Shown: positions 1 through 64,000 of the stretch, piece by piece
Position numbering within the stretch: position 1 is the stretch's first letter
How the letters are laid out: every line of letters begins with the position of its first letter
Assembly (NCBI RefSeq): GCF_000014445.1
Contig: NC_008531.1
Location: 527,001 to 591,000 of the forward strand
DNA length: 64,000 nucleotides
DNA from: Leuconostoc mesenteroides subsp. mesenteroides ATCC 8293
GTDB lineage: Bacteria; Bacillota; Bacilli; Lactobacillales; Lactobacillaceae
Reading direction: 5' to 3'
Program-made: the position numbers and the translations under genes
The notes under the pieces: generated by a model
Seen by the model: the letters and a program-made list of their open reading frames with translations, nothing else
What the model was told of the DNA's origin: nothing
Database searches by the model: none

Positions 1-21
1 TACGGAACAAGGCTTTTATTG

Positions 22-27
22 TATAAT
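22..27 (+). promoter_or_regulatory. -10 box for DUF1292 gene
   Basis: A consensus TATAAT lies 31 bases before the ATG at 58. It places transcription start near 34, so in-frame starts before 34 cannot be used. Position 34 is itself an in-frame ATG, so a leaderless start there cannot be excluded. Any -35 box would be at the window edge and is not visible. Confidence 0.6.
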
Positions 28-57
28 GAACTTATGACATTTGATAAGGAAAAGAAG

Positions 58-357
58 ATGAGCGAAAATAACGCAGAAGTACAAAAAATTACGTTAATTG
101 ATGAAAGTGGCGATGAAGCATTATATGAAGTGTTATTCACATTCCATTCAGATGAGTACAATAAAGACTATATTTTGTTAGTACCAGAAGGTATTGAAGA
201 TGATGAAGAAGTTGATATTCAAGCATACATTTTCAACCCCGATGAAAACGGCGATGCTACAGAAGAAGAATTAATTCAAATTGAAGATGATAAAGAATGG
301 GATATGGTTGAAGAAGTTTTGAATACTTTCCTTGAAGACGATTCAAATTTTAATTAA
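58..357 (+). CDS. DUF1292 family protein (YrzB-like)
   Basis: A 99-residue, very acidic cytoplasmic protein. It opens with an ITLIDESGDEALYEVLFTF stretch and has many Asp/Glu residues, the signature of the DUF1292 family, which in Firmicutes usually follows ruvX. The molecular function is unknown. The ATG at 58 is chosen because AAGGA at about 46-50 is well spaced from it and the -10 box is at 22-27. The next gene, cydA, starts 200 bp later after a terminator, so this is the last gene of its unit. Family assignment is confident; function cannot be inferred. Confidence 0.85.
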   Translation: MSENNAEVQKITLIDESGDEALYEVLFTFHSDEYNKDYILLVPEGIEDDEEVDIQAYIFNPDENGDATEEELIQIEDDKEWDMVEEVLNTFLEDDSNFN

Positions 358-374
358 TAGTGTGCATTAATAAT

Positions 375-417
375 AAATACTGATATTCATGATTCAAACA
401 TCATGGGTATTTTTATT
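375..417 (+). terminator. Rho-independent terminator after DUF1292 gene
   Basis: Imperfect hairpin: AAATAC and CATGA arms pair with TCATG and GTATTT, followed by a T-rich tail. It separates the DUF1292 gene from cydA. Confidence 0.6.
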
Positions 418-453
418 TTGTGTTAAAAAGGGGCAAATTACTTTCAACGTAGC

Positions 454-467
454 TTATCAAGTGATAA
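454..467. promoter_or_regulatory. palindrome upstream of cydA, possible operator
   Basis: A perfect palindrome, TTATCA-AG-TGATAA, sits about 95 bp before the cydA start. It is not a match to the Rex consensus (TTGTGA half-sites), the expected redox regulator of cyd genes. No convincing -35/-10 pair is seen nearby. It could be an operator or chance in AT-rich DNA. Confidence 0.3.
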
Positions 468-561
468 ACTAGAAAAGGTAGAAACTACTTAGTTTAGAGT
501 TAGTTTAAATATTTGAGGTAGACATGTCGAAATTTTGATCGTGTCTTTTGGAGGAATTATT

Positions 562-2040
562 ATGGTTACGTTAGTGGGCATACTTGATTTAGCGCGTTTT
601 CAGTTTGCGATGACCACGATTTTTCATTTTTTCTTTGTACCGATGTCAATTGGTTTAGCAGTTGTCGTTGCATCAATGGAAACAATGTATGTGATTAAGA
701 AGGAAGAAGTGTATAAGAAAATGGCCCAATTTTGGAGCAAAATTTTCTTACTTAGCTTCGCCGTTGGTGTGGTAACGGGTATTATTCAAGAATTTCAGTT
801 TGGTATGAATTGGTCGGCATATTCACGTTATGTAGGTGACATTTTTGGGGCACCATTAGCAATAGAAGCGCTCGTTGCTTTCTTTGCTGAATCAACCTTC
901 ATTGGTTTATGGTCATTTACCTGGGACCGTTTTAAACCGGCAATTCATGTCATTTTTATTTGGATTGTAGCCATTGCCTCTAGCCTATCAGCGTTATGGA
1001 TTTTGGCCGCTAACTCATTTATGCAAAATCCTGTTGGGTATGCCATTGATAATAATATGGGGCGTGCCGAGCTGACAAGTATTTTTGCATTAATGACAAA
1101 TCAACAGCTATGGATTGAATTTCCGCACGTTTTGATGGGAACTTTTGTTGCCGGTGGCTTTATCATTGCAGGAATGTCTGCATTTAAGTTGTTGAAGCTT
1201 AAAAAAGATGATGTGCAGGTTGATTTTTTCCGTAAGTCCATTAATATTGCTTTAGCTGTTGGTTTGATTGGTGTTGGTGGTACGGTAATTACCGGGGATC
1301 GTCATGCTTTTGAGTTGCAGTCTATGCAACCAATGAAGTACGCTGCTATGGAAGGCGTTGATGAGACAATGGATTCGTCAAAACGCGCTGATAAAGCACA
1401 GCCTTGGTCATTGTTATCTGTTACTAATCCGAAAACACATAAAGTAATCGCAAGAATTGAGGTACCATACGTACTATCAATTCTAGGAAATCATTCCTTA
1501 ACTGGTGGAACAACTGTAGGGACAACTGAGTTAAACAAGCAATTTGAAAAAAAATATGGAAAAACACATGATGGCATTAAAGATTACTATGTGCCAGAAA
1601 ATACGTTATTCTATGCTTTCCGTGTGATGGCAGTTGGCGCCGGATTATTAGGTATGGTGGCTCTTGTAGCGCTTTGGTTCAATCGTAGAAAAACGAATTT
1701 AATTTTGACTCAGCGTTGGTTCTTATGGATTCTAGGAATCATGACGTTCTTCCCATTTGTTGTGAATACCGCGGGATGGTTGGTAACAGAATTAGGACGT
1801 TATCCTTGGGTTGTATATGGATTAATGACAATCGCTGACGCTGTATCACCGAATGTTTCTGCCGCTTCGTTACTCATTTCAAATATAGTTTACTTCTTAA
1901 CCTTCGCGTCACTTGGCGGCGTTATGATCTGGTTGTCTCGTCGTGTGTTGCATGATGGACCTGATGCAGAAAAAGAGGAAGAGCTATCACCACGTGATCC
2001 ATATGAGGATTTAGCAGGAAGTGAGGAGGCAGCAAGATGA
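562..2040 (+). CDS. cydA: cytochrome bd quinol oxidase subunit I
   Basis: 492 residues. Large subunit of the bd-type terminal oxidase, which oxidises menaquinol and reduces oxygen at the membrane using hemes b and d. The N-terminus (DLARFQFAMTTIFHFFFVPMSIG) is the family hallmark with the early heme-ligand His. GRYPW and multiple transmembrane segments follow. The Q-loop is short, as in Gram-positive CydA. The start at 562 has GGAGGA at 550-555; the upstream in-frame start at 535 has no ribosome site. The stop overlaps cydB by four bases (ATGA). Leuconostocs do not normally make heme, so activity probably needs supplied heme; that is family knowledge, not seen here. Confidence 0.97.
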   Translation: MVTLVGILDLARFQFAMTTIFHFFFVPMSIGLAVVVASMETMYVIKKEEVYKKMAQFWSKIFLLSFAVGVVTGIIQEFQFGMNWSAYSRYVGDIFGAPLAIEALVAFFAESTFIGLWSFTWDRFKPAIHVIFIWIVAIASSLSALWILAANSFMQNPVGYAIDNNMGRAELTSIFALMTNQQLWIEFPHVLMGTFVAGGFIIAGMSAFKLLKLKKDDVQVDFFRKSINIALAVGLIGVGGTVITGDRHAFELQSMQPMKYAAMEGVDETMDSSKRADKAQPWSLLSVTNPKTHKVIARIEVPYVLSILGNHSLTGGTTVGTTELNKQFEKKYGKTHDGIKDYYVPENTLFYAFRVMAVGAGLLGMVALVALWFNRRKTNLILTQRWFLWILGIMTFFPFVVNTAGWLVTELGRYPWVVYGLMTIADAVSPNVSAASLLISNIVYFLTFASLGGVMIWLSRRVLHDGPDAEKEEELSPRDPYEDLAGSEEAAR

Positions 2041-3050
2041 GTTTCTTACAAATATTATGGTTTGTTTTGATTGCCATATTATGGTCAGGATTCTTCTTTT
2101 TAGAAGGCTATGATTTTGGCATTGGCATGCAGTTTATTTTCAATTCCCGTAATCAAGATGATCGAGAAGCGCTGTATGAATCTATCGGACCTCATTGGGA
2201 TGCCAATGAAGTTTGGTTAATTACTGCGGGTGGCGCAATGTTTGCAGCTTTCCCTTACTGGTACGCATCACTGTTTTCAGGATTTTACTTACTATTGTTT
2301 ATTGTACTGATGGCATTGATTTATCGCGGTGTTTCCTTTGAATTTCGTGAACATATGCCTACCATTCAGGGGTCACAGTTGTGGGAACGTTTCATTGCAA
2401 TTAGCTCGTTTATCGCACCATTTTTCTTAGGAATGATTTTTACTGCAATGGTATCAGGTATGCCAATGGATGCTAAGGGAAACTTGTCGGCTGGATTTTT
2501 CGATTATGTAACACCATTTACGCTTGTGGGCGGTATTGCTGTCACATTAATGAGTTATGTACATGGCTTGAATTATACACGACTGCGTATTATCGGTGAT
2601 ATTCGCACAAGAGCAATGGCACAATTGAAAGTTCTATATCCAATTTTGTTGGCTGGAGAAGCACTATTTGCAATTCTGCTGTTCTTCTACACGGATTTTT
2701 TCCAAACTAAATTGTTATGGACATTAATTATACTAGTGGCAATTGTTTTATCCACAGTTATTGGTTGGTATTTAACGGTTAATAAGAAAAAAGAAGTGTT
2801 CCCATTTATTTTATCTGGTTTGACTTTGGTTGAAGTCGTTATCTTAATATTCGTTGGCCTATTCCCACGTTTAATGGTAGCTAACAATCCGTTACACAGT
2901 TTAAAAATTATTAATGCATCGTCATCGCCATATACATTAAAAGTGATGTCATTTGTTGTATTAACAGCTTTACCATTGACATTAGGATATCAAATATGGA
3001 GTTTCTGGGTTTTCCGTAAGCGTATTGTAGCTGATAAGGTAGTTGAATAA
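2037..3050 (+). CDS. cydB: cytochrome bd quinol oxidase subunit II
   Basis: 337 residues, polytopic. CydB partners CydA in the bd oxidase. The family signature GYDFGIGMQF occurs near residue 24, followed by GPHWDANEVWLI. It begins within the ATGA overlap with cydA, preceded by GAGGAGG at 2023-2029, so the two are translationally coupled. A hairpin with a T-tract immediately follows, so cydAB may be made in excess over cydDC. Confidence 0.97.
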   Translation: MSFLQILWFVLIAILWSGFFFLEGYDFGIGMQFIFNSRNQDDREALYESIGPHWDANEVWLITAGGAMFAAFPYWYASLFSGFYLLLFIVLMALIYRGVSFEFREHMPTIQGSQLWERFIAISSFIAPFFLGMIFTAMVSGMPMDAKGNLSAGFFDYVTPFTLVGGIAVTLMSYVHGLNYTRLRIIGDIRTRAMAQLKVLYPILLAGEALFAILLFFYTDFFQTKLLWTLIILVAIVLSTVIGWYLTVNKKKEVFPFILSGLTLVEVVILIFVGLFPRLMVANNPLHSLKIINASSSPYTLKVMSFVVLTALPLTLGYQIWSFWVFRKRIVADKVVE

Positions 3051-3057
3051 TAATTCT

Positions 3058-3094
3058 AAAAACGTTTACAATTGATTGTAGGCGTTTTTTTATT
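3058..3094 (+). terminator. terminator between cydB and cydD
   Basis: AAAACG and TACAAT arms pair with ATTGTA and CGTTTT, followed by a T-run. No promoter is obvious before cydD, so this is probably a leaky terminator that lowers exporter expression relative to the oxidase. Confidence 0.65.
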
Positions 3095-3161
3095 TAAGGA
3101 GAGTGTTTGGCAGGGTATTGTTATAGAGATAACAAACTATTGTTTAACACATATAAAAAAT

Positions 3162-4889
3162 ATGATAGATAAAAGACTTTTTGCGTTACCAGGTATTATT
3201 AGTTCTTTGGTAATCTTAGTTATTTTGACAGGAATTCAAGCATTTTCGATTATATTCCAGGGAGTTTTCTTGGCCCGAGCAATTGCTGATTTATGGCAAG
3301 GTAAAAGCATTGACCAAACACTTATTAATGTATTGTTTTTTGCGTTTTCTTTTTTGGTGAGACAACTATTGATTGTGTTAAAAAATAACTATATGTCGAA
3401 ATTTGCTGATCGTACAGTGGAAAATTATCGTATTCAATTGTTGGCTAAGTATGCCGAAATTGGCCCTAGTATTATTAAACAATCGGGCACAGGAAATGCA
3501 GTTACAACACTAGGTGCGGGATTGGATAATGTTAAAAACTATTTTCAACTACTACTGATTAAAGTTTTTGATTTGAGTATTATTCCTTGGTTAATTCTGC
3601 TATATATTGTTTATCTTAAGTGGGAACAGGGACTATTTTTATTGCTAGTATTTCCAGTGGTTATATTGTTTTTCATCATTTTGGGCTTGGCAGCACAAAG
3701 TAAAGCTGATGCAGAGTTCGCTAATTTTAAGAACTTAAATAATCGTTTTGTAGATGCTTTACGAGGCCTGCCAACCTTGAAGCAACTAGGTTTATCGCAA
3801 TCATATGGTGACGAAATTTATAATATTTCAGAAGATTATCGAAAAACAACCATGCGAACGCTGAGAATTGCGATTACATCAACATTTGCGCTTGATTTTT
3901 TTACGACTTTATCAGTTGCAATTGTTGCTGTGTTTTTAGGAATGGATTTAATGAACGCCAAAATGGCACTTTTCCCAGCGTTGACAATTTTGATTTTAGC
4001 GCCAGAATATTTTCTTCCTTTGCGTAATTTTGCTGATGATTATCACGCAACTTTGAATGGTAAAAATTCACTAACTGATGTTTTGGAAGTAATTGATACC
4101 AAAATTGTCGGTCCACAAGATGAACTTCAATTAAATAAATGGCAAGCAGAGAGTGAATTGTCATTGAACGCTGTGCAGTTTTCTTATGACTCAAAAGTCA
4201 CCTTGAAAGATATTTCGTTGCACGCTAAAGGGTATCAAAAAATTGCTTTGGTTGGGGAAAGTGGTTCTGGTAAATCTACACTACTAAGTATTTTGGGAGG
4301 CTTCTTACAACCTGAACAAGGAACGATAAATATCAATGGACAGGAGATCAAACATTTAACACAACAGCAATGGCAGAAGCAGTTTTTTTATATGCCACAA
4401 ACACCTTATATTTTTCATGAATCGTTACGTGATAATATTAGGTTTTACGCACCAAGTGCTAGTGACGAAGCAATCAATGAAGCTGTTGAAAAAGCAGGTT
4501 TATCCAGTTTGATTGATGAATTGCCAGCAGGGTTGAATACAGTAATTGGTGAGAGTGGGCGTCAACTATCTGGCGGGCAGGCGCAGCGTGTAGCCTTAGC
4601 AAGAATGTTGCTAGATTCATCTCGTAAAGTGCTCCTTTTTGATGAACCAACGGCTCATTTAGATATTGAAACTGAAATTGATTTAAAGAGAACGATGTCA
4701 ACTATCTTGGATAAGCACTTAGTTTTTTTTGCAACACACCGGTTACACTGGTTAGATCAAATGGATTTAGTTATTGTGATACGTGACGGGCGCATTGTGG
4801 AAACTGGCGTGCCTGGTGTCTTACTAGCTGATACCAATAGTGCTTTGAATGCGCTGCGTCATGAATTGCATAAAGGTGGTCTGAAATGA
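3162..4889 (+). CDS. cydD: thiol reductant ABC exporter, CydD subunit
   Basis: 575 residues. Half-transporter with an N-terminal six-helix membrane domain and a C-terminal ATPase. In E. coli, CydDC exports glutathione/cysteine and is needed to assemble cytochrome bd. Walker A GESGSGKST, signature [14 protein letters not shown] and Walker B VLLFDEPTAHLD are all present. GLPTLKQLGLS in the membrane domain is CydD-like. The ATG at 3162 is chosen because upstream in-frame starts lie in the terminator stem; no strong Shine-Dalgarno is visible, so the start is uncertain. The stop overlaps cydC (ATGA). Confidence 0.9.
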   Translation: MIDKRLFALPGIISSLVILVILTGIQAFSIIFQGVFLARAIADLWQGKSIDQTLINVLFFAFSFLVRQLLIVLKNNYMSKFADRTVENYRIQLLAKYAEIGPSIIKQSGTGNAVTTLGAGLDNVKNYFQLLLIKVFDLSIIPWLILLYIVYLKWEQGLFLLLVFPVVILFFIILGLAAQSKADAEFANFKNLNNRFVDALRGLPTLKQLGLSQSYGDEIYNISEDYRKTTMRTLRIAITSTFALDFFTTLSVAIVAVFLGMDLMNAKMALFPALTILILAPEYFLPLRNFADDYHATLNGKNSLTDVLEVIDTKIVGPQDELQLNKWQAESELSLNAVQFSYDSKVTLKDISLHAKGYQKIALVGESGSGKSTLLSILGGFLQPEQGTININGQEIKHLTQQQWQKQFFYMPQTPYIFHESLRDNIRFYAPSASDEAINEAVEKAGLSSLIDELPAGLNTVIGESGRQLSGGQAQRVALARMLLDSSRKVLLFDEPTAHLDIETEIDLKRTMSTILDKHLVFFATHRLHWLDQMDLVIVIRDGRIVETGVPGVLLADTNSALNALRHELHKGGLK

Positions 4890-6610
4890 AGCGATTGAAA
4901 AAATTATTATCACAAGATAGATGGATTCTTCCGTCCTTACGTCAACAAAAATCTGGCCTTTTTTGGTCGATATTTTTGAATTTTATGATTACTTTTGCCG
5001 CTGGTGCATTAATGTTTGTATCCGGATTTCTAATTTCTCGTTCTGCGCAACATCCTTCTAATATTCTCATTATTTACGTTCCAATTGTGCTGACACGTGC
5101 ATTTGGCATTGCGCGTCCAGTTTTTCGTTATGCACAGCGTTTGGTGTCACACAATTGGGTATTACGTGTCGTTTCGAAAACACGTAAGCGTTTATACGAA
5201 AGTGCGGCCAGCACGGCTAGCAGTATTCGAGGACAACTGCAAACAGGTGAAGTGCTTAGTTTACTTGCTGACGATTTAGACCGTTTACAAAATCTCTACC
5301 TTAGAACGCTTTTTCCATTAGGTTCAGGTATGGTATTGTACCTTTTTCTCACAATAGCAATTGGCACAATTAATTGGTTATTCATGTTGTGGTGGTTTGT
5401 TATGTTGGCTGTTATCTTGGTTATTGTGCCATTATTGAGTTTGGCAGTGAACTATAAAGGTGTGCAACAACAAAAGAAATTACAGCAGAGTCTTTATATA
5501 GATGCAACCGATGCTATTTTAGGTTTGCAAGATTGGGTGCTATCAGGACGACAAGAAGATTTAGTACAAAATCAAGGCGAAACAATGTCAAGATTAGCTC
5601 ATGTTAAGAACCAAAGTATGAAATTTGGCTGGTGGCGTGATTTTGTCATTCAAGTTTTAGTATTGATATTGACTATAACAACCTTAATGTGGGCAACCAA
5701 TCAGTTTTCTGATAGTTCAAGTACAGTTAATTATATTGCGGCTTTCACACTTGCAATATTTCCTCTAATTGATAGCTTTATTGCTGTGAATCAAGGTGTA
5801 AGTGAATCCTCATTCTACGAAGATAGCATTGTGCGGTTAAATGATTTACCAGAACCAACCTTGCTACAGGAGACTAGACACACAACTAACTCAGCAGTAA
5901 TTAATTTTAATCAAGTCACATTTAAGTATGGGGACAAAACAATTGTTGATAATTTGTCATTTGAAGTTCAGCCTAAAGAAAAAATTGCGTTACTTGGTCG
6001 TTCAGGCGCAGGAAAAACAACTTTATTAAAGCTTTTGGCAGGTGATATCCAATCATCTTTGGGTGAAGTGACAATCGATGAAACGCCAGTCCAGAACTTA
6101 CAAGGGAGTATGTCTAGTTTGGTGGCTGTGTTGGATCAACAGGCGTATTTATTTGATACAACGATTATGAACAACGTGCGTATGGGAAATATTCATGCCA
6201 CTGATGAGCAAGTTCAAAAAGTAATTGAGCAAGCTGGGTTACAGCCATTAATCAATTCCTTAACCAACGGATACTATACACAAATGCAGGAAGCAGGAAC
6301 ACGCTTTTCTGGTGGAGAACGGCAAAGATTTGCCTTAGCACGAATCATGCTGCAAGATGCGCCAATTGTGGTGCTAGATGAACCAACAGTATCACTAGAT
6401 CCCAAAACAGAGTACGAGGTTTTATCCCAAATATTTTCAGTTCTCAAAGATCGAACGATTATTTGGGTCACACATCATTTGACAGGAATCGAAAATGTTG
6501 ATAAAGTTTACTTTTTAGAGAATGGAAAATTCACGTTGAGCGGTTCACCAGCTGAATTGCATCAAACTTCAGCAAGATTTAAACAATTATTACTCATGGA
6601 TCAATATTAA
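4886..6610 (+). CDS. cydC: thiol reductant ABC exporter, CydC subunit
   Basis: 574 residues. Partner of CydD, with the same layout. ADDLDRLQNLYLRTLFP in the membrane domain resembles the CydC motif around the DLDxLxxLYLR segment. Walker A GRSGAGKTT, signature FSGGERQRFALARI and Walker B IVVLDEPTVSLD are intact. It starts in an ATGA overlap with cydD and its TAA overlaps the ATG of the next gene, giving tight translational coupling through three genes. Confidence 0.92.
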   Translation: MKRLKKLLSQDRWILPSLRQQKSGLFWSIFLNFMITFAAGALMFVSGFLISRSAQHPSNILIIYVPIVLTRAFGIARPVFRYAQRLVSHNWVLRVVSKTRKRLYESAASTASSIRGQLQTGEVLSLLADDLDRLQNLYLRTLFPLGSGMVLYLFLTIAIGTINWLFMLWWFVMLAVILVIVPLLSLAVNYKGVQQQKKLQQSLYIDATDAILGLQDWVLSGRQEDLVQNQGETMSRLAHVKNQSMKFGWWRDFVIQVLVLILTITTLMWATNQFSDSSSTVNYIAAFTLAIFPLIDSFIAVNQGVSESSFYEDSIVRLNDLPEPTLLQETRHTTNSAVINFNQVTFKYGDKTIVDNLSFEVQPKEKIALLGRSGAGKTTLLKLLAGDIQSSLGEVTIDETPVQNLQGSMSSLVAVLDQQAYLFDTTIMNNVRMGNIHATDEQVQKVIEQAGLQPLINSLTNGYYTQMQEAGTRFSGGERQRFALARIMLQDAPIVVLDEPTVSLDPKTEYEVLSQIFSVLKDRTIIWVTHHLTGIENVDKVYFLENGKFTLSGSPAELHQTSARFKQLLLMDQY

Positions 6611-7248
6611 TGGCGAAAAAAAAGCGAAGAAGATCAAAAAAAGGATTACAAAAACAGCGATTGCGTATGTTGTGTGGCTTGTTAGTTGCATTAGTTATTT
6701 TAGCCGCCATCACATCCAACACTGCGATTTATGAAAGACCTCAAAACAATCAGATCAATACAAACAGTGAAGAAGCAAAGAAGGTGGCTTGGATTAATGA
6801 GCTAGCGCCATATGCTCGTGAACTGCAAGAAAAATATGGGGTCCTGGCATCAATTAGCATTGCGCAAGCTATCTTAGAGTCTGACTGGCACACAAGTACG
6901 TTGTCAACAAAGTATAATAATCTATATGGCATTAAAGCGGATGCAGGACAAAAAAGTGCTGTATTACCAACGCAAGAGTATGTTAATGGTGAATGGATCA
7001 CCATTCAAGGACGTTTTGCGGCTTATGATAGTTGGCAAGAAAGTATGAAAGCACATGCAAAACTATTGCATGATGGTACGAGTTGGAATGCAAAACAATA
7101 TCAACACGTCTTGGATGCAGATGATTACGCTTCGGCTGCCAAAGCATTAACACAGGATGGTTACGCGACGGATCCTAATTACGCTAAAAAGTTAATTACA
7201 ATTATTCAAACTTGGCATTTGGAAAGATTTGATGCAACAAAAAAGTAG
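6610..7248 (+). CDS. membrane-anchored GH73 glucosaminidase
   Basis: 212 residues. A Lys/Arg-rich cytoplasmic N-terminus is followed by one transmembrane anchor (about residues 18-38) and an extracellular glycoside hydrolase family 73 domain. ISIAQAILESDW carries the likely catalytic Glu, and NNLYGIKA is the typical second motif. The domain cleaves peptidoglycan between N-acetylglucosamine and N-acetylmuramic acid. It begins in a TAATG overlap with cydC, so a wall hydrolase is co-translated with the respiratory locus. It has no cell-wall binding repeats and is about the minimal size for this family. Confidence 0.85.
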   Translation: MAKKKRRRSKKGLQKQRLRMLCGLLVALVILAAITSNTAIYERPQNNQINTNSEEAKKVAWINELAPYARELQEKYGVLASISIAQAILESDWHTSTLSTKYNNLYGIKADAGQKSAVLPTQEYVNGEWITIQGRFAAYDSWQESMKAHAKLLHDGTSWNAKQYQHVLDADDYASAAKALTQDGYATDPNYAKKLITIIQTWHLERFDATKK

Positions 7249-7268
7249 ACGTTAGTCTACTTTTTTTG
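7239..7268. terminator. bidirectional terminator
   Basis: AAAAAAGTAGAC-GTTA-GTCTACTTTTTT forms a perfect hairpin with T-runs on both strands. It ends the cyd unit and the converging speG-like gene. Confidence 0.9.
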
Positions 7269-7271
7269 TTT

Positions 7272-7769
7272 TTAAAATGTAAATTCATGCGGGAAAATAC
7301 CCATCATTAAACTGTCATGGTATTCTCCTTCAGCAAAAAAATGTTGACGGAGAGTACCTTCAGGAATGAAACCAATTTTTTTATAAATGTGAATAGCTGC
7401 CGAATTATTCACATCAACATACAAGTAAACTTTATGCATATTCAGTACTGTGAAGGCATACTCTATTCCTGCTCTCATAGCAGCCTGTGCGTAACCATGA
7501 CCTTGGAACTCTGAATGGATAATGATTTGAATTTCTGTGTGTCTGTGTAGCGTATCGATATCCATTAATTCAACAACACCGATAAAACGATCGTTCTCTT
7601 CCACAACAAAACGACGTTCAGTTTGATCTAAAATATGACGATCGTAAAGAATTTGTAATTCATCAAAAGATGTATAGGGCTCTTCAAACCATAATGCCAT
7701 CACTTTACGTGAATTTTCTTGTTCGTAAATATAAGGGAGATCTCTTTTTTCAAGTGGTCTTAATTTCAT
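7272..7769 (-). CDS. speG: spermidine N-acetyltransferase (SpeG-like, GNAT family)
   Basis: 165 residues, single GNAT domain. It is close to my recollection of E. coli SpeG along its length: MKLRPLEKRDLPYIY near the start, WFEEPY, a DQTERRFVVE segment, the acetyl-CoA loop FQGHGYAQAAMRAG, and AIHIYKKIGFIPEGTLR near the C-terminus. SpeG acetylates polyamines with acetyl-CoA in the cytoplasm, relieving polyamine toxicity. It is transcribed alone against the cyd unit. Substrate is inferred from family only. Confidence 0.85.
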   Translation of the reverse strand: MKLRPLEKRDLPYIYEQENSRKVMALWFEEPYTSFDELQILYDRHILDQTERRFVVEENDRFIGVVELMDIDTLHRHTEIQIIIHSEFQGHGYAQAAMRAGIEYAFTVLNMHKVYLYVDVNNSAAIHIYKKIGFIPEGTLRQHFFAEGEYHDSLMMGIFPHEFTF

Positions 7770-7854
7770 AGAATGCTTCTTTCCTTCAATATGCTTTTAC
7801 TGGTGATTATGCTTATTATTTTATCATTGATTATGAGGGACGTGTGCGTAAAAA

Positions 7855-7863
7855 TGTTAGAAT
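7855..7863 (+). promoter_or_regulatory. extended -10 promoter for pcrA
   Basis: TG-T-TAGAAT, an extended -10 with no good -35 box. The predicted start is near 7870, about 86 bp before the pcrA ATG. The identical motif occurs before cls at 22408. Confidence 0.55.
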
Positions 7864-7955
7864 AACAATGGAAGCATGTTCGGAAGAGCCATTAGAGTTA
7901 TTACATGAAAAATGGTAAAATAAAGGAAGTTATTTTTACAAGTAAGGACATAAAA

Positions 7956-10201
7956 ATGCCAATTGAAACCCTAATTCAAGGAATGAATGATAAACAGTCA
8001 GAGGCTGTTCAAACCACTGAAGGACCATTATTGATTATGGCTGGCGCTGGTTCTGGTAAGACTCGCGTTTTGACACATCGTATTGCCCATTTGGTGCAAG
8101 ATAAAAATGTATACCCATGGCGTATTTTGGCAATTACATTTACCAACAAGGCTGCTCGTGAAATGCGTGAACGTATTGCACAACTAGTTGATCCAGAAAT
8201 TGCAAGAGAAATTTGGGTCTCAACATTTCACGCTATGGCCGTGCGAATTTTACGTCGAGATGGTGAGAGAATTGGCCTAGCACGTAATTTTACAATTATC
8301 GATACAAGCGCCCAACGCACGTTAATGAAGCGGGTTATTAACGATCTGAACTTAGATACTAATCAATATGACCCACGCACAATTTTAGGCACAGTTTCCA
8401 ATGCTAAGAATGATATGTTGACAGCTAAGGCTTATGCTAAGCAGGCTGGTAATGTATATGAGGAAACTGTCGCTGAAGTGTATGCCGCATATCAAGCAGA
8501 GCTACGTCGCGCTCAGAGCGTTGATTTTGATGACCTAATTATGTCTACGATTGATCTATTCAAACAAGCGCCAGACGTTCTGGAACGATACCAAAATCAG
8601 TTTGAATACCTGCATGTTGACGAATATCAAGATACCAATGATGCGCAATATACGATTGTTAACTTACTAGCGAAACGTTCACGTAATTTAGCTGTTGTAG
8701 GTGATGCAGATCAGTCTATTTATGGTTGGCGTGGTGCTAACATGAATAATATTTTAAACTTCGAAAAAGACTATCCAGACGCTCACACAGTTTTGCTTGA
8801 ACAAAACTATCGTTCAACCCAAAATATTTTAGATGCAGCGAATGCAGTTATCAATAATAATAATGAGCGCATCGACAAAAGCCTTTGGACTGAAAATGGC
8901 AAAGGCGATAAGATTACTTATTATCGCGCGCAAACAGAACGTGACGAAGCTAACTTTGTCTTGGCCAACATTCAAAAATCACGCCAAGAGAAGAATGCAG
9001 CATACAGTGATTTTGCAGTATTATATCGTACGAACGCGCAGTCACGTGGTATTGAAGAAGCACTTGTGAAAGCTAATATGCCATACACCATGGTTGGTGG
9101 ACATAAGTTCTATGAGCGTAAAGAAATTCTTGATATCATGTCATACATGAATCTGATGACAAATCCTGCTGATAATGCGGCGTTTGAACGAGTAGTTAAT
9201 GAACCTAAACGTGGTATTGGTGCAACATCGATTAATCGGTTACGGGATTTTGCCAATCGAATGAATTTGTCTTATATGGGCGCAATTGAAAATATTGAAT
9301 TAGCACCAGAAATTACAGCTAAGGCAGCTTCAAAATTAATTCAGTTTGCTGAAATGATGCACAATTTGCGTCAACAGACTGAGTTTTTAACTGTGACCGA
9401 ACTTGCTGAATTAGCGATGACAAAATCTGGCTATCGTCAAAAGCTAGCCGAAAAAAATGATCCTGAAAGTCAAGGTCGTCTAGAAAACTTGGAAGAATTT
9501 TTGTCAGTTACAAAGGAATTCGACTCAAAATACAATCCAGACGATCCCGAATCCGTTGATCCGATGACTGATTTTTTGAGTTCAACTGCACTAATGAGTG
9601 ATTTGGATGATTTTGAAGAAGGTGACGGGGCAGTTACCTTAATGACTTTACACGCAGCTAAAGGATTGGAGTTTCCTGTTGTCTTTTTAGTTGGTATGGA
9701 GGAAGGTATTTTTCCTTTGTCACGGGCTATGATGGATGATGACCAACTGGAAGAAGAACGTCGTTTGGCCTATGTTGGTATTACACGAGCGATGAAAAAA
9801 TTATATCTAACTAATGCTTTTTCACGCTTATTGTATGGTCGTACGCAAGCAAATGAACCTTCAAGATTTATTGATGAAATTTCAAGCGATTTATTGGATA
9901 CACAATATGGTGGTACCTCTTCTTCGTCAAGTGATCGAGCTTTTCCATTTGATAAGAAAATGCAACGAGCAACAGCCACAACTTATAAGGCGGCCAGCCC
10001 AGTAACCAAAATGACTTCAGGAACAACCGGTGCTGATAGTACGGTTTGGCAGCCTGGTGATAAGGTGTCTCATAAAAAATGGGGAATTGGTACGATTGTT
10101 TCTGTGTCGGGATCTGCACAAGATCAAGAATTAAAAGTTGCTTTCCCATCAGAAGGGGTAAAGCAGCTATTAGCCGCTTTTGCACCAATTAAACGAGCAG
10201 A

Positions 10202-10205
<4 letters not shown>
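7956..10205 (+). CDS. pcrA: ATP-dependent DNA helicase PcrA/UvrD
   Basis: 749 residues. Superfamily 1A 3'-5' helicase acting in repair, replication restart and plasmid replication. Motifs in order: AGAGSGKTRVL (Walker A), TFTNKAAREM, DEYQDTN (Walker B), GDADQSIYGWRGA (motif III), QNYRSTQNIL (IV), TLHAAKGLEFPVVFLVG (V), RRLAYVGITRA (VI), and a C-terminal PcrA-type region from about residue 690. The start at 7956 has TAAGGA at 7943-7948; the in-frame ATG at 7905 has no ribosome site. It overlaps the kinase gene by ATGA. Confidence 0.97.
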
Positions 10206-12740
<2,535 letters not shown>

Positions 12741-12741
<1 letters not shown>

Positions 12742-13883
12742 TGAAGCGGATTGGTTTTCGTGGTTATATAGCGATTGTCGTTGGTATTTTGATTATCGCC
12801 GTTGGCATTTTATATTTTTTCAATGTGAATCGTGTCACACTAACAACAAGTAAAAAAACAAGTGGTGTCCAGTTGACTCAGAGCACACCAGGTCAGTACC
12901 AAACGGTGATCAAAAATGGTCGTTATTTGGTGAGTGCAGCTCGTGGTATTACGTCAACTTCTGAGACGAATAGTCTTGATGTGAAAAACTTTGAATCATC
13001 ATTGCTTGATTTGGCTAAAACACATTTTAAGACGAGCAGTTATATTTTTCAAGAGGGACAATATTTGAGTTCGTCTACTGTTTCTTCATTACTTGAGCGT
13101 AAAAGTAGCAGTAATAGTGATGGATTAAATCCTGAAGATAATGGTAAGACAGATAGTTCACGTAATCCGATTTACGTTCAAACACTAACCGAACAAGATT
13201 TCATGACCAAAGATGGTGACGACCTTAAATTAGCTGGCATGGTTATCGGCGTAGCGATGAACACACAGGATGAATACCAAAAAGAACAATATGGTGCTAC
13301 ATATACACAAAATATTTCAGATGCTGATCGCATAGCTTATGGTAAAAAAATTGCACCAGAAATTATCAAAAAAGTTCGAGAACAAAAAGGGGTTGATTCA
13401 GATACGCCTATTGTGATTGCCATGTATGCCAATTCAAAAACAGATTCATTAGCGCCAGGTAACTTTTATGCAGAGTCTACAAGTAGTAGCGGAACTGACT
13501 TGAAAGAATGGACTAGCATTAATCAAAAGTCTATTGTTTTGCCTAAGGAATCAACTGATACATCAAGCTTGGGTTCAGAGGCTAACACATCTTTTGCTAA
13601 CTTTAAAAATGATGTTTCAAATTTCTTTCCTAATATAGCTGGTGCTACGGCAGTTGCTAATTTTAAGTCAGGTACGCTTTCTAGTATGAAAGTTACAGTG
13701 ACAACACAGTTCTACAGTCAAACTGAGATTGAAAGTTTTGCGACATATGTATCTCAATCGGCCTTAAAGTATTTACCAACGAATGTACCGATTCGAATAA
13801 TTATTAAAGCTGCCAATGAAATGCAAGCAATTCTAATCCGTAATTCAGGTGACAAAACATTTACGACAACAATATTAGACTAA
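12741..13883 (+). CDS. camS: CamS-family protein without lipobox
   Basis: 380 residues. CamS proteins are normally lipoproteins; in staphylococci the signal peptide yields a sex-pheromone-like peptide. Here the N-terminus is Lys/Arg-rich, then one hydrophobic segment (about residues 8-28), and no cysteine follows, so lipid anchoring is impossible. The protein is probably held by the uncleaved helix. The CamS core (TLTEQDF, DRIAYGKKIAPEIIKK, ATAVANFKSGTLSSM) is clear. The usual pcrA-ligA-camS order is kept, but gatCAB does not follow. Confidence 0.85.
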
Positions 13884-13912
13884 AAAAATCGACCAACTTG
13901 GTCGATTTTTTT
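13883..13912. terminator. bidirectional terminator
   Basis: AAAAAATCGACC and GGTCGATTTTTT pair around the loop AACTT. It ends camS and the converging MucBP-type gene. Confidence 0.9.
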
Positions 13913-14603
13913 ATAGCTTGTTAATATAAATACTGTTAATCCATCCTTTAGTAGCTATTTTATACCAAACAATGTTATTATCATCGTGAATTTCTTCCGT
14001 TATTGCCACAAAATCACTATCGGAAACACTACCGATTGGCAACCCATAAGGTTCAGCATAGACTTCTATAGATTGATCGGGAAGGAAATTAACAACCGCG
14101 TTAGGCTGATTACTTTTACTTTTTTCTGCATCATTAAAATAGTTAATATTTTCAACTTCTGGAGCTGTGTCTGACAATTTCATTTGGGTAGCATCATAAC
14201 GAATCCAATGATAGTCACCAATTTGATACCAAAATTGACCATTACCAGAAATAGCGCGTAATTGAGTTGCCCAAAAAGTATTTGGGTTTAAGTTTGTCGT
14301 AACGTTTGATAAATTATCTGGCTCTAGAAAAACTTGTACACTGGTTACTGTTTCGATAAACATGTTAATACGGTGTACAGCTTGCCATTCTTGTGGCCGA
14401 TAATAAAGCTCTAATGACTGAGGTAGGCTACCAAACAATCCCGTCAAAGATCCTGAAGTATCGATATACTGATAATTGACGATATCTAAAATTGCGATTT
14501 CGTAAGGTGCGCCTGCTTCGCCATCTAATCTTGTTGGTTCGTGTAACTCATCACCAGTTGCTATATTTTTATAATAAACCCATACGGGCGATGTATTTGC
14601 CAT
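13911..14603 (-). CDS. MucBP/SH3-like domain protein, no signal peptide
   Basis: 230 residues. The first 70 residues (VWVYYKNIATGDEL, then YELYY-like strands ending LELYYRP) resemble a MucBP domain. Two SH3/GW-like segments follow, each ending in a W-x-Y or W-I-x-S pattern (FWYQIGDYHWIRYDA, IVWYKIATKGWINSIYI). Such modules normally bind mucin or wall polymers outside the cell, yet there is no signal peptide, transmembrane helix or LPxTG. AAAGGGG precedes the ATG. It has its own promoter. Function unknown; the domain call is moderate. Confidence 0.65.
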   Translation of the reverse strand: MANTSPVWVYYKNIATGDELHEPTRLDGEAGAPYEIAILDIVNYQYIDTSGSLTGLFGSLPQSLELYYRPQEWQAVHRINMFIETVTSVQVFLEPDNLSNVTTNLNPNTFWATQLRAISGNGQFWYQIGDYHWIRYDATQMKLSDTAPEVENINYFNDAEKSKSNQPNAVVNFLPDQSIEVYAEPYGLPIGSVSDSDFVAITEEIHDDNNIVWYKIATKGWINSIYINKL

Positions 14604-14629
14604 AATATCCCCTTTGAATATACCTACAT

Positions 14630-14638
14630 ATTATATCA
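14630..14638 (-). promoter_or_regulatory. extended -10 promoter for MucBP-type gene
   Basis: On the minus strand TG-A-TATAAT lies 27 bases before the ATG. No -35 is recognised. Confidence 0.55.
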
Positions 14639-14642
14639 CAAA

Positions 14643-14667
14643 CAAAAAACGACCTGAAAGTCGTTTC
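14643..14667 (-). terminator. terminator of clpE
   Basis: On the minus strand, an AAACGAC arm pairs with GTCGTTT and is followed by a T-run. It ends clpE just before the promoter of the next gene. Confidence 0.75.
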
Positions 14668-14681
14668 ATATCACACGTAAG

Positions 14682-16736
14682 TTAAATTTTATTTACAGTA
14701 ACTGGTTCTGGCTTAACTTCACTAATAACAAATTCATTATGAACAATGTCAGCTTGCAAATGATGAACATCTGGGTGTTCTAAATAGAAATCGGCGATAC
14801 CATCGGCAATTTTATCTTGCATGACACGACGGAGAGGTCGAGCACCCATCGCAGGGTCATAACCGAGCTCCACTAATTTCTGCTTAGCAGCAGTGCTTAA
14901 ATCAATGTGCAAATCGTTGTCAGACAAGTTCTCATTCATATCAGTCAATAATAAGTCGACAATTTTTAGTAGATGATCTTGTGACAAAGGTTGGAAATCA
15001 ATGATATCGTCTAAACGGTTCAAGAACTCTGGACGGAAATAATTTTCCAAACGTTGCATCAAACGATTTTGTTGATCAACTTGGGCGAATCCCACAGGTG
15101 TATTTCCTGTGTCTGTTGAACCAGCGTTAGAAGTCATAATAATGACAGTGTCTTTGAAACTCACTATGTGACCTTGTGCATCAGTTAGACGGCCATCATC
15201 AAGAATCTGTAAGAACATGTTCATTACATCTGGATGTGCTTTTTCTACTTCATCAAAGAGAACCAATGAGTAGGGACGACGGCGAACTTGTTCTGTTAAT
15301 TGACCAGCCTCTTCGTAACCGACATAACCGGCAGGAGCACCAATCATTTTAGAAACGGTATGTTTTTCCATGTACTCTGACATGTCGAAACGAATCATTG
15401 CATCTTTGCTACCAAACATTTCCTTAGCTAATTGCTTGGCAGTTTCAGTTTTACCAACACCGGTCGGCCCGACAAATAGGAATGATCCAATTGGACGACC
15501 AGATTTTGTTAGACCAATACGATTACGGCGAATCGCCTTGGCTAGTTTTTCTACTGCCTCATCTTGACCAATTACATGTTTCGATAAGTTTTTATCCAAA
15601 TCTTTTAGTTGATTAGCCTCGTTTTCTTTTAAAGCTCCAACAGGAATATCAGTTTTATCTTCAACAATTTTTAATATATCTTGCTCTGTTACTGTTTGTG
15701 GCTTTGACATCTCGGGGTGAGCCTCGACTTGTGCCTTTTGTGACTCAAGTTGGTTTACCTGATCACGCCAATAGCTTGCTTTTTCAAAATCTTCTTTATC
15801 AATTGCTTCTTGCTTTAATTTATCAGCTGCTTCGATATTCACTTGAATAGTTTTGGGGTCCGCAACTTTCATTGTCAAATTTTTACGTGAGCCAGCTTCA
15901 TCAAGTAAATCAATTGCTTTATCCGGTAGGAATCTTTCTGGAATGTAACGATCAGATAGTTCAACAGCTGCTTGAAGGGCAGAATCACTGAATGTAACAT
16001 AGTGATACTTTTCATACCGTTCACTAATTCCTTCTAAAATCGTGATAGTTTCTTCTTTAGAAGGTTCTTCGACTTGCACTGGCTGGAAACGACGGGCAAT
16101 AGCACCATCTTTTTCAATTTTTCGATACTCATTTAAAGTTGTTGCACCGATTAATTGGAACTCACCACGAGCTAGGGCAGGCTTCAAAATATTACCTGCA
16201 TCCATACCACCTTCAGCATTTCCGGCACCCATAATTTCATGAATTTCATCAATGAACAAGATGACATCATCGCTGTTCGTAACTTCTTTCATTAATTCAC
16301 GCATCCGTGCTTCGAATTGACCACGCATGCTCGTACCTTGAACTAAGGCCGACATTTCCAAACGAATAACTTCTTTATGCTGTAACTTTTCAGGCACCTT
16401 TCCAGCTACAATAGCTTGCGCTAGGCCTTCAACAATAGCTGTTTTACCAACACCAGGTTCACCAATTAGTACTGGATTATTCTTTGTACGACGATTTAAA
16501 ATTTCAATTGTGCGAGCAACTTCGTTATCTCGACCAATAACAGGGTCGAGCTTTCCGTCGCGAGCTTGTTTGGTTAAATTAATACCAAACTCATCAAGTA
16601 AGCGTCTTTTTTTATTACCATTATTATTTTTTTGTGCTTGTGTATTTTGTTGTCCTTGTGCTTGCGCCATTTGTTCATTCATTGCGCGAAACATTTCATC
16701 TAAATTACCAAAACCAAACGAATCTTGTTGTGCCAT
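14682..16736 (-). CDS. clpE: ClpE-type AAA+ ATPase lacking the N-terminal zinc finger
   Basis: 684 residues. Hsp100 unfoldase with two AAA+ modules. D1 has GEPGVGKTA near residue 93. A UVR motif ([12 protein letters not shown]) sits in the linker. D2 has GPTGVGKTE and SNAGS sensor residues. A VGF tripeptide at the position of the ClpP-docking loop suggests it feeds ClpP. The N-terminal segment [14 protein letters not shown] matches the region that follows the zinc finger in lactobacillar ClpE, but the CxxC pairs are absent and the region upstream does not encode them. It is transcribed from a CIRCE-controlled promoter. ClpL is the alternative name; the VGF loop and linker favour ClpE. Confidence 0.85.
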
Positions 16737-16826
16737 ATCTTTTACTTAGTGTGAAGCACCATGGAATACAGTTATTGCATTTCACCATAGTATTGCACAC
16801 GATTCCTTTCTGTAGGTTATGCTTTA

Positions 16827-16854
16827 ATTATAGCACGATTTAAGAAAAATGCAA
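16827..16854 (-). promoter_or_regulatory. clpE promoter
   Basis: On the minus strand: TTGCAT (16849-16854), a 16-base spacer, then TATAAT (16827-16832) with an upstream TG extension. CIRCE lies directly behind the -35 box. Confidence 0.8.
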
Positions 16855-16860
16855 TTAAAA

Positions 16861-16887
16861 TTAGCACTCTTTAAAGTAGAGTGCTAA
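16861..16887. promoter_or_regulatory. CIRCE element (HrcA operator)
   Basis: TTAGCACTC, nine bases, GAGTGCTAA: a perfect match to the CIRCE consensus. It lies between divergent promoters, 6 bp behind the clpE -35 and 9 bp before the TG of the extended -10 of the 57-residue ORF. HrcA bound here could therefore control both. hrcA itself is not in the window. Confidence 0.97.
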
Positions 16888-16896
16888 TTTTAAAAA

Positions 16897-16905
16897 TGTT
16901 ATACT
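16897..16905 (+). promoter_or_regulatory. extended -10 promoter for 57-residue ORF
   Basis: TG-T-TATACT. The position where a -35 would lie overlaps the right arm of CIRCE, so HrcA binding would block it. Confidence 0.6.
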
Positions 16906-16921
16906 GTCTATGAGGTGAATT

Positions 16922-17095
16922 ATGGATTATACACAAGCATTAAATGATTTGCGTGATGGGAAAATAGACGAAATTGAAGTGACACCAGCAGTATTTCCGG
17001 AATTTCAAAAGGCATGGGCAAATTTCGCATATCAGAATACTATTCGTGGTATTGCTCACGCTCACGGTAAAGTTACATATGTTCGCTCAAATTGA
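16922..17095 (+). CDS. uncharacterised 57-residue protein, CIRCE-linked
   Basis: Starts MDYTQALNDLRDGKIDEIEV and ends GKVTYVRSN. It is a soluble small protein with no membrane segment or cysteine. GAGGTG at 16912-16917 is well placed and the ORF follows directly on a promoter under CIRCE, so it is likely expressed as a heat-shock gene. I do not recognise the family. Position between clpE and mreB says little except shared stress control. Confidence 0.7.
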   Translation: MDYTQALNDLRDGKIDEIEVTPAVFPEFQKAWANFAYQNTIRGIAHAHGKVTYVRSN

Positions 17096-17117
17096 TGTGC
17101 GAATTAAACCAGTTTTA

Positions 17118-17126
17118 TGCTACAAT
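17118..17126 (+). promoter_or_regulatory. extended -10 promoter for mreB
   Basis: TG-C-TACAAT, 66 bases before the GTG start of mreB. No matching -35. Confidence 0.55.
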
Positions 17127-17191
17127 ATTATAAGTTAAGTAAAATTTAAATGTGTTGCAATTGCAGTCGTAACACGATAAGGGGCAGTACA

Positions 17192-18199
17192 GTGGCATTT
17201 TCATTTGGACAAAAAAATGTTGGTATCGATCTGGGTACCGCTAACACATATGTATATATCGAAGGTCGTGGCATCATATTGCGTGAACCATCAGTAGTTG
17301 CGCGTAATACACAAACCAATGAAGTCGTTGCTGTAGGTTCTGAAGCTAAAGACATGTTAGGCCGAACACCTGCAAGTATCGCTGCTATTCGTCCGATGCG
17401 TGACGGTGTTATTGCCGATTATGATACAACCGTTGCAATGATTCGTTACTATTTGCAAAAAGCACTTGGCGGACGTATTGGCAAACCTTATGTAACGATT
17501 GGCGTACCTTCAGGTGTAACAGCTGTTGAAAGACGTGCTGTTATTGATGCTGCTCGTGTTGCTGGCGCGCGTGACGCTTATGTTATAGAGGAGCCTTTTG
17601 CCGCAGCGGTTGGTGCTGGGTTACCAGTTATGGATCCTACTGGATCAATGGTTGTTGACATGGGCGGCGGAACGACTGATGTTGCGACAATTTCATTAGG
17701 TGGAATTGTTTCAAGCCGTTCAATCCGTATAGCCGGAGACAAGTTGGACGAAGCAATTGCTAATTTTGTTCGTAACAAATATAATGTTACCATTGGTGAG
17801 CCGACAGCTGAAAGACTCAAAATCGAAATTGGTGCTGCATCACTTGCTTTAGCACGTACCTTACCAAATGCTACGGTCAGAGGTCGTGACTTATTGACTG
17901 GTTTGCCTAAGACAATTGATGTTACCGCTGAAGATGTAGCCACATCAATTCAAGAACCAGTGCAAGAAATCGTGGCAGCTATTCGTGAGACGTTGGAATC
18001 GACTCAACCGGAGTTAGCTGCAGATGTTATTGATCACGGTATGATTTTGACCGGTGGTGGAGCATTATTGCGCGACATTGAAAAAATTATTCAGGATGCA
18101 ACTAAGGTACCAGTTTTAATAGCTAACGAGCCATTAGATGCAGTTGCTATTGGTACTGGTGAGGCGTTGAAATCTATTGATGTCATGCGACAAAAGTAA
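17192..18199 (+). CDS. mreB: rod-shape determining actin-like protein MreB
   Basis: 335 residues. Bacterial actin that directs lateral wall synthesis. [14 protein letters not shown] (phosphate 1), [29 protein letters not shown] (phosphate 2) and [13 protein letters not shown] (adenosine motif) are intact. The GTG at 17192 is chosen because AAGGGG at 17179-17184 is well spaced and the protein then begins at the family's usual N-terminus. Leuconostocs are ovoid, yet the full mreBCD set is kept. A strong hairpin follows the stop, separating it from mreC. Confidence 0.96.
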
Positions 18200-18210
18200 T
18201 GGTAGTTTAA

Positions 18211-18248
18211 AATAGCGTGGCGCTTGCGCTACGCTATTATTTATTTTC
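18211..18248 (+). terminator. hairpin after mreB
   Basis: A 13-bp arm beginning AATAGCGT pairs with one ending ACGCTATT around a very short loop, followed by a loose T/A-rich tail. It may be a weak terminator or an mRNA-processing/stability hairpin between mreB and mreC. Confidence 0.5.
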
Positions 18249-18360
18249 AAGAATTAATGTCAAATAAAAGTTTCTAAGTAAAACAAGGTAGCATACCATT
18301 GAAAGTAGATGAAACTGTCAACTGTTTTTAGAAGTGGTAACTGGCTTTTTGGGGAAATAC

Positions 18361-19218
18361 ATGAAAAAAATATTTTCATCACGCACGTTGGTATCAATAA
18401 TTGTTGCGTTTATAGTAATTGTAAGTTTAATTGCAGGATCAAATTGGTGGGCCAAGAGAACGAATACGCCACCTTTTTTACAGCGGTTTGGGAATGATTT
18501 AGCGGGTGGCGTTAGTCGTATTATTGCTGTTCCAACGACTGCCGTTGGGCGTACAGCAAATAGTATTAGTAACCTGTTAGATACATTTGAAGAAAACAAG
18601 CGGTTGAAATCTAAGATTGATGAATTTGCTCAAGACAAGGTTCACCTACAAACAGTTGAAGAAGAGAACAAATCTCTGAAGCAACAATTAAAACTAAAAG
18701 CCACATTGACAGACTATAAAACAGTTTCGGCTGTGACCATTAGTCGTTCACCGACAACATGGCAGTCACAATTAGTTATCGATGAAGGATCCAATTCAGG
18801 TTTGAAAAAAGGGATGCCAGTGCTTGCAGGTGCCGGAATTATTGGCCGTATTAGTGAAGTAAACACAACTAATTCAAAAGTGGCTTTGATTTCTGATACT
18901 AGTTCCGATGCCAATAGATTTGCGATTAAAATTAAGGGTGATGATGGCGATGTTAACGGCATTGTAACAAGTTTTAACCGTGAGAAAAATCAACTAATTA
19001 TGGGGCAAGTTACGTCAAATAATAAAATCAGTAAAGGTGATTTAGTTGAAACTTCTGGCCTCGGTGGTGTTATTCCAGCAGGATTGTACGTTGGTAAGGT
19101 TGCTAGTGTCACGACGGATGATTATGGTTTATCCAAGAAAATATACATTGAACCTGCGGCTGATCTAGGTAATATCACCACAGTTATGGTTGCAATTTCA
19201 CAGATAGGAGCAAATTAA
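18361..19218 (+). CDS. mreC: rod-shape determining protein MreC
   Basis: 285 residues. One N-terminal transmembrane helix, a coiled coil (about residues 70-105, with ENKSLKQQLKL), then the extracytoplasmic beta domain (VIDEGSNSGLKKGMPVLAGAGIIGRI) of MreC. It links MreB filaments to the wall-synthesis machinery. The start at 18361 has GGGGAA before it. It overlaps mreD by TAATG. It lies 160 bp after mreB with no clear promoter between. Confidence 0.93.
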   Translation: MKKIFSSRTLVSIIVAFIVIVSLIAGSNWWAKRTNTPPFLQRFGNDLAGGVSRIIAVPTTAVGRTANSISNLLDTFEENKRLKSKIDEFAQDKVHLQTVEEENKSLKQQLKLKATLTDYKTVSAVTISRSPTTWQSQLVIDEGSNSGLKKGMPVLAGAGIIGRISEVNTTNSKVALISDTSSDANRFAIKIKGDDGDVNGIVTSFNREKNQLIMGQVTSNNKISKGDLVETSGLGGVIPAGLYVGKVASVTTDDYGLSKKIYIEPAADLGNITTVMVAISQIGAN

Positions 19219-19745
19219 TGGCATTTTGGCAATTGACGAGATTGCGTGTAATTTATCCTGTGTTATTATTTTTGATACTGTTTGTTGATGGAACATTCAT
19301 GTCTAGTATGGGGGGGTTATTTACACAATTTCCTTGGCATATTTTACCCACTTTGACACTTGGTTGGCTCTTTTTGGGTGTCCAATTTGATGTTGAAAAC
19401 GAGTTACCTTTATGGTTTTATATTGTGGTCATTGGTATATTGTTTGATATGTACTACACTGGTATTTTTGGTACATATACTTTTGCATTTATTGCCGCGG
19501 TAGCTGTGATGAAGCAACTGCATAAAGTGCTAGATGAGCGTCTAGTAAGTGGCTTGCTTTTATATTTAGCTGGCTTGCTTATTTACCTACTGATTTCTTA
19601 TGTTAGTGGATTTGTTACTGGAATTGCTAATGTTAGTATGTTATCGTTTTTATTGTACGAGGTATTGCCAACAGTAATTTTAAATCTAGTTTTTGCGGCT
19701 GCATCATATTATCCCGTATGGTCTTTATTTCAGTTTCTGCGTTGA
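19218..19745 (+). CDS. mreD: rod-shape determining membrane protein MreD
   Basis: 175 residues with five to six hydrophobic segments; MreD family by pattern and position after mreC. TAATG overlap with mreC and AGGAG at about 19206. The stop codon overlaps the -35 box of the T-box promoter. Confidence 0.88.
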   Translation: MAFWQLTRLRVIYPVLLFLILFVDGTFMSSMGGLFTQFPWHILPTLTLGWLFLGVQFDVENELPLWFYIVVIGILFDMYYTGIFGTYTFAFIAAVAVMKQLHKVLDERLVSGLLLYLAGLLIYLLISYVSGFVTGIANVSMLSFLLYEVLPTVILNLVFAAASYYPVWSLFQFLR

Positions 19746-19769
19746 CAAGTTATCTTTTTATAGTATAAT
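19742..19769 (+). promoter_or_regulatory. promoter of T-box leader
   Basis: TTGACA (19742-19747), 16-base spacer, TATAAT (19764-19769). Consensus boxes. Transcription starts near 19776. Confidence 0.88.
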
Positions 19770-19775
19770 TATGAC

Positions 19776-20036
19776 CATATAGTAAAACGTTGAGTAGAAG
19801 AGTAGTTCATTTTAAATTTAGAAGAGAATTTGCGGTTGCTGTGAGCAAATAGTTAAATTGAACGAAACACATCTATGAGTATAAAGCTGAACAAAGTAAG
19901 CTTTGTCGGAAGTGTCCGTTATCACATAACAGTCTTTGACTTATTGAGATGCTACTAGTGATAGTAGCATAACAAAGAGGTGGAACCGCGATGAAACGCC
20001 CTCTAAATACATTTCTTGTATTTGGGGGCGTTTTTA
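19776..20036 (+). promoter_or_regulatory. T-box riboswitch, complete module
   Basis: Loop-E strands AGTA (near 19805) and GAA, an AGAAGAGA internal motif and distal-loop sequences form Stem I. Stem III is ATGCTACTA/TAGTAGCAT (19949-19970). The T-box AGGTGGAACCGCG is at 19978-19990 and the terminator AACGCC...GGCGTT with T-run at 19995-20035. The specifier region reads GAAACACA. Taken one base after GAA the codon is CAC (His) followed by a purine; taken directly it is ACA (Thr). The bulge TGGA would pair with a U73 tRNA, which is unusual for His. Specificity is therefore unresolved. It controls the amino-acid ABC transporter downstream. Confidence 0.9.
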
Positions 20037-20058
20037 ATTGGTTAGAAGACTGGTGGAG

Positions 20059-20146
20059 AACTTTTGTGTGAGCAAAAGTTGAATTCGAGGTGGAACCACG
20101 CTTTTGCGTCCTCTTGCAGTAGAAATACTGTAAGAGGATTTTTTCG
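20059..20146 (+). promoter_or_regulatory. second T-box antiterminator/terminator module without Stem I
   Basis: A stem-III-like hairpin (AACTTTTG/CAAAAGTT, 20059-20080), a second T-box AGGTGGAACCACG (20088-20100), and a second terminator with CCTCTTGCAGT pairing ACTGTAAGAGG and a T-run (20109-20146). Only about 22 bases separate it from the first terminator, so there is no room for its own Stem I. The bulge is again TGGA, implying the same tRNA class. Confidence 0.85.
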
Positions 20147-20231
20147 TTTTATAAATACATTATAAATGTGATTGTTCTTTCTCGTGAAAATATATGAGTT
20201 ATAAGTGCAATTCAACAAAGGAGTTTCAATT

Positions 20232-20873
20232 ATGAGTTATCTAACTACAATTCTTCCCAGTTTATTGGCTGGACTAAAAACGACGCTAGGGGTGTTCTTC
20301 CTAACAATCATTGGATCTGTACCATTGGGAATTTTAGTATCCTTAGGGATGAAATCACCTTACTTTACAATACGTTGGTTGATTAACGGTTATATCTGGA
20401 TTATGCGTGGTACGCCGTTACTTTTACAATTGATTTTTATCTACTATGGTCTTGGAATGATGGGTATAGCATTTCCACGATTTGAAGCTGCTATCATAGC
20501 GTTTATTATCAATTATGCAGCCTATCTTGCTGAAATTTTCCGTGGTGGACTACAATCAGTCCCAAGAGGGCAATATGATGCTGCTAAAGTACTTGGCTTT
20601 AGTAAAATACAAACATTTTTTAAAATAATTTTGCCACAAGTAATCAAGATTGTTGTTCCTTCATTTGGTAATGAAGTGATTAACTTGGTCAAGGACACTT
20701 CTTTAGTTTATGTTATTGGCTTAGGTGACATCTTGCGAGCAGGAAATATTGCGGCTAGTCGTGACGTCACTTTGATGCCATATCTATTAGTTGGATTGAT
20801 ATATTTGATTATGACGGCGGTTGTCACATTATTATTGCGCCGTAGTGAAACAGTTTTGAATACATGGAGGTAA
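20232..20873 (+). CDS. polar amino-acid ABC transporter permease
   Basis: 213 residues, five predicted helices. The HisM/GlnP-type permease loop (AAYLAEIFRGGLQSVPRGQYDAAKVLGFS) is present. Start at 20232 with AAAGGAG before it; the upstream in-frame TTG/ATT codons lack a site. Part of a permease-ATPase-binding protein operon behind a T-box, so uptake is induced when the cognate tRNA is uncharged. Substrate (His or Thr candidates) is inference. Confidence 0.9.
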   Translation: MSYLTTILPSLLAGLKTTLGVFFLTIIGSVPLGILVSLGMKSPYFTIRWLINGYIWIMRGTPLLLQLIFIYYGLGMMGIAFPRFEAAIIAFIINYAAYLAEIFRGGLQSVPRGQYDAAKVLGFSKIQTFFKIILPQVIKIVVPSFGNEVINLVKDTSLVYVIGLGDILRAGNIAASRDVTLMPYLLVGLIYLIMTAVVTLLLRRSETVLNTWR

Positions 20874-20877
20874 TTTA

Positions 20878-21516
20878 ATGTTAGAAATCAAAAACTTAAC
20901 TAAAAAATACGATCAAAATGTGATCTTTAAATCCTTGAATTTAACAGTACATGATGGTGAAGTATTAAGCATTGTCGGCCCATCTGGTATTGGTAAAACA
21001 ACCTTAATTAAAATTATGGCAGGATTAGAAACTGCAGACGATGGCGAAATTATTTTAAATGGTGAAAACATCGATATTAAAGGTGAAAGCTCCGATACGA
21101 ATATTGGCATGATTTTCCAAGATTTTAATCTATTCCCAAACTACACAGTCATTGACAATATCACGTTAGCACCTATTAATGTTAATAAACAGTCTTCATC
21201 AAAGGCCGTTGAACAAGGGCAGGAGCTTTTGGAATCCTTAGGCATGTTAGATAAAGCTAATTTGTTTCCCTATCAATTATCTGGTGGTCAAAAGCAGCGC
21301 GCAGCAATTGCACGTGCACTGGCCATGAACCCGAAAATTTTGGCATATGATGAACCTACAAGTGGATTGGATGAAGCATCGACACACCAAGTCGCTGATG
21401 TTGTTAAAACGCTTAAGAAACGTGGTGTAACACAAGTTATTATTACGCACGATCAGCCATTTGCTGAAATGGTTTCTGATCGCGTGTTTGATTTTGCAAC
21501 GGAGGTAAAACGCTAA
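20878..21516 (+). CDS. polar amino-acid ABC transporter ATPase
   Basis: 212 residues. Walker A GPSGIGKTT, Q-loop FQDFNLFPNYT, signature LSGGQKQRAAIARAL, Walker B ILAYDEPTSGLD and switch His are all present. Four bases after the permease and overlapping the next gene (TAATG). Slightly shorter than the usual 240 residues at the C-terminus. Confidence 0.92.
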   Translation: MLEIKNLTKKYDQNVIFKSLNLTVHDGEVLSIVGPSGIGKTTLIKIMAGLETADDGEIILNGENIDIKGESSDTNIGMIFQDFNLFPNYTVIDNITLAPINVNKQSSSKAVEQGQELLESLGMLDKANLFPYQLSGGQKQRAAIARALAMNPKILAYDEPTSGLDEASTHQVADVVKTLKKRGVTQVIITHDQPFAEMVSDRVFDFATEVKR

Positions 21517-22370
21517 TGCCAAGCATGAAAAAGAAGATTGTTGTTAATAGTATTGTTGGTATTTTATTTATCGCACTGGTCGTTATGGCAGCTCTCTCTT
21601 TATCTAATAATTCCCAAAAAAGCAAAAGTACAGAACAGACAGTAGTGAAAACAGATCAATGGTCACGAATCAAGAGGGAAAAGCAAATTACGATTGGTCT
21701 AGATGATACATTTGTTCCAATGGGATTTCGCGATAAATCGGGTAAATTAGTAGGATTTGATGTTGATTTGGCAACCGCTGTGTTCAAGAGTTTGGGTATC
21801 AAGGTAAAGTGGCAACCCATTGATTGGTCAATGAAAGAAACAGAATTAAATACCGGAAACATTGATGCTATCTGGAACGGTTATACAATTACAGATGACC
21901 GGAAAAAGAAGGTTGCTTTTTCAACACCTTATCACAAGGCAACGCAAGTGCTTGTTACTTTAAAGAAAAGTAACATTAATAAGTTTTCTGATATGCAAGA
22001 TAAAGTATTGGGCGATCAAACAGCTTCAAGTGGTGATCAAACTTTTGCACAGTATCCTAAAGTTTTGAAACAATATGTTAAAGATCAAAAGGTTATTGGC
22101 TATGATACATTTGACAAAGCATTCAATGATTTGAATGCGAGTCGCATTGATGGGTTATTGATTGATGAAGACTATGCACGTTATTATGTTGCGCATCAGT
22201 CTAACCCAAATGATTACACAATCACAACAGGTGGTTTCCCAGTAAATGACAATGCAGTTGGCTTCCGCAAAGCAGATAAAAAATTACGACAAGCAGTAAA
22301 TAAAGAATTAAAAACTTATAAAAAAGACGGTCGTTTACAAAAATATAGTACGAAATGGTTTGGTAATTGA
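21516..22370 (+). CDS. amino-acid ABC transporter substrate-binding protein, no lipobox
   Basis: 284 residues. Family 3 extracellular solute-binding fold: ITIGLDDTFVPMGFRDKSG near residue 55, GFDVDLATAVFKSLG, and IDGLLIDEDYARYY. In Gram-positives this class is normally a lipoprotein. Here the N-terminal helix (VGILFIALVVMAALSLS) has no cysteine, so it is either membrane-anchored by that helix or released. GGAGG at 21501-21505 serves the ATG at 21516; a second ATG at 21525 is possible. Confidence 0.88.
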   Translation: MPSMKKKIVVNSIVGILFIALVVMAALSLSNNSQKSKSTEQTVVKTDQWSRIKREKQITIGLDDTFVPMGFRDKSGKLVGFDVDLATAVFKSLGIKVKWQPIDWSMKETELNTGNIDAIWNGYTITDDRKKKVAFSTPYHKATQVLVTLKKSNINKFSDMQDKVLGDQTASSGDQTFAQYPKVLKQYVKDQKVIGYDTFDKAFNDLNASRIDGLLIDEDYARYYVAHQSNPNDYTITTGGFPVNDNAVGFRKADKKLRQAVNKELKTYKKDGRLQKYSTKWFGN

Positions 22371-22380
22371 CACATACTTT

Positions 22381-22406
22381 AGCAGCACCGTAATGGTGCT
22401 GCTTTT
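22381..22406 (+). terminator. terminator of amino-acid transporter operon
   Basis: AGCAGCACC-GTAAT-GGTGCTGCT with TTTT tail. Confidence 0.85.
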
Positions 22407-22407
22407 A

Positions 22408-22416
22408 TGTTAGAAT
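22408..22416 (+). promoter_or_regulatory. extended -10 promoter for cls
   Basis: TG-T-TAGAAT directly behind the preceding terminator, 36 bases before the cls ATG. Confidence 0.55.
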
Positions 22417-22452
22417 GGTATTAATAGTTTTTGTTGCGCTGGGGAGGGCAGT

Positions 22453-23907
22453 ATGCTTAGGACATCTTTTTGGATTGTTATATTAATAGCATTGGTTATC
22501 AATACAATTATTTCATTTATTGCTGTTTTTCGGCAAAAACGTGAAATTGCTACAATTTGGGCATGGATGCTTGTGCTTTTGTTGTTACCTGTTGTAGGAT
22601 TTGCCATCTTCTTTTTGGCTGGTAGTCGTATTTCTAGTAAAAAGATATTTCGCCTACGGACCCAAGAACAACGTGGTTTAGATCAGATTGCTTTAAATCA
22701 AAAAAAACAGTTACAAGATATTGAGAACTTACTTCCTATTCCATACAGTGCAACAGAATTGTTGAAATTATTTTTATCATCTGATCGCGCAGTTTTGACA
22801 CGTGGTAATAAAATTACAATTTTTAGTGATGGACAAAAAAAGTTTGATAAATTATTCTCAGATATTAGGGCTGCAAAGGAACATATTCATTTAGAATATT
22901 TTTCTATTTTTGATGATAAAATAGGACATCAGCTAGTTGACCTATTAACTGAAAAAGCTGGTGAAGGTGTTGAAGTTCGCGTTATTTACGATCAGTTTGG
23001 TTCTCATGGACAACATCCTAAAATGTATAGACAATTACGTGCAGCTGGGGGTGTTGCTGTACCGTTCTTAATGCGACGCTTTCAGCTACTAACTTTGCGC
23101 TTCAACTTCAGAAATCACCGTAAAATTGCTATTATTGATGGTAAAATTGGATACATCGGCGGATTTAATGTCGGTGATCAATATATTGGTGAATCTAAAA
23201 AATTTGGTTATTGGCGTGATACTCATACTCGAATTATTGGGGATGCAGTATTATCATTGCAAAGTCGATTTTTAATGGATTGGAACGCCACCGCTGAAGG
23301 TAGAGAGTTATTGACCCAGACGACAAAGTACTTCCCTGAAAACTTCTCGTTACCAGGGAAGTCTATGGTTCAAATTGTTTCCAGTGGTCCTGATGACGAT
23401 ATGAAGCAGATCAAACAAGGTTACATGAGAATGTTTTCTTCTGCCCGTGAGAGCATAAGTATTCAAACCCCTTATTTCATTCCGGACGGTCCTGTGTTAG
23501 AAACGCTTGAAGTTGCTATTTTATCCGGGGTTAAGGTGAAATTAATGATACCTAATCAGCCCGATCATCCTTTAGTTTATCGGGCAACAGAATATTATGC
23601 TCAAGAATTAATTGATCTCGGCGCGACAGTTTACCGCTATGATGGTGGTTTTTTACATAGCAAGGTTGTGATCATTGATAACGAGGTAGCAACTGTCGGG
23701 TCAGCTAATATGGATATCCGTTCATTTTCTCTTAATTTTGAAGGCAACGCATTTATATATGATCCGGACTTTGCAGCTGATCTAGAAGATTTATTTGAGC
23801 AAGATGTATTAAAGTCCACAAAATTAACAATGGAATATTTTGAGAAACAGTCTGCCTGGATGAAGTTTAAGCAAAAGTTTAGTAGACTTTTCTCACCAAT
23901 ACTATGA
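22453..23907 (+). CDS. cls: cardiolipin synthase
   Basis: 484 residues. Two N-terminal transmembrane helices (PLDc_N), then two phospholipase D motifs: HRKIAIIDG near residue 220 and HSKVVIIDN near residue 398. It condenses two phosphatidylglycerols to cardiolipin. Ribosome site GGGGAGGG, unusually G-rich and complementary to the C-rich loops of the candidate sRNA at 50113. The stop overlaps the next gene (ATGA). Confidence 0.94.
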   Translation: MLRTSFWIVILIALVINTIISFIAVFRQKREIATIWAWMLVLLLLPVVGFAIFFLAGSRISSKKIFRLRTQEQRGLDQIALNQKKQLQDIENLLPIPYSATELLKLFLSSDRAVLTRGNKITIFSDGQKKFDKLFSDIRAAKEHIHLEYFSIFDDKIGHQLVDLLTEKAGEGVEVRVIYDQFGSHGQHPKMYRQLRAAGGVAVPFLMRRFQLLTLRFNFRNHRKIAIIDGKIGYIGGFNVGDQYIGESKKFGYWRDTHTRIIGDAVLSLQSRFLMDWNATAEGRELLTQTTKYFPENFSLPGKSMVQIVSSGPDDDMKQIKQGYMRMFSSARESISIQTPYFIPDGPVLETLEVAILSGVKVKLMIPNQPDHPLVYRATEYYAQELIDLGATVYRYDGGFLHSKVVIIDNEVATVGSANMDIRSFSLNFEGNAFIYDPDFAADLEDLFEQDVLKSTKLTMEYFEKQSAWMKFKQKFSRLFSPIL

Positions 23908-25169
23908 AAAAAACAATTATTAATCACGGCGCGAATCTTGTGATTCTGCCAACCACACAATTTAAAACATTGCACATCGCCGTTGATTTTTCAACAGCAG
24001 TTGAGCCTGAGAACATTAGTGCACGTGCATTAGTGTCTTATTTGACTGCTGTTAGCTCGGCACGTTATAAAACACAACAACAAGTGGCGCAAAAAACAAT
24101 TGATTTGTATGGTGCCCAATATCAAACTGATGTTTTCCGCATTGGTCAAACGCATCATGTACGCTTTACTTTGCAAATACCAGCACCCACCTACATAGTG
24201 GGTGGAAAACAGCTTCTGACCGAAGCTTTTGATTTTTTACGCGAGATGATATTTAATCCTTTGACGGAGAATCATGCATTCAATGAACAAGTATTTGCCA
24301 ATGAGCAGCAAAGCCTAATTAATGAACTTGCCAGCGTTAAAGATGATAAAAGTCGTTACGCGGTGGCTAAACTTCGTGAAATAACCTATGATAAATCTGG
24401 CATGCGTGTATCCGCTAGTGGTAATGAAGAGACTGTTGCTCATTTAAATCCATCTGGTGTTTATCAAGCTTATCAGAACATGATCAACGACGATGCTATG
24501 AATATCGTTGTGCTTGGTGATATTAATCAACAGCAAATTATTTCATTGTTAGAGAAGTGGCCGATTGTGCCACATCAAGCTAAGGAAGAAAAAGAGCCAT
24601 TTTATAGGCAAGCCTCTCGATTACATCTTAGTGAATTAGTTGAGCATAAAACTTCGATTAATCAGGCTATGCTTACCATGGCTTATCAATTAAATGTTAA
24701 ACCATTTGATGATCAGCGTTTTGCTGTTATGGTCATGAATTCGTTGTTGGGTGGTACGCCACTATCAAAATTATTTATGAATGTGCGCGAGAAGGAGTCA
24801 CTAGCATATAGCATCTATTCTCGTTGGCAACATGATACTGGATTTTTAACTATTGCGGCTGGCTTGGATACTACAAAAGTGCGTCAGACTGACACGATGA
24901 TACAAGAACAAATTAAAGCCGTTCAAGAGGGCGACTTTGACAATCAAACAGTTGATGCGATTAAGATGAGCTTAATTAGTGATTACTTAAGTCAACGTGA
25001 CTCACCTGCAAGTCAAATGGAAGTTGCTTTTTCTCGATTACTCACAAGAAGAGAAACGAGTGAACAGGAATGGATTGATCGCGTTAAGTCTGTGACTGCT
25101 GACGATATTCAAAATGCTGCTCAAAAGATATCGCTTCAAAGTCGTTATATATTATTGCCTGAGGTCTAA
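23904..25169 (+). CDS. M16-family protein YfmF-like, catalytically inactive partner
   Basis: 421 residues. M16 peptidase fold but no HxxEH zinc motif in the N-terminal half, so it is likely the non-catalytic half of a pair. The C-terminal R/Y-type motif (SLAYSIYSRWQHDTGFLTI) matches the M16 substrate-side domain. Homologues next to YfmH are linked to EF-P 5-aminopentanol modification in Bacillus. It starts inside the cls stop (ATGA). Confidence 0.85.
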   Translation: MKKTIINHGANLVILPTTQFKTLHIAVDFSTAVEPENISARALVSYLTAVSSARYKTQQQVAQKTIDLYGAQYQTDVFRIGQTHHVRFTLQIPAPTYIVGGKQLLTEAFDFLREMIFNPLTENHAFNEQVFANEQQSLINELASVKDDKSRYAVAKLREITYDKSGMRVSASGNEETVAHLNPSGVYQAYQNMINDDAMNIVVLGDINQQQIISLLEKWPIVPHQAKEEKEPFYRQASRLHLSELVEHKTSINQAMLTMAYQLNVKPFDDQRFAVMVMNSLLGGTPLSKLFMNVREKESLAYSIYSRWQHDTGFLTIAAGLDTTKVRQTDTMIQEQIKAVQEGDFDNQTVDAIKMSLISDYLSQRDSPASQMEVAFSRLLTRRETSEQEWIDRVKSVTADDIQNAAQKISLQSRYILLPEV

Positions 25170-25170
25170 T

Positions 25171-26442
25171 ATGAAAACAAAACATTATCTAAAGCTAAAA
25201 GAAGATGTGATTACAGAAACGTTAGATAATGGTCTGTCAATAGTGATGGTTCCGAAGTCTAATTACCATAAAACTTTTGCTGTGTTAACAACGGCTTATG
25301 GTGCGTTAGAGCAAAAATTTGCTATCGATGATGCACAACCAATTCAGATTCCTGCTGGCACAGCACATTTTCTGGAGCACAAACTATTTGAAAAAGAAAA
25401 TGAAGATGCATTCGCAAGATTTGGTGAATTGGGGGCTGATGCTAATGCATTTACCAATGCTTATCAAACAAGTTATCTGTTTTCAACTACTCAAAACTTA
25501 ATACCAGCCTTAACACATTTATTAGATTTTGTTCAAACGCCTTATTTTTCAAAACAAACAGTAGAAAAAGAACAAGGAATTATTGGGCAAGAAATACAAA
25601 TGTATGATGATGACCCTAATTGGGCACTCTATATGGGATTGTTAAATACATTATATCCTGACTCGTCAATTGCTAAAGATATCGCTGGAACCCGTGAAAC
25701 GATTGCAACCATCACACCTGAACTACTATACGCTATTCATTCTGCATTTTATCAACCTACACAGCTGACACTACACATTGTGGGGCATTTTAATCCTGAA
25801 GAAATATTAGCAGTTGTTAAAGATAATCAATTCAAAAAAGATTTACGTCCTAAAAAGTTAACCCGTTTCCAGGAAAAAAATTTACCAGCAAAAGAACAAC
25901 AATCAGAACGCTACTTTAATGTTTCGCGTCCTAAAGTTGCCTTTGGTATCCGACTTGATCAGAATCAGGTCGCTGGTATAGAAGCAACCAAACGTATTTT
26001 AATTGCTGATATTTTGGATGATTTATTGTTTGGCGAGCAAACAGATTGGTATCAGAATTTATATAGTCATGGTATTATTGATACAGAATTTAACACATCA
26101 TTTGATATTATAAAACATTATCAGTATGTGAGTTTTTTTGCGGAAACGGACGATTATGACATTCTGACGCAAGAAATTCAAAGTCAAATTGACGATTATC
26201 AAAATGTTTTAGAAAACCAACAAAATGCTTTTGAGTCACTACGAAGAGCTACAGTTGGCGAGGGGATCCAGAAATTGAATTCCTTAGAAAATATGGCTTT
26301 GCAAGGTGATGATGTCTTGTTTGGAACTAATCTTTTTGATAAGATAGAGTTGTTACAAGATTTAACATTTGATGACATTCTTGTAACAGCGGATAAAATA
26401 TATCGAAATGCTACGTTGCAACGATTTGTGTTGCATAAGTAG
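25171..26442 (+). CDS. M16-family zinc peptidase, YfmH-like
   Basis: 423 residues. Zinc motif HFLEH near residue 68 with the downstream Glu in EKEQGIIGQE, so this is the catalytic member of the pair. Start at 25171, one base after the previous stop, with GAGG before it; upstream in-frame codons lie within the previous gene. The yfmF-yfmH-rodZ-like-pgsA order is the conserved Firmicutes arrangement. Confidence 0.88.
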   Translation: MKTKHYLKLKEDVITETLDNGLSIVMVPKSNYHKTFAVLTTAYGALEQKFAIDDAQPIQIPAGTAHFLEHKLFEKENEDAFARFGELGADANAFTNAYQTSYLFSTTQNLIPALTHLLDFVQTPYFSKQTVEKEQGIIGQEIQMYDDDPNWALYMGLLNTLYPDSSIAKDIAGTRETIATITPELLYAIHSAFYQPTQLTLHIVGHFNPEEILAVVKDNQFKKDLRPKKLTRFQEKNLPAKEQQSERYFNVSRPKVAFGIRLDQNQVAGIEATKRILIADILDDLLFGEQTDWYQNLYSHGIIDTEFNTSFDIIKHYQYVSFFAETDDYDILTQEIQSQIDDYQNVLENQQNAFESLRRATVGEGIQKLNSLENMALQGDDVLFGTNLFDKIELLQDLTFDDILVTADKIYRNATLQRFVLHK

Positions 26443-26456
26443 TCTTGTGGGCTATT

Positions 26457-27332
26457 ATGAATGAAACTTTAACAAATCAAATAGGCGAGCAACTTAAGGC
26501 TGCTCGCTTAGAAAAACAATTATCATTGGATGATATCCAAGAAATTACAAAAATCCAACGCCGGTATTTATCAGCTATTGAAGAAAACAATCTTAGCGTT
26601 TTACCTGGTGATTTTTACGTTCGTGCTTTTATTCGGCAATATGCATTAGCTGTTGGGTTACATCCCGATGAGTTATTAGGAGAAACAAAACCAATTTCTA
26701 TGTCTCGAACTAGCGACTTGAGCCGGGCACACAGGGATAATGATGGTATTGTTCGTGCTGGGATAGATAATACCCCAACAGCAAGATCACGGTTGGCAAA
26801 CTCTATGCCAACAATTGGTTTAGGGCTATTGATTCTTGTGGCTTTAATAGTTATTTGGTTTGTATTGACACACATAGGAACCAATTCTCAACAGACATCT
26901 AACGGCGGTAATATCTCTGTTTCTACTTCTGAGGTTTCCAAATCCTCTAGTAAATCATCAGCATCGAAGTCATCTGCTTCTAGTTCCAGTGAGGAATCCT
27001 CGATACTTGATTTAGGTACACCAGAAACAAATACAAGTTTGCAGACGACAATCTATAATTTGTCTAATGAAAATACTAAAAAGCATACAGTTGTTATAAC
27101 AGCAAAGAACACAGGTACTTCAGTTAAGGTCAATGATGCTAGTAGTAACATTTTACTAAATGAAACATTGGCTAGTGGCAGTAAAACAGTAGAAATTCCA
27201 TCGGGAACAACGGCATTTAATCTACAATTTTCTAATGTTAATAATGCTTCAGTTACAGTTGATGGACAAAATGTCGAAGTAAGTGGTGCAACAACATCAT
27301 TTTGGAATGTGCTTTTTAATCTCAATAAATAA
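26457..27332 (+). CDS. RodZ-like HTH membrane protein (YmfM)
   Basis: 291 residues. N-terminal Xre-type helix-turn-helix (about residues 8-75: LKAARLEKQLSLDDIQEITK), one transmembrane helix (about 122-142), a Ser-rich linker and a C-terminal DUF4115 beta domain. RodZ binds MreB and helps position wall synthesis. Start at 26457; an alternative upstream codon at 26445 lacks support. The stop is followed 10 bp later by pgsA. Confidence 0.85.
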   Translation: MNETLTNQIGEQLKAARLEKQLSLDDIQEITKIQRRYLSAIEENNLSVLPGDFYVRAFIRQYALAVGLHPDELLGETKPISMSRTSDLSRAHRDNDGIVRAGIDNTPTARSRLANSMPTIGLGLLILVALIVIWFVLTHIGTNSQQTSNGGNISVSTSEVSKSSSKSSASKSSASSSSEESSILDLGTPETNTSLQTTIYNLSNENTKKHTVVITAKNTGTSVKVNDASSNILLNETLASGSKTVEIPSGTTAFNLQFSNVNNASVTVDGQNVEVSGATTSFWNVLFNLNK

Positions 27333-27342
27333 AGGATGTATC

Positions 27343-27924
27343 ATGAATTTACCCAATAAACTAACTGTTTTCAGAATTATTTTAATTCCAGTATTTATTT
27401 TATTGCTGACAGTACCATATGCTTGGTCTAATATCAGCTTTTTAGGAGCAACCATGCCCGTTAATTGGTTGATTGCCGCTGTTGTATTTGCAATAGCCTC
27501 TGCAACTGACTTCTTGGACGGTCAGATAGCTCGTAGCCAGCATTTAGTTACCAATTTTGGAAAGTTTGCGGATCCTTTGGCTGACAAACTTTTGGTTATG
27601 ACAGCGTTGATTTTCTTAACGAGCTTCAATGTTGTCCCAGCTTGGATGACTGCGGTTATCGTTATTCGAGAGTTAGCCGTTACAGGTTTACGTACACTAA
27701 TTGTTGAAAACAATGGCAAGGTTTTGGCAGCACAGATGCCAGGAAAGATAAAAACATTTTCACAAATGTTTGCTATTTTCTTCTTATATATTCACAACGC
27801 GCCATTTTCCATTATTAATTTTCCTATTGGGGATGTCTTATTGTGGGTTGCTGTTATCTTTACAATTTATTCTGGTATCGATTATTTTTGGCAAAATAGA
27901 AATGTCTTTTCTGATGGTATGTAA
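27343..27924 (+). CDS. pgsA: CDP-diacylglycerol-glycerol-3-phosphate 3-phosphatidyltransferase
   Basis: 193 residues. Makes phosphatidylglycerophosphate, first step to phosphatidylglycerol. CDP-alcohol transferase motif DFLDGQIAR...GKFADPLADK near residues 62-85 is intact; four or more transmembrane helices. AAAGGA precedes the ATG at 27343. Together with cls it completes the anionic phospholipid path. cinA, often between pgsA and recA, is absent. Confidence 0.94.
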   Translation: MNLPNKLTVFRIILIPVFILLLTVPYAWSNISFLGATMPVNWLIAAVVFAIASATDFLDGQIARSQHLVTNFGKFADPLADKLLVMTALIFLTSFNVVPAWMTAVIVIRELAVTGLRTLIVENNGKVLAAQMPGKIKTFSQMFAIFFLYIHNAPFSIINFPIGDVLLWVAVIFTIYSGIDYFWQNRNVFSDGM

Positions 27925-27929
27925 GGAAC

Positions 27930-27954
27930 TAAAAGCGCTTTTAGCGCTTTTTTC
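27930..27954 (+). terminator. terminator of pgsA
   Basis: AAAAGCGCT-TTT-AGCGCTTTTTT. Confidence 0.8.
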
Positions 27955-27982
27955 GTATAATCAAGAAGAAAGCAAACAGAAA

Positions 27983-27996
27983 CGAACAAATGTTCG
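27983..27996. promoter_or_regulatory. SOS box (LexA operator) of recA
   Basis: CGAAC-AAAT-GTTCG, a perfect palindrome matching the Gram-positive SOS consensus. It lies 8 bp behind the recA -35 box. Confidence 0.92.
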
Positions 27997-28004
27997 AAAA
28001 GCAC

Positions 28005-28033
28005 TTGCTTTTGACTCGCGAAAAAGGTACACT
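28005..28033 (+). promoter_or_regulatory. recA promoter
   Basis: TTGCTT (28005-28010), 17-base spacer, TACACT (28028-28033). Start near 28040. Confidence 0.65.
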
Positions 28034-28063
28034 AATCAAGTAAGATAAAAGGAGTTAGCCGCA

Positions 28064-29221
28064 ATGGTAGCAAAGAAAACGACTAAAAAAGACGATCAAG
28101 CAAAGAAAGATGGTCGTCGAGCCGCGCTAGATGAAGCGCTAAAGAAAATTGAAAAGAACTTTGGGAAAGGTTCAGTGATGACGTTAGGAGATAACGCGCT
28201 AACGCAGATCGAAACGATCCCTTCTGGTTCTGTTAAAATTGATGTTGCTTTGGGTGTTGGTGGCTATCCCAAGGGGCGTATTATTGAAGTATACGGTCCA
28301 GAATCATCAGGTAAAACAACCATCGCACTTCATGCAGTTGCTGAAGTTCAAAAGCAAGGCGGAACGGCTGCCTATATTGATGCTGAAAATGCTTTGGACG
28401 TTAAATATGCTGAAGCCCTCGGCGTTAAAAAAGACGAATTACTTTTGTCACAACCGGATACAGGCGAACAGGGATTAGAAATTGCTGATGCTTTGGTACA
28501 ATCAGGTGCCGTAGATATGATTGTTGTTGACTCAGTTGCTGCATTAGTACCTCGTGCCGAAATCGAAGGTGAAATGGGTGATGCGCACGTTGGATTGCAA
28601 GCTCGTTTAATGAGTCAAGCACTACGTAAGTTAGCAGGAACCCTGAACCGAACGGGAACAATTGCTATTTTCATCAATCAAATTCGTGAAAAAGTCGGCG
28701 TAATGTTTGGAAACCCAGAAACTACACCCGGTGGTCGTGCACTAAAGTTTTATTCGACAGTACGTTTAGAAGTTAGACGTTCAACACAAATTAAAGACGG
28801 TACTGATGTCACTGGTAATTTGACAAAAGTTAAAATTGTTAAAAACAAGGTGGCTCCACCATTCAAAGTTGCTGAAGTTGATATTATGTATGGCCATGGT
28901 ATTTCACAAACTGGTGAAATTCTTGATCTCGCTGTTGATCAAGATATTATCGACAAAGCAGGTGCATGGTATGCTTACGAAGGTGAACGAATTGGTCAAG
29001 GGCGTGAGAAAGCTAAAGACTATTTGGATGATCCTGAGCATGCCGCATTGCGACAAGAACTATATGTCAAGGTGCGTCAAGCATATGGTATTGATTCTAA
29101 TGCGAATGGTACTGCCGTTTCAAATACGGAGGCTCAAGCAGAAAAATCTGATGAGCAAATTAATCTGCCGGATTTGGATACAACGACTGATGATTCTTTA
29201 ACGGACGAACCAATTGTATAA
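28064..29221 (+). CDS. recA: recombinase RecA
   Basis: 385 residues. Strand-exchange ATPase and LexA co-protease. Walker [10 protein letters not shown] near residue 81, Walker [12 protein letters not shown]1/L2 loops and the acidic C-terminal tail are present. AAAAGGAG precedes the ATG. Regulated by the SOS box upstream. Confidence 0.98.
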
Positions 29222-29237
29222 ATTACGTAAATATTGA

Positions 29238-29267
29238 GAAAAACGTTAGGTCGTTTTTCTTTTTTTT
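29238..29267 (+). terminator. terminator of recA
   Basis: GAAAAACG-TTAGGT-CGTTTTTC followed by eight T. Confidence 0.85.
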
Positions 29268-29303
29268 GTTACAATGCAAGTATAGAAACGCATGGAGATA
29301 GAC

Positions 29304-29996
29304 ATGACTAAGATACTTGTTGTTGATGATGAAACGGCAATTGCAACGCTGCTGCAATACAATTTGCAACAGAATGGTTACGAAGTAACAGTTGCATCGG
29401 ATGGTTTATCCGCTTATCAAAAGGCAAAAGAGCAACAATTCAATGCAATATTGTTGGATCTAATGCTGCCAGAAATGGATGGCATGACCGTTTTAAAGCA
29501 GTTACGTCAAGATAAAGTTAGCACACCAATAATTTTGGTGACTGCAAAAGGGGATGAGTTTGATCGTGTGCTTGGCTTAGAATTAGGTGCAGATGATTAT
29601 ATCACTAAGCCTTTCAGCCCTCGAGAAGTTGTAGCAAGACTAAAAGCTGTATTACGTCGTTCACAAGTTAGTACAGATACCAACAAAACGGACGAAATGG
29701 TTATTTCTATACAAGATTTGCTCATCAATGATAGCAAAAAAACAGTTATGAAAGAAAATATTGTTTTGTCCTTAACGCCACGGGAATATGATTTATTATT
29801 ATATTTTGCACAGCGATTGGGACGTGTAATTGATCGTGAAACAATTTTGACGGCTGTGTGGGGATATGAATATACTGGCGAAAGCCGTATGGTAGATATG
29901 CATATCAGTAACTTACGAGATAAGATTGAGTCAAATCCAAAGGCGCCTAAAATATTGAAAACAGTTCGCGGATTTGGATATACTATGACGAATTAG
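29304..29996 (+). CDS. phoP: response regulator PhoP-like (OmpR family)
   Basis: 230 residues. Receiver domain with acidic pocket VDDE and phospho-Asp in ILLDLMLPE (about residue 53), switch Thr and Lys (TKPFSPREV), then an OmpR-type winged helix (GESRMVDMHISNLRDKIE). Start at 29304 with GGAGA at 29294; the in-frame ATG at 29292 overlaps that site. Its location with pstS, phoR and pstSCAB identifies it as the phosphate-starvation regulator. Confidence 0.9.
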   Translation: MTKILVVDDETAIATLLQYNLQQNGYEVTVASDGLSAYQKAKEQQFNAILLDLMLPEMDGMTVLKQLRQDKVSTPIILVTAKGDEFDRVLGLELGADDYITKPFSPREVVARLKAVLRRSQVSTDTNKTDEMVISIQDLLINDSKKTVMKENIVLSLTPREYDLLLYFAQRLGRVIDRETILTAVWGYEYTGESRMVDMHISNLRDKIESNPKAPKILKTVRGFGYTMTN

Positions 29997-30030
29997 TGTT
30001 TTCATAAGACATATGTGGCGTTATTATAGT

Positions 30031-30080
30031 AAATGGCAAACTGTAGACATAGCGTCGGAGGTGAGCCATTTTTGTTTTTG
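30031..30080 (+). terminator. possible terminator of phoP
   Basis: AAATGGC pairs with GCCATTT across a 27-base loop, followed by TTTGTTTTTG. The long loop makes it weak. Confidence 0.4.
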
Positions 30081-30090
30081 TAAATTTTTC

Positions 30091-30106
30091 TTTACACGCA
30101 TTTACA
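30091..30106 (+). promoter_or_regulatory. PHO-box-like repeats before pstS1
   Basis: Two TTTACA hexamers start 10 bases apart (30091 and 30101), with a reversed copy at 30079. They resemble PhoP boxes but the period is 10, not 11, and they are about 130 bp from the ATG. A later 5'-UTR stem (AAACAAGG at 30165 with CCTTGTTT at 30200) lies between them and pstS1. Confidence 0.45.
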
Positions 30107-30236
30107 AGAATGCGACCAAATTGTGGCGTGTTTCATAACATAACTCCCGTAATATATAAGTTGTAAACAAGGAGCGGCACCCAAGAGCCTCTACTACAAC
30201 CTTGTTTCACTACATATTTCTAAGGGAGAAATCTTC

Positions 30237-31145
30237 ATGAACAAAAAGATTGTAGGAATTATTGGTGGTATAGTGGTCATTGCGGCTGGAATAGCCTTGT
30301 ATACTTCTGCTAATGATAAGTCCAGCGATAATAAAACAAGTACGACGTCATCTTCTAATGTTAGTGGAAAAGTGTTATCGTTAGGATCAACAGCATTACA
30401 GCCTTTAGCAGAGCAAGTTGCTAAGTCATTCCAAGAGAAAAATCCTAATGTAACAATTACAGTGCAAGGTGGTGGATCGGGTGCCGGGTTAAGTCAAGTA
30501 TCTGATGGATCAGCACAAATTGGTAACTCAGATGTGTTTGCTGAAGAAAAAGATGGTATTGACGCCACTAAACTAGTGGATCATAAAGTAGCTGTGGTTG
30601 GTATTGCGCCAGTTGTGAATAGTGATGTGCAGATCACGAGTTTAACAAAAGAACAGTTGCGTAATATTTTTACTGGTAAGGTAACAAATTGGAAAGAAGT
30701 TGGTGGTAACGATGAAAAAATTGTCGTTATCAATCGTGCAACTGGGTCAGGAACACGGGCTGTTTTTGAAAAAAATATCTTGGACGGTCAGGATGCTGTA
30801 CAAGCGACCGAACAAGATTCCAATGGCACGGTGCAAAAGATTGTCAAAACAACACCAGGATCGATTTCGTACCTGGCATTTGCTTACCTCGACTCTGACG
30901 GTATTAAGGCACTGGACTTAAATAAAGTTCATCCTAATAAAAAAAATGTTGAAGATAATTCATGGCCAATTTGGGCTTACGAACACATGTACACTAAGGG
31001 GAAGCCAACTGGGGCTACTAAGTCATTCTTAGAGTACTTCACGACCAAAGAGGTTCAAAAAAATATTGTACCTAAGCTAGGATACATTGGATTAACAGAT
31101 ATGAAAGTCACTCGCGATGCAAGTGGTAAAGTGACAGATAAATAA
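30237..31145 (+). CDS. pstS: phosphate-binding protein PstS (copy 1), no lipobox
   Basis: 302 residues. Periplasmic-type phosphate receptor. GSTALQPL, GGGSGAGLSQV, GNSDVFAEEKDG, TGKVTNWKEVGG and GSGTRAVFE are the PstS phosphate-contact motifs. It has an N-terminal hydrophobic segment without cysteine, then a Ser/Thr-rich linker, so it is anchored by the helix rather than by lipid. GGGAG at about 30223. It is inserted between phoP and phoR, which is unusual. Very similar in motifs to the second copy at 32710. Confidence 0.93.
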   Translation: MNKKIVGIIGGIVVIAAGIALYTSANDKSSDNKTSTTSSSNVSGKVLSLGSTALQPLAEQVAKSFQEKNPNVTITVQGGGSGAGLSQVSDGSAQIGNSDVFAEEKDGIDATKLVDHKVAVVGIAPVVNSDVQITSLTKEQLRNIFTGKVTNWKEVGGNDEKIVVINRATGSGTRAVFEKNILDGQDAVQATEQDSNGTVQKIVKTTPGSISYLAFAYLDSDGIKALDLNKVHPNKKNVEDNSWPIWAYEHMYTKGKPTGATKSFLEYFTTKEVQKNIVPKLGYIGLTDMKVTRDASGKVTDK

Positions 31146-31160
31146 GTATATTTGATAAGG

Positions 31161-31184
31161 ACAAGCAGAGTGCTTGTTTTTTTG
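31161..31184 (+). terminator. terminator of pstS1
   Basis: ACAAGCA-GAG-TGCTTGT followed by seven T. Confidence 0.85.
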
Positions 31185-31213
31185 TGCGTTACCGTTATGC
31201 AAATTCAAAACCA

Positions 31214-31222
31214 TGATAGAAT
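31214..31222 (+). promoter_or_regulatory. extended -10 promoter for phoR, leaderless
   Basis: TG-A-TAGAAT ends 6 bases before the phoR ATG, so transcription is predicted to start at or next to the A of the start codon (31229). No Shine-Dalgarno is present. Confidence 0.5.
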
Positions 31223-31228
31223 AAACTT

Positions 31229-32568
31229 ATGAAGAAAAGAATTGGCAAAATAACCAGTATATATAGTCTAAATATTTTATTATTATTTATAGTAACTCGA
31301 GTGATCCACGTGTCTCATAATCAGCTCTACATATTAGTTATTATATTTTTTGTTGTAGCTAATTTTGAAGTATGGTTTTTAAATTTTTGGCAAAATAAAG
31401 AAACAGCAGAATTAACAATTATGAAGAATAGAATGATTGCTACTTCAGCTGGAGAAACACCACGGGGTGTTTTAGCAGAACCAACATCTCCATACTACGA
31501 ATTATTAGAACATTCAATGAATTACAAAGTTATGTTCGCCATTCGCAATATAGTGCCAATCGTGAAATAAATAATTATCAGACATTATTGGCCAGCTTAC
31601 CAGTTGGGGTCATTAATGTTAGTCGTCATCATATGATAGATGTTTTCAATCAAACCGCTGCCGATATGCTTGGTGTAGAGATGCCAGAAGTACCAATTTT
31701 AGACAGTTTAGTGATTCGTCAGTTTACTTTGTCAGAAATCATTAATCATACCTTTAATACCAATCAAAGGCAGCATTCCATTTTGAACTTGATGATTGAT
31801 GGCGAGGCGCGACAATATGACGTTAGCACATTATTTCATCAATCTGGATCAAATGCAGAAGTGATGGTTATGTTGTATGATTTGACAGAGGTATTGAAAT
31901 TAGAGCGCATGCAAGCCGATTTTTTGGCAAATGCTTCGCATGAGTTTAAAACACCGTTGACTGCAATTACAGGATTTGTTGAGACGTTACAGGGTGACGC
32001 AGGGGCGGACGAAGAAACGAGAACCCAATTTTTGCAAATTGTGGCGGATGAGGCAAAACGTTTGTCAGCACTGGTTAATGACATATTGTCTTTGTCACGT
32101 ATGCAACACAAAGTGGATGAAAAAATATCTAATTTGGAAATTTCAGCCATTGTTGAACAACAATTAGAAAAAATTGATACTAAAACGATTACGGTACACA
32201 ATGATATTGCGCCGGACTTTAGTGTGTCAGGTATTGCTAGTGATGTGTCTACTATCGTCCAAAATTTATTAACTAATTCGGTTAAGTATAATAAAATAGA
32301 CGGTGAAGTTTGGATATCAGCATATAAAGACACGCAACAATGGCAAATAAAAGTCAGTGATTCGGGTATTGGTATTCCGTTAAATCAGCAGTCTCGTATA
32401 TTTGAGCGTTTCTATCGTGGTGACGAATCAAGACAACGTAAAATAGCAAGTGGTACTGGATTGGGGCTCGCTATTGTCAATGAGATTGTGAACCAACATA
32501 ATGGGGAAATCAATATTAAATCACAAGTAGGTGTCGGTACGACAATCAGTGTTATTCTACCCTTGTAG
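31229..32568 (+). pseudogene. phoR: phosphate sensor kinase PhoR, frameshifted
   Basis: The first frame (31229-31570) encodes two transmembrane helices and a cytoplasmic linker. The second frame, one base back, is open from 31432 to 32568 and encodes the rest: a PAS-like region, the H-box ASHEFKTPLTAI, and the N, G1 and G2 ATPase boxes (NLLTNSVKYN, DSGIGI, GTGLGLAIV). Coding sense in the second frame already appears near 31540 (REINNYQTLLASLPVG), so the shift lies at about 31520-31560. Together they make one kinase of about 445 residues. No slippery heptamer is seen. It may be a real inactivating deletion or an assembly error. The second part has no good ribosome site; its first possible start is a TTG at 31588. 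Confidence 0.8.
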
Positions 32569-32576
32569 AAACGCGT

Positions 32577-32603
32577 CAAAACATTAAAATTGATGTTTTT
32601 TTG
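32577..32603 (+). terminator. weak terminator after phoR
   Basis: AAAACAT pairs with ATGTTTT and is followed by T-run. Confidence 0.5.
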
Positions 32604-32621
32604 TATGAAAACATCATGCTC

Positions 32622-32660
32622 TTTACACAATCTTTACATAAAAGCGTTTTGACATTTACA
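32622..32660 (+). promoter_or_regulatory. PhoP box array for pst operon
   Basis: TTTACA occurs at 32622, 32633 and 32655, that is at 0, 11 and 33 bases, with a degenerate repeat at the missing 22 position. An 11-base direct repeat is how PhoP binds DNA in Bacillus. TTGACA at 32649 and a GATAAT -10 candidate at 32670 follow, so the array overlaps the -35 region, as expected for activation. Confidence 0.75.
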
Positions 32661-32709
32661 TAGGTTTAAGATAATAAATATGTAGTAGTAAATCTTGGGA
32701 GGCATTAAC

Positions 32710-33591
32710 ATGTCGAAATCATATCGCGGTTCAATCGTATTCACGATTGTAGCCGTGGCAGTTGCTGCAGCGCTTGGAACAGCGTATGCAATGCGCGATA
32801 AAAGTGCGTCAAATACGTCGATCACTGCAGTTGGGTCAACGGCTTTACAACCGCTGGTTGAAGCTGCTGGCGAGGAATACGCTAAAGACAATATTGGTAC
32901 CTTCATCAACGTTCAAGGCGGTGGAACAGGTACAGGGTTAAGTCAGGTGTCGCAAGGCGCTGTTGACATTGGTAATTCTGATGTATTTGCTGAAGAAAAA
33001 GACGGTATTGATGCCAAAGAGTTAGTAGATCATCAAGTCGCAGTTGTCGGCATTGCGCCACTATTGAACAAACACAATGGTGTCAAAAATTTGACAACTA
33101 AACAACTTATTGCTGTTTTTACTGGAAAGGTAACGAATTGGAAAGAGGTTGGTGGTAATGATCAAAAAATTGTCATCATTAACCGTGCGGCCGGATCAGG
33201 GACACGAGCCACTTTTGAACAATGGGGATTGAATGGCGCACAAAGTACTGAGGCACAGGAACAAGATTCTTCAGGAATGGTTCGTTCAATTGTCAGCACG
33301 ACACCAGGGGCTATCTCATATGCAGCCTTTGGTTATATTGATGACAGTGTGGTAGCGGCTAAAGTTAATGGTGTAAAACCTACTAAACAGAATGTCGTTT
33401 CTGGAAAATATGCTATTTGGTCATATGAACATGTTTACACCAAAGGAAAACCATCCGAACCTGTAGCTAAGTTTTTAAAGTATTTAACTTCCAAAAAGGT
33501 TCAATCAACACTTGTATCGAAACTAGGATACATATCAATTCATGACATGAAGATTAGTCGTGACGTAAATGGTCAAGTGACTAGAAAATAA
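32710..33591 (+). CDS. pstS: phosphate-binding protein PstS (copy 2), no lipobox
   Basis: 293 residues. Same motifs as copy 1 (GSTALQPL, GGGTGTGLSQV, GNSDVFAEEKDG, GSGTRATFE). N-terminal helix VFTIVAVAVAAALGTAYA lacks a lipobox cysteine; an AYA signal-peptidase I-like site could release it. GGGAGG at about 32697 serves the ATG at 32710. First gene of the pst transport operon. Confidence 0.94.
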   Translation: MSKSYRGSIVFTIVAVAVAAALGTAYAMRDKSASNTSITAVGSTALQPLVEAAGEEYAKDNIGTFINVQGGGTGTGLSQVSQGAVDIGNSDVFAEEKDGIDAKELVDHQVAVVGIAPLLNKHNGVKNLTTKQLIAVFTGKVTNWKEVGGNDQKIVIINRAAGSGTRATFEQWGLNGAQSTEAQEQDSSGMVRSIVSTTPGAISYAAFGYIDDSVVAAKVNGVKPTKQNVVSGKYAIWSYEHVYTKGKPSEPVAKFLKYLTSKKVQSTLVSKLGYISIHDMKISRDVNGQVTRK

Positions 33592-33643
33592 ACATATTTC
33601 TTGTTCGAAAATATCATATTTCGACATGCACCTTGGAGAAAAA

Positions 33644-34567
33644 ATGGATAACATTACAAAAAAACTTATGCAGAGATCTGAATCCACGCATAAGGACACG
33701 TTTGGACGTGCTGTTAGTTTAACGGCATTAGCCTTGATTGGTATTGTGGTCGTGGCAATTTTCGCCTTTGTTCTGAGTCGCGGACTTTCAACATTCTTTA
33801 GAGATGGCGTTAATGTTAAAGACTTTCTATTTGGAACAACTTGGAATCCGTCTGTAACCAACCCGGCAACAAAGCAGCCTTATATTGGTGCATTACCAAT
33901 GATCATTGGTTCATTTTTAGTAACCTTTTTAGCTGCGGTAGTTGCTACGCCATTTGCGATTGGAACATCTTTGTTTATGACTGAAATAGCGCAAAAACGC
34001 GGGGCAAAAATTATGCAACCAATTATTGAATTGCTGGTTGGTATTCCCTCAGTTGTCTATGGGTTCATTGGTTTAACTGTCGTCGTTCCTTTTATACGAA
34101 ATATAACTGGTGGCTCTGGTTTTGGTATTTTATCTGGAACAATAGTTTTGTTTGTTATGATATTACCAACTATCACCTCGATGACCGTGGACACATTAAA
34201 ATCAGTTCCGCGTTATTACCGAGAATCTGCTTTAGCAATTGGTGCTACACGTTGGCAAATGATTTATAAAGTTGTTTTGCGTTCAGCAACACCTGGTATT
34301 ATGACAGCTATTGTGTTTGGCATGGCACGTGCATTTGGTGAAGCCCTAGCTGTTCAAATGGTTATTGGTAATGCTGCATTAATGCCTACAGGCTTAACTA
34401 CTCCAGCATCTACCTTAACGTCTGTTTTGACTATGGGTATCGGAAACACGGTTATGGGATCACTACAAAATGATGTCTTGTGGACTCTGGCAATGATTCT
34501 ATTACTGATGTCATTGGTATTTAATTTGATTGTTCGTGCAATTGGACGTAGAGGAGCGATGAAATAA
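33644..34567 (+). CDS. pstC: phosphate ABC transporter permease PstC
   Basis: 307 residues, six transmembrane helices. The binding-protein-dependent transport loop (YYRESALAIGATRWQMIYKVVL) and ARAFGEALAVQMVIGN are typical PstC. TTGGAGAA serves the ATG at 33644; the upstream in-frame ATG at 33626 overlaps the ribosome site. TAATG overlap with pstA. Confidence 0.95.
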   Translation: MDNITKKLMQRSESTHKDTFGRAVSLTALALIGIVVVAIFAFVLSRGLSTFFRDGVNVKDFLFGTTWNPSVTNPATKQPYIGALPMIIGSFLVTFLAAVVATPFAIGTSLFMTEIAQKRGAKIMQPIIELLVGIPSVVYGFIGLTVVVPFIRNITGGSGFGILSGTIVLFVMILPTITSMTVDTLKSVPRYYRESALAIGATRWQMIYKVVLRSATPGIMTAIVFGMARAFGEALAVQMVIGNAALMPTGLTTPASTLTSVLTMGIGNTVMGSLQNDVLWTLAMILLLMSLVFNLIVRAIGRRGAMK

Positions 34568-35451
34568 TGAATGCAAAAACTGCTGATAAAATTGCAACAG
34601 GCGTTATTTACGCTATTTCTGGCATTGTCGCTTTAATTTTGTTTGCGATGCTAGCTTTTATTCTTGTACAAGGCGTACCACATTTATCATGGCACTTCTT
34701 AACTTCTCCAGCACGTGCATTTGAAGCAGGCGGTGGTATTGGAATACAACTTTTTAATTCTTTCTACTTGTTAATTTTAGCCATGTTGATTAGCTTTCCC
34801 ATTGCGTTGGGTGCAGCAATTTATCTTAATGAATATGCGCAAAAAAATCATTTTACAGCAATTATACGTACAGCTATCGAAATATTAAGTTCTTTGCCTT
34901 CTGTTGTTGTTGGTTTGTTTGGATTCTTACTTTTTGTTGTACAATTTAAATTAGGTTTTTCTATTTTGTCTGGTGCAATTGCATTAACATTGTTTAATCT
35001 ACCTCTTTTGACACGTTCAATCGAAACGAGTTTAGCACAAATTCCTGATTTACAGCGTGAAGCAGGTGCGGCACTTGGCTTGTCACGATGGGAAACGGTT
35101 TTGCATGTTATTTTGCCTGCAGCCGTTCCATCAATTGTGACGGGTGTTGTTCTATCGGCTGGACGAGTATTTGGTGAAGCTGCAGCCTTAATTTATACTG
35201 CAGGACAATCTGCTCCAGCTTTGAATTTTGCCGACTGGAATCCATTTAACATTTCAAGCCCTTTGAATCCAATGCGACCAGCAGAGACACTAGCTGTACA
35301 TATTTGGAAAATTAATTCTGAAGGTATTATGCCTGATGTTAGTGCCGTGTCAGCAGGAGCTTCTGCTGTTTTGATTATTGTTGTGTTGCTATTCAACTTT
35401 AGCGCACGAAAATTAGGTATGAAGCTTTACAAGAAGTTAACGAGTGCGTGA
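34567..35451 (+). CDS. pstA: phosphate ABC transporter permease PstA
   Basis: 294 residues, six helices. LQREAGAALGLSRWETVLHVILPAA is the permease loop, with SAGRVFGEAAALIYTAG. Partner of PstC. The next gene starts 7 bp later. Confidence 0.95.
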   Translation: MNAKTADKIATGVIYAISGIVALILFAMLAFILVQGVPHLSWHFLTSPARAFEAGGGIGIQLFNSFYLLILAMLISFPIALGAAIYLNEYAQKNHFTAIIRTAIEILSSLPSVVVGLFGFLLFVVQFKLGFSILSGAIALTLFNLPLLTRSIETSLAQIPDLQREAGAALGLSRWETVLHVILPAAVPSIVTGVVLSAGRVFGEAAALIYTAGQSAPALNFADWNPFNISSPLNPMRPAETLAVHIWKINSEGIMPDVSAVSAGASAVLIIVVLLFNFSARKLGMKLYKKLTSA

Positions 35452-35458
35452 GGCCATT

Positions 35459-36301
35459 ATGATAAATTCAAATACAGATCTTAAACCAGCTAGTGAGTTC
35501 ATTAGAGAAAATGCACCAGAGCGGTTTATTTATAAAATGGATACCGAAAAACATGAAATTGCTCTGTCCACACATGACTTGCAAGTGTTTTATGGTGATA
35601 ATCTTGCCTTGAGCGAAGGCGACCTGCAGTTTGAGCGTTATAAAATTACGAGCTTGGTTGGCGCTTCAGGATCCGGGAAATCAACATTTTTACGTTCACT
35701 AAACCGTATGAATGATGGTGTTGCTACCGTTAATGGGAACATTATGTATCGCGGTTTGGACATTAATACCAAGAAAATTGATGTTTATGAAATGCGTCGA
35801 CATATCGGCATGGTATTTCAACGTCCCAATCCTTTTGCTAAGTCAATTTATGACAATATAACTTTTGCACTAACTAGCCGAGGTAATTACACTAAGCAGC
35901 AACTAGATGAAGTAGTTGAAACCAGCTTGAAACAAGCTGCTTTATGGGATCAAGTTAAGGATGAACTAAATAAATCCGCATTAGCATTATCCGGTGGTCA
36001 AGCACAGCGATTGGTGATCGCTCGTGCGTTGGCATTGAAGCCTGATATTTTGTTGTTAGATGAGCCTTCGAGTGCGCTAGATCCTATATCATCCGCTCAG
36101 GTTGAAGACACGCTACTTAAATTAAAAGATCAATATACAATTATTATTGTTACTCACAACATGCAACAGGCAGCCCGAATTAGTGACTATACAGCATTCT
36201 TTCATATGGGCAAGGTCATTGAATACGATCTAACACGAAAAATATTTACGCGACCAAAAGTAGCACTTACAAACGATTACATATCAGGTAACTTTGGATG
36301 A
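35459..36301 (+). CDS. pstB: phosphate ABC transporter ATPase PstB (copy 1)
   Basis: 280 residues. Walker [21 protein letters not shown]-loop [15 protein letters not shown], signature [15 protein letters not shown] and Walker [15 protein letters not shown]. It has an N-terminal extension of about 35 residues not found in copy 2. GAGG precedes the ATG at 35459. ATGA overlap with copy 2. Confidence 0.94.
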
Positions 36302-37068
36302 CAGATAATAAAGAAAAAACAATTTTATCAACCCGCGATGTACATCTTTGGTACGGAAAAAAAGAGGCGTTGCATGGTATTGACTTAGATTTTCCAGAGA
36401 AGGGCATTACTGCGTTAATCGGCCCTTCGGGATCAGGAAAATCAACATACTTACGTGCAATTAATCGTATGCATGATTTAGAAGATAATGTGACGGTGAC
36501 AGGGTCTTTCAAATTCAAAGATACGGATATTTATGCACCCACAACCGATACGGTTGACCTACGCAAACGTATTGGGATGGTCTTTCAACAGCCTAATCCA
36601 TTTCCGTTTTCAACTTATGAAAATGTGGCATTTGGCTTGCGACTTGCTGGGGTCAAAGATAAAGCTGTTTTGGATGAAGCGGTAGAAAAAGCTTTGAAGC
36701 AATCTTCTGTTTGGGATGAAGTGAAAGATAATTTGCACAAGTCAGCTCTTGGATTATCCGGTGGTCAACAGCAACGTGTCTCCATTGCACGTGTTTTGGC
36801 TACATCCCCAGAACTTTTATTGTTAGACGAACCTACATCTGCGTTAGATCCAGTGTCTAGTCACAACATTGAAGAAACTTTGTTAAAATTGCGCGACGAT
36901 TATGCAATGATTATTGTGACACATTCGATGTCACAAGCATCACGAATTTCTGATCGTACTGCATTTTTCTTGAGTGGTGACTTAATTGAAGTTGATGAGA
37001 CAAAGCATATCTTCTTGGATCCAGCAAAAAAAGAAACACAAGATTACGTTTCAGGTCGTTTTGGCTAA
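36298..37068 (+). CDS. pstB: phosphate ABC transporter ATPase PstB (copy 2)
   Basis: 256 residues. Walker [21 protein letters not shown]-loop [43 protein letters not shown]. Tandem pstB pairs are common in lactobacilli and streptococci; the two may form a heterodimer. ATGA-coupled to copy 1. Confidence 0.94.
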
Positions 37069-37126
37069 TTTACACAATTTGGATACAGAACAGTTATAAT
37101 ATAATAAAGTTAAAGGAGGTTTCACT

Positions 37127-37801
37127 ATGCGTCGATTATTTGATGAAGAATTAGCAGATTTAGATAGCTCATTTACAGAAATGGGTATGCTGGTTTCACA
37201 AACTATTCAAAAAGCTGTGCAATCATTCGTGGACCACGATCGTGAAGGGGCTCGTAAGATCCTAGAAAACGACCACCAAATTAATGAGCGCGAGGCAGCT
37301 ATTGAAAAGAAAACTTTCGAAATGATAGCTTTGTATCAGCCAGTAACCACTGATTTACGTGAAATTGTTACTATCTTAAAGGCTGTATCAGTGCTTGAAC
37401 GTATGGGAGACCAAGCACGTAATATTGCAAATTCAACAATACGTGTTAAAGGCACGAAGCACATTGCTAGTGTTGAACAAGAACTGGGCGAAATGGGCGA
37501 GATGGTTGCTACTATGGTTTCAGAGGTCATGGATTACTATGTGAAAAATGATGCTCTTGGTGCTGAAGCGATTGCTGATAAAAACAGTGTGCTTACGCAA
37601 AGTGCTGCTAAAGTTCGAACAGATTCTGTTAATGGTATGAAAGAGGACGCCGAATTGGTAGACTCAGCAGCAGATTACTTAGTAATTGCAGGATACTTGA
37701 AGCGAATTGGTGATTACACGACAGATATTGCTGAGTGGATCGTGTACAAGAGAACAGGAAAAATTATTGAATTAAATCCTGGCTATAATTTCTTTATATA
37801 A
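37127..37801 (+). CDS. phoU: phosphate signalling protein PhoU
   Basis: 224 residues, two repeats of three helices. PhoU signature segments with acidic metal clusters (VLERMGDQARNIANSTIR, GYLKRIGDYTTDIAEWIVY) are seen. It dampens PhoR signalling in response to Pst transport. AAAGGAGG precedes the ATG. A TATAAT at 37095 and a lone TTTACA at 37069 suggest an additional internal promoter. Confidence 0.94.
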   Translation: MRRLFDEELADLDSSFTEMGMLVSQTIQKAVQSFVDHDREGARKILENDHQINEREAAIEKKTFEMIALYQPVTTDLREIVTILKAVSVLERMGDQARNIANSTIRVKGTKHIASVEQELGEMGEMVATMVSEVMDYYVKNDALGAEAIADKNSVLTQSAAKVRTDSVNGMKEDAELVDSAADYLVIAGYLKRIGDYTTDIAEWIVYKRTGKIIELNPGYNFFI

Positions 37802-37814
37802 AATTTGTTTAGTT

Positions 37815-37848
37815 AAAAGGCACGACAACTATGTCATGCCTTTTAATT
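37815..37848 (+). terminator. terminator of pst-phoU operon
   Basis: AAAAGGCA and GACA arms pair with TGTC and TGCCTTTT around ACTA, with one internal mismatch. The tail is short. Confidence 0.7.
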
Positions 37849-37888
37849 TGCTATTAATTTGAGAAAAAAATAAAGTTTTGAATCATAG

Positions 37889-38989
37889 TTATAGCAAAAC
37901 GATTCCCACCACAATGAATAGGACTAGAAAAATCATATTGAGTAGGGTAAAGGTTTTGAAGAATTGAAAGTTTGAACGATTTTGCGAATAGCCAGCGTAT
38001 TGCCTTAAGGCCAGTAAGTTAGCTAAGGAGGCAATAATAGTGCCTAGACCACCAACGCTGACACCTAAAAATAATGCATAGACATGGTTTGTGAATTTGG
38101 ATAATAATACAGCAGCAGGGACATTACTAATCAATTGACTTGTGACGATAGCCGATATAAAAGTTGATAAAGCATTATTTGTATGGTTAGTGATCAGCCC
38201 GCTAACAAAGTTAATACGACTAATCGCGCCAACAATTATGAAAAAATTAATGAACGTCAGTATGACTGCATAATCAACGCGTTTAAATATTTTTTTACTA
38301 AGCGTCAACCCACTTAGGAGGCTAATAAGCAGAGATATGATTACAGGAATGACTGATAGTATACCCAATAACACCACTATACTTGCTAGTAGTAGCCACA
38401 CTGTCTTTGTTCGGTTTATGGATATTATATTTGAACTTTGTTTTTCAATCTGTTTATTTTTAATAAACAAAACAGAGAAAAGCAAAGTGATCAGTGAGAT
38501 TAAACCAAAAGGAATGCTCATTCCTAAAAAATCAATGACACTTAACTTATAAAAAGAAACAATATATATGTTTTGTGGATTACCAAAAGGTGTGAATGAA
38601 CTGCCAAGGTTAGCGTAGATGGTTAACAAGCTAATAGCGAATATTTTAGGAAATGGGATGCGTTTACTAATATTAAAGAAAATTGGGATAAGCGTCAGGA
38701 TAGCTACATCGTTTGTAAATAACATCGAACCAAAGAACGAACAGAGTAAAAGGACTAGAAAAACTAAGCGTGTAGAATGGCACTTTGAAACGATGTAATT
38801 GGCAATAAATTTTAAAATTCCTAAATCTTGATAGATGGCAATAATAATTAACAAGGATGATAAGGAAATAATGGTTTTAAAGTCGATGTCTGTTGATTTC
38901 ACCTGACCAAAGCATAAAGATAAGATGGACAGTATGAGCGTTATGAAAAATGTTTTATCAGTTAAAATGCGTTTCAATGTGTTAATCAT
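37889..38989 (-). CDS. SLC13/ArsB-type anion permease
   Basis: 366 residues, about ten hydrophobic helices. SMLFTNDVAILTLIPI and GSSFTPFGNPQN are the paired re-entrant motifs of the ion-transporter superfamily (ArsB, NhaD, CitM, SLC13). Substrate cannot be assigned. The gene is AT-richer than its neighbours and stands alone on the minus strand, which may point to transfer. Its own ATG lacks a good ribosome site; a 16-codon ORF with a strong site ends in an ATGA overlap with it. Confidence 0.8.
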   Translation of the reverse strand: MINTLKRILTDKTFFITLILSILSLCFGQVKSTDIDFKTIISLSSLLIIIAIYQDLGILKFIANYIVSKCHSTRLVFLVLLLCSFFGSMLFTNDVAILTLIPIFFNISKRIPFPKIFAISLLTIYANLGSSFTPFGNPQNIYIVSFYKLSVIDFLGMSIPFGLISLITLLFSVLFIKNKQIEKQSSNIISINRTKTVWLLLASIVVLLGILSVIPVIISLLISLLSGLTLSKKIFKRVDYAVILTFINFFIIVGAISRINFVSGLITNHTNNALSTFISAIVTSQLISNVPAAVLLSKFTNHVYALFLGVSVGGLGTIIASLANLLALRQYAGYSQNRSNFQFFKTFTLLNMIFLVLFIVVGIVLL

Positions 38990-39036
38990 AGATTATTGTG
39001 CCCCGATGTAACAAGGAAATAAGTTAGTCGTTTCAT
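38986..39036 (-). CDS. possible leader peptide coupled to the permease
   Basis: A 16-residue ORF (MKRLTYFLVTSGHNNL) with GGAGA at 39044-39048, seven bases before its ATG. Its TGA overlaps the permease ATG as ATGA. The permease has no ribosome site of its own, so translation could be coupled through this peptide. Could be chance, but spacing on both sides is what a coupled leader needs. Confidence 0.4.
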   Translation of the reverse strand: MKRLTYFLVTSGHNNL

Positions 39037-39269
39037 AAGGAGTTCTCCGTATGCTTTCAAGTGATGTCGTTATTTCATGCCACTGCTAGTTTTGCGTCAT
39101 CACAATGTGATAATCAAAAAGTGGATTGATAGCACGACTAGTTACAATAGTACCAAATCTGCAAGAGCATAAACACAGTTAGGTTAAATTTAATTAAATA
39201 CTAAGTATCACAGATGATTATTAGATAACAAAGTAAGTAAGTATTTTGGATAGTTACTTTCAAGTACAT
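39037..39269. other. intergenic, nothing else recognised
   Basis: Between the divergent permease leader and the yvlD-hprK promoter. AT-rich, with no convincing ORF, repeat, riboswitch or terminator that I can identify. Confidence 0.4.
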
Positions 39270-39300
39270 TTGACAAACTATCTAGGATATTTGTTATAAT
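39270..39300 (+). promoter_or_regulatory. promoter of yvlD-hprK operon
   Basis: TTGACA (39270-39275), 19-base spacer, TATAAT (39295-39300) with TG extension. Start near 39307. A hairpin TTACCATAT/ATATGGTAA follows in the leader. Confidence 0.75.
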
Positions 39301-39330
39301 GGAATTATTGAAAGCTTACCATATCAATAT

Positions 39331-39344
39331 GGTAAACGTTTTCA
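39331..39344 (+). promoter_or_regulatory. cre site (CcpA operator), roadblock position
   Basis: GGTAAACGTTTTCA matches the cre consensus TGWNANCGNTNWCA at 13 of 14 positions. It lies about 25 bp downstream of the predicted transcription start, where CcpA binding would block elongation. Confidence 0.6.
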
Positions 39345-39369
39345 AAAATTATAAGTAATGGAGAATTTA

Positions 39370-39726
39370 ATGCGATTTATTGTTCGTTTAGCGATAAACA
39401 TGCTGACCTTTCTACTTTTATCAATGATTTTTCCATCAGGATTTAGAGTAGATAGCTGGGGTGCAGCTTTGTTGGCAGCATTTGTATTATCGATATTGAA
39501 TGCTATCATTAAACCAATTTTAACAATTTTAACGTTACCATTAACGATTTTGACATTTGGCTTTTTTGCTATTGTTGTTAATGCAATGTTATTGGAAGTG
39601 ACTGCTGATCTTGTTGGCGGATTTGAATTTTCAAGTTTTGGCTGGGCAATGATTATTGCACTTATTGTTTCCATTATTAACACGTTTTTGACAAAAGATT
39701 TGCATGTGCAAGTAGAAAGACATTAA
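39370..39726 (+). CDS. phage holin family 4 / YvlD-like membrane protein
   Basis: 118 residues, four transmembrane helices. LNAIIKPILTILTLPLTILTFG is characteristic of the YvlD family. Function is not established. GGAG at 39360-39363 serves the ATG at 39370. It leads the hprK operon, as is common in lactobacilli, and hprK follows after one base. Confidence 0.85.
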   Translation: MRFIVRLAINMLTFLLLSMIFPSGFRVDSWGAALLAAFVLSILNAIIKPILTILTLPLTILTFGFFAIVVNAMLLEVTADLVGGFEFSSFGWAMIIALIVSIINTFLTKDLHVQVERH

Positions 39727-39727
39727 A

Positions 39728-40693
39728 ATGGCACAAAATTCAGTAACAGTAAAACAATTAGTAGAAAATACCCGACTAAAGATTGTTGCCGGTGAACAGT
39801 ATCTAGACCGAGAAATTACTACTGCAGATATTTCTCGCCCTGGATTAGAAATGACAGGTTATTTCAATTACTATGCGCCAGAAAGAATTCAGTTGCTTGG
39901 TATTACTGAAACATCGTTTTCTGAGCGTATGAGTCATGATGAATTACTACTAGTATTTCGTCGCATGGCGGATGAAAAAACGCCGGCATTCGTTATTTCA
40001 ACTGGATTACCAATAAGTGATGAATTAAATCAAGCAGCTGATGAAGCACATATTCCGATTTTGTCATCAACCTTAACATCCTCACGAATTTTATCCAACA
40101 TGACATATTATTTGGGTGGTGAACTCGCGCCACGTAAAAATGTGCACGGTGTTTTGATTGATGTTCATGGATTAGGCGTTTTAATTACTGGCGACGCGGG
40201 AATTGGTAAGACAGAATCAGCCTTGGAATTAATTCAACAAGGAAAAGCACGTTTGGTCGCTGATGATCGTGTCGATATTTATCAAGAAGATGAAGAGAGG
40301 CTGATTGGAGAGCCAAACGGTGTATTACGTAACATGATGGAAGTGCGTGGTGTCGGAATAATTGATGTTCAGCAAGTTTATGGTGCTGTATCTGTTCGAT
40401 CACATGCTACAATTGCGTTAAACATCCATTTATCTAATGGTAAAATTGGTGAAGCTAATTTTGACCGCTTAGGTGACGATAATGACTCCTTAGAAATTTT
40501 GGGTGTTAAGATTAAGCGAATGGTTGTGCCGGTGACGCCTGGTAGAAATACTGCAAGTGTGATTGATGCAGCCTCGGTCAAGTTCCGTACGGCGAATATG
40601 GGCATTGATGCGCTGAAAACATTGGAAGAGCGTATGACTGCTGAAATGGAAAAGAATGAAAAAATTGATGCAGGGGACGAAAAAAATGACTAA
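39728..40693 (+). CDS. hprK: HPr kinase/phosphorylase
   Basis: 321 residues. Phosphorylates HPr on Ser46 in response to glycolytic intermediates, so HPr-Ser-P can activate CcpA. Walker A GDAGIGKTE near residue 155 and the family motif GEPNGVLRNMMEVRGVGIIDV are intact. The start directly follows the preceding stop and its ribosome site is weak. It overlaps gpsA by 8 bp; the lgt gene usually found here is absent. Confidence 0.96.
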   Translation: MAQNSVTVKQLVENTRLKIVAGEQYLDREITTADISRPGLEMTGYFNYYAPERIQLLGITETSFSERMSHDELLLVFRRMADEKTPAFVISTGLPISDELNQAADEAHIPILSSTLTSSRILSNMTYYLGGELAPRKNVHGVLIDVHGLGVLITGDAGIGKTESALELIQQGKARLVADDRVDIYQEDEERLIGEPNGVLRNMMEVRGVGIIDVQQVYGAVSVRSHATIALNIHLSNGKIGEANFDRLGDDNDSLEILGVKIKRMVVPVTPGRNTASVIDAASVKFRTANMGIDALKTLEERMTAEMEKNEKIDAGDEKND

Positions 40694-41696
40694 AATAGCC
40701 GTATTGGGCGGTGGCTCTTGGGGCACTGCGTTGGCAAACGTTGCTGCAGAAAATAATAATGATGTGCGTCTGTGGACACGTACTGCGACACAAGCGGATG
40801 AAATAAACAGTCAACATACCAACCAAAAGTATTTGCCAGACGCAAAGTTATCATCTGAGTTAATGGCAACCAGTAACATGGCCTTGGCAGTGATGGATGC
40901 TGAAATTGTTTTGACAGTTGTTCCTACTAAAGTTGTACGAGAAGTTGCACGTCAGCTAGCCGACGTTTTAAATAAGCAAGATCATCAGGTGATTTTGGCG
41001 CATGCTACTAAAGGACTAGAGCAAGTAACCTATAAGCGTGTGTCGGAAATGCTTGCCGAAGAAGTACCTGCAAAGTACCGTTCCACGTTGGCAATGATTT
41101 CTGGCCCATCGCATGCAGAAGATGTTATCAAGCATGACTTGACATCTGTATCGATTGCTTCTGAAAATGAAGAGGCTGCCAAATTACTACAGCAGGTATT
41201 TGCCAATAGTTCATTTAGACCTTATACGAATCATGATTTGTTAGGATCAGAACTGGCAGCGGCTTTAAAGAATATTATCGCCATCGGATCAGGTGCGTTA
41301 ATAGGATTAGGTTATGGTGCTAATGCACAGGCTGCTTTGCTGACACGTGGTTTATCGGAAATGCGCGCCCTAGGTCAAGCAATGGGCGCCCAACCAGAAA
41401 CGTTTTTAGGACTTGCAGGCATTGGTGATTTGATTGTTACTGGCATGTCACCAAACTCCAGAAATTACCGTGCTGGGAAACAGTTAGGTGAAGGAAAGAG
41501 TTTGCAAGAGATTCAAGATGACATGGGCATGGTTATTGAGGGTGTTAGCACTACAAAAGCAGTATATGAATTTTCGCAACATCATCATGTGGAAATGCCT
41601 ATAACAGCCGGTATTTATCGCATATTATATGAAAATGAGCCATTACGCGATGTAATTAGCGACCTAATGAGTCGTCCGTTGCGCAGTGAAGATTAG
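40686..41696 (+). CDS. gpsA: glycerol-3-phosphate dehydrogenase (NAD(P)+)
   Basis: 336 residues. Reduces dihydroxyacetone phosphate to sn-glycerol-3-phosphate for lipids. Rossmann motif [10 protein letters not shown], catalytic Lys region [13 protein letters not shown] and AGIGDLIVT. Start at 40686 with AGGGGA at 40672-40677, within hprK. galU starts 22 bp after the stop. Confidence 0.96.
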
Positions 41697-41718
41697 AAAA
41701 AATAAAGAGGAAAAAATC

Positions 41719-42594
41719 ATGAAACCAGTACGTAAAGCTATTATTCCAGCAGCAGGATTGGGCACACGTTTTTTGCCAGCAACTAAGGCATTAGCTAAAG
41801 AAATGTTGCCAATCGTTGACACACCAACGATTGAATACATCGTGCGTGAAGCGATTGAATCTGGCATTGAAGATATCGTTATTGTTGATGGTAAATCAAA
41901 GCGTTCCATCGAGGATCATTTTGATTCTAACCCAGAATTAGAGAATAATTTACGTGAAAAAGGAAAGGATGAATTATTAAAGCTTGTCGAGGAAACAACA
42001 GATATTAATATGTATTTCATCCGTCAATCACATCCCAAGGGTCTCGGTGATGCTGTACTGACTGCTAAAGCGTTTATCGGTGACGAACCGTTTGTTGTTT
42101 TGCTGGGTGATGACTTGATGCAAGATGAAGTACCGTTGACAAAACAATTGATCCAACGTTATGAGGAAACTGGTGAATCAACGTTAGCTGTTATGAAAGT
42201 ACCTCACGATCAAGTATCAGAATACGGTGTAATAGATCCAGCCGCGCAAGTTGATAAAGGTGGACTATATCGTGTAAAGAGCTTCGTTGAAAAGCCAAAG
42301 CCTGAAGATGCACCTTCAGACCTAGCGATTATTGGCCGGTACCTTTTGACACCTGAAATTTTCGAGGAACTAGAAAATACAAAACCTGGTAAAGGAAATG
42401 AAATTCAATTGACTGATGCTATTGATTCATTGAACAACCGTCAACACGTATATGCTCATGAATTTAAGGGTAGCCGTTATGATATTGGTTCAAAAATTGG
42501 CTTCTTGGAAACAAACATTGAATTTGGTTTAAAGCATCCGCAAACAAAAGATGCATTACGTGCTTATATTAAAGAATTGGCATCAAAGTTGTAA
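41719..42594 (+). CDS. galU: UTP-glucose-1-phosphate uridylyltransferase
   Basis: 291 residues. Makes UDP-glucose. [20 protein letters not shown] at the N-terminus and [19 protein letters not shown] are diagnostic. AGAGGA serves the ATG at 41719. With pgm at 47777 it gives the path from glucose-6-phosphate to UDP-glucose. Confidence 0.96.
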
Positions 42595-42597
42595 TTT

Positions 42598-42630
42598 AAA
42601 AACAGGAGAAATACTTCCTGTTTTTTTAAA
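42598..42630 (+). terminator. terminator of galU
   Basis: AAAACAGGA pairs with TCCTGTTTT, then T-run. Confidence 0.85.
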
Positions 42631-42644
42631 TAAGATGGTTATGC

Positions 42645-42673
42645 TCGACAAGGGGTACATAATCGAGTACAAT
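42645..42673 (+). promoter_or_regulatory. trxB promoter
   Basis: TCGACA (42645-42650), 17-base spacer, TACAAT (42668-42673). Confidence 0.65.
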
Positions 42674-42707
42674 TAGTGTTAACAAAAAGTAAGTAAAGGG
42701 GTAAAAT

Positions 42708-43661
42708 ATGTCAGAAGAACTCAAGGAATATGATGTGGTCGTTATTGGGGCTGGACCAGCGGGAATGACTGCAGCCACATATGCTTCAAGAGCTAATTTA
42801 TCAGTATTAATGTTGGATCGTGGTATTTATGGCGGCCAAATGAATAATACAGCTGAGGTGGAAAATTACCCTGGGTTTGATTCGATTTTGGGACCAGATT
42901 TAGCTGAAAAGATGTATTCTTCGTCAACACAATTTGGTGCTGAATATGGTTTTGGATCAGTAGAAAGTATTGAAGTTGAAGATTATAGAAAAATAATTCA
43001 CACAGACATGGGGACTTATGCTGCTAAAGCAATAATTATCGCAACTGGGTCAGAGCATATCCACTTAGATGTAACGGGTGAAGATAAGTATCAGGGTCGT
43101 GGTGTAAGTTATTGTGCGGTGTGTGATGGTGCATTTTTCCGAGACGAGGATGTTCTAGTTATTGGTGGTGGTGATTCGGCTATCGAAGAAGGTTTATACC
43201 TAACTAATTTAGCAAAATCAGTGACAGTACTTCATCGTCGTGACAAATTGCGTGCACAACAAATTATCCAAAATCGTGCATTTGATAACTCTAAAATGAA
43301 ATTTGAGTGGCATACCGAAGTGGTGGCGATTACTGGTGACGATGACAAAGTTACAGGTGTTGACGTTATCAATAACCAGACAAATGAAAAGCGTCATATT
43401 GATGCTTCAGGTGTGTTCATTTACGTAGGATTAAAGGCAAATACGCAAGGCTTTGAAAATCTCAATATTACTGATCCAGAAGGATGGATTGTAACAGACG
43501 ATAAGATGCAAACGAGTATTCCCGGTGTTTTTGCTGTCGGCGATGTTCGTGTAAAAGATTTGAGGCAAATAACTACTGCTGTCGGCGATGGTAGTTTGGC
43601 TGGTCAGGGTGTATACGATTATATAAGCAGTTTGCCCGCTACTGAAAAGATTGCAGAATAA
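42708..43661 (+). CDS. trxB: thioredoxin-disulfide reductase
   Basis: 317 residues. FAD-dependent, reduces thioredoxin with NADPH. GAGPAGMTAA (FAD), redox pair in YCAVCDGAFF near residue 140, GGGDSAIEEG (NADPH), and GVFAVGDVR. Ribosome site AAGGGG. It has its own promoter and terminator, although it stays next to galU as in lactobacilli. Confidence 0.96.
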   Translation: MSEELKEYDVVVIGAGPAGMTAATYASRANLSVLMLDRGIYGGQMNNTAEVENYPGFDSILGPDLAEKMYSSSTQFGAEYGFGSVESIEVEDYRKIIHTDMGTYAAKAIIIATGSEHIHLDVTGEDKYQGRGVSYCAVCDGAFFRDEDVLVIGGGDSAIEEGLYLTNLAKSVTVLHRRDKLRAQQIIQNRAFDNSKMKFEWHTEVVAITGDDDKVTGVDVINNQTNEKRHIDASGVFIYVGLKANTQGFENLNITDPEGWIVTDDKMQTSIPGVFAVGDVRVKDLRQITTAVGDGSLAGQGVYDYISSLPATEKIAE

Positions 43662-43664
43662 GCT

Positions 43665-43699
43665 AAAAAAAAACGATGACCAAGAGTCATCGTTTTTTT
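43665..43699. terminator. bidirectional terminator
   Basis: AAAAAACGATGAC-CAAGA-GTCATCGTTTTTT, serving trxB and the converging VOC gene. Confidence 0.9.
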
Positions 43700-43707
43700 T
43701 ATTTTAA

Positions 43708-44091
43708 TTATTTAACGATTTCACAGAATTCTACGATAACGCCATCAGGTCCTTGAAGATTAAAGAACTTGATTCCTTTATCCCAAAATGGTAAATGTTG
43801 TACTTCTGAATCAATCAGAGTGAAGCCTTCAGCCTTAGCGGCATCAAAAGCGGCATCAGCATCAGTAGTGTCCATTGAAATATGGTTAATAGCTCCTGGC
43901 TTACCAGCAACTTCGTCACCACTCCATGTTTCGATCACTAGATTTTCACGTTGCATAAAAATGACATTTCCGGCAGGAAAATCACCAGTCTTTTTAAAAC
44001 CTAATTTGGTCCAAAATGCTTCAGATTGTTCTAGTGAAGATGATGGAATACCAACGTGTTGTAAACCTGAGTAATAATCAGCAAAAGCCAT
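43708..44091 (-). CDS. VOC/glyoxalase family protein
   Basis: 127 residues. Opens with GLQHVGIPSSSLEQSEAFWTKLGF and ends VQHLPFWDKGIKFFNLQGPDGVIVEFCEIV, the beta-alpha-beta-beta-beta repeats of the vicinal-oxygen-chelate fold with potential metal ligands His, Glu, His, Glu. Substrate unknown. GGAGG serves the ATG at 44091. Confidence 0.85.
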   Translation of the reverse strand: MAFADYYSGLQHVGIPSSSLEQSEAFWTKLGFKKTGDFPAGNVIFMQRENLVIETWSGDEVAGKPGAINHISMDTTDADAAFDAAKAEGFTLIDSEVQHLPFWDKGIKFFNLQGPDGVIVEFCEIVK

Positions 44092-44141
44092 AATTTTTTC
44101 CTCCAAAATTAATATTTTTCATACCAAACAATGAGTTTATC

Positions 44142-44879
44142 TTATTCACCAACATCAACAGCTTGGTGATCTAAATTACGAAATACTAGTTTGTCAGCAA
44201 TTCCAGTTATTCCGCCTTGGAAAAGAAAGGCGAAGAGCGTTCCTAAGCCAAAATTATACAGATTTGGGAAAGTAATAATAAACGCAATAATGGCAAAAAT
44301 TGTTGGTGGAATGTATGAGGCCCACATTGCTTTGAAAGCAGAACCCTTAAAATACTTAAAACGCAAAATTTGCATCAAATCATCTGCTGGATGCAAAACC
44401 AAATTCACACGTTGATATATTGAAATAGCAGTACCAATAAGGGCAACTCCTACGAAGTTAATCACGATGTACAAAATGACCATTGGCAATGACTTTGCAT
44501 CAGGCATAATTTGATTAAAAATGTTTGAAAACCATTGAATGAAAATTGAAAAAGGTAGCATGAATATAAAGTTACCTAAAATTCTTTTCCAATCAAGCTT
44601 CTTCATCAAAAATGCATTTAAGAAGGAGATTAACATACCAAGAACTAGAAAAGCCCAGAATAATGCTAGAGAATTATTTCCTAGAATCGCGTGACCTAAG
44701 TTAGCTTCTGCTGCTGTCCAGTATGCAGAACCAAGAAAGGCAGGGTGAATATGATCAGAGGTAACTAATGTTAAGACATTACCCATGGCATTGATAACTA
44801 GCGAAATAGTAAAGTAGGTAATCGACAAACTCATTGAAATAGTTCTAGAGCTTTTCGTCTTTGTCTCGTTTTGAGTCAT
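44142..44879 (-). CDS. membrane protein next to mannitol dehydrogenase, possible sugar permease
   Basis: 245 residues with six to seven predicted helices and a short charged N-terminus. No transporter motif that I can name. It starts 2 bp after mannitol dehydrogenase in the same direction, so a role in fructose uptake or mannitol exit is plausible. I recall such genes being labelled fructose permease in Leuconostoc, but cannot confirm it from sequence. Confidence 0.6.
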   Translation of the reverse strand: MTQNETKTKSSRTISMSLSITYFTISLVINAMGNVLTLVTSDHIHPAFLGSAYWTAAEANLGHAILGNNSLALFWAFLVLGMLISFLNAFLMKKLDWKRILGNFIFMLPFSIFIQWFSNIFNQIMPDAKSLPMVILYIVINFVGVALIGTAISIYQRVNLVLHPADDLMQILRFKYFKGSAFKAMWASYIPPTIFAIIAFIITFPNLYNFGLGTLFAFLFQGGITGIADKLVFRNLDHQAVDVGE

Positions 44880-44881
44880 AA

Positions 44882-45898
44882 TTATGCCTCTTCGCCGCCA
44901 ACCTTCACAACAGCCTTAGATACGACACCTAACTTACCGTTAACAAAGTCGTCAACAGTCTTATAGTCTAATTCGTGTGACATCAATGCTTCAACATTCA
45001 ACTTACCAGATGATAGCAGAGCCAGTGAATCTTCAAAGGCGTTAGGGTTGATAAATGAACCTTGAATAGTTAACTGCTTTTGGAATACTTCATAAGTGTT
45101 CATTTGGAACTTGGCGTCAGGACCACCAACACCAAACATCAATACTTGAGCGCCACGAGCTGATGCTTCAATAGCAGCTTCTTGTGTTTGTGGTAGACCA
45201 ACGGCTTCAATAATGACATCATATTCACCTTCAGGGATCTTGTCACCCTTCATTGTGTTGTACGTGTTCTTTACGCCAAACTTTTCTTTGTTCATTGCCA
45301 ACTTTTCGTCAACAATACCAGCTAAGTCAACTTGGTGAATACCATATGCTTGCAAGATTTGAACGAATAATTCGCCCATGAATCCATCACCAATTACCAA
45401 AGCCTTTTGGTAAGGGGTAACCTTCAACAATTGAATACCGTGAACGGCACATGAAATTGGTTCAACAACAGCAGCTGACTTTAATGAAACGTTATCAGGA
45501 ATTGGATAAACAACAGATGCAGGTGCAGTGAAGAATTCTTCAAAGCCACCATCACGTGTCACACCAACAGCTGACAAGTTTTCGCATAATTCAGGGCGTG
45601 CAGTACGGCAGTACTTGCATTGTCCACAATAAATGTTAGGGTCAACAGTTACGCGGTCACCAACTTTAACGTTAGTAACAGCAGAACCGATTTCTGCAAC
45701 AACACCTGAGTTCTCATGACCAAGAACGATTGGAGGAACAGCATCAGCTGAACCTGGCAAACCAGCGTATAGTGCGTGATCAGTTCCACAAATACCAGCA
45801 AACGCTGTGTGAATCAAAACTTCATTTGGCAAAACCTTTGGACGGTCAATGTCCTTTACTTCTAATTTCTTAGTTCCGGTTAGAACAAGTGCTTCCAT
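44882..45898 (-). CDS. mdh: mannitol 2-dehydrogenase, zinc-dependent
   Basis: 338 residues. Medium-chain zinc dehydrogenase that reduces fructose to mannitol with NAD(P)H, the main electron sink of Leuconostoc on fructose. Catalytic zinc site CGTDH, GHENSG; structural zinc cluster CGQCKYCRTARPELC; nucleotide fold VIGDGFMGELFVQI. I recall the sequence as essentially identical to the published Leuconostoc enzyme, unlike long-chain mannitol dehydrogenases. GGAGAA serves the ATG. Divergent LacI gene upstream may control it. Confidence 0.93.
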   Translation of the reverse strand: MEALVLTGTKKLEVKDIDRPKVLPNEVLIHTAFAGICGTDHALYAGLPGSADAVPPIVLGHENSGVVAEIGSAVTNVKVGDRVTVDPNIYCGQCKYCRTARPELCENLSAVGVTRDGGFEEFFTAPASVVYPIPDNVSLKSAAVVEPISCAVHGIQLLKVTPYQKALVIGDGFMGELFVQILQAYGIHQVDLAGIVDEKLAMNKEKFGVKNTYNTMKGDKIPEGEYDVIIEAVGLPQTQEAAIEASARGAQVLMFGVGGPDAKFQMNTYEVFQKQLTIQGSFINPNAFEDSLALLSSGKLNVEALMSHELDYKTVDDFVNGKLGVVSKAVVKVGGEEA

Positions 45899-45941
45899 GA
45901 TTAATTCTCCTTTTTTGTGACAAAAGTAACTTACGGTGACT

Positions 45942-45970
45942 ATGCTAAACCTTTGGCATTATAAAGTCAA
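45942..45970 (-). promoter_or_regulatory. promoter of mannitol dehydrogenase operon
   Basis: On the minus strand: TTGACT (45965-45970), 17-base spacer, TAGCAT (45942-45947). A TATAAT lies within the spacer but has no -35 at the right distance. Confidence 0.6.
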
Positions 45971-46044
45971 GTCTCAGGCCAAATTAATTTTCGATTATAA
46001 GGCTGTTGGTGTGATAAAATAATATAAGACTATGGAGGTATGTA

Positions 46045-47022
46045 ATGGTTGCAAAATTAAGTGATGTCGCAGCGCTAGCTGGTGTTTCTGTGACAACAGT
46101 ATCACGTGTTATTAACAGCTATGGTTCTTTGAGCCAAAAAACAATTGATAAGGTCCATGCTGCAATGCGTGAACTACATTATCAACCAAATGCAATGGCA
46201 CGTTCATTACAAGGTAAATCATCACAATTTATAGGTTTGATTCTACCTAATATGGAAAACCCATTTTTTACTGCACTAGCCAATGAAATCGAACAGTTAT
46301 TGTTCTTAAAAGGTTATAAAGTTATTATTGCAGTATCAGCAAATAATGTTGAAAAAGAGCAGCAATACTTGCAAATGCTCGCTGCTAATCAAGTTGAAGG
46401 TATAATAACTTCTTCACACAATCTAGATATTGAAGAGTACCAGAATACTTATTTACCGATTGTCTCTTATGATCGATATCTATCAGATGATATTCCTATC
46501 GTTTCTGAAGACAATGAGGAAGGAGGCTATCTTGCTGGTAAGTACTTGCTTTCAACAGGTGCTCGACGCCTATTAATACTGAGCGATGATGATGGCTCGA
46601 AATCACCTACACATATTCGCTATGATGGTTTTTTGAGAGCGACAAAAGATTCTTCAGCCAAGGTGTTCCAAGAAAACTTTAACTTGGAAGGGTTTGCTTC
46701 CAAAGAAGATCTCGATAAAATGATTAACTACGTTATAAAAGACGATATTGATGGTGTTTTTGCTTACAATGATGTTGGTGCAATTCAATTACAAAACGCA
46801 CTTAGAAAAATCGGCAAACGTGTTCCAGAAGATGTAAAAATTATAGGTTACGATGGTACACCAATCGTTCGTCAGCTACACCCTGATTTGCCAACAGTCG
46901 TACAACCAGTGAAGCAGGCGGCGAAAGTTTTGATTGACGTATTGTTTGCGGTGATAGAAAATCCTGGAGAAAAGCCACAAAATAATGAATTACTTGGTGT
47001 TGAGTTATTTCAACCCGAGTAA
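46045..47022 (+). CDS. LacI-family transcriptional regulator
   Basis: 325 residues. N-terminal HTH KLSDVAALAGVSVTTVSRVIN with hinge YQPNAMARSLQGKSS, then a sugar-binding domain (IGLILPNMENPFF, DGVFAYNDVGAIQLQ). GGAGG serves the ATG. Divergent from mannitol dehydrogenase with a 146-bp shared region, so it probably regulates fructose/mannitol genes. Effector unknown. Confidence 0.88.
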   Translation: MVAKLSDVAALAGVSVTTVSRVINSYGSLSQKTIDKVHAAMRELHYQPNAMARSLQGKSSQFIGLILPNMENPFFTALANEIEQLLFLKGYKVIIAVSANNVEKEQQYLQMLAANQVEGIITSSHNLDIEEYQNTYLPIVSYDRYLSDDIPIVSEDNEEGGYLAGKYLLSTGARRLLILSDDDGSKSPTHIRYDGFLRATKDSSAKVFQENFNLEGFASKEDLDKMINYVIKDDIDGVFAYNDVGAIQLQNALRKIGKRVPEDVKIIGYDGTPIVRQLHPDLPTVVQPVKQAAKVLIDVLFAVIENPGEKPQNNELLGVELFQPE

Positions 47023-47074
47023 TAAGTGATCTTGTCGCGCTTTTTTCAAAATAATATGACATTTTGGAGGGGAA

Positions 47075-47734
47075 ATGTTTATAAATATATTAGCAACGAT
47101 GCCAGAGTGGATTACCCATCTAATTGGAAGCGACACTGAATTTTCTATATCAACTTTCATTGTGATGTTTTTACTAATCTTTGTTGAAACGGCAGGTATT
47201 CTAACAGGATTTATTCCTGGAGATGCTATTTTGATTACAGTCGGAGGCTTGGCAGGGACACATCACAATATTTTTGAATTGGGGCTAGTTATTTTAGTTT
47301 TTGCCGTTGCGTCCTTTTTGGGGGATGGTGTTAATTACTGGTTTGGCGCCTATATTACAAAGCAATTTGGTAAAATTCCAATTATTAAAAAACATGTACA
47401 TGGTGAGTTAGTTGAACAAATCGCAGGCAATTTTCATCCAAAACGCTGGTTGTTATTTATTGTCTTGGGACGTTTTTTACCTTTTATTCGTGTTGCGGTA
47501 CCACTATTAGCTCACCGTTTAGGGTTAGCATTTTTAAATTACTTACGGATGTCAGCCTTTGCTAGTTTTCTGTGGTCACTAGTCATGGTTTCAATAGGTT
47601 ATTTTATTGGTCATCTTGAAATTCCAAGACGAATTTCAATTGCCTTAATCATTATAATGGCTGTAGTATTTATAGTGATTTTACGCAGTCCTAAATGTCG
47701 GCAACGCATTATTCAATTGTTTATTCGAAAATAA
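47075..47734 (+). CDS. DedA-family membrane protein
   Basis: 219 residues, five to six helices. ETAGILTGFIPGDAILITVGGLAG and GRFLPFIRVAVPLLAHRLGL are the DedA (SNARE-associated) motifs; the Arg in the second is critical in lipid-flipping homologues. TTGGAGGGG serves the ATG. Probably undecaprenyl-phosphate or phospholipid recycling; inferred from family. Confidence 0.85.
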   Translation: MFINILATMPEWITHLIGSDTEFSISTFIVMFLLIFVETAGILTGFIPGDAILITVGGLAGTHHNIFELGLVILVFAVASFLGDGVNYWFGAYITKQFGKIPIIKKHVHGELVEQIAGNFHPKRWLLFIVLGRFLPFIRVAVPLLAHRLGLAFLNYLRMSAFASFLWSLVMVSIGYFIGHLEIPRRISIALIIIMAVVFIVILRSPKCRQRIIQLFIRK

Positions 47735-47746
47735 ATTTGTTATAAT
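47717..47746 (+). promoter_or_regulatory. pgm promoter
   Basis: TTGTTT (47717-47722), 18-base spacer, TATAAT (47741-47746) with TG extension. Confidence 0.7.
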
Positions 47747-47776
47747 TTAAGAAATTACGAAAGAAGAAGGTAAATC

Positions 47777-49477
47777 ATGAGTTATAAAGAAGCACTTAAA
47801 AAATGGCAAGAAGCGACTTTACCAGATTATTTGGCTGCTGATTTAGAAAAATACACACCAGACCAGCAGGAAGACGCTTTTTATCAAAATCTAAGTTTTG
47901 GTACAGCTGGAATGCGCGGTGTATTGGGTGCAGGGACAAACCGCATGAATGTTTTCACAGTTCGTCAAGTAACTGAAGCTTTGGCGCGTTACATTGATGA
48001 GCAAGGATCAGATGCAAAAAAGCGTGGCGTAGCAATCAGTTTTGATTCGCGTCATTTTTCGCCTGAATTTGCTTCAAATGCGGCACAAGTATTGTCGGCA
48101 CACGGAATTAAGAGTTTCCTTTTTAGTTCGTTGCGTCCAACACCAGAATTGTCATTTACTGTACGTGAATTACACGCTTTCGCCGGCATTATGATCACTG
48201 CATCACATAATCCTAAAGAATATAACGGTTACAAGGTTTATGGAGAAGATGGCGGTCAAATGGTTCCAGAAGCAGTTGATGCTGTGGTTAACGAACTGGC
48301 GAACATTACTGATATTTTTAATATCGCATTAGACGAAGACAACAAAAATGTACAAATTATTGATGATGAAATTGATAATAAATATTTGAAGAAGATGGAA
48401 ACAGTGACGGTGAACGCTGACCTTGTTGCCAAAGAGGGTGCTTCGCTAAAGTTTGTTTATTCACCGCTACACGGAACAGGGCAATACATTGGTGAAAAAG
48501 CATTGCAGCAGGCAGGTTTCACAAATTACACAATTGTAAAAGAACAAGCTGTTATTGATGGTGATTTTCCAACGGTTAAAAAACCTAATCCGGAAGATGC
48601 TGCCGCGTTATCATTAGCTATTGAATATGCTAAGCGTGATGGGGCAGATGCTGTTGTAGCAACAGATCCTGACGCTGATCGTATGGGGGCTGCTGTTAAA
48701 CTAGCGGATGGTACATTCCAAATTTTGACAGGAAATCAAATTGCCGCTGTGTTGGTTAACTACTTATTAACAGCTAAAAAAGACACAAACACTTTGCCAA
48801 CTAATGGGTCGATTGTGACATCAATTGTATCGTCACGCTTTGCGTCAAAGGTTGCTGAAAGCTTTGGTGTTGAAACAGCTGATGTGTTAACTGGGTTTAA
48901 ATATATTGCAGCTACAATTGATCAATTTGAGGAAACAAAATCCAATACATTTTTGTTTGGTTTTGAAGAAAGTTTTGGCTACTTGGTCAAGCCATTCTCT
49001 CATGATAAAGATGCCATTCAAGCATTGGTATTATTTGCAGAGGTAGCTGCATACTACAAGTCACAAGGGAAGACTTTCGCAGATGGATTGTATGAATTAT
49101 TTGAGAAATTTGGATACTTTGAAGAGAAAACAATTAGCTTAGATTTCCCAGGAATTCATGGCAATGATGAAATGGCGGCAATTATAGCTGGCTTTCGTGA
49201 TAACCAACCCGCTGAAATTGGCGGAGTAAAAGTTGCACGCGTGCAAGACTTTTCAACCTCGGTCGAAACAAGCAAAGATGGATCAACGGCTAAGTTATCT
49301 CAACCAAAAGCAAATGTGTTAAAGTATTGGTTGGATGATGGTTCTTGGGTGGCCTTACGACCATCAGGCACAGAACCTAAGCTAAAGTTCTACATTGGGG
49401 TTGAATCTGAGTCACAACAAGAATCACAAGCTAAAATTGATATTATTTCCGCCGATTTAATGAAGCGCGCAAAATAA
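47777..49477 (+). CDS. pgm: phospho-sugar mutase (phosphoglucomutase)
   Basis: 566 residues. Alpha-D-phosphohexomutase with active-site Ser in MITASHNPKEYNGYKVY near residue 140, metal loop ATDPDADRMG, sugar loop GFEESFGYL and phosphate loop RPSGTEPKLKFY. Interconverts glucose-6- and glucose-1-phosphate, feeding GalU. AAGAAGG serves the ATG. Phosphomannomutase activity is also possible in this family. Confidence 0.92.
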   Translation: MSYKEALKKWQEATLPDYLAADLEKYTPDQQEDAFYQNLSFGTAGMRGVLGAGTNRMNVFTVRQVTEALARYIDEQGSDAKKRGVAISFDSRHFSPEFASNAAQVLSAHGIKSFLFSSLRPTPELSFTVRELHAFAGIMITASHNPKEYNGYKVYGEDGGQMVPEAVDAVVNELANITDIFNIALDEDNKNVQIIDDEIDNKYLKKMETVTVNADLVAKEGASLKFVYSPLHGTGQYIGEKALQQAGFTNYTIVKEQAVIDGDFPTVKKPNPEDAAALSLAIEYAKRDGADAVVATDPDADRMGAAVKLADGTFQILTGNQIAAVLVNYLLTAKKDTNTLPTNGSIVTSIVSSRFASKVAESFGVETADVLTGFKYIAATIDQFEETKSNTFLFGFEESFGYLVKPFSHDKDAIQALVLFAEVAAYYKSQGKTFADGLYELFEKFGYFEEKTISLDFPGIHGNDEMAAIIAGFRDNQPAEIGGVKVARVQDFSTSVETSKDGSTAKLSQPKANVLKYWLDDGSWVALRPSGTEPKLKFYIGVESESQQESQAKIDIISADLMKRAK

Positions 49478-49480
49478 TAC

Positions 49481-49509
49481 TAGACATAAAAATTATAATT
49501 TGCTATAAT
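49481..49509 (+). promoter_or_regulatory. rplS promoter
   Basis: TAGACA (49481-49486), 17-base spacer, TATAAT (49504-49509) with TG extension. Confidence 0.78.
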
Positions 49510-49514
49510 TACTG

Positions 49515-49600
49515 TTGGCTATCAAAGCCCACATTAACGATAATCCGCTGTGCGTTTAGCCTAAGGGCAAGTGTATGATTGTCGATCAGGAGAATGACCA
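49515..49600 (+). ncRNA. rplS 5' leader, probable L19 autoregulatory element
   Basis: About 85 bases of non-coding leader between promoter and rplS. It has short complementary segments and ends in AGGAGAATGACC at the ribosome site. Firmicutes rplS genes carry an L19-binding leader; position fits, but I cannot verify the fold. Confidence 0.4.
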
Positions 49601-49960
49601 ATGCGTCAAAATACTATTTTAGAAAACGTTACATCAGCACAATTACGTACTGACATTCCTGCTTTCCGTGCAGGAGACACTGTTAAGGTGTATGCCAAGA
49701 TCGTTGAAGGTTCACGTGAACGTGTTCAGTTGTTTGAAGGTGTTGTTATTAAGCGCAAGGGCGCTGGCATCCAAGCAACTTATACAGTTCGTAAGATTTC
49801 TTCAGGTGTTGGTGTGGAACGTACATTCCCATTACACTCACCACGTGTTGAAAAGATTGAAGTTACTCGCTTTGGTCAAGTACGCCGTGCAAAGTTGTAC
49901 TACTTGCGTGCTTTGCAAGGTAAGGCAGCTCGTATTAAAGAACGTCGTCGCGACGTTTAA
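49601..49960 (+). CDS. rplS: 50S ribosomal protein L19
   Basis: 119 residues, the standard length. [27 protein letters not shown] and [13 protein letters not shown] are unmistakable. AGGAGAA serves the ATG. It stands alone here; the usual trmD and rimM neighbours are not beside it. Confidence 0.98.
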
Positions 49961-49966
49961 GGTATG

Positions 49967-49998
49967 TAAAAGGTATTTCTTCGGAGATGCCTTTTTTT
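49967..49998 (+). terminator. terminator of rplS
   Basis: An AAAGGTATTTC arm pairs with GAGATGCCTTT around a TTCG tetraloop, then T-run. Confidence 0.85.
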
Positions 49999-50100
49999 GT
50001 TAATTATTCCTTAAAAAGTTATTTACTTCACTAAATGTTATGTCATTGTCGCGTAATACTTTTGTCAAAATCCAGACACATTATTACGAATGAATTAGTC

Positions 50101-50106
50101 TATAAT
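50101..50106 (+). promoter_or_regulatory. -10 box of candidate sRNA
   Basis: TATAAT with predicted start near 50113. The -35 is poor, so an activator may be needed. Confidence 0.6.
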
Positions 50107-50112
50107 AGACAT

Positions 50113-50249
50113 ATACTCAAATAACATTTGAGTTTCATTACTTCCCCCAGTAATGCATCAATCAGCTCCCCCAATTGTTGATTGATACACCGATAACTTA
50201 TGTTATCAACCCCCTGACCAACCCCCCTCTTCGGTCAGGGGTTTTTGTT
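50113..50249 (+). ncRNA. candidate small regulatory RNA with C-rich loops
   Basis: About 135 nt between a -10 box and a Rho-independent terminator. Five hairpins: ACTCAAAT/ATTTGAGT (50115-50133); CATTACT/AGTAATG with loop TCCCCC (50136-50155); ATCAATCA/TGATTGAT with a 14-base loop containing CTCCCCC (50157-50186); GATAAC/GTTATC (50192-50207); and the terminator CCCCTGACC/GGTCAGGGG with a 13-base loop containing six C (50211-50241) before TTTTTG. Three exposed C5-C6 runs can pair with Shine-Dalgarno sequences, as UCCC motifs do in staphylococcal Rsa and Listeria LhrC RNAs. There is no plausible ORF. Targets are inferred. Confidence 0.75.
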
Positions 50250-50272
50250 TGCAAAAAAGTATTGAAATGTAA

Positions 50273-50308
50273 TAAAAAACCGCTAACGCTGTCGTTAACG
50301 GTTTTTTA
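50273..50308. terminator. bidirectional terminator, ends yslB-like gene
   Basis: AAAAAACCG and TAACG arms pair with CGTTA and CGGTTTTTT around CTGT, with one internal mismatch. Confidence 0.85.
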
Positions 50309-51022
50309 TTATTTAAAAGGGGACTGTGAGTTTTCTGTAGATGTTGGCACATTAAATGGATCAATTTCTTCACCAGATAAAGCACTTAACCCAGAACTTT
50401 CTTCTGTAGGCATGACGGTTTCATCAAACTTAAAAGCTAACAAGGAGTCTGTGATAGACTGTTCACGTGAAATATCGTCGTTATCGCGTACTTCCACAAC
50501 GGTAGCTTTTTCTGTTGTAGCATGTGTTCGATCTAAGAAAGAATCTCGTGCAGCTGCACGTTGCCTAAGATCATCAACATTAACCGTTTCAGATAGGTCA
50601 GTGATTACTTCAAAAGAAACGCCTTCGTTTTTCTTCAAATACTTGAAATTGGCTTCTGCAATGGCACCAGTTTGTACTTCAAGCTGTTGTGCTAAAAAGC
50701 CGGCCTCTAAACTAAAATCAGCATTTTTATTTAACGCAAGACGTTGTCGCACTAAATCGCCAGTTAATTCCCAACGTTGGTTCTTGCTATTTTGTGATTT
50801 AATTTCTAAATCACCAAAGGCAGCGTTGGCAAAAAACTCTTTTACTGTCGACAGTGTGTCAGTTGGAAACTGACGTGCAATTTCTTTACCGGCCCAGTAT
50901 AAAATATGCGGATAGTCTTCTTGAAGTAAATTCTTTAAGAGACCGTCCCGTAGCAAACTGAGTGCAAAACTGTTTACTTGAAAGTTTGTTTGTAAAATTT
51001 TATCGTAATCGTTGATATCCAT
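50309..51022 (-). CDS. YslB family (DUF2507) protein
   Basis: 237 residues. The first half carries the DUF2507 signature (LLQEDYPHILYWAGKEIARQFP near residues 32-53). The family is found near murI/rdgB in Firmicutes and its function is unknown. The C-terminal 80 residues are acidic and Ser/Thr-rich, longer than typical members and probably disordered. The start at 51022 is chosen because a TATAAT (51047-51052, minus) begins transcription just ahead of AAAGGA; longer in-frame starts lie upstream of that promoter. Confidence 0.78.
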   Translation of the reverse strand: MDINDYDKILQTNFQVNSFALSLLRDGLLKNLLQEDYPHILYWAGKEIARQFPTDTLSTVKEFFANAAFGDLEIKSQNSKNQRWELTGDLVRQRLALNKNADFSLEAGFLAQQLEVQTGAIAEANFKYLKKNEGVSFEVITDLSETVNVDDLRQRAAARDSFLDRTHATTEKATVVEVRDNDDISREQSITDSLLAFKFDETVMPTEESSGLSALSGEEIDPFNVPTSTENSQSPFK

Positions 51023-51046
51023 GGTTGACGAAAATCCTTTCATTTC

Positions 51047-51052
51047 ATTATA
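51047..51052 (-). promoter_or_regulatory. -10 box of yslB-like gene
   Basis: TATAAT on the minus strand, start near 51040, leaving an 18-base leader with AAAGGA. Confidence 0.55.
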
Positions 51053-51074
51053 CACAAAATTAGTGCTCAAATGC

Positions 51075-51102
51075 TTGCATTTTTTATTATCCTCGTCATA
51101 AT
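51075..51102 (+). promoter_or_regulatory. murI promoter, leaderless
   Basis: TTGCAT (51075-51080), 16-base spacer, CATAAT (51097-51102). Predicted start at 51109, one base before the murI ATG. Confidence 0.55.
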
Positions 51103-51109
51103 TAATTAT

Positions 51110-51946
51110 ATGATAAAAAATAATCCTATTGGGCTAGTTGACTCTGGTATTGGTGGCCTAACTGTTGTCAAAGAATCCCAGAAGCAATTACCGAACGAAC
51201 AATTAATTTATATTGGTGATACGGCACGTATGCCATATGGACCGCGCTCCGAAAAAGAAGTTATTGACTATACTTTTCAAATGGCTCATTATCTGGTAAA
51301 TGAACAAAATATCAAAATGTTGGTCATTGCTTGTAATACTGCCACTGCTAGAGCTTTATCACAATTACGAGAACAATTATGTATTCCAGTCATTGGTGTC
51401 ATTCAACCAGGCGCAGAAGCGGCCGTTTCAATTAGTCAAAATAAAAAAATTGGATTGATTGCAACTCAAGGCACTGTCGAATCGCAAGTCTACAATGAAA
51501 AAATGTTAGCAATTGACAATAATGTTCAGATTACTTCGCAAGCTGAGCCTGAATTTGTTACTTTAGTGGAAAATAATCTCTATCAGAGCGATGAAGCCCG
51601 CGAGGTAATTGCCCATCATTTGAGTGCCTTCAAAGAGGCAAATATTGACACGCTAATCTTGGGGTGTACTCATTTTCCATTACTGACGCCTTTTATTCAA
51701 GAAGCAGTCGGATCGGATGTTACACTAGTTGATTCTGGCGCCAAGACGGTTGCGGTGATGAAACAATATTTGGATGAACTCGACATTCATTCAGAAGTGA
51801 AACACAATCATAGCGATGATATTTATAACACGACAGGTGATAAACTAAAATTCAAAACGATTGCTAGTAGTTGGTTAGCACGAAATCATGAGTTAGATGT
51901 GCGCCACCTTAATATTGTTGGGGACCATTTGGAGGAAGAAAAGTGA
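51110..51946 (+). CDS. murI: glutamate racemase
   Basis: 278 residues. Makes D-glutamate for peptidoglycan. Catalytic Cys pair in ACNTATA and LGCTHFPLL, with GLVDSGIGGLTV at the N-terminus. Start at 51110 matches the family N-terminus; there is no Shine-Dalgarno and the promoter places transcription start at the codon, so a leaderless mRNA is likely. The stop overlaps rdgB. Confidence 0.95.
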   Translation: MIKNNPIGLVDSGIGGLTVVKESQKQLPNEQLIYIGDTARMPYGPRSEKEVIDYTFQMAHYLVNEQNIKMLVIACNTATARALSQLREQLCIPVIGVIQPGAEAAVSISQNKKIGLIATQGTVESQVYNEKMLAIDNNVQITSQAEPEFVTLVENNLYQSDEAREVIAHHLSAFKEANIDTLILGCTHFPLLTPFIQEAVGSDVTLVDSGAKTVAVMKQYLDELDIHSEVKHNHSDDIYNTTGDKLKFKTIASSWLARNHELDVRHLNIVGDHLEEEK

Positions 51947-52548
51947 AGCTAATTATAGCGAGCAATAATGCTCATAAAATAACTGAAATTGAAGCCTTAC
52001 TGGCGTCAATAAGTATTGACTTACCTGTCGTTTCACTTCAAGAAATAGGGGATGTTCCCGAAATTGTTGAAGATGGGACAACATTTGAAGAAAACGCTGT
52101 GAAGAAAGTTGAAACGATTGCTAAAGTTGCCCCTAATGATTACATTTTGGCTGATGACTCTGGTATGTCAGTGGATGCTTTAAATGGTGAACCTGGAGTT
52201 TATTCAGCACGTTATGCTGGCGATCACGATGATCAAGCAAATATTGATAAAGTTTTGCAAAAGTTAGCTAAGGTTCCTAACGAGCAGCGAACAGCACACT
52301 TCAATAGCGTTATCGCTTTACATAGTCCTAAGGGATCAAACCTAATAGTTAACGGACAAGTAGATGGCTATATAACAGAAAGTGAACGCGGACAAGATGG
52401 ATTTGGATATGATCCAATATTTTTTGTACCCAGCATGAACAAAACCTTTGCAGAAATGTCTGCAAGTGAAAAAAATACAATTAGTCATCGTGGTTTAGCA
52501 CTGCAAGAACTCGGTAAAAAATTACCAGTTTGGTTGAAAGGAGAATAA
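51943..52548 (+). CDS. rdgB: non-canonical purine NTP pyrophosphatase (RdgB/HAM1)
   Basis: 201 residues. Hydrolyses ITP, XTP and dITP. ASNNAHKITEIE, ADDSGMSVDALNGEPGVYSARY and GQDGFGYDPIF are the family motifs. GTG start inside the murI stop (GTGA), with GGAGGAAG before it. The stop overlaps the next ATG (TAATG). murI-rdgB-yfcE order is common in lactobacilli. Confidence 0.95.
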   Translation: MKLIIASNNAHKITEIEALLASISIDLPVVSLQEIGDVPEIVEDGTTFEENAVKKVETIAKVAPNDYILADDSGMSVDALNGEPGVYSARYAGDHDDQANIDKVLQKLAKVPNEQRTAHFNSVIALHSPKGSNLIVNGQVDGYITESERGQDGFGYDPIFFVPSMNKTFAEMSASEKNTISHRGLALQELGKKLPVWLKGE

Positions 52549-53084
52549 TGGTTAAATTTTTAATTGTTTCAGATATACACAGTGATCGAAAAATTTTAGT
52601 AGATATTTTGGCTCAGTGGCGAGATAAAGTTGATGGCATTTTTTACAATGGTGATTCTGAATTGAACGCTGATGATGACATTTTTGCGGGTGTTTCTACG
52701 GTAATCGGTAACATGGATGATGATCCTGATTTTGCTGAAGCACGTTCAACGGTTATTGATGGTATAACTTTTTTTCAAACCCACGGTCACCTTTACAATG
52801 CGACGGCAATATTAAAATGGGCTAATTTGGATTCGATGAACGAAGCTGCAAATGATGCCCATGCACAAGTTGTTTTGTTTGGTCATACACACAAAGAAGG
52901 GGCTGTTTCATATGATCATAAGTTATTTATCAATCCAGGTTCAACAACCCTGCCAAAGGGGTCACGTGCGGACCTTGGTGGAACTTATGCGGTTCTAGAA
53001 GTAACAGATGATAAGTATATCGTAACGTTTTACACACGTCAGCATCAGGCCGTGCCTCATTTAACTGTGACAGTAAATCGATAA
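52548..53084 (+). CDS. YfcE/MJ0936-type metallophosphodiesterase
   Basis: 178 residues. Calcineurin-like fold: SDIHSD near residue 8, NGDSE, GNMDDDPD and GHTHKEG give the two-metal site. AAAGGAGAA serves the ATG at 52548. Exact substrate unknown. Confidence 0.88.
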   Translation: MVKFLIVSDIHSDRKILVDILAQWRDKVDGIFYNGDSELNADDDIFAGVSTVIGNMDDDPDFAEARSTVIDGITFFQTHGHLYNATAILKWANLDSMNEAANDAHAQVVLFGHTHKEGAVSYDHKLFINPGSTTLPKGSRADLGGTYAVLEVTDDKYIVTFYTRQHQAVPHLTVTVNR

Positions 53085-53099
53085 AATTTTTTAAAACAT

Positions 53100-53146
53100 A
53101 AAAACTCCTTTTGTTATAATTTACTTATAAGCTTAAGGAGTTTTTA
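53100..53146 (+). terminator. terminator with promoter in its loop
   Basis: AAAAACTCCTT pairs with AAGGAGTTTTT over a 24-base loop. The loop contains TG-T-TATAAT (53112-53120), an extended -10 that could start the ruvB transcript inside the stem. A second TATAAT lies at 53202-53207, six bases before the ruvB leader end. Confidence 0.6.
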
Positions 53147-53219
53147 TTACGTCATATTAAACAGTATGATGTTCAAAAACATAACCACATCATCGAACGT
53201 GTATAATATAGGACTAGCT

Positions 53220-54275
53220 ATGACAGAAGATAACCCACAATTTAATCAATGGTATGAACAAGACACCGAAGTAGATCATTTATTACGTGACGCAGCTGCC
53301 AATGATGAAGAACAGCGTAGTGAATTATCATTGCGTCCGCAATTTTTGCGTGAGTATATTGGGCAAGAGGCATTAAAAGAAGAGTTAAATGTTTATATTT
53401 CGGCAGCAAAGCAACGTGAAGAAGCATTGGATCATGTATTGCTTTTTGGACCACCAGGATTAGGTAAAACAACGCTAGCGATGATTATTGCTAATGAGAT
53501 GAATGTTAATATTAAAACAACATCGGGTCCTGCTATTGAAAAGCCAGGTGATTTGGTAGCATTACTGAATGAACTGGAGCCGGGGGATATCTTGTTTATT
53601 GATGAAATACATCGAATTCCTACTAATATTGAGGAAATAATGTATTCAGCAATGGAAGATTATTTTGTTGATATTATGGTTGGTCAGGGGCCAACGGCGC
53701 GTCCAGTTCATTTTCCGTTGCCGCCATTTACTTTAATCGGGGCAACCACGCGTCCTGGTATGTTATCCAAGCCACTTCGTGATCGATTTGGCATTATTAA
53801 CTCGCTACAATACTATACTCCAGAAGAATTACAGCAAATAGTCGTTCGCACGGCAGACATCTTTAATGCACCAATTAAATCGGAAGGTGCATATGAAATA
53901 TCGCTGCGCTCTCGTGGCACACCTCGTATCGCCAATCGTTTGTTGAAACGCGTCCGTGATTTTGCTCAGGTCGAGGGAAAAGATGCAATTGACAAGAATA
54001 TTGTGACTATTGGTTTGGATAAATTGCGCGTTGACAATAGAGGTCTTGACGAAACCGATCATAAGCTTTTAGAAACAATGATCGAATATTATAAAGGTGG
54101 GCCGGTTGGGTTAAATACAATAGCTGCTAATATTGGTGAAGAGTCAGAAACATTAGAGGCAATGGTTGAACCATATTTATTGCAGATTGGTTTTTTGCAG
54201 CGCACACCGCGTGGACGTGTTGTCACTGAAGCGGGGTACACTCATTTAGGGCACGCCTATCAAAGGAAATTATGA
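53220..54275 (+). CDS. ruvB: Holliday junction branch-migration ATPase RuvB
   Basis: 351 residues. Walker [12 protein letters not shown] near residue 81, Walker [10 protein letters not shown], sensor IGATTRPG, and a C-terminal winged helix ([21 protein letters not shown]). The start at 53220 follows AGGA; the in-frame ATG at 53166 precedes the second -10 box. ruvA is separated by 3.3 kb, at 57604. ATGA overlap with the next gene. Confidence 0.96.
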
Positions 54276-55129
54276 CAAATTTTATTATTTCAGACACACA
54301 TTTCAATCATGAAAAAATTCTATATTTTGATAAATCACGGGCAGTATCACTGCAAGCATTAAATATAGAGCCAACGATTGAAAATATGGATCGATATCTG
54401 GAGGATACTTGGAACGAAACTGTAACGGATGAGGACGCAGTTTATTTTCTTGGCGATTTGGGCATGTTTCGCAAGAAACAGGATTTTGTAGCACAACTTA
54501 GTCGTCTAAAAGGTAAAAAAGTGTTCTTTAAAGGGAATCACGATCATTCAGATCAAATTAAAGCAGCAATAAAGACACCGGAAACAAACATTATTGAATA
54601 TATTGAAACTGCTAAGGCTATAAAAATCAATGGTATTAATGTATGGATGAGCCATTATGCAATTGATTTGCCATACCCCGTTTTATCTGTTCACGGACAT
54701 ATTCATGAAGCAGAATACAAACAAGCTAGTATGGTGAATTTATCGCTTGATTCCTCGTTTATGCAAAAAAGACGTTTCGGCCAACCGCTTACTTTTGATG
54801 AACTAACCGAAGAATTGACGGACAGAATGGACAAAATTCAAAATGAATATGCAATTGAGTCCGATAACAAGCGTTATGATCGGTCTGTTGAGCGAGCTTT
54901 CGATGAAACGATAACAATTAATAAACCGACCGCTACACAGCGTCATGAATTAGCTTTATTAGTTGATCATTTGAATCAACATGATTTGACATATGCTGAT
55001 GTCTTGGAGCAACTTGAAATTCCAAATGTAAATAAAGTGTTGACTGCCGATGAACTTGAAAAAGTAGCGCAAACTGGCTTTGAATTCGAAAAGAAAACAG
55101 GTCTCAGTGGTAACACCGGCAGTGTATAA
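54272..55129 (+). CDS. metallophosphoesterase
   Basis: 285 residues. N-terminal calcineurin-like domain: SDTHFNH near residue 7, [16 protein letters not shown] and VHGHIHE provide the metal ligands. The C-terminal 110 residues are helical and charged, with no recognised domain. Co-translated with ruvB through ATGA. Substrate unknown; nucleotide or nucleic-acid phosphodiesters are possible. Confidence 0.78.
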
Positions 55130-55155
55130 AGTGTTTTCTAATTTTTTCATTTGTT

Positions 55156-55178
55156 AAGCCAGTGCAATGGCTTTTTTC
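55156..55178 (+). terminator. terminator before queA
   Basis: AAGCCA-GTGCAA-TGGCTT with T-run. Confidence 0.8.
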
Positions 55179-55192
55179 TTTGCAAACAAGTA

Positions 55193-55201
55193 TGTTACAA
55201 T
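55193..55201 (+). promoter_or_regulatory. extended -10 promoter for queA
   Basis: TG-T-TACAAT, 38 bases before the ATG. Confidence 0.55.
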
Positions 55202-55238
55202 GGAAATTAGATTATTTTTAAAGGGATTCGATATCATT

Positions 55239-56300
55239 ATGGCAGAAGAAAAAAAATATACATTATCAGATTTTGATTATGATTTACCAGAGGCGTTAAT
55301 TGCACAAACACCGTTGAAGCAACGTGATGCTTCGAGATTATTAGCATTGAACGCTAAAACTGGTGGCTATGAGGATAAACATTTCTATGACATATTAGAT
55401 TACTTGAATCCTGGGGATGCTATTGTCATGAATAATTCACGTGTTTTACCAGCACGTTTACATGGCGCACGTCCGGAAACTGGTGGACATGCTGAAGTCT
55501 TACTACTTCGTCAAGATCATGGTGATGTATGGGAGACGTTAGTTAAACCAGCGAAAAAATCACCCGTTGGGTCAACCATTGTTTTTGGTGATGATATTGA
55601 AAATCCGATTATGACCGCAACAGTTGTTGGTGAATTAGAACATGGTGGTCGATATATTGAATTTCATTATGATGGCATTTTCATGGAGCTACTTAATCAG
55701 TTGGGCGAAATGCCATTACCACCTTATATTAAAGAAAAGCTTGACGATCAAGAACGTTATCAAACGGTATATTCAAAGGTTGATGGTTCAGCAGCAGCAC
55801 CAACAGCAGGGCTACATTGGACACCTGAGTTGTTAGATAGGGTTCGTGCCAAAGGTGTTAAAACGGTCGAATTAACGCTTCATGTAGGTCTTGGAACGTT
55901 CCGGCCTGTCGATGAAGAAAATATTGAAGATCATAAAATGCATTCGGAATTTTATCAACTCAGCCAAGAAGCTGCGGATGAATTGAATTCGGTTAGAAAA
56001 CACGGTGGGCGTATCATTGCTACCGGTACGACGTCAATACGTACCCTTGAAACTATTGGTACTAAGTTTAATGGTGACCTGACCGCTGATTCAGGTTGGA
56101 CGGATATTTTTATTAAACCAGGATACAACTGGACAGTTGTAGATGCCTTTATAACTAACTTCCATTTGCCTAAATCAACATTGGTCATGTTAGTCGCTGC
56201 TTTTACTGGGCGTGATAATATTTTGAATGCTTATAAACATGCGGTTGATGATCAGTATCGTTTCTTCAGTTTTGGAGACGCGATGTTTATTCATAAATAA
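55239..56300 (+). CDS. queA: S-adenosylmethionine:tRNA ribosyltransferase-isomerase
   Basis: 353 residues, near the usual length. Penultimate step of queuosine synthesis in t[43 protein letters not shown] and TTSIRTLET are family motifs. AAAGGGA serves the ATG at 55239. The ruvAB-queA grouping is conserved in lactobacilli. Confidence 0.96.
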
Positions 56301-56319
56301 TAAAGACGAACAAAACGAA

Positions 56320-56354
56320 AAAAAAATACATCTGACTCTCAGACGTATTTTTTA
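56320..56354 (+). terminator. terminator of queA
   Basis: AAAAAATACATCTGA and TCAGACGTATTTTTT arms pair around CTC. Confidence 0.85.
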
Positions 56355-56409
56355 TTTGTGTATCTGTTTATCAAAGTAGAATGCTATAAAGAGTAACAAC
56401 GGGGGTAAC

Positions 56410-57528
56410 ATGAGATTTATTTTAGGTTTGTGTGCATTGATATCGGGCATGCTTTTTACCAAAATTGTGAATTCGGAAGCGGGCTCTGTGGAGCCACCTT
56501 CAATGTTAGAAAAAGTAGTGCTAACACAAATTGAAAATGGTTCGGTAGGCCAAACGCCGCACTCTGGCTATGTGAATGGCAGTTATCATAAGACGGCTGA
56601 ACCGGCTAACGGTTATTTAGATGATGGAACTGGAAAGTATTTTTTTAAAGATGGCAAACGTCAAAGTGGTTTACAAACGATTGGATCAAAAACTTATTAT
56701 TTTGATTCAGTAACAAACCTTGCTGTTAAAAATCAATTGAAGTCAGTTGATAAGCATACGTATTACCTTGCTTCTGATGGGAGCGTTCAATACCGTGTTA
56801 ATGGTAATTTTCAAACAAAGCTAATTGCTCACCGTGGGGCGTCAAATTTAGCACCTGAGAATTCAATACCAGCGTTTCAATTAGCTAAAGGTAGTTATGG
56901 TGCGGAGACAGATATTTGGCTTACAAAAGACAAGCAGTGGGTTGTGAGCCATGATGGTACTATTGATCGTATGACTAACGGTCATGGTGCTATTAAAGAC
57001 TTAACCTTAGCTCAGATTAAACAATATCATATTGATTCTGGTGTTAATGTTGGAAAATATCAATCACTAACTTTGCCAACCTTAAAAGAGTATTTAACTG
57101 AGATGTCTAATAATAATTTACGGCCAATTATTGAAATTAAACAGCCGGCTAGTCAAATGAGCGATGGTGATGTTCAAAATTTAATTGCTGCAGTTAAAAA
57201 TGCAGGATTGTATAACAACAGTACGATAATTAGCCTGCAGTGTGAAGCCTTAAAACACGTATATGCACTAGACAAAAAGATTTCGCTCGAACTTTTATGG
57301 GATTCGGCTAGTGATCCAGTGCAGTTGTCTGAAAAATTAAACGAATTAGGGCCCAAAGCAGGGCTGGATATTAACGGGAAAAAATTAACGAGTCAAACAA
57401 TTCAAGCGCTCAGACAGCAAGGGCGACGACTAAATGTTTGGACAATATCACCGTCAGAGTTCCCTTATTATATTGGACTAGGTGTTGATGAAATTACGAC
57501 GGATGCTAACAGTTTTAGTTTAAACTGA
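56410..57528 (+). CDS. secreted glucan-binding-repeat / glycerophosphodiester phosphodiesterase fusion
   Basis: 372 residues. Hydrophobic signal segment (about residues 3-20). Residues 65-135 contain glucan-binding repeats of the dextransucrase type (GYLDDGTGKYFFKDGKRQSG, TYYFD, TYYLASDGSVQY). From about 140 a GDPD domain follows: LIAHRGASNLAPENSIPAF, GAETDIWLTKD, VVSHDGTIDRMTNG, with catalytic His pair and metal-binding Glu/Asp. It probably degrades glycerophosphodiesters or lipoteichoic-acid-type polymer at a dextran-coated surface. Ribosome site GGGGG is complementary to the C-rich sRNA loops. Confidence 0.85.
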   Translation: MRFILGLCALISGMLFTKIVNSEAGSVEPPSMLEKVVLTQIENGSVGQTPHSGYVNGSYHKTAEPANGYLDDGTGKYFFKDGKRQSGLQTIGSKTYYFDSVTNLAVKNQLKSVDKHTYYLASDGSVQYRVNGNFQTKLIAHRGASNLAPENSIPAFQLAKGSYGAETDIWLTKDKQWVVSHDGTIDRMTNGHGAIKDLTLAQIKQYHIDSGVNVGKYQSLTLPTLKEYLTEMSNNNLRPIIEIKQPASQMSDGDVQNLIAAVKNAGLYNNSTIISLQCEALKHVYALDKKISLELLWDSASDPVQLSEKLNELGPKAGLDINGKKLTSQTIQALRQQGRRLNVWTISPSEFPYYIGLGVDEITTDANSFSLN

Positions 57529-57603
57529 TTTATTTTAGGGTGAGTGCTATGTGCGTTTTATGCTAAACTAAAAGAAACCATTTGAAAGAGAGTTATTGCG
57601 TAA

Positions 57604-58194
57604 ATGTATGAGTATATTAATGGGCTAATCACAAATATCACACCATCGTATATTGTGATTGCATCCCGAAGTGGCGTGGGATATCGCCTGTACAGTGCTA
57701 ATCCTTATCGTTTTGAGGAGAATGTGGAATCGCATGTCTATGTACAGCAAATTGTTCGTGAAAATGACATCAGCTTATATGGATTTATTGATGCTGATGA
57801 GAAAGCCTTGTTTAATAAACTATTAAATGTGTCAGGGATTGGGCCTAAAAGTGCCTTAGCCATTTTGGCAAACGGGGACGCCGAGGGTCTTATTAGTGCA
57901 GTTGAAAATGATAATGTGGCTTATTTGACACAATTCCCTGGTGTCGGAAAGAAAACGGCGCAGCAAATTGTTTTGGATTTGAAAGGGAAGTTAGATGAGT
58001 TAGCATCTAAAACAGGTATGGTTGATTCTTCAAGCAATCCAGAACAATCGCAAGCCTTGGATGATGCGCTTGAAGCACTATTAGCACTTGGCTACACAGC
58101 TAAAGATGTGAAAGCGGTCGCTCAGATTATTGGTCGTAATAGCGATACTACAGATGGATATATTCGCTCAGCTTTAAAGCTGTTGGTTAAATAA
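57604..58194 (+). CDS. ruvA: Holliday junction DNA-binding protein RuvA
   Basis: 196 residues. OB-fold N-terminus (MYEYINGLITNI), two helix-hairpin-helix motifs (VSGIGPKSALAIL, FPGVGKKTAQQIVLDLKG) and the C-terminal domain that contacts RuvB (ALLALGYTAKDV). Separated from ruvB by the phosphoesterase, queA and phosphodiesterase genes. Confidence 0.95.
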   Translation: MYEYINGLITNITPSYIVIASRSGVGYRLYSANPYRFEENVESHVYVQQIVRENDISLYGFIDADEKALFNKLLNVSGIGPKSALAILANGDAEGLISAVENDNVAYLTQFPGVGKKTAQQIVLDLKGKLDELASKTGMVDSSSNPEQSQALDDALEALLALGYTAKDVKAVAQIIGRNSDTTDGYIRSALKLLVK

Positions 58195-58217
58195 AAACAT
58201 CCGTGAGGATGTTTTTT
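58193..58217 (+). terminator. terminator of ruvA
   Basis: AAAACATCC-GTGA-GGATGTTTT followed by T-run. Confidence 0.9.
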
Positions 58218-58274
58218 TGTAGAATAAATTGATAGGCATTTGAAGTAGTCTGCATTTATTTTGAAGGATGTATT

Positions 58275-58283
58275 TGATATAAT
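58275..58283 (+). promoter_or_regulatory. extended -10 promoter for deoxynucleoside kinase
   Basis: TG-A-TATAAT. The predicted start near 58290 leaves a 145-base leader. Confidence 0.6.
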
Positions 58284-58289
58284 AAACAT

Positions 58290-58434
58290 TGTCTGAAATA
58301 CTGAAAATACCTCTGAATATTTTGCGAGGATTAATCAGATATGACAAAAGTCGCTCACCAGCGATTACTTGAAAATGGCTGATTTAAACTAATTTTCAAG
58401 TCAAAATAATGAAAACATCAGGAAGAAGGTTGTC
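58290..58434 (+). other. structured leader of deoxynucleoside kinase
   Basis: Contains nested pairings: CCTC/GAGG, CGCT-CACC-AGCG, and a 10-bp helix ACTTGAAAAT/ATTTTCAAGT (58367-58401). No T-run follows, so any control would be at translation. It does not match a riboswitch class I know. Confidence 0.35.
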
Positions 58435-59067
58435 ATGGTGATTATTACTGCGGGTATGATCGGTGTTGGTAAAACAACACTCACAAGTTTGATTGCAAAG
58501 CATATGAATACGAAAGCATTTTATGAACCGGTAGGCGATAATCCCGTTTTACCGCTTTATTACTCTGATCCAAAGCAATATGGTTTCTTGTTGCAAATAT
58601 ACTTTTTAAATCGTCGTTTCGACATGATTAAGCAAGCGTTGGCGGATGATAATAATGTGCTTGATCGTTCAATTTATGAAGATGCTTTGTTTACAGAAGA
58701 AAACCACAAAGATGGTAATATCTCTGACTCTGAGATGGACGTTTATACCAGCCTATTAGATAATATGATGGTTGAACTACAAAAAATGCCTAAAAAAGCT
58801 CCTGATTTGATGGTATACGCTGAAACTGATTTTGAAACCATTTTATACCGTATTAAAAAGCGTGGTCGTGATTATGAACAATTTGATAATAATGAAGGTT
58901 TAAGAGCCTATTATTATAAAATGTGGTCAGCCTATCGTGATTGGTTCGATGCTTATGATGCATCTCCAAAAATTAAAATCGATTTGCAGACTTATGATCT
59001 TGAGCAAGCAGATAACCAAAAGATTATTTTGGAACAAATTGATGATGCACTAAAGGCTATTCGATAA
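58435..59067 (+). CDS. deoxynucleoside kinase
   Basis: 210 residues. Salvage of deoxyadenosine/deoxyguanosine as in the Lactobacillus dAK/dGK family. P-loop GMIGVGKTT near residue 6, catalytic DRSIYEDALF, substrate-binding EPVGDNPVLPLYY and LID RIKKRGRDYE. GGAAGAAGG serves the ATG. Only one copy is present, so its base preference cannot be told. Confidence 0.9.
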   Translation: MVIITAGMIGVGKTTLTSLIAKHMNTKAFYEPVGDNPVLPLYYSDPKQYGFLLQIYFLNRRFDMIKQALADDNNVLDRSIYEDALFTEENHKDGNISDSEMDVYTSLLDNMMVELQKMPKKAPDLMVYAETDFETILYRIKKRGRDYEQFDNNEGLRAYYYKMWSAYRDWFDAYDASPKIKIDLQTYDLEQADNQKIILEQIDDALKAIR

Positions 59068-59069
59068 AT

Positions 59070-59102
59070 AAAAAAAGAAGTTCAAATTTGAACTTCTTTT
59101 TT
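59070..59102. terminator. bidirectional terminator
   Basis: AAAAAAGAAGTTC-AAATTT-GAACTTCTTTTTT, between the kinase and converging mscL. Confidence 0.92.
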
Positions 59103-59484
59103 ATTGAGCCTTTTTCTCAGCATCTAACAAGTCACGGATTTCTGTTAAAATCTCTAATTCAGGATTAGCTTTTGCTTCTTCTTGTTTGTTAGCTTTAAAC
59201 AAGCGGTTAATAAACTTAACAATCAGGAATACAACGAAAGCAGTAATCAAAAAATTAATTACGTCATTTAAGAAAGCACCATATTTAAATGTTAACGTTT
59301 TTGTAATGACAAGCTGCAATTGGTCTAAGTCTGTTGTTCCGCCAGTTGCAAATGCAATGATTGGACCGATTAAGTTAGTTGTTAATGATTTAACTAATCC
59401 AGTAAAGGCGCCACCAATAATGACACCAACTGCCAAGTCAAGTACATTTCCTCGCATAATAAAAGCTTTGAATTCCGATAACAT
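59101..59484 (-). CDS. mscL: large-conductance mechanosensitive channel
   Basis: 127 residues. [23 protein letters not shown] is the conserved first helix; second helix near residue 75, and a C-terminal amphipathic bundle. Opens under membrane tension to release solutes. The start at 59484 has GAGGAG before it; the longer in-frame start lies upstream of that site. Confidence 0.95.
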
Positions 59485-59526
59485 TAAGTTTGCTCCTCTA
59501 TTCTCTTTAAAATTATTCTTGATTAA

Positions 59527-59555
59527 ATTATACAATAAATGCAGATTTTTGCCAA
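59527..59555 (-). promoter_or_regulatory. mscL promoter
   Basis: On the minus strand: TTGGCA (59550-59555), 17-base spacer, TATAAT (59527-59532). Confidence 0.82.
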
Positions 59556-59655
59556 AAAAACGAATACTATGATACTTTAATTTTCGTTTAATTGATTTGA
59601 ATTTAATTTAGAAGTGCTAAATTACCAATATTAAGAAATGTTAAGGAGCATTATT

Positions 59656-61131
59656 ATGGATTTTATCAAACGGGCTGGGCTCTATTTACGGCAAAAAATA
59701 GGGCGTACAGCGTTGATTACACTGGTAATGAGTGCCATTATGATATTTGTATTGGCAGGTATCATCATACAAAGCGCTGCTATTCAAGCAACGAATAGCG
59801 CTAAAAATTCGGCAGGTACGACGGTTACTTTAAGTGCAGACCGTGAAAAAGCTTTTGCCTCAATGCGCAAAAGTCAAAGCAGTTCGTCTTCATCAAGTAG
59901 CTCATCGTCTAATGCAGCACCGGCTGCCATTACAATGCCAAGTGTAAAAATTAAAACGGCTGAAAAAATTTCTGCTTTGAGTAATGTGGCTGGTTATCAA
60001 TATAGTAATAGTGCTTCAGTAAATGCTAGTGGCTTTTCAGCGGTTACAACATCCTCATCAAGTGGCGGCGGTGGTCAAGGTGGATTCGGTGGTTCATCAA
60101 ACAGCGGTGATATAACAATTAGTGGTGTGTCAACAACAGCTGCCGAAACTAACTTCAAATCAAAAAGTTATAAAATCACATCAGGTCGCGGTATTACCGC
60201 CGCCGATAAAAATACTAATAATGTTGTGATCGAAAGTGAATTGGCAACAAGCAACAGCTTAAAAGTTGGTAGCACCATTAAGGTTAAAACAACAGACGAT
60301 GATGCAAAAACTTATACATTAAATGTTGTGGGTATTTACAAAGCAAAGACATCATCATCAAGTCAAGGTGGACCAAATATGAGTGATCCATCAAATACAA
60401 TCTATACAAGTTATACATTTGCAGGAACAGTTAATGGTGACACAACATCTGTAACAAGTGTTGTTTACACATTAACAGATTCATCTAAAGAAAAGGCATT
60501 TACAAAGCAAGCTAAAAAGCTAATTTCAAGCAGTTTCAGTTTGACATCTAGCTCGGAAACTTATGCTTTGTTGATGAAGCCTATGAAGAATGTTCAAAGT
60601 TTTGCCAATAAGATTGTTTGGATTGTTGGTATTGCTGGTACGATTATTTTGGCATTAATTACCGTTTTGATGATTCGTGAACGTCGTCATGAGATTGGTG
60701 TCTTGATGGCATTAGGAGAAAGTAAATTTAAAATTGTGCTTCAACTTTTCTCAGAATTATTTGCGGTATTAGTATTGTCTCTAGTGATTGCAGGAGTTGC
60801 TGGAAACTTTGTAGGAAGTGCGGTAGGGAAGCAACTTGTTTCACAACAAACTACTGCTACGCAATCAACTAGCACCGGCGCTGGGTTTGGTGGCGGTGGT
60901 GGACAACAATCAGGTGGCGGCGGTGGATCAGCACCTTCTGGCGCTGGTAGAAGTGGTCAAACTAGTATGACAGCTAGTGGCAGTCAAGTAAGCAACCTAA
61001 AAACAAAGATTAGCGCAAAGTCAATGGCTGAACTTGGTGGCTTAGGTTTGGGAATCATTGCGATTGCTGTCGTCGCTGGATCAACACCAATTTTCCGCTT
61101 AAAGCCAAAAAAGATTTTGTCAAATGAATAA
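59656..61131 (+). CDS. FtsX-family ABC transporter permease
   Basis: 491 residues. One N-terminal helix, a large extracellular MacB-like domain, and three C-terminal helices with the FtsX core (RERRHEIGVLMALGESKFKI). The outer domain contains a run of Ser (near residues 75-85) and Gly/Ser-rich segments; another Gly-rich insert lies between the last two helices. AAGGAG serves the ATG at 59656. Works with the ATPase downstream. Exported substrate unknown; related systems include pneumococcal Vex. Confidence 0.85.
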   Translation: MDFIKRAGLYLRQKIGRTALITLVMSAIMIFVLAGIIIQSAAIQATNSAKNSAGTTVTLSADREKAFASMRKSQSSSSSSSSSSSNAAPAAITMPSVKIKTAEKISALSNVAGYQYSNSASVNASGFSAVTTSSSSGGGGQGGFGGSSNSGDITISGVSTTAAETNFKSKSYKITSGRGITAADKNTNNVVIESELATSNSLKVGSTIKVKTTDDDAKTYTLNVVGIYKAKTSSSSQGGPNMSDPSNTIYTSYTFAGTVNGDTTSVTSVVYTLTDSSKEKAFTKQAKKLISSSFSLTSSSETYALLMKPMKNVQSFANKIVWIVGIAGTIILALITVLMIRERRHEIGVLMALGESKFKIVLQLFSELFAVLVLSLVIAGVAGNFVGSAVGKQLVSQQTTATQSTSTGAGFGGGGGQQSGGGGGSAPSGAGRSGQTSMTASGSQVSNLKTKISAKSMAELGGLGLGIIAIAVVAGSTPIFRLKPKKILSNE

Positions 61132-61191
61132 AGTAAAACTATTGCAAAATTATTCATGCGCCTTAATGGCTAATCAGAAGGAGAATTATTA

Positions 61192-61854
61192 ATGACATTG
61201 GCAATAAAAGATTTAACACATCAATATAATGCACAGGAAAAGCCACTATATGAACATATTAATATGTCATTTGAACCGAAAACATTGTATAGTATAGTCG
61301 GACAATCTGGTTCTGGTAAAACAACACTGCTTAGTTTTTTAGCAGGTTTAGACACACCATCAGAAGGGACGATTACGCTAGATGGTGAGAACATTAGTAA
61401 GTATGGATTAACCAAATACCGGAATCAAAAGGTTGCAATCATTTTCCAATCATATAATCTCTTAAATTATATGACGGCCGCACAAAATGTATCATCAGCG
61501 TTGTCGATGACCAAATCAAAGCATACTGGCGACAAGGATTATATTTATGCAACCTTAGAGAAGCTTGGTATTAACCGTACGTTGGCAGATAAAAATGTTC
61601 AGCAGTTGTCAGGTGGTCAGCAACAACGAGTGGCCATTGCACGAGCTTTGGCTGTGGATGCTAAAATAGTTATTGCTGATGAGCCAACAGGTAATCTGGA
61701 TGAGGAAAATACACAAGAAGTTATCAAAATTTTCCAAGAACTGGCACATGAAGTTGGTAAAACAGTTATTTTGGTTACACACGAACCCAATGTGGCTCAA
61801 GCAGCCGATGTGCAAATTAGTTTGAAAAATCGTCAGTTCACAATTGTAGAATAA
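61192..61854 (+). CDS. ABC transporter ATPase (MacB/LolD type)
   Basis: 220 residues. Walker A GQSGSGKTT, Q-loop FQSYNLLNYMTA, signature [15 protein letters not shown], Walker B IVIADEPTGNLD, switch THEP. AAGGAGAA serves the ATG. Follows the FtsX-type permease by 60 bp. Confidence 0.92.
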   Translation: MTLAIKDLTHQYNAQEKPLYEHINMSFEPKTLYSIVGQSGSGKTTLLSFLAGLDTPSEGTITLDGENISKYGLTKYRNQKVAIIFQSYNLLNYMTAAQNVSSALSMTKSKHTGDKDYIYATLEKLGINRTLADKNVQQLSGGQQQRVAIARALAVDAKIVIADEPTGNLDEENTQEVIKIFQELAHEVGKTVILVTHEPNVAQAADVQISLKNRQFTIVE

Positions 61855-61865
61855 CAATCAACAAA

Positions 61866-61898
61866 GAGCGCTATCATCAAAAGTTAGTGCTTTTTTTA
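61866..61898 (+). terminator. terminator of ABC pair
   Basis: AGCGCTA pairs with TAGTGCT, then seven T. Confidence 0.75.
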
Positions 61899-61927
61899 TT
61901 GACAAATTAATGATGTATCTATATAGT
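61899..61927 (+). promoter_or_regulatory. promoter of ECF S-component 1
   Basis: TTGACA (61899-61904), 17-base spacer, TATAGT (61922-61927). Confidence 0.65.
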
Positions 61928-61959
61928 TTAGGGCATATGCAATTATTGGGGAGTCTATA

Positions 61960-62574
61960 ATGATCAATCAAAAAACACGTTATTTCGTAATAACGACACT
62001 TTTTATCGCAATTGTATTTTTACAAATTTTTGTTCCTTGGCTTGGGTTATTACCCCTTGGGGCATTTATTGTTGGCGCTTCAGTGACGATTATTCAATTT
62101 ACCGTTGCCATTGCTAGCATTATTTTAGGTCCAAAATATGGCGCAATTGTTGGCTGCTGGTGGGGATTATTATCATTTGCAAATGCCATCACTCATCCAG
62201 GAACGATAGGTTCTTTAATGTTTCAAAATCCTTTGACTGCCATTATTCCACGTGTTTTAGTTGGTTTGATTATTGGCTATCTCTTTAATAAGCTACTACG
62301 AAACCAGTCTACAGCGATTCGGACGGTTGGGTTAGGGGTATTAGGTACAACCGCAGCTTTAATCAACACAGTAGGGGTTGTTTTGCTAACCACGTTAGGT
62401 TTTACCATTATGCATACTAACTTCACGGGTGTACCAACGCACAATATCTTAGCTTGGCTGATTAGCATTGTATCATTTAATGCCTTGTTTGAAATGATTG
62501 TAGGATTTATTCTAGTCAGTATAATTGGTAGTGTATTATTACCAATAGCCGAACGAGCGAATATAATAGGATAG
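61960..62574 (+). CDS. ECF transporter S-component (copy 1)
   Basis: 204 residues, six hydrophobic helices. VFLQIFVPWLGLLPLGAF and IIQFTVAIASIILGPKYGAIVGCWWGLLSF are the pattern of vitamin-binding S-components, nearest in my recollection to pantothenate-type PanT. ATPase/T partners are not in the window. Ribosome site GGGGAG, complementary to CTCCCC in the sRNA loop. Paralogous to 62787-63401. Confidence 0.78.
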   Translation: MINQKTRYFVITTLFIAIVFLQIFVPWLGLLPLGAFIVGASVTIIQFTVAIASIILGPKYGAIVGCWWGLLSFANAITHPGTIGSLMFQNPLTAIIPRVLVGLIIGYLFNKLLRNQSTAIRTVGLGVLGTTAALINTVGVVLLTTLGFTIMHTNFTGVPTHNILAWLISIVSFNALFEMIVGFILVSIIGSVLLPIAERANIIG

Positions 62575-62575
62575 A

Positions 62576-62603
62576 AAAAGGGTGCCAAATCGGCACCCTT
62601 TTC
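62576..62603. terminator. bidirectional terminator
   Basis: AAAAGGGTGCC-AAATC-GGCACCCTTTT, between ECF S-component 1 and the converging tRNA. Confidence 0.9.
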
Positions 62604-62606
62604 TGA

Positions 62607-62679
62607 TGCGTCCACCCAGACTCGAACTGGGAGCTAAAACTTAGGAGGTTCTTGTTCTATCCCGTTGAACTATAGACGC
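62607..62679 (-). tRNA. tRNA-Arg(CCT)
   Basis: 73 bases. Acceptor GCGTCTA pairs with TGGACGC, D-stem GTTC/GAAC, anticodon stem AGAAC/GTTTT with loop CTCCTAA (anticodon CCT), T-stem CCCAG/CTGGG with TTCGAGT loop. Discriminator A; CCA is not encoded. A TATAAT at 62691-62696 on the minus strand is the likely -10. Confidence 0.95.
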
Positions 62680-62786
62680 AGTACTCATAAATTATACCGA
62701 TATTTGGTGACAAAAACAAATGTTAAATGAATAATGTTGCTCTATGATATGATATAGGCGTGGAATACACAATAGGAGTAAATATA

Positions 62787-63401
62787 ATGAGCAACAATAA
62801 GACGAAATATTTGGTGATTACAACCTTCTTTATGGCAATTATCTTATTACAAGTACTGATTCCTTGGCTTGGATATATACCGCTCGGTGCTGTTATTGTG
62901 GGCGCACAACCAACAATCATACAGTTTACCGTAGCTATCGCTGCAATTCTTCTAGGCGCACGTCGGGGTGCCTTTATTGGTGGCTTTTGGGGATTGTTAA
63001 CTTTATGGCAAGCTTGGTCGACACCGGGGTCTATCGGTTCATTAATGTTTCAAAATCCTTTTACGGCGTTTATACCTCGTATTTTGGTAGGTCTAATAAT
63101 TGGTATGGCGTTTAATAAGTGGTTGCGCAACAAAAATTTTGGTTTCCGTACGCTTGGATTGGGATTCTTGGGCGGACTAGCCGCTTTGATTAATACAGTT
63201 GGAGTGGTCTTGCTTACTGTCATCGGTTTTACGGTGATGCGCACGAATTTTACCGGCATACCTAATCATAATTTACTAGGCTGGCTCATAGGCATCGTGT
63301 CGTTTAACAGTATTTTTGAAATTATTACTGGAATCATTTTAGTAGCTGCCATTGGTAATGTTTTGGTTCCCATTGCTGAAAGAGCTGGGATAAAAGGGTA
63401 G
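62787..63401 (+). CDS. ECF transporter S-component (copy 2)
   Basis: 204 residues. Close paralogue of copy 1 along the whole length (LLQVLIPWLGYIPLGAVIVGA, PGSIGSLMFQNPFTAFIPRILVGLIIG). Same probable vitamin class. ATAGGAG serves the ATG at 62787. The pair flanks the tRNA-Arg gene, so a duplication probably spanned or was split by it. Confidence 0.78.
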   Translation: MSNNKTKYLVITTFFMAIILLQVLIPWLGYIPLGAVIVGAQPTIIQFTVAIAAILLGARRGAFIGGFWGLLTLWQAWSTPGSIGSLMFQNPFTAFIPRILVGLIIGMAFNKWLRNKNFGFRTLGLGFLGGLAALINTVGVVLLTVIGFTVMRTNFTGIPNHNLLGWLIGIVSFNSIFEIITGIILVAAIGNVLVPIAERAGIKG

Positions 63402-63410
63402 CAGCATAAT

Positions 63411-63440
63411 AAAAAAGACATCAGTTAAGATGTCTTTTTT
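63411..63440. terminator. bidirectional terminator
   Basis: AAAAAAGACATC-AGTTAA-GATGTCTTTTTT. Its right arm overlaps the stop codon of the converging gene. Confidence 0.9.
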
Positions 63441-64000
63441 ATTGTAAACCTGATTGGGTTTTGTTACTTGCAATGAGTTGAACATTATTGCTGTCACCGC
63501 TAGGTGTAAAGACGATAGAGACTTTTGTACCACTTTGGCTTTGCCAAGTAGCATAAGCATATTTTTGATCTGCGGTTAAGTAAGTAGGGTTACCGTAAGT
63601 AGCACGAATTTGATCATAGGTGGCTGAACCAAGGGCAACTTCATTATAAGTTGCTAAAGACCAGTTTCCAAATGTAGTTGTACTTGAAGAAGCGGCACTT
63701 GATGAGGAAGAACTATCGCTAACACTAGATGTATTGCTGTTATCTTGTACTGGTGTCTGCGTCGCATCTTGGGTAGCACTGCTTAAGACTTGGGAAACTT
63801 CGCTACTAGCAACAGATGGAGCTGCAGCCACGCTTGTGGAAGAACTTATAACTGAAGTGGATTCTTCTGCTGAAGTACTGTTTGATGTATCTGAAGAGGT
63901 ACTTGCTTTTTTTGCCTTCTTTTTGCTTGAAGATGTCGATGAGCTATGAGAAACTTTGCTTGAAGAAGTTGCTTTTTTGTTGTCAGATTGGTGACCAACA
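63439..64000 (-). CDS. Ser-rich protein with C-terminal SmpA/DUF3862-like domain, partial
   Basis: At least 187 residues; the frame is open to the window edge and the N-terminus is missing. A long Ser/Lys/Thr linker, probably an extracellular spacer, precedes a C-terminal domain of about 70 residues (NEVALGSATYDQIRATYGNP, YATWQSQSGTKVSIVF) like the BLIP/SmpA fold. The rest, probably with a signal peptide or transmembrane helix, lies beyond 64000. Confidence 0.7.
   Translation of the reverse strand, partial: VGHQSDNKKATSSSKVSHSSSTSSSKKKAKKASTSSDTSNSTSAEESTSVISSSTSVAAAPSVASSEVSQVLSSATQDATQTPVQDNSNTSSVSDSSSSSSAASSSTTTFGNWSLATYNEVALGSATYDQIRATYGNPTYLTADQKYAYATWQSQSGTKVSIVFTPSGDSNNVQLIASNKTQSGLQ

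Follow-up and report, generated by a model that had tools for sequence, protein, structure and literature searches.

In this work we are presenting a comparative sequence analysis of a predicted small RNA (sRNA) of about 135 nt, located at 50113..50247 on the forward strand of the window, i.e. of the whole 64,000-nt stretch of Leuconostoc DNA. The rplS gene lies upstream of it and is followed by a terminator-like site (49968-49995), while the gene downstream, encoding a DUF2507 protein, is convergent. Between the sRNA and that gene an inverted repeat containing runs of A and T was noticed by eye (50271-50310), a probable two-way terminator. The start of the RNA was placed 7 nt past a -10 box, TATAAT (50101..50106, forward strand), aligned in relatives with TATAAT, TATACT or TATTAT; there is no good -35 and the consensus promoter scan did not pick this promoter out. 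The locus is supported by covariance-model matches and by its fold, as the minimum free energy of 50101-50249 is -47.2 kcal/mol against -20.5 ± 3.1 for 200 dinucleotide shuffles, none of which was as low (z -8.5). Folding yielded five hairpins, the number given in the original prediction, which had also placed the -10 box and the C-runs TCCCCC (50143-50148), CTCCCCC (50166-50172), CCCCC (50210-50214) and six C (50222-50227) correctly. The run at 50210-50214, said there to start unpaired, is in fact paired, except for its first base, as the 5' side of the terminator stem. Paired cells of the alignment contain 65 G-U and 14 A-C combinations, so the forward strand is the RNA. In its own genome the sRNA is single-copy (one full match, the other eight being no longer than 33 nt).

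In Rfam searches of 49950-50330 no family reached its gathering score for the sRNA and only sub-threshold matches, with E up to 10, were obtained. T-box and tRNA were the sole families at gathering score within the 64-kb window, the T-box leader (RF00230, 126.7 bits) being located at 19781-20006. Rfam holds a model of RsaE, and no RsaE match at gathering score was found in the window.

The hairpins differ in their mode of conservation. Hairpin 1 (50115..50133, this and all following features on the forward strand) folds alone, and 7/7 of its pairs are double-changed once the second genus is added. In hairpin 3 (50157..50186), the loop of which is UCCCCCAAUU (50167-50176), all 8 of 8 pairs are double-changed and most members retain a C-run in the loop, while hairpin 4 (50192..50207; 6/6 pairs) is missing from several genera. 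The terminator hairpin (50211..50241) with loop AACCCCCCUCUUC, followed by a U-run, is supported by the terminator scan, by the fold and by double changes in 9/9 pairs. Thus stems 1, 3, 4 and 5 show compensatory change; unlike them, stem 2 (hairpin at 50136..50155, loop UCCCCC at 50143-50148) is nearly invariant, with 0/7 pairs double-changed in 34 sequences.

In the alignment of these 34 sequences (A4) 356 double-change cells were counted against a shuffle mean of 102.8, with slid controls not exceeding 85. Its 30 of 37 double-changed pairs lie little above the shuffles (mean 26.7; 30 reached by 4 of 500), and it is the cell count and the score that stand out. Alignment A3 gave 271 cells (shuffles 73.6, slid controls at most 69) and again 30/37 pairs, against 24.2 in shuffles, none of 500 reaching 30. 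Both alignments were fitted to the model and therefore lean towards it. When Leuconostoc and the neighbour genus were aligned without structure, four pairs (shuffles 1.8; 18/500) and nine cells (shuffles 3.1; 0/500) still carried double changes.

Each of 43 distinct sequences of Leuconostoc and of a second genus, g18, which we take to be probably Weissella, folds alone into five hairpins, and nearly all have C-runs in loops 2, 3 and 5. Locus L107 carries a sixth hairpin 3' of the RNA. The C-run of loop 3 is absent from L093, L096 and L100 and shortened in L091 and L106. In L100 loop 2 has also lost its C-run and reads CUUCAA, the terminator loop still being CCCCCC, which may reflect retargeting or decay. 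In L080 and L107 four loops (2, 3, 4 and 5) have C-runs, a hint that any hairpin can gain a C-loop. The six-C terminator loop pointed out in the original prediction is present in the window but in only 4/18 aligned sequences, 9/18 having GCCCUCU instead.

A blastn search detected the sRNA in 17 of 18 other genomes of the genus, as well as in one neighbour genus. R1, a covariance model derived from 18 sequences, found it in 19/19 genomes of the Leuconostoc sample. The original prediction withstood its own refuting check, in which stems and C-runs would not be conserved in other Leuconostoc. Among 397 genomes R1 matched 30, namely the 19 Leuconostoc including the one missed by blastn, the neighbour genus, nine g18 and one match in G194 (L081, E 0.007) that was rejected as it looks false and is without a C-loop hairpin. 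Within g18 itself, 28/28 genomes match at E ≤ 0.1. Two further models, R2 (30 sequences) and the iterated R3 (34 sequences), were built without Listeria. R2 matched 25/395 genomes of the order, and R3 matched 131/397 of the family, spread over 17 of 40 genera and present in several copies in genus g55. Class-wide, R3 matched one genome in 398, the window's own; among the 21 rows listed for that sample three belong to the family. Inspection by eye of 37 R3 matches in 23 loci revealed the C-run hairpin, mostly in the form UUUCAUU..ACUCCYCC, in all except the match in G355 (L151), which looks false. At one locus (L139, G391:C17:46000-65900) seven model matches, several of them closely paired, occur within 20 kb, which amounts to a strong local amplification. 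A mobile origin was set aside, since blastn against plasmids and phages gave no match at its sensitivity. Like the original prediction, which knew of no described family with such a layout in Leuconostoc, we found none in Rfam or in the literature: among top-ranked titles and abstract openings on sRNAs of Leuconostoc, Lactobacillus, L. plantarum, Lactobacillaceae and Weissella none describes this RNA, nor a defined trans-acting sRNA family for the Leuconostoc/Weissella/Lactobacillus group.

The invariance of hairpin 2 coincides with a specific sequence. Its 5' arm and loop contain an anti-start element, GUUUCAUUACUUCCCC (50132..50147), antisense to a Shine-Dalgarno (SD) sequence plus AUGAAAC. 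This form in the window and UUUCAUUUACUCCUCC in many lactobacilli are reverse complements of a G-rich SD that is followed, past a short spacer, by AUGAAA. Out of 88 distinct family members, 83 have a C-run no more than 10 nt after a CAU and 76 have the stricter UUCAU form (mean of 4.2 in mononucleotide shuffles), counts which are a description and not independent proof, because members were collected with models containing the motif. The view that an sRNA with C-rich loops blocks Shine-Dalgarno sites, the core of the original prediction, is strongly supported by conservation and covariation, with one shift of emphasis: the sequence constraint sits on hairpin 2 and not on C-runs generally.

Upstream of the promoter there is a feature which the original prediction overlooked, a direct repeat TGTCAT-N5-CGTAAT (50041..50057) of the response-regulator type, which covers about -72 to -56 relative to the inferred start. 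Possible extra half-sites, TGTCAA and AGACAC (50063..50079), follow in the same 11-bp register, with similar letters in close relatives only. In the alignment of 19 loci the repeat forms an island, YGTMAT-N5-YGTAAY, kept within diverged DNA. Allowing at most one mismatch, TGTRAY-N5-TGTRAY was found in 12/19 Leuconostoc upstream regions (dinucleotide shuffles 0.32, max 2), in 9/24 of g18 (0.29, max 2) and in 0/40 of other genera. The form TTYAYA-N5-TTYAYA, likewise with at most one mismatch, occurs in 23/40 of other genera (shuffles 1.33, max 5), in 7/24 of g18 (0.61, max 3) and in 0/19 of Leuconostoc, so that the orientation of the box switches between genera; the loci are related and hence these counts are not independent. 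Neither repeat is present in five Listeria-like copies. In many of the other genera about 9 nt lie between the end of the second half-site and the -10, as judged by eye.

The consensus of WalR/VicR is TGTWAH-N5-TGTWAH and a strong VicR site is TGTAAT-N5-CGTAAT, according to PMC4168254; the latter is also the box found at L068 and L069, two loci of Leuconostoc. In 15/19 Leuconostoc loci 56-57 nt separate the end of the best consensus match from a conserved TACTC; in three others, including the window, another register scores equally, and in L071 the box is missing from its usual place. With at most one mismatch 13/19 loci match, one of them elsewhere (shuffles 1.42, max 6), and the copy in the window has two mismatches. 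The genome encodes seven OmpR-type regulators above the family cut-off, among them YycF/WalR (405.7 bits, cut-off 340). Judging from the sequences, WalR/YycF ranks first among candidate regulators in Leuconostoc, as a tentative choice the chances of which we place well short of even. The box pattern alone is unspecific, giving 7 matches in the own genome versus 7 for the reversed pattern, and 8 versus 3 in the second form. One of the matches lies 5' of a gene for a secreted protein with an end resembling wall enzymes by eye, in which Pfam found no domain. An OmpR-type regulator gene is also present in the window (29286-29993), followed by a PstS-like gene (~30153, by eye) with TTTACA repeats between them, and this pair is likely a phosphate system. 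The Pho regulon was set aside as the source of regulation, as the repeats upstream of the pstS-like gene differ in orientation and period.

Four genes of the window had been named as targets in the original prediction: cls, the gene of the glucan-binding phosphodiesterase, ECF S-component 1 and dedA. They rank first, fourth, fifth and sixth of 62 coding sequences, and so the right kind of site had been picked, but the pairing is weak, the best duplexes of -17.2, -16.4, -14.9 and -13.9 kcal/mol being formed via loops 3 and 5. The energy background covers the hairpin-2 strand alone and uses the same 17 nt on own-genome DNA outside 50001-50400, the pattern-picked loci included; of its 61,344 segments 82 reach -16, 49 reach -17, 8 reach -20 and none reaches -21. 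The pattern GGGG-N2-9-ATGAAA has 29 matches in the genome and 24 in the reversed control, and with such a bare enrichment we do not claim many targets. The strongest match after the complement of the RNA itself (-35.8) is the start site GGGGAAGUAUAUGAAAC of an HlyD-type gene, at -24.1 kcal/mol. Its product is an HlyD-like membrane-fusion protein (Pfam HlyD_3 above cut-off), and a frame reading like an ABC ATPase follows. The second-best match (-22.7) opens a frame of five codons only.

Target conservation was examined for the HlyD-type gene alone, matched in 13 of 19 genomes of the genus, 11 of which provided full-length orthologues. Nine of the 11 pair strongly with the RNA of their genome. 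In four of them RNA ACUUCCCCC faces target GGGGAAGU...AUGAAAC (-24.1 to -26.2), and in five RNA ACUCCCCU faces GGGGAGU...AUGAAAC (-24.5); two further orthologues, whose RNA is likewise ACUCCCCU, form weaker duplexes (-17.5 and -8.8). In the nine strong pairs, therefore, RNA ACUUCCCC goes with target GGGGAAGU and RNA ACUCCCC with target GGGGAGU. Clade-matched pairs give -24.1 and -23.3, swapped ones -19.4 and -20.2, a loss of about 3-5 kcal/mol. As read from these sequences, the co-change of RNA and target is one coordinated event on the tree and not many. Against the HlyD-type target stand the G-richness of SDs in general and the fact that the search pattern was picked with the hypothesis in mind. 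The sRNA probably switches off this export-pump gene.

The following course of events may be proposed. Under what is probably envelope stress, a response regulator of the OmpR family would bind the upstream direct repeat and activate the promoter with its weak -35. The RNA would fold into hairpins presenting C-rich loops, and a loop, above all that of hairpin 2, would make contact with a target at its G-rich SD. Hairpin 2 would then open, its 5' arm pairing through the start codon (AUGAAAC), by which ribosome loading would be blocked; one target would be the HlyD-type membrane-fusion gene preceding the ABC ATPase. Structure, covariation, spread of the family, the conserved box and the co-changed target pairing are computed, while transcription, the identity of the regulator and repression are predicted.

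The comparison with LhrC made in the original prediction was apt, as both R2 and R3 reach LhrC copies. The LhrC family of Listeria (RF00616) comprises LhrC1-5, Rli22 and Rli33-1, and its induction by envelope stress runs through LisRK. In PMC4132741 and PMC8079631 it is characterized by redundant UCCC motifs, by a stem A the 5' side of which opens on the target, and by dependence on LisR. Like the sRNA of the window, LhrC as described there has UUUCAUU before a C-run, which allows both SD and start codon to be covered by the loop together with the 5' arm. LisR induction in Listeria needs bases -55, -57 to -59, -72, -74 and -75 (PMC4132741), so the control element of LhrC lies near -55 to -75, compared with about -72 to -56 for our box, the sequence of which in Leuconostoc is different. 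In the window RNA UCCC occurs in loops 2 and 3, the terminator loop has six C followed by UCUU, and there is no UCCC linker. Hairpins number five in the window and two in LhrC, with simpler forms in other genera of the sRNA family; one copy is present in the window's genome and seven in the searched stretch of one genome of another genus (at least six in the family-wide listing). By analogy the sRNA would work like LhrC, whereas membership in RF00616 fails on Rfam score and hairpin number.

Two other systems are related in design. Streptococcal csRNAs of the CiaR regulon, as presented in PMC3091779, share with our sRNA a response-regulator direct repeat with N5 spacer and complementarity to SD and AUG. 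Their pairing stretch is described there as located between two stem-loops, while in the window it is the arm and loop of hairpin 2, and the CiaR box TTTAAG-N5-TTTAAG, placed in csRNAs 10 nt before the -10, was not seen by eye in 50001-50100. RsaE and other Firmicutes sRNAs direct UCCC loops against ribosome sites (PMC4132741), a mode of action predicted for our RNA too.

Other readings of the locus have to be weighed. That it is a regulatory leader, the 3' tail of rplS or a coding sequence is very improbable: the sRNA is directly downstream of rplS in 17/19 Leuconostoc loci (the other two keep the downstream side only), but a terminator-like site separates them and the next gene is convergent. 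In the 14 g18 loci that were viewed an HtrA-like gene precedes the sRNA and a convergent gene comes after it (names by eye), in one case with a further gene in between. Since the flanks differ in this way between genera, the sRNA does not belong to a single gene as its leader or 3' tail. A reading frame would be broken by the single-base changes of C-run length seen in the alignment. Somewhat less improbable, though still unlikely, is a CsrB-like sponge in which the C-loops bind a protein, the constancy of loops on free stems being due to protein recognition. Similar loops repeated on changing stems are typical of sponge RNAs too, and the same comparison has been made for LhrC (PMC4132741); yet hairpin 2 keeps both its stem and its loop, antisense to SD plus AUGAAA, and a co-changed pairing with an mRNA would be unexpected. 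A general brake on translation, imitating the 16S tail and touching many SDs weakly, with HlyD as one of many, deserves more weight and is nevertheless rather doubtful. The loops do contain anti-SD letters, loop 2 being ACUCCUCC in many genera including many lactobacilli, and four G-rich start sites of the window fall within the top six of 62, but the C-run loops of Leuconostoc fit GGGG better than AGGAGG and the best coding sequence of the window reaches -17.2 only. We therefore keep to the reading of a free-standing, trans-acting sRNA representing an uncatalogued LhrC-like family widespread in Lactobacillaceae, with proposed activation and start-site blocking, and regard it with good though not full confidence.

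Whether the resemblance to LhrC is due to descent is a separate question, and convergence on C-rich loops has close to an even chance. In 49950-50330 LhrC gave no match at gathering score and is missing from the 20 matches obtained with E up to 10, and R3 found nothing class-wide beyond the window's own genome. The three R2 matches outside the family have E-values of 3e-4 to 8e-3 per genome, where about 4 chance matches are allowed at E 0.01 over 395 genomes. However, all three coincide exactly with LhrC matches of Rfam (90-94 bits, under the gathering score of 110, with another LhrC above 110 at one of the loci), and within 83 kb R3 detected five copies of LhrC (E 1.5e-5 to 2.8e-4); the reciprocal detection has modest E-values and concerns three genomes only. 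Both RNAs also have a common order: UUUCAUU..C-run hairpin, ACUCC-UUUU stretch and C-loop terminator. More speculatively, LhrC and the window sRNA may descend from one ancient anti-start RNA of Lactobacillales, with hairpin 2 as a portable antisense of SD plus AUGAAA aimed at exported Met-Lys proteins, driven by envelope-stress regulators with a box that came to differ from genus to genus, and with free drift of stems and of the number of hairpins.

The analysis provides a family present in 131/397 sampled genomes, a model for its annotation, a conserved promoter box and one named target co-changed with the RNA, and it suggests that LhrC, studied as a virulence-linked RNA of Listeria, has relatives in harmless food bacteria. 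At two loci, L133 and L137, the LhrC-like RNAs adjoin a gene of a peptide-binding protein resembling oppA by eye, and oppA is a reported target of LhrC in Listeria (PMC8079631).
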